A stretch of DNA of 14,640 nt from Leucogyrophana mollusca. Its lineage: Eukaryota > Basidiomycota > Agaricomycetes > Boletales. The translations under genes were made by a program, and so were the position numbers. Shown one piece after another: positions 1 to 14,640 of this stretch. The notes beneath the pieces are model-generated. The model did no database searches, was not told the origin of the DNA, and was given only the letters and a program-made list of their open reading frames with translations. The DNA is taken from the NCBI GenBank assembly GCA_021014945.1, contig MU266782.1, positions 1 through 14,640 of the forward strand, written 5' to 3'. Position 1 is the first letter of the stretch. Each line of letters opens with the position of its first letter.

Positions 1-53
1 AGGATCAGAACCACTCTTCCATCATCCTTCGAACCTCTACATACACAAGTAAC

Positions 54-911
54 ATGCCGCCTGTCGTCATCCACTTTACGACTGCCACTCTCGACAAACC
101 TGACATCAAAGCCCGCACTCAAACCAGGCCCATATCTCTGTTATATCGTCCTATCCCGAGTAGCGGTATGAGCGCTGCACCTCGTCCGCACCCACCAAAT
201 CGCGCCGATGCTCAGCCTGCTCGGGATGGCGATGCCGAGGTGGCCGAGGGTAGCCAGCAACCAGCACAGAACGAGGGACATACCGAGCCTGAGCATGACC
301 AGCCTCCAGAGTCGAATATATACACCGCCCATTGGCGTCTTTTGATTCGTATGGAGTCTTTTCTGATCTGCTAATATGCATCCGCTTATATCGCACATCA
401 CTCGCAGATCGGGACATACATATACGAGCTCAAGGTCCCATAAACAGCGCCTCTCAACCTATACAACCCGAGAAGCTCTGCCGCCCGCCGCAAGTTCATC
501 GAAATGTGGACCCACGGCACGCACGTCTCTTCCGCCTACGATAAGTACCTACGCAAGAGTCGATATGGGAGGAAACCGGAACTCGGAGAAGCTGGGGAGG
601 AGGAGGTTAATCAGAATAGGCAGGTTTGTGTCTTAGTGGGAGAGACGGTGTTGATGGATGAGGGGATTTATGAGGAAGGTACGTGTCGTCCTTGTTTGTT
701 CGTCGCTGGACCGCGATATACGTACTGGTTTGGCGGTACAGCTCGGAGGATATTCGGGGAACGATACTCAGCGTACTACGTCCTCGAGACAAATTGTCAA
801 ATGTTCGCAGAGGACCTGTATTGGGATATCGCGAAGCACAGCAAGACACTTAGAGTGCTCGCGCCAGTGCTAGGTATCAAGCTTCTACTGAAAATGGGCT
901 GGTTGGTATAA
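54..911 (+). pseudogene. Possible decayed gene with HW and NCQ motifs (function unknown)
   Basis: Seen: an open stretch from 54 (internal Met at 168) encodes a Pro/Glu-rich leader and then YTAHWRLLIR. A good intron follows at 349-407 (GTATGG donor, TGCTAAT branch, GCAG acceptor). A second block in another frame runs from about 471 with KFIEMWTHGTHVSSAYDKYL. An in-frame 63-base intron is likely at 679-741 (GTACGT..TACAG). The last block holds YYVLETNCQMFAEDLYWDI and stops at 909-911. Known: an HW motif upstream of an NC motif is the catalytic His/Cys arrangement of LRAT/PPPDE-like papain-fold proteins, and similar pairs occur in fungal hypothetical proteins. Inference: the blocks belong to one such gene. 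Joining the first exon to the KFIEMW block needs a frame change near 485-495, so the gene is either broken or has an exon structure I could not resolve. Confidence 0.35.
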
Positions 912-1031
912 CTAACAATATGGGCATCAAGCAATTCGTTACTCGAGCTGTAAGTCTGTAGTAAAATTTGCAACTCCACTCACTAAATATCTCGGAAAAT
1001 GTGGTGGTGGAGACATGGCGATCTACTTTGA

Positions 1032-1273
1032 AATCCATCGCGTGAGGCCGTCTACGCCGCTCTACGGAATTATTCTGATTGGTTGGCGGAGCTGGGCCAG
1101 TTGAGCAATGACCAGATTGGACGAACAGTGGAGATGTCTCTCAGCATTTGACATCTTTTACCTATCCCCAGCTCGAGAGGAAAGTCGGCGGGGCAGCCGT
1201 GGAGAGCCAGGTCGATGAGAATAGAACTGGGGTGCAGGGTGAAGGGAGCCCGAGGTCGATGTGGTGGTAGTTC
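1032..1273 (+). other. Unassigned coding-like stretch, possibly two exons
   Basis: Frame 1032-1127 gives a protein-like run including SDWLAELGQLSNDQIGRT. A phase-0 intron of 44 bases (1128-1171; weak GTGGAG donor, TTTGAC branch, CCCCAG acceptor) would join it to 1172-1273, which reads LERKVGGAAVESQVDENRT and then stops. No family is recognised and there is no start codon of its own. It lies between the decayed HW/NCQ gene and the left edge of duplicated segment A at about 1292. It may be a gene fragment cut by the duplication breakpoint, or chance. Confidence 0.2.
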
Positions 1274-1384
1274 AACCAGTTCGCTAGTGGATGGTGGCGG
1301 ACTGGACGTGGGATTACGCACCATCAGAGTAAAACTTGTCAAACATAGCGGGGTTATCTTCGCTCAACCATTCTATGCACCTCG

Positions 1385-1582
1385 TCAGGCTGGATCCGAA
1401 CTCGCAGTCCTCGACTGGGAAGGTGCATACTGAGCGAGAACCAGGATCGATATCGACATGAGCACAGGATGGACATTAGCATGGGACAGGTAGCGGGGGA
1501 GGTCACCTTTGCAGTAAAATACGTGTACTGGCTGCGTTGGCTGAGGATCTTGCGATTGAGCTTGTTGGTCAGGTGAAGACAT
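1385..1582 (-). other. Conserved antisense short ORF of the 5' module, copy in A
   Basis: A 65-codon ORF reads MSSPDQQAQSQDPQPTQP at its start and ends SSDPA. The same ORF, at the same length, is open in segment D (11910-12107), but the copy in segment C has two stops. It would be transcribed divergently from secreted-protein gene A. No family is recognised. Conservation of the DNA alone could explain it, because frames on the other strand are conserved too. It may be the first exon of a real divergent gene, a relic, or non-coding. Confidence 0.25.
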
Positions 1583-1990
1583 GATGATGATAGTAAAGAG
1601 ACGCGGTTACGTAAGACGATGTGTTTTCCCCGGACTCTCGCCTCCCGACTCGGCTGCACTTCTGCGTCCTCTCCGTGAATGCGCCACACTTACTTACTCA
1701 TCAAACTCATCAAGAGTGCTTGGACTTGGGAAAAAATAGAAGGTAAATCCTTAAAATCCTCAAAACATAGATTCGCGGCCGGCTCAGTCCTCCAAGCCGT
1801 CACCCTAGTGGGCCTGCAAGTACCGATGCGCGGTTTGCAGCTTTGGATACGACGCTCACCGGGCCAACTTTCGATACCCTCCATGACTTTTGGACATGTC
1901 TCGTTGGCCAACGGCTTGGTGGCTCGAAGCCTCCGAGCTGACCTAAGCTGATCCGCGTCGGCGCCGACCTCGACGCGATTGCTGCGTCTG

Positions 1991-2055
1991 GCCAGATGAA
2001 TGACAATCGATAGACTGTCTATCGTGAATTTGCCTCAAGCCCCCGATTATAAAAG
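1991..2055 (+). promoter_or_regulatory. Promoter of gene A: conserved box and TATA
   Basis: A box, GCCAGATGAATGACAATCGA (1991-2010), recurs upstream of every copy whose promoter is in the window. It is followed by TATAAAAG at 2048-2055, about 145 bases before the ATG. The bases between TATA and ATG (GTGCAAAAAAGCC.., GTTGTCAGCAGAACG..) are conserved too, which fits a shared core promoter and 5' leader. No duplicate module is seen here. Confidence 0.6.
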
Positions 2056-2198
2056 GGGCCATACTCTAGTGCAAAAAAGCCTCACTCGTCTGGGTTGTCA
2101 GCAGAACGTTCGACGCCATTCGTCTACTCGTGCGTGGATCTCTTTTTCCCCTCGTTCACTCACTATCATACTGACGCACTCAGTCTGGAACGCACGGA

Positions 2199-2643
2199 AT
2201 GCTTTTTCGCCCTGCCGCTATCCTCCTCGTCGCTGGCATCTGCGCCATGCGAGCCACTGCCGCTGATTATTACAGCGTAGATTTATTCAGTGGGCTGGTC
2301 TTCAACGGAACCCAAGAGCACCACCTCGTTTATATAGGCGAAAAATATTATTGGGATAAACTCGCTTGTGGATCGTGCAAGGACATCACGAAGATACCGG
2401 CCGGGCACCTGCACTCGTGGATCATGCGGGCGAGCCGCAAAGTCAATCTCAGGTTCTATGGTAAAAAAGATTGCAAGGATGAACTCAGTAAGTGAAGCTT
2501 TCGTGCGTTCGTTCGTTCGTTCTTTACTCACACGGGACGTTTGCTTTTCGTTAGAGCCGACGTTTACCGCCAAGGCGGAATTCGTCATGCCAGTGACTGG
2601 CGATATACTTTATGCCCGCTCTTTTAAGGGTTGCGCGGTGTAA
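2199..2643 (+). CDS. Small secreted cysteine-containing protein, copy A
   Basis: Two exons (2199-2487, 2555-2643) with a 67-base intron (2488-2554, GTAAGT..TTAG, CTCAC branch site) at phase 1, giving 125 residues. Residues 1-21 form a signal peptide (positive start MLFRP, hydrophobic core, ATA-type cleavage site), so the product should enter the secretory pathway. Mature cysteines are C57 and C60 (CGSC), C92 and C123. NGT at 36-38 is a glycosylation sequon. Two halves look alike: VDLFSG..FNG ending LHSW, then VNLRFYG..C ending ARSFKGC. This suggests a double Greek-key beta/gamma-crystallin-like domain (inference). The start is fixed by four homologues beginning at the same Met. Intron retention would stop at once (TGA inside the donor region), so splicing is needed for the conserved C-terminus. 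Function unknown; a secreted effector-like or antimicrobial role is only a guess. Confidence 0.88.
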
Positions 2644-3016
2644 TAGGACGTTGGGTTGATGAGCATACATACATGAACACCGTTAGCAAGGAGTACCGAC
2701 GAGTATGTGTCTACGACGGAGAAGGGAAGGAGTGGTGTTAAAATAGTCACTCCGTCGTGAAAAGATGTGTCCCTCTGCCATGCAGCAGGACCCTATCCGA
2801 GTCGTGCGCTGTCCACAGCCTGTCGTACCGAATCCCTTCGAACAAACCCAGGCGTTCTCGAGGGGTCTGCTCATATCGCCTCCGAGTCGTGTTTCCTTTG
2901 ATGGAGGCTATCTCCCGTGCTCAGGGGGCTCAATATTATGATATGGCAAGTCTGATGGATTCACACAATTTACGGCCAGCCGACAAGGGGAAGGGCTGAG
3001 CCGTTTATTTGCTGTG

Positions 3017-3240
3017 AGATGCACATTTTATTCTTAGCGCATTGATATGGACAACTGAACCAACTGATCCAGGGGTGTTTGCTGGGCGGATAAACAGAAT
3101 GGGGCCAACCGTGACCGAGGCACCTTTCCCGGCCATGACCTAGGCCGCGTCGTAAACGGAACACCACCTAGTACTGGATTAATCCTCAACTCGCACATCG
3201 TAGCCAGGCCATCCTTTGTGGGACCAAGAGCAGGCGGATC
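3017..3240. repeat. Dispersed repeat, copy 1
   Basis: The stretch AGATGCAC..., GGGCGGATAAACA, CCGTGACCGAGG and CATGACCTAGGC recurs in the same order and orientation at 11391-11697. It ends with the short block CTTTGTGGGACCAAGAGCAG, which is also the outer end of the 3' flank of segment B. It lies exactly between the convergent genes A and B, and its second copy lies just before segment D, so it marks rearrangement junctions. No coding potential or terminal inverted repeats are recognised. Confidence 0.6.
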
Positions 3241-3616
3241 TTCACGGATTCTGAGGCGAGATTATTGTGTATTTGCCGGGGAGGCGTGTTAGATGTTGGA
3301 CTGGACGGTGAGAACTTGTTGTGGAGACGCGTCGCCACCCGCCTTGACAGAGGGGCGCAGAGGAAGCGGTTGAGAGCAAGGAGTAGGGCGTGGTCGAGCA
3401 TACAGAGAGAAACGCACGGTTGGCGTTGAGGAAAGACGTTGTGTTGGAGAGATCGGCTGTAAGTTATGTCAGACTTGCCAAATCACAATATTGAACCGCC
3501 TGAGCACTGAAGAAAGGAAACATGACCGGAGGCGAGATGACCAGGCCCCTTGACAACGCCTGAGTTTGTTTGGAGGGATTCAGTAGTACGCCGGCCTGTG
3601 TCAGCGCACGACTTGG

Positions 3617-3639
3617 ATGTCGCGACTTGGTCGCGACAT
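3617..3639. repeat. Perfect 10-bp-stem hairpin unique to the B 3' flank
   Basis: ATGTCGCGAC (3617-3626), loop TTG, GTCGCGACAT (3630-3639). Homologous positions in the flanks of A, C and D lack it and read straight from the CATGCAG.. block into CCGAGTC. It is therefore an insertion of about 15-20 bases specific to this copy. Confidence 0.75.
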
Positions 3640-3775
3640 GTTCCTGCTGCATAGCAGAGGGGCACATCTTTTCATCATATGAACTATTTTCACAGTGTTC
3701 CTCTAGTCGGCACTCCTCGCTAGCGGTGTTAATGCGTGTATGCTCATCCACCCAGGTCCCAACCTCCTATCCTAA

Positions 3776-4231
3776 CTAGATAGCTGGCAACCGGCAAGCC
3801 TTAATAGAACGGGCATGAAGTACATCCCCATGTTGGTCAGTCATCTCTATGCCATCTTTAAACACATTATACGCCGGCTCTAACAAAAAGCAAACACCCT
3901 GTGTCAGTAAAGAATGATCAAGCGAACGAAAGCGCCGCTTACTGTATTCATTCTTGCAGCCCTTTGCACCATAGAATCTGAGATTGACGTCGCACGTTGG
4001 AAACAGGTACCACGAATGCAGCTTCCCGGCCGGTATCTTCGTGATGTCCTTGCACGATCCACAAGCGAGGTCATCCCACCAATATTTGTGGCCTATCTCA
4101 ACTTGGTAATCCTCTTCGGTTCCGTTCAGGTGCGTCCCGCTGTACAATCCTAGAGAGTAACTATCGGTGGCAGTGGCTCGCATGGCGCAGGTGCCAGCGA
4201 CGAGGAGGATAGCGGCAGGGCGAAAAAGCAT
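3776..4231 (-). CDS. Small secreted cysteine-containing protein, copy B
   Basis: Minus-strand exons 4231-3943 and 3879-3776 with a 63-base intron (3942-3880, GTAAGC..TTAG, CTGAC branch), giving 130 residues. Signal peptide residues 1-21 are nearly identical to copy A. The mature protein keeps the CGSC motif (57, 60), IPAGKLHSW, LRFYG.KGC and ARS.KAC, and has an extra cysteine at position 80 where A and C have Arg. The C-terminus is longer (CRLPAI) because the stop is displaced. The intron length is a multiple of three with no in-frame stop, so a retained-intron product would stay in frame with 21 added residues. Exon 1 is 289 bases, identical in length to A, C and E. It faces gene A tail to tail. 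Same unknown secreted role; intact and probably functional. Confidence 0.87.
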   Translation of the reverse strand: MLFRPAAILLVAGTCAMRATATDSYSLGLYSGTHLNGTEEDYQVEIGHKYWWDDLACGSCKDITKIPAGKLHSWYLFPTCDVNLRFYGAKGCKNEYSKRRFRSLDHSLLTQGVCFLLEPAYNVFKDGIEMTDQHGDVLHARSIKACRLPAI

Positions 4232-4367
4232 TCTATATGTTCCAGAATGAGCGAGTCAGTATGATAGTGAACGAGGAGACAAGATATCCACGCACGAGTA
4301 GACGAAAGGTGTCGAGCGTTGCTGACAACTCAGACGAGTGGGGCTTGTTTTGCACTAGAGTATGGCC

Positions 4368-4548
4368 TTTTTATAACTGGAGGTTTGGGACCTTTTGGAA
4401 CACATTCATGACAGGCCGCCTGTACCGCAGTGTATCGATTAACATTCATCTGGCGAGATGCAATCGTGTTAAGATGGGTCGAAGTTGGCGTGACAACCCA
4501 GACGAGTGGGTCCCTTTGCACCGGAGTGTGACCCTTTTCATGACCGGA
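4368..4548 (-). promoter_or_regulatory. Promoter of gene B with duplicated module
   Basis: On the minus strand TATAAAAA lies at 4375-4368, about 140 bases before the ATG, and the conserved box (variant with TTAATCG) at 4454-4434. A second, degenerate copy of the TATA-to-leader stretch lies about 168 bases further upstream: ACTCGTCTGGGTTGTCA ends near 4493 and its TATA equivalent near 4537 is lost. The same arrangement of two tandem modules is seen in D and in part in C. Confidence 0.55.
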
Positions 4549-4588
4549 GGATTATGACAAGGAATACCTCGATTGTCGTTCATAGACA

Positions 4589-5501
4589 CGCCTCCCCGGC
4601 CAACGTGACATAGTGCCTCGGTCATGGCACTGGGACTCGATTAAAGGGATCCACAGAGCACCGCAAGGTGGATATAGGCCGGCAACAACTACTGGGGCGA
4701 CTGCCACCGACCTCACTCTCGTCCGAGTTTCTCAAGCCCTGTAGGCCCACAGGCTATACATACCTCATCCAGCCTCGACCCACCTCAACACGTTGAACGA
4801 TTGCTATGAATGTCAACGCCTGTCAACGCCCGCCAGACCCTCCGATCGGTGACGTATCGCCGACCTCGGGCACACAAAGACAGGCCCGGGGAGTTCGCTG
4901 GCTACATGAGTATGTATCGAGGAATAACGTACAGCATTAATGGAACATACACGCGCAGGGCCATCAATTGAAGCTTTGTTGGTGCCCGAGGACATGGCCG
5001 AGTGGCTCGACCCACCCCGAGTCTTTTAGCCAAGGCACGACAACAACAGCTGGCTGGAGGCGACGTACATTCCTGCTATATTGATGATGGGTCGGGCACA
5101 TCTGACTGAGGTACTTACGTTGTACCAGAACTCGAAGGATACATATAATGATATACCTGTCGAGAATCGCCAACGAACCCACTCAAGCCCCACTTTGCAC
5201 TGCTCTAGGCGGACATCGTGGAATCTACGTCGGCATGAGGTGGGCCAAGCACGCAGTCCGCATGGTTGATTGGAGACCGAGTGCATCGAAGACGACTCTC
5301 GAAAAGAGTATACATACCCAACAATCGATCACAGATATATTTCCAACCTTGAGCTTTGAAAACCTGCAAAAACGAGTCCCATGCATCTGCCCTTCCATCC
5401 CCTGTGAGACCGAAAACGAACGACTGGGACGACCAGATGGCGTTGTCTAAACGAATGGCGGGTATTTCTCTTGACATGGTGTCACCAGGGAAGAGACGTA
5501 C
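4589..5501. other. Spacer without a recognised gene
   Basis: About 0.9 kb between segments B and C. A short stretch at about 4770-4815 resembles the promoter module (CCTCGACCCACCTCAACACG..). On the minus strand there are strong donor-like sites, GTATGT at 5317 and GTAAGT at 5118, and open coding-like stretches. One of them, around 5446-5318, could be spliced in frame after the DENR-like exon ending at 5502. I recognise no protein family in it. It may hold the remains of a spliced minus-strand gene. Confidence 0.4.
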
Positions 5502-5725
5502 CGAATGCCTCGAGCCCGAGGATAGCCGTGACGTGTTTGCGCTTGTTTCGCTCGATACGCTCGATGAGGACTTGTGAAGCCTGCCGCAGCCGTGACGAAC
5601 GATCAGCACACAGATAAAAGAAGCGGAACAGCGAAAGATACGCACCATCTTTTTCTTCTGTGTAGTCTCTGCCTTTGCTTCCGCCTTTGCCCCTTCCTTG
5701 GCGGTGTCTCTTCCAAGCTCTCCCT
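5502..5725 (-). pseudogene. Fragment of DENR/TMA22-like SUI1-domain translation factor
   Basis: Minus strand: a Lys/Ala/Glu-rich linker (AKAEAKAETTQKKKM, ending 5646), then an intron 5645-5581 (GTGCGT..GGCAG, CTGAT branch, 65 bases, phase 0), then an exon 5580-5502 encoding VLIERIERNKRKHVTAILG plus LEAF, with a GTACGT donor at 5501. Known: RIERNKRK..VT...GLE.F is the start of the SUI1 domain of density-regulated protein (DENR, yeast TMA22), which acts with MCT1/TMA20 in 40S recycling and reinitiation. Members are about 200 residues. Only the linker and roughly the first 26 SUI1 residues are present. The N-terminal part is missing because sequence changes to duplicated segment C at about 5738, and the expected DLKKA.. 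continuation is not found downstream. Best read as a fragment captured or cut by rearrangement. Confidence 0.65.
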
Positions 5726-5895
5726 GCGCCCCGGGGGAGAGGGTGCCGATCTTTGTTTGGAGAGCTTCTGCCCGTGTGTGGAACGATGTCAGCAGACGCA
5801 GAGGATGGCGGACTGGACGTAGGGTTACGCACCATCTGAGTAAAACTTGTCGAACATAGTGGGGTTATCTTCGCTCAGCCATTCTTTGCACCTCG

Positions 5896-6093
5896 TCAGG
5901 CTGGATCCGAACTCGCAGTACTCGACCGGGAAGGTGCATACTGGGCGGGGGCCAGGATCGATATCGACATGAGCACAGGATGGACATTAGCATCGGATGG
6001 CTAGCGGGGGAGGTCACCTTTGCAATAGAACACGTGTACTGGTTGCGTTGGCTGAGGATCTTGCTATTGAGCTTGTTGGTCGGATGAAGACAT
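5896..6093 (-). pseudogene. Antisense short ORF of the 5' module, broken copy in C
   Basis: It aligns base for base with the 65-codon antisense ORFs at 1385-1582 and 11910-12107 and begins MSSSDQQAQ. It carries a stop at codon 10 (TAG for a Ser codon) and another (TAG) where D has Tyr in the PSYLSD stretch. If the ORF in A and D is a real exon, this copy is dead. If not, the stops argue that the module is non-coding. Confidence 0.3.
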
Positions 6094-6488
6094 GATGATA
6101 GTGAGGAGAAGCGGTTACGTAAGGCGATGTGTCCCCCCCGACTCCCGCCTTCGGCCGCACTTCTCGTCCTCTCCATAAATGCACCACACTTACTTACAAA
6201 TCTATTGCACTTGGGAGAAGATAGAAGGTAAATCCTTAAGTTATCGATTCGCAGCCAGCTCAGTCCTCCAAGCCGTTTACTCTGGTGGGCCTGCAAACAC
6301 CGACGTGTGGTTTGCTGCTTCGGAAACTACGCTCACAGGGCCACCTCTTGGTACCCTCCATGAATTTTGCACATGTCTCGTTTGTCAACGGCTTGGTGGG
6401 TCTGGCCTTCCGAGCTGACCGAAACTGATCCGCGGCAACGCCAACGCCGGACCCACCTCGACACGATTGTTGCATATGGCAGCATATG

Positions 6489-6665
6489 GCCAGATGAATG
6501 ACAATCGATATATCCCTTGTCATGATGTGCCTTAAACCTCCAGTCTTGTCATGCAAACCTCGACCCATTTGAACACGATCGTTGGATCTCGCCAGATGAA
6601 TGACAATCGATGCACTGCAGTACACTGCCTGCCATGAATGTGCCCCAAACCTCCAGTTATAAAAC
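6489..6665 (+). promoter_or_regulatory. Promoter of gene C with two conserved boxes
   Basis: The box GCCAGATGAATGACAATCGA occurs twice, at 6489-6508 and 6591-6610. The second is followed by the palindrome-bearing stretch GCACTGCAGTACACTGCC and TATAAAAC at 6658-6665, about 138-145 bases before the ATG. The upstream module has kept TTAAACCTCCAGT (6532-6544) but lost its TATA. Confidence 0.6.
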
Positions 6666-6802
6666 GGCCCTACCCAAGTGCAAAAAAGCCCCACTCGTCT
6701 GAGTTGTCAGTGGAACGTTTGACGCCTTTCGTCTACTCGTGTGTACATTTCTTGTCCCCTCGTTCACGATCATACCGACTCGCTCATTCTGGAACGTATA
6801 GA

Positions 6803-7255
6803 ATGCTTTTTCGCCCTGCCGCAATCTTCCTCGCCGCTGGTATCTGCGCCATGCGAGCCACTGCCTCTGGTTTTTACGAAGTAGCGTTGTACACTGGGAC
6901 TCTCTTGGACGGATTCGTTGATTACTATCACATTGATATCGGCCACAAATTTTGGGGGGATGTACTCGCTTGTGGATCGTGCCAGAAAATCAACGCGATA
7001 CCGGCCGGGCACCTGCACTCGTGGGCCATGCAAGCGAGCCGCAAAGTCAATCTCAGGTTCTACGCTGCAGAAGGCTGCAAGAATGAATACAGTAAGCGGC
7101 GCTTTCGTTCGTTCGTTCGTTCTTTACTCACACAGGATGTTTACTTTTCGTTAGAGAAAACGTATACCGCCGGGGGGGTTACCGGCGTAGAGGAGCTTAA
7201 CGTGCAAGGCGATTTATCTCATGCCCGCTCCTTTAAGGGTTGCGCGGTGAAATAG
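6803..7255 (+). CDS. Small secreted cysteine-containing protein, copy C
   Basis: Exons 6803-7091 and 7155-7255 with a 63-base phase-1 intron (7092-7154, GTAAGC..TTAG), giving 129 residues. The reading frame is open upstream to 6638, but that stretch is promoter DNA containing the TATA box. The Met at 6803 matches the start of all homologues and opens the signal peptide MLFRPAAIFLAAG.. (about 21 residues). Mature features: CGSC at 57-60, AIPAGHLHSW, LRFYAAEGC and ARSFKGC, with Arg at position 80 as in copy A. The middle loop is diverged (DGFVDYY in place of NGT..H) and has lost the glycosylation sequon. The intron holds no stop and is a multiple of three, so both spliced and unspliced messages are translatable. 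It is the only copy without an inverted partner; the UbiA gene follows about 1.1 kb downstream. Confidence 0.88.
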   Translation: MLFRPAAIFLAAGICAMRATASGFYEVALYTGTLLDGFVDYYHIDIGHKFWGDVLACGSCQKINAIPAGHLHSWAMQASRKVNLRFYAAEGCKNEYSKRRFRSFVRSLLTQDVYFSLEKTYTAGGVTGVEELNVQGDLSHARSFKGCAVK

Positions 7256-7822
7256 GAGGTTGGGTGGATGAGCATACGTACATGAACACCGCCGGCGAGG
7301 AGTACCGACGAGTTTGTGTCTACGACGGAGAAAAGAAGGAGTGATGTTAAAATCGTCGCTACACCACAAAAAGACATGTCCCCTTGCCATGCAGGAGGGA
7401 CATATCCGAGTCGAGCGCTGTCCACAGCCTGTCTTGCCATATCCCTCCGAACAAACCCAGGCGTTCTCGAGAGGTCTGCTCATATCGCCTCCAAGTCACG
7501 TTTCCTTTGCTGAAGGCTATCTCCCGTGCTCATGTGGTGCAATATTATGATTGGCAAGTCTGATGGATTCGCACAATTTACAGCTGACCTCTCGGGCACA
7601 ACTTGTCTTTCCTCAGCGCCGGCCGTGTGTTTCTCGACCACGCCCTACTTCCTTTCAACCGCTTCCTCTATGCCCCCTCTCAGCGCAGCCTGCGATGCGC
7701 CTCCCCAACGAGATCTCAACCTCCAGTCCAGCGCCCAACACGCCTGGCACATCCACAACACGAATCTCGCCTCGGAATCCGCGACAGACTGCTCTTGGTC
7801 CCACAAAGGATGTCCTGGGGTT

Positions 7823-8351
7823 GCTTTCGTTCGTTCATCTTTCTTTGGTGGAAATCCAGCCCTCTGTTTACAGTCAGTTTAACTGGGACATTTTACCAAG
7901 GTCCCGTAAAACGGCGAGGTCACGTGCCGGGTGCCTTATCGGGCAGGCGTTTCCTTCCTCTTTGTGATCAGACTTACTCTCCCGAATATGGGAATCCGGC
8001 AACCTCCGAGACGCTCATTTCGCCTTCGCGCTGACTCATCGACGCGCTCGTTTGCTTCCTCCCCATCCACGGCGAACAGGCGCTGAATGTTATCACGCCA
8101 TAAAACCGTCTGGTTAAGTGATTTGTAGTTTTTCATGCGCTTGCGATTGACAACCTAGCAATCGGCGACCCACCCAGTCGCCGATCAGATTTCAGCCTCG
8201 GTTGTTAAAGCTCAACCGGCCACTCCATCAAAGTGGAATACTGTAGTGCTATTCTCGAAAGATGGTGTTGATTTCTCTATCTAAAATCTTATCAAGGACA
8301 CCCATCTTCTATAAAGTCCCAGCGATGTGACATTGAATTGGATATCTACCA
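7823..8351. other. Spacer between segment C and the UbiA gene
   Basis: About 530 bases with no recognised gene. A short minus-strand ORF (8136-7936) has no family resemblance and no splice support. TATAAAG at 8310-8316 may be the UbiA promoter, but it lies only 36 bases from the ATG, which would leave a very short leader. The sequence is not repeated elsewhere in the window. Confidence 0.5.
8310..8316 (+). promoter_or_regulatory. Possible TATA box of the UbiA gene
   Basis: TATAAAG 36 bases upstream of the chosen ATG at 8352. An ATG at 8324 is followed at once by TGA. The spacing would place transcription start almost at the start codon, so the assignment is weak. Confidence 0.25.
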
Positions 8352-9575
8352 ATGTCCTCTCAGCCCTTGCTGAATAACGCATCAGAATCTTCTTCGTCGC
8401 CCCAACATGTGTCGAGAGTTACCTTGCGAGGGTGCTACGAACTTATGCGCTGGCATAAACCTTTCATCGGCAACACCTTAGCATTCTGGCCGTGTGGTAC
8501 GCGGTCTGTCAGATGATAAAGCATCTCGCTCACCGGCATACGGCCACCTAGCTTGGGGTATTACTATGGCCGCTCTGGCTAATCACACACAGCCTCGATC
8601 TCTCGTTTTGCAAACAATCAAGTTCGGCATCAGCAGTCTGCTCTTGCATAGCGGTGGTTGCGTCTGGAATGATATTTGCGACGTCAGATTTGACAAGCAA
8701 GTCGGTAGGTTTGGTTCAGCGGCTCCCAGAGGTTGAATCTACTCACGGACTAACATCAGAGCGCACAAAAAGGAGACCTCTTCCCTCTGGTCGCGTCACG
8801 TTGGGTCAAGCCTGGGTTCTTTTGGTGCTCGTTGCGACTGCTTATGCGATCACACTCCCGGTCTCCAATAACACTACGTGAGTTTCCGTGGTATTCCACA
8901 GCCTCGGCGCTAAAGTCACAACACACCAGTGCGATACTGGGCTGCATCTGGGTTTTCCCTTTAACAGGTCTTTATCCACTGATGAAAAGGTGGACTTACT
9001 GGCCTCAAGCTTGGCTTGGCCTGGCCATGAACTTCGGCTTTCCGGTTGCCTGGGCATCTCAGACTGGTGAAGTGCGATCCATCGCCGTCTGGACCATGTA
9101 TCTGGGTACTGTTTGGTAACGTAGCCCATTTAACTTGCCGCATCTGATGAACTAACTGCCAATGACCAGTTGGACAATTGTGTATGACACCATGTACGCA
9201 GTCCAGGACCGCAAAGACGACGTAAAAGCGGGAATTAAATCCACCGCTGTCCTATTCAGCGATTGGGTCCGCCCTATACTTTCCATATTCGCGGCGTCAT
9301 TTGTGGCTCTTTTGGTTTTCTCGGGGATATGGAACGGACAGGGATCCGCTTACTTCGTCGTTTCATGCGGTGGTACGGGTATACATCTAGCATGGCAGCT
9401 ACTGGCTTGGAAAGTAGGCGAAGGCGCCGACGACGACGCGAAGTTCAATGTATGTTTGTTTTCCAGAGCGCTCGTGTCCTCCGCTAATTTATACCCGGCC
9501 ACCTAGTCTAACGGATTCATTGGCCTCCTCATTTTCGTTGGGGTGGCTTTGGATTACTCATCTCAGCGAACGTGA
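8352..9575 (+). CDS. UbiA-family polyprenyltransferase (COQ2-like)
   Basis: Six exons: 8352-8496, 8552-8704, 8760-8877, 8930-9115, 9170-9449, 9507-9575. All introns are 52-57 bases and GT..AG, with CTAAC branch sites in several. They join to 951 bases, 316 residues. UbiA enzymes are membrane proteins that move a polyprenyl chain from its diphosphate to an acceptor ring such as 4-hydroxybenzoate. Seen: RWHKP at 33-37, first Asp-rich motif NDICDVRFD (88-96), ERTKRRPLPSGR (100-111), YPLMKRWTYWPQ (154-165), second Asp-rich motif YDTMYAVQDRKDD (206-218), and several hydrophobic segments. The pattern is closest to fungal COQ2. Oddly, the N-terminus before the domain is only about 28 residues, Ser-rich and without an Arg-rich helix, so no mitochondrial presequence is visible. 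It may act outside mitochondria, for example in meroterpenoid synthesis (inference). No partner biosynthetic genes are in view. Confidence 0.93.
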
Positions 9576-10508
9576 CCAAAAAAAGCACTGGAATGGACTA
9601 GTCTATGCTACTGAACATGTCTCTTGGGTTATCCGTCAAGGATGGGTAACTCATTCAAGACTCGTCGATCCGATAACAGCGCTGTACCTCGTAATCATGT
9701 ATGATTATCACCCCCCAGACCACAAAAATCGAGTCACTCTTGTGGCAACTCCCTTCATCACCGCAGCGCAGGACAACCATGACCATTTGCAGTGACCATC
9801 AGTTAATGTATCAGGAGCACTGCCAGTAAAGTCGCCTCAGACAGTCTTGACGTGCACAGGTGCGGCGACGAACTGACCAGCCGGTACTCTACGGGTAGAT
9901 TCACCATTACTAAATATCAAGATCAGTGAGGACCGCCCTTCCTTCAGTGGAGGAATGAGGCATCTTTGGACACGCCATGGCGCCAGGCCTTGCTTGTTGC
10001 ATAGTGGACTGTCTTCCGCGAATGATTCGATAACAAGTTCGAGTCCGAGGGTTGTGGGCCCATGGCTAGGATCTTTTATACAGCCCCACTACTATTAATA
10101 CGGGGGCGAAGCTGCAACAGTCGCTGCTATCCTACCCAGCTGCAGCAGCTAGCGTAACTGTCGGACGCTGTCCCAGCTCTTGCAGCTGCCGCAATGACAC
10201 TCCGCCGTCTATCCCAAAGCTGCTTTACCCCAACTTCCTGGATGTCCTGCTCGAGTCCTCCCGCCGAGCTTGAAAAGCTACCCACGCCTCCCCAGAACGC
10301 GATGATGAATACTCTCAGTGAGACTGTGCACCACACCCTTACCAAGAATAGCGCACCAGCCTTCAATCCCACACCCCTCGCCCACCCTCGACGCGTTTCA
10401 GAGCCTGAGTCCTTTCATGAAGGGAGGTAAGGTTAATCAGCACCTCACGAAGGGGTGGTACGGGAGACCATAGACGACCTTCCTTGTTGGTCTGCTTGTT
10501 AATTCTAG
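9576..10508. other. Spacer downstream of the UbiA gene
   Basis: About 0.9 kb. The frame running on from the last UbiA intron stays open to 9795, but it is not the frame of the terminal UbiA exon and resembles no family. At 10194-10430 a plus-strand ORF includes PPAELEKLPTPPQNAMMNTL and ends just after a GTAAGG donor-like site (10427). An overlapping minus-strand ORF (10372-10127) is equally open, so the coding strand cannot be decided. No repeats shared with the duplicated segments were seen. Confidence 0.4.
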
Positions 10509-11039
10509 CTTGTACTCCGCATAGCGTTTCCATGGCTATTCAAGAATCTTCCACGTATCCCCATCGCTAACCTCCTCTACCTGGTGGCTCCAGTCTATTC
10601 TAGATCGGTGAAAAACAAAGCCGGGGGTGCGTCTTATGGGTATTGGAAAGACCTTTTAAACATCCTCGCACTTGCCGCCGCTCACGAGCTCCACATTGGA
10701 GAGGAGTTCTCTTCTCGTTTATCTCTCCTGCCCAACTACACGCGGCAAGTATCACGTCCGAAGTTCGTTCGAACGAGGAGCAAGAAGTGTGGTCGCGGGA
10801 AAAGGCGCTTAAAAAGCGCACGCCCGTTTGGTGAGGAAGCTAGTGCAGCCAAAGTTCCGTGTGCTCTATATGCCGTTGTCCAGCTCTTTGTCGATAGGTT
10901 GATGGAGGAGAGGCGCATTCTTGAAAAGATCTCGTCCCTGGCAGTTAACTTGAAGGATCGGGAATCACTAACCTTCTCCCTCTCCTTGTTACCGATTGAT
11001 ATATCCTTCTGCACCATTCACCGGCACTCTCCACTCTAG
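10509..11039 (+). other. Unrecognised coding-like stretch
   Basis: After an acceptor-like TTAATTCTAG (ending 10508) the frame reads IAFPWLFKNLPRIPIANLLY and stays open to the stop at 11037-11039. The later part includes VDRLMEERRILEKISSLAVN. A second frame across 10740-10834 is also protein-like (ITSEVRSNEEQEVWSREKAL, then a stop). The best-looking frame therefore changes near 10740, which suggests an unresolved intron or a decayed gene. No start codon or family is recognised. A neighbouring 188-codon minus-strand ORF (11555-10989) overlaps the next repeat and looks like a shadow. Confidence 0.3.
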
Positions 11040-11390
11040 AGTCCCCTTCTCCCTGACTCCATTCCCGCTTGAGGCCCACGTTCTCCGCACATTCTTCCAG
11101 CGACACATTCTGACACCCCTGCGACGCGCGCAATGCCTCCCAGAACCGCTCATGTCCGCCAACCGCTGGTATGGAATCATCTGCTCGCGTGCCTCATCCA
11201 TCCGCATGAACGTGGCTGGTGGAGTCACGGTGGTGGTCGGGCCGGCTACGTCTCTCCAGTATATTTCGGATCCAAGGGTTCCCGATGCTTCCACTAGGAG
11301 TATGAACGGTATGGCGCGGCTGTCACCGTCATGGGTTCGAGTGTCAAGTTGGTGCATGTTTAACCCGGTTGTAGCCCTGTATTTTCCACG

Positions 11391-11697
11391 AGATGCACGT
11401 TTAATGCGTAGCGCGTCGAAATGAGAAACTAAATTAACTGAGCCAGGAAAACATGCCGGGCGGATAAACATACCATGGAGCATCAGGGGGCCTACCGTGA
11501 CCGAGGTATGTTTCCATGACCTAGGCTGCATCGTAAATGAGTTGTCGATTTGCATACGTAGCTAGTACTTGCGGGACGGGAGCGATCGATCGATCCCGGT
11601 TCTATGTCTAGAGCTTGAGCACTCGAAAGGTGCGAAAGCGAATCCCATACGTCCCCGATGTCATCCCTTGTGGGACCAAGAGCAGACGGAGAGGTGC
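11391..11697. repeat. Dispersed repeat, copy 2
   Basis: Diverged, colinear match to 3017-3240: AGATGCAC.., GGGCGGATAAACA, CCGTGACCGAGG, CATGACCTAGGC, then after about 110 bases CTTGTGGGACCAAGAGCAG. The gap includes GATCGATCGATC (11584-11595). It sits immediately before segment D, so D may have inserted or duplicated next to it. Confidence 0.6.
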
Positions 11698-11909
11698 AAC
11701 GAACCAGATTTCCTGTGCGTTTTGTGTCTGTGTCACCCGTATAACATCGGCCAGGGACGAGGGTGCCGATCTTTGTTTGGAGGGCTTCTGCGCGTGTGTG
11801 GAACGATGTCAGCGGGAGGTGGCGGACTGGACGTCGGATTACGCACCATCAGAGTAAAACTTGTCAAACATAGCGGCGTTATCTTCGCTCAACCATTCTT
11901 TGCACCTCG

Positions 11910-12107
11910 TCAGGCTGGATCCAAACTCGCAGTACTCGACTGGGAAGGTGCATACTGAGCGAGAGCCAGGATCGATATCGACATGAGCACAGGATGGACA
12001 TTAGCATCGGACAGGTAGCTGGGGAGGTCACCTTTGCAGTAGAATACGTGTACTGGCTGCGTTGGCTGAGGATCTTGCGATTGAACTTGTTGGTCGGATG
12101 AAGACAT
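11910..12107 (-). other. Conserved antisense short ORF of the 5' module, copy in D
   Basis: 65 codons, starting MSSSDQQVQSQDPQ and ending SLDPA, with the same length and start as the copy at 1385-1582 and several amino-acid differences from it. It is divergent to secreted-protein gene D. The short polar N-terminus followed by a hydrophobic patch could be a first exon, but no donor site is conserved between copies. Function unknown. Confidence 0.25.
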
Positions 12108-12433
12108 GATTGCTCGTGAGGAGAAGCGGTTACGTAAGACTATGTGTCGGTCCCGCCTTCGGGCGCACTTCTCGTCCTCTCCGTGAACGCACCACGCTTA
12201 CTAATTATCTAGAGTCCTTGCACTTGGGAGAAGATAGAAGGTAAATCCTTAAAATATCGATTCGCAGACGGCTCAGTCCTGCAAGCCGTTTACTCTAGTG
12301 GACCTGCAAATATCAACGTGCGGTTTGCAGCTTTGGAAACTACGCCCACGGGGCCACCTTGGTCCTTTTGATACCCTCCATGACTTTTGGACGTGTCTCG
12401 TTGGCCAACGGCTTGATGAGTTGAGCACTCGAA

Positions 12434-12780
12434 GCTGACCGGAGCCGATCCGCGGCAACGCAAACCCCGACCCACCTCGACACGATTGCTGCATCTGGCC
12501 AGATGAACGACAAACGACACATCGCTTGTCGTATGTGCGTTAAACCTCCAGTTAAAAAGGGCCACACTCCAGTGTAAAAGGTGCCACTCGTCTGGGTTGC
12601 CATACCTAAGCTGATCCGCGGCAACGCCGACTCCGACCTACCTCAACATGATTGTTGCATCTCGCCAGTTGAATGACAATCGGTGCACTGCAGTACACTG
12701 CCTGCCATGAATGTGCCTCAAACCCCCAGTCATAAAACGGCCCTACCCAAGTGCAAAAAAGCCCCACTCGGCTGAGTTGT
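12434..12780 (+). promoter_or_regulatory. Tandem promoter modules of gene D
   Basis: Two direct copies about 166-180 bases apart. Each starts near GATCCGCGGCAACGC (12447, 12613), followed by the conserved box in variant form (12498, 12664), CCTCAAACC/TTAAACC, a TATA region, and ACTCG.CTG.GTTG. The first TATA is degraded (AGTTAAAAAG). The second, CATAAAAC at 12731-12738, has lost its first T. Together with the frameshift in gene D, both degraded TATA sites suggest reduced expression. Confidence 0.55.
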
Positions 12781-12875
12781 CAGCGGAACGTTCGACGTCT
12801 TTCGTTTGCTCGTGTGTGGATTTCTTGTCCCTTCGTTCACTATCATACTGACTCACTCAGTCTGGAACGCACAGA

Positions 12876-13330
12876 ATGCTCTCCCGCCTTGCCGCTATCC
12901 TCCTCGTCGCTGGAATCTGCGCCATGCAAGCCACTGCCACTGATGCTTACGACGTAGATTTTTGTTCAGCGGGCCGAACTTGGACGGGACCAAAGAGCAC
13001 CACCACGTTGAGATAGGCCACAAATATTGGTTGAAGGATAAACTCGCTTGTGGATCGTGCAAGAAAATCTCGAAGGTACCGGCCGGGAAGCTGCACTCGT
13101 GGGCCATGGCAGCAACCTGCTCCATCGAGCTCAGGTTCTATGGTACAGAGGGCTGCAAGAATGAATACAGTAAGCGGTGCTCTCGTTCGTTCGTTCGTTC
13201 TTTACTCACACAGGATGCTTGCTTTTCGTTAGAAACGACGTATTTCCTCAAGGAGGGATTCATAGCCGACACTGACATACATGGCGATCTAGTTCATGCC
13301 CGCTCTTTTAAGGCTTGCCGGGTGGATTAG
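12876..13330 (+). pseudogene. Small secreted protein, copy D, frameshifted
   Basis: The start at 12876 opens a signal peptide like that of the other copies (MLSRLAAILLVAG..), but exon 1 has a run of five T at 12959-12963 where homologues imply two fewer (or one more) bases. Reading from the ATG terminates about 20 codons later; the rest of exon 1 (from 12962) continues in another frame to 13169. Downstream features are intact: CGSC, KVPAGKLHSW, a cysteine at the position-80 equivalent, LRFYG..GC, the 63-base intron 13170-13232 (GTAAGC..TTAG), and ARSFKAC before the stop at 13328-13330. One codon is inserted before KLACGSC. A T-run indel is a common sequencing error, so this could be intact in reality. 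As given, the secreted product cannot be made. Confidence 0.8.
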
Positions 13331-14039
13331 GAGGTTTGGTGGACGAGCATACACACATGTACACCGCTAGCGAGGAGTACCGACGAGTATGTGTCTACGA
13401 CGGAGAAGGGAAGGAGTGGTGTTAAAACAGCCGCTACATCATAAAAGATGTGTCCCCTCCCATGCAGGAGGAATATATCCGAGTCATGCGCTGTTTACAG
13501 CCTGTCTTGCCATATCCCTCCGAACAAACCCAGGCGTTCTCGAGGGGTCCGCTCATATCGCCCTCGAGTCATGTTTCCTTTGCTGGAGGCTGTCTCCCGT
13601 GCTCAGGTGGTTCAATATTATGATATGACAAGTCTGATGGATTCGCACAATTTACGGCTGACCTCTCCAGCACAACTTGTCTTTCCTCAACACCAACCGT
13701 TTGTTTCTCTCTGTATGCTCGACCACGCCCTACTCCTTCCTCTCAACTACTTCCTCTGCGTCCCTCTCTCAATGCAGCCGGCGACGTGCCTCCCCAATGA
13801 GCTCTCAACGCTCAGTCCAGCGTCCGACTACACCCTCCGGCGAACACACAATACGAATCCCGCCGCAGGGTCCGCGACAGACGTACACCATGCGGTGTGC
13901 CGCACCGATCCGTTTGCTCTTGGTCTCACAAAGGATGACCTAGCTACGGTATGCAAGCCGGCGACTGATCCAGCACCAGGTGGCGTTTCGTGTACGATGT
14001 GCCTCGGGGTTTGTTTGGCATGCTCACACTGCCCAACAA

Positions 14040-14640
14040 ATCGAGGGGGACACATCTTATTATGATGTTGTAGCTGTTTTCGCACTGTTCCATCTTCGCC
14101 TTCTCCGTCGATGAGGACACGGTACTCTTTGCCCCCAGCATCCACGTATGTACGTTCATCCACCAAACTTCCTATTACACCCGGCAAGCCTCAAAAGAGC
14201 GGGCATTGACGATATTGCCATGCACATTAGGCTCTGCGTCGCTGTCTCCGGTATACATCGATTCTAACGAAAAGCAAACATCCTATCAGTAAAGAACGAA
14301 CAAACAAGCGAAAGCGCCAATTACTGAGTATACTCTTGCAGCCTTTTTTACCGTAGAACCTGAGATTGACATTGCAGGTCGCTCCCAGGGACCACGAGTG
14401 CAGCTTCCCGGCCGGTATCTTCGTGATGTCCTTGCACGATCCACAAGCGAGTTTATCCCCTGGATATTTAGTGCCTATCTCAACGTAGTGGTGCTCTGCA
14501 GATCCGTTAAACATCGGCCCAGTGAAGAAAGTTATGTCGTAACCATCCCAGGCGACGACTCGCGTGGCGCAGATGCCAGTAGCGATGAGGATAGCGGCAG
14601 GGCGGAAAAGCATTCTGTGTGTTCCAGACTGAGCGAGTCA
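14040..14640 (-). repeat. Duplicated segment E, inverted, cut by the window end
   Basis: The minus strand aligns with the other segments from the leader (TCAGTCTGGAAC.CACAGA before the ATG) through gene E to the start of the 3' flank. The match fades near 14040, after GATGTGTCCCC. The outer part of the 3' flank is missing, so E's flank is shorter than those of B, C and D. The promoter lies outside the window. Confidence 0.8.
14175..14613 (-). CDS. Small secreted cysteine-containing protein, copy E
   Basis: Minus-strand exons 14613-14325 and 14263-14175 with a 61-base phase-1 intron (14324-14264, GTAATT..TTAG, ACTGAT branch), giving 125 residues. Reading through the intron goes out of frame, so only splicing gives the conserved end ARSFEACRV. 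The signal peptide is diverged (MLFRPAAILIATGICATRVVA). Mature features: NGS sequon, CGSC (57, 60), IPAGKLHSW, extra cysteine at position 80 as in B and D, LRFYGKKGC, and the C-terminal cysteine. The donor GTAATT is weaker than GTAAGN in the other copies, and the intron has lost most CGTT units. Its promoter is beyond the window edge. It faces gene D tail to tail, mirroring the A/B pair. Confidence 0.86.

Follow-up and report, generated by a model that had tools for sequence, protein, structure and literature searches.

Five related genes lying as two head-on pairs and a single copy raise the question of what such a family does for the fungus that carries it, Leucogyrophana mollusca (Boletales), and of how the layout came about. 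The window analysed here is a whole contig (C453; 14,640 bases) of a genome of 32.3 Mb in 545 contigs. We consider it probable, with some reserve, that these genes belong to a diversifying secreted family with a crystallin fold, antagonistic to other organisms and spread by segmental duplication and exchange.

Arrangement and history of the five copies

A common gene plan, predicted from splice signals, was found in copies A to E (exon 1 of about 290 bases and a short exon 2, separated by an intron of 61-67 bases).

Copy A: 2199..2643, forward strand, start at 2199; exon 1 2199-2487, intron 2488-2554, exon 2 2555-2643; 125 amino acids, intact
Copy B: 3776..4231, reverse strand, start at 4231; exon 1 4231-3943, intron 3942-3880, exon 2 3879-3776; 130 amino acids, intact
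Copy C: 6803..7255, forward strand, start at 6803; exon 1 6803-7091, intron 7092-7154, exon 2 7155-7255; 129 amino acids, intact
Copy D: 12876..13330, forward strand, start at 12876; exon 1 12876-13169, intron 13170-13232, exon 2 to 13330; frame-shifted
Copy E: 14175..14613, reverse strand, start at 14613; exon 1 14613-14325, intron 14324-14264, exon 2 14263-14175; 125 amino acids, intact

The public protein P0002 is copy A, and its model agreed with the predicted splicing; the public model of copy B (P0001) differed from the predicted gene at the 3' end, and that of copy C (P0004) had its 5' start further upstream. The frameshift of copy D consisted of two surplus bases within exon 1 and may be due to a sequencing error.

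The original prediction of five related genes in two tail-to-tail pairs (A/B and D/E) plus a single C was confirmed: A aligned with inverted B over 974 columns (73%) and D with inverted E over 615 columns (75%), in both cases far above chance. The repeats were not genes alone but long units exceeding the gene limits, with promoter, gene, and 3' flank in common and in direct orientation in A, C, and D, and with B and E inverted. The units of A to D reach past the genes, in line with the original prediction; the unit of E is cut by the contig end, 27 bases from the gene start, and the rest of its promoter, claimed there to be duplicated as well, lies off the contig. The repeat units and a further shared element, termed element X, were delimited as follows.

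Repeat unit of A (promoter, gene, 3' flank): 1293..2976, forward strand
Repeat unit of B: 3150..4554, reverse strand; collinear with the D unit across 1.5 kb
Repeat unit of C: 5735..7818, forward strand
Repeat unit of D: 11754..13997, forward strand; inner promoter duplication 12443-12602 / 12609-12782
Repeat unit of E: 14044..14640, reverse strand; truncated at the contig end
Element X between A and B: 3138..3335, forward strand; sense relative to A
Element X between D and E: 13762..13999, reverse strand; sense relative to E
Partial element X 3' of C: 7672..7818, reverse strand; opposite to C

Element X was also found at three other loci (C217, C343, and C136, the last two holding gene fragments), always 3' of the gene and in one sense. 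Its orientation was as at these loci for A and E and reversed for B, C, and D, which hints at an origin of D/E by inversion of a block like A/B. Copy C was alone, as had been described, in that it had no partner gene; however, it shared the 3' flank of D, including part of element X, and may be half of a former A/B-like pair. Since the longest exact repeats in the window were of 55 bases (direct) and 53 bases (inverted), a false assembly join is unlikely, and so is an assembly artefact, named in the original prediction as a possible source of the inverted layout. Members of the family in direct tandem occurred on contig C127; those on C137 were weaker matches.

Trees were built with 11 of about 15 subfamily loci and codon tests with 8 of about 15, the truncated loci (both C140 copies and the fragments on C343 and C136) being dropped. 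In the coding tree A, B, C, and D were grouped (99/97) with E outside. Coding DNA (p-AU 0.005) and the 3' flank (p-AU 0.004) each rejected the proposed grouping of B with E, which mature exon 1 by itself did not reject (p-AU 0.084). That of A with C was present in the coding tree with weak support (82/90) but absent from the best mature exon 1 tree, where it was not rejected (p-AU 0.45). A single clade of the five window copies was absent from the best coding tree and not rejected (p-AU 0.136), and B was placed with D in the best mature exon 1 tree with weak support (58/28), a grouping that the 3' flank did not reject (p-AU 0.36). The grouping of A with E was not rejected on mature exon 1 (p-AU 0.18) and was rejected on the 3' flank (p-AU 0.017); the trees therefore fall short of proving a flipped A/B block as the history of the copies.

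Copies A and B differed by 2% in the signal-peptide DNA and by 26% in mature exon 1. Runs of shared sites exceeded those of shuffles in six of the ten pairs (B-C, P = 0.001; B-E, P = 0.0025; A-E, P = 0.01; A-B, B-D, and A-C, P < 0.05; global P = 0.035), a level not reached by A-D, C-D, C-E, and D-E. This is a weak signal of segmental exchange among copies, whose history looks like a mosaic. Of the duplication history put forward earlier, signs of exchange were found, whereas a copying of the pair in which B became E was not supported, the grouping of B with E being rejected on coding and 3' flank DNA. The head-on pairs would have arisen incidentally, as segments were duplicated in inverted orientation and the copies later exchanged sequence.

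Extent of the family and predicted fold

The fold, the genome-wide family, and the selection signal lie beyond the claims of the original prediction. The family comprised at least 30 loci in the L. mollusca genome (E up to 0.001; broken and partial copies counted), five of them (C1, C396, C131, C321, and C63) counted from the search match; weaker matches, such as C137, C96, and C8, are outside this count. Seventeen members were aligned, corresponding to 16 of the 25 loci of one genome search plus P0005, a near copy of E used in its place. Left out were the intact C217a, five broken or truncated copies (D, C252, C325, and two of C140), and two C137 loci, for which no spliced form was found and whose cysteine pattern differs. 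The ten distant members of the alignment had the intron position and four cysteines in common. P0005 and the close member P0003 were both assigned to a contig of 1848 bases and are possibly alleles.

All matches in protein searches, which rely on shared 5-residue words and may miss distant relatives, were from L. mollusca (6 of 9 candidates; 9 of 1161; and, with E up to 10 allowed, 2 of 1325). No crystallin family was matched in Pfam by the 17 members (E up to 1); hits to DsbB, Optomotor-blind, DUF6937, and a zinc finger were weak, came from a single member each (E 0.014-0.32), and were dropped. The best match in a sequence search of solved structures (E 0.14) was unrelated, and neither profile nor solved-structure sequence searches gave a link to any known toxin. 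No paper about this family was found in the open-licence literature by title or abstract start, and PMC13127573, searched for crystallin, contained no mention of it. These results support a lineage-restricted family, so far known from L. mollusca only, as had been suspected.

Unbroken members had a signal-like start and one intron; the precursor opens with a hydrophobic stretch of about 21 residues, followed by about 104-109 residues of mature domain. The proteins are probably secreted, in line with the original prediction. Four cysteines were invariant in all 17 aligned members, out of 4-5 per mature protein in A, B, C, and E, and we infer that they are paired as disulfides. Models of A and P0007, about 30% identical, both matched beta-gamma-crystallins (Foldseek, VIA), and the mature domain is accordingly predicted to be a beta-gamma-crystallin double Greek key. 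No Foldseek match of either model reached E 0.001; model A also matched ORF158L, a viral histone-binding protein (prob 0.96), and unrelated folds appeared with low probability.

The beta-gamma-crystallin signature is [YFW]x6G in each motif. It was present in the first motif of all 17 aligned members; in C217a and its near copy C252, both outside the alignment, Cys replaces the aromatic residue. In the second motif position 94, seven past Y/F87, was D, N, S, Q, or H and never G (0/17). The motif of calcium-binding beta-gamma-crystallins, [ND][ND]xx[ST]S, was found in none of the 17. Many antimicrobial proteins are uniformly basic; the mature pI was 8.9 in A, 6.2 in B, 7.7 in C, and 8.3 in E, and so not uniformly basic, a point against an antagonistic role.

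Divergence of the mature part and competing explanations

Divergence between A, C, and D was roughly two times higher in mature coding DNA than in intron and flanks, a pattern that proteins engaged in an arms race would be expected to show. The differences were 0.269 against 0.141 for A-C, 0.227 against 0.119 for A-D, and 0.274 against 0.119 for C-D (Fisher P = 2.6e-7, 3.9e-6, and 6.4e-11, respectively, with sites treated as independent). In the codon test on eight intact copies, model M2a was preferred over M1a (LRT 62.8), with an omega of 4.2 for 25% of codons, and the 24 sites above 0.8 were all at residue 22 or later. The LRT was 34.5 for mature exon 1, 11.6 for exon 2, and 61.3 for gapless columns; with a star tree it was 70.4 and with four random trees 69-71. 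The largest LRT in 24 null simulations was 7.34; these simulations had no recombination, which is able to inflate site tests. The codon test favours positive selection; the averages over sites, given below, speak against strong selection overall.

An explanation with a modest chance of being right is that these crystallin-fold proteins serve the fungus itself, in its cell wall, fruiting body, spores, or stress response, and vary through relaxed constraint after duplication. It fits the three broken copies (D, C252, and C325) among the 11 tested and the near-neutral averages, as M0 omega over all sites was 0.97, not above 1, with a pooled pN/pS of 0.85 for the mature part (0.5-0.9 in pairs with B). 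However, relaxed constraint predicts coding change at most equal to noncoding change, whereas mature coding change exceeded that of intron and flanks, and neither the codon class with omega 4.2 nor the invariant cysteine framework is expected under it. Intraspecific recognition, in which polymorphic secreted proteins would act as self/non-self or rival-strain factors, agrees with matches confined to L. mollusca, many copies, strong diversification, and the possible alleles P0005 and P0003; we regard it as unlikely all the same.

Recombination rather than selection could also generate diversity if donor segments were swapped as gene-conversion cassettes between conserved anchors. The runs of shared sites, the broken copies, and the fourfold sites, whose differences were low in the core (0.081, residues 55-74) and high in residues 22-54 (0.285; 0.152 in 75-125), point in this direction. 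On the other hand, pooled fourfold sites of the variable segments did not exceed the intron (0.191 vs. 0.193 on average across 28 pairs, of which 12 had the higher value at fourfold sites), and the run test gave a global P of 0.035 only, so that we hold this origin to be quite improbable. Old cassettes, hinted at by NG86 pS values of 0.33-0.48 in the variable segments, were likewise unsupported by the pooled fourfold sites, even if residues 22-54 stay high and exceed the intron difference (0.192). As fourfold rates differ by region, the neutral yardstick is uneven; the 160 bases upstream differed by 0.256 across the eight-copy, more distant set. Finally, it is hardly credible that the convergent pairs serve as a source of double-stranded RNA silencing the family, an idea raised in the original prediction: a transcript of A reading through into B would carry 371-base arms (79% complementary, with an exact stretch of 45 bases), but the 3' flanks that convergent genes have in common are same-sense, so that pairing needs overlapping or read-through transcripts, and no close convergent pair besides these was present among the 25 loci of the genome search, which indicates that the layout is not general in the family.

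Comparison with known systems and putative role

In Foldseek, model A matched the killer toxin WmKT / HM-1 (PDB 1wkt) weakly (rank 40, prob 0.80, TMt 0.54, E 0.43), and 1wkt was absent from the 50 VIA matches listed. WmKT has ten cysteines in five disulfides. The present proteins, with four invariant cysteines, do not follow this ten-cysteine pattern; they may resemble the toxin as small, probably secreted fungal proteins with a predicted beta-gamma-crystallin fold, and differ from it in giving no sequence match and in forming many diversified genomic copies. Compared with lens and microbial beta-gamma-crystallins (gamma-S, Protein S, and Methanosaeta and Clostridium domains), the family lacks a Pfam crystallin match, the canonical calcium motif (17 members), and the second-motif Gly, and has a CxxC loop. 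With the defining features of WmKT and of Pfam crystallins absent, we assign the family to neither.

HM-1 is described as a secreted toxin of beta-gamma-crystallin fold that acts against competing fungi, its site of action in sensitive ones being the cell wall (PMC12715866), and the structure of the plant antimicrobial MiAMP1 as resembling it (PMC4695807). In Pezizomycotina, a beta-gamma-crystallin / WmKT group is reported as one of 18 orphan candidate effector groups, in more than 80% of the species studied (PMC10462633); these are small secreted proteins without Pfam domains, and their fold is the one predicted for the present, probably secreted proteins, whereas L. mollusca is a basidiomycete and the sequence family its own. 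The K1-like (KKT) killer toxins of budding yeasts are presented as acquired in a species-specific manner, duplicated with flanks 83-94% identical, and raised in amino-acid change (PMC7888664). The family studied here is likewise known from a single species, duplicated with its flanks, and raised in amino-acid change; in contrast, the KKT toxins are described with pairwise dN/dS of 0.23-0.72 and weak local signs of positive selection (PMC7888664).

From HM-1, MiAMP1, the orphan effector group, and the KKT toxins we infer that a role against other organisms is the most likely one. The proteins would be secreted against rival fungi, bacteria, or fungus-feeders, as are killer toxins of beta-gamma-crystallin fold; the framework would be kept constant while other segments change fast under positive selection, driven by a changing binding partner. 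A more specific proposal, which we think rather unlikely, is that in this mushroom-forming fungus the crystallin fold was turned into a species-specific, multi-copy secreted system of recognition or attack against rival strains or neighbours, with positively selected segments on a fixed scaffold, somewhat like venom toxins.

L. mollusca is thought to live on dead wood and thus to have no living host to fight. Small secreted proteins of fungi often have no known role; the predicted fold, the extent of the family, and the selection signal mean that a function of this one in attack or recognition can be tested directly. If the antagonistic role is true, crystallin-fold proteins akin to killer toxins would be known from Boletales too, and the family would illustrate how a single scaffold is diversified in a fungus thought to lack a living host.

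Core block of the coding sequence

Codons 55-74 of the coding sequence form a core block conserved at the DNA level; here, 2353-2405 in gene A and 14407-14459 in gene E are a 53-base exact match in inverted orientation. Fourfold differences were 0.081 in core codons 55-74 vs. 0.192 in the intron.

Dispersed and duplicated DNA around the genes

Four other stretches were noted along the contig:

1-1290: dispersed segment
5482-5835, minus strand: fragment resembling SUI1 (translation factor), upstream of gene C
7872-7949: short dispersed repeat
8844-9506, plus strand: UbiA prenyltransferase stretches (PF01040, Pfam), in the gap between genes C and D

The initial segment, whose ORF at 504-911 had no Pfam match, presented a 93% copy on another contig of the genome (C217, 40164-41470), around 3.6 kb away from a family gene, and further copies on C287 (83%) and C506 (74%). 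Identity of the short repeat was 94-97% on C139, C445, C49, and C47. The UbiA stretches are spanned by a larger region (8202-10458) with an 89% copy at 47875-50169 of C154. The SUI1 resemblance was below the cut-off (E 1e-4); DNA related to this fragment was also found upstream of the broken or truncated family copies on C140 and C325, and is perhaps a tag of common origin.

Further close family members

Two public L. mollusca proteins are close members of the family, P0005 being almost identical to E and P0003 another such member. Both are listed with one contig size, 1848 bases, approximately that of the D/E pair. This contig, not found in genome G000, would represent either a third pair or an allele.
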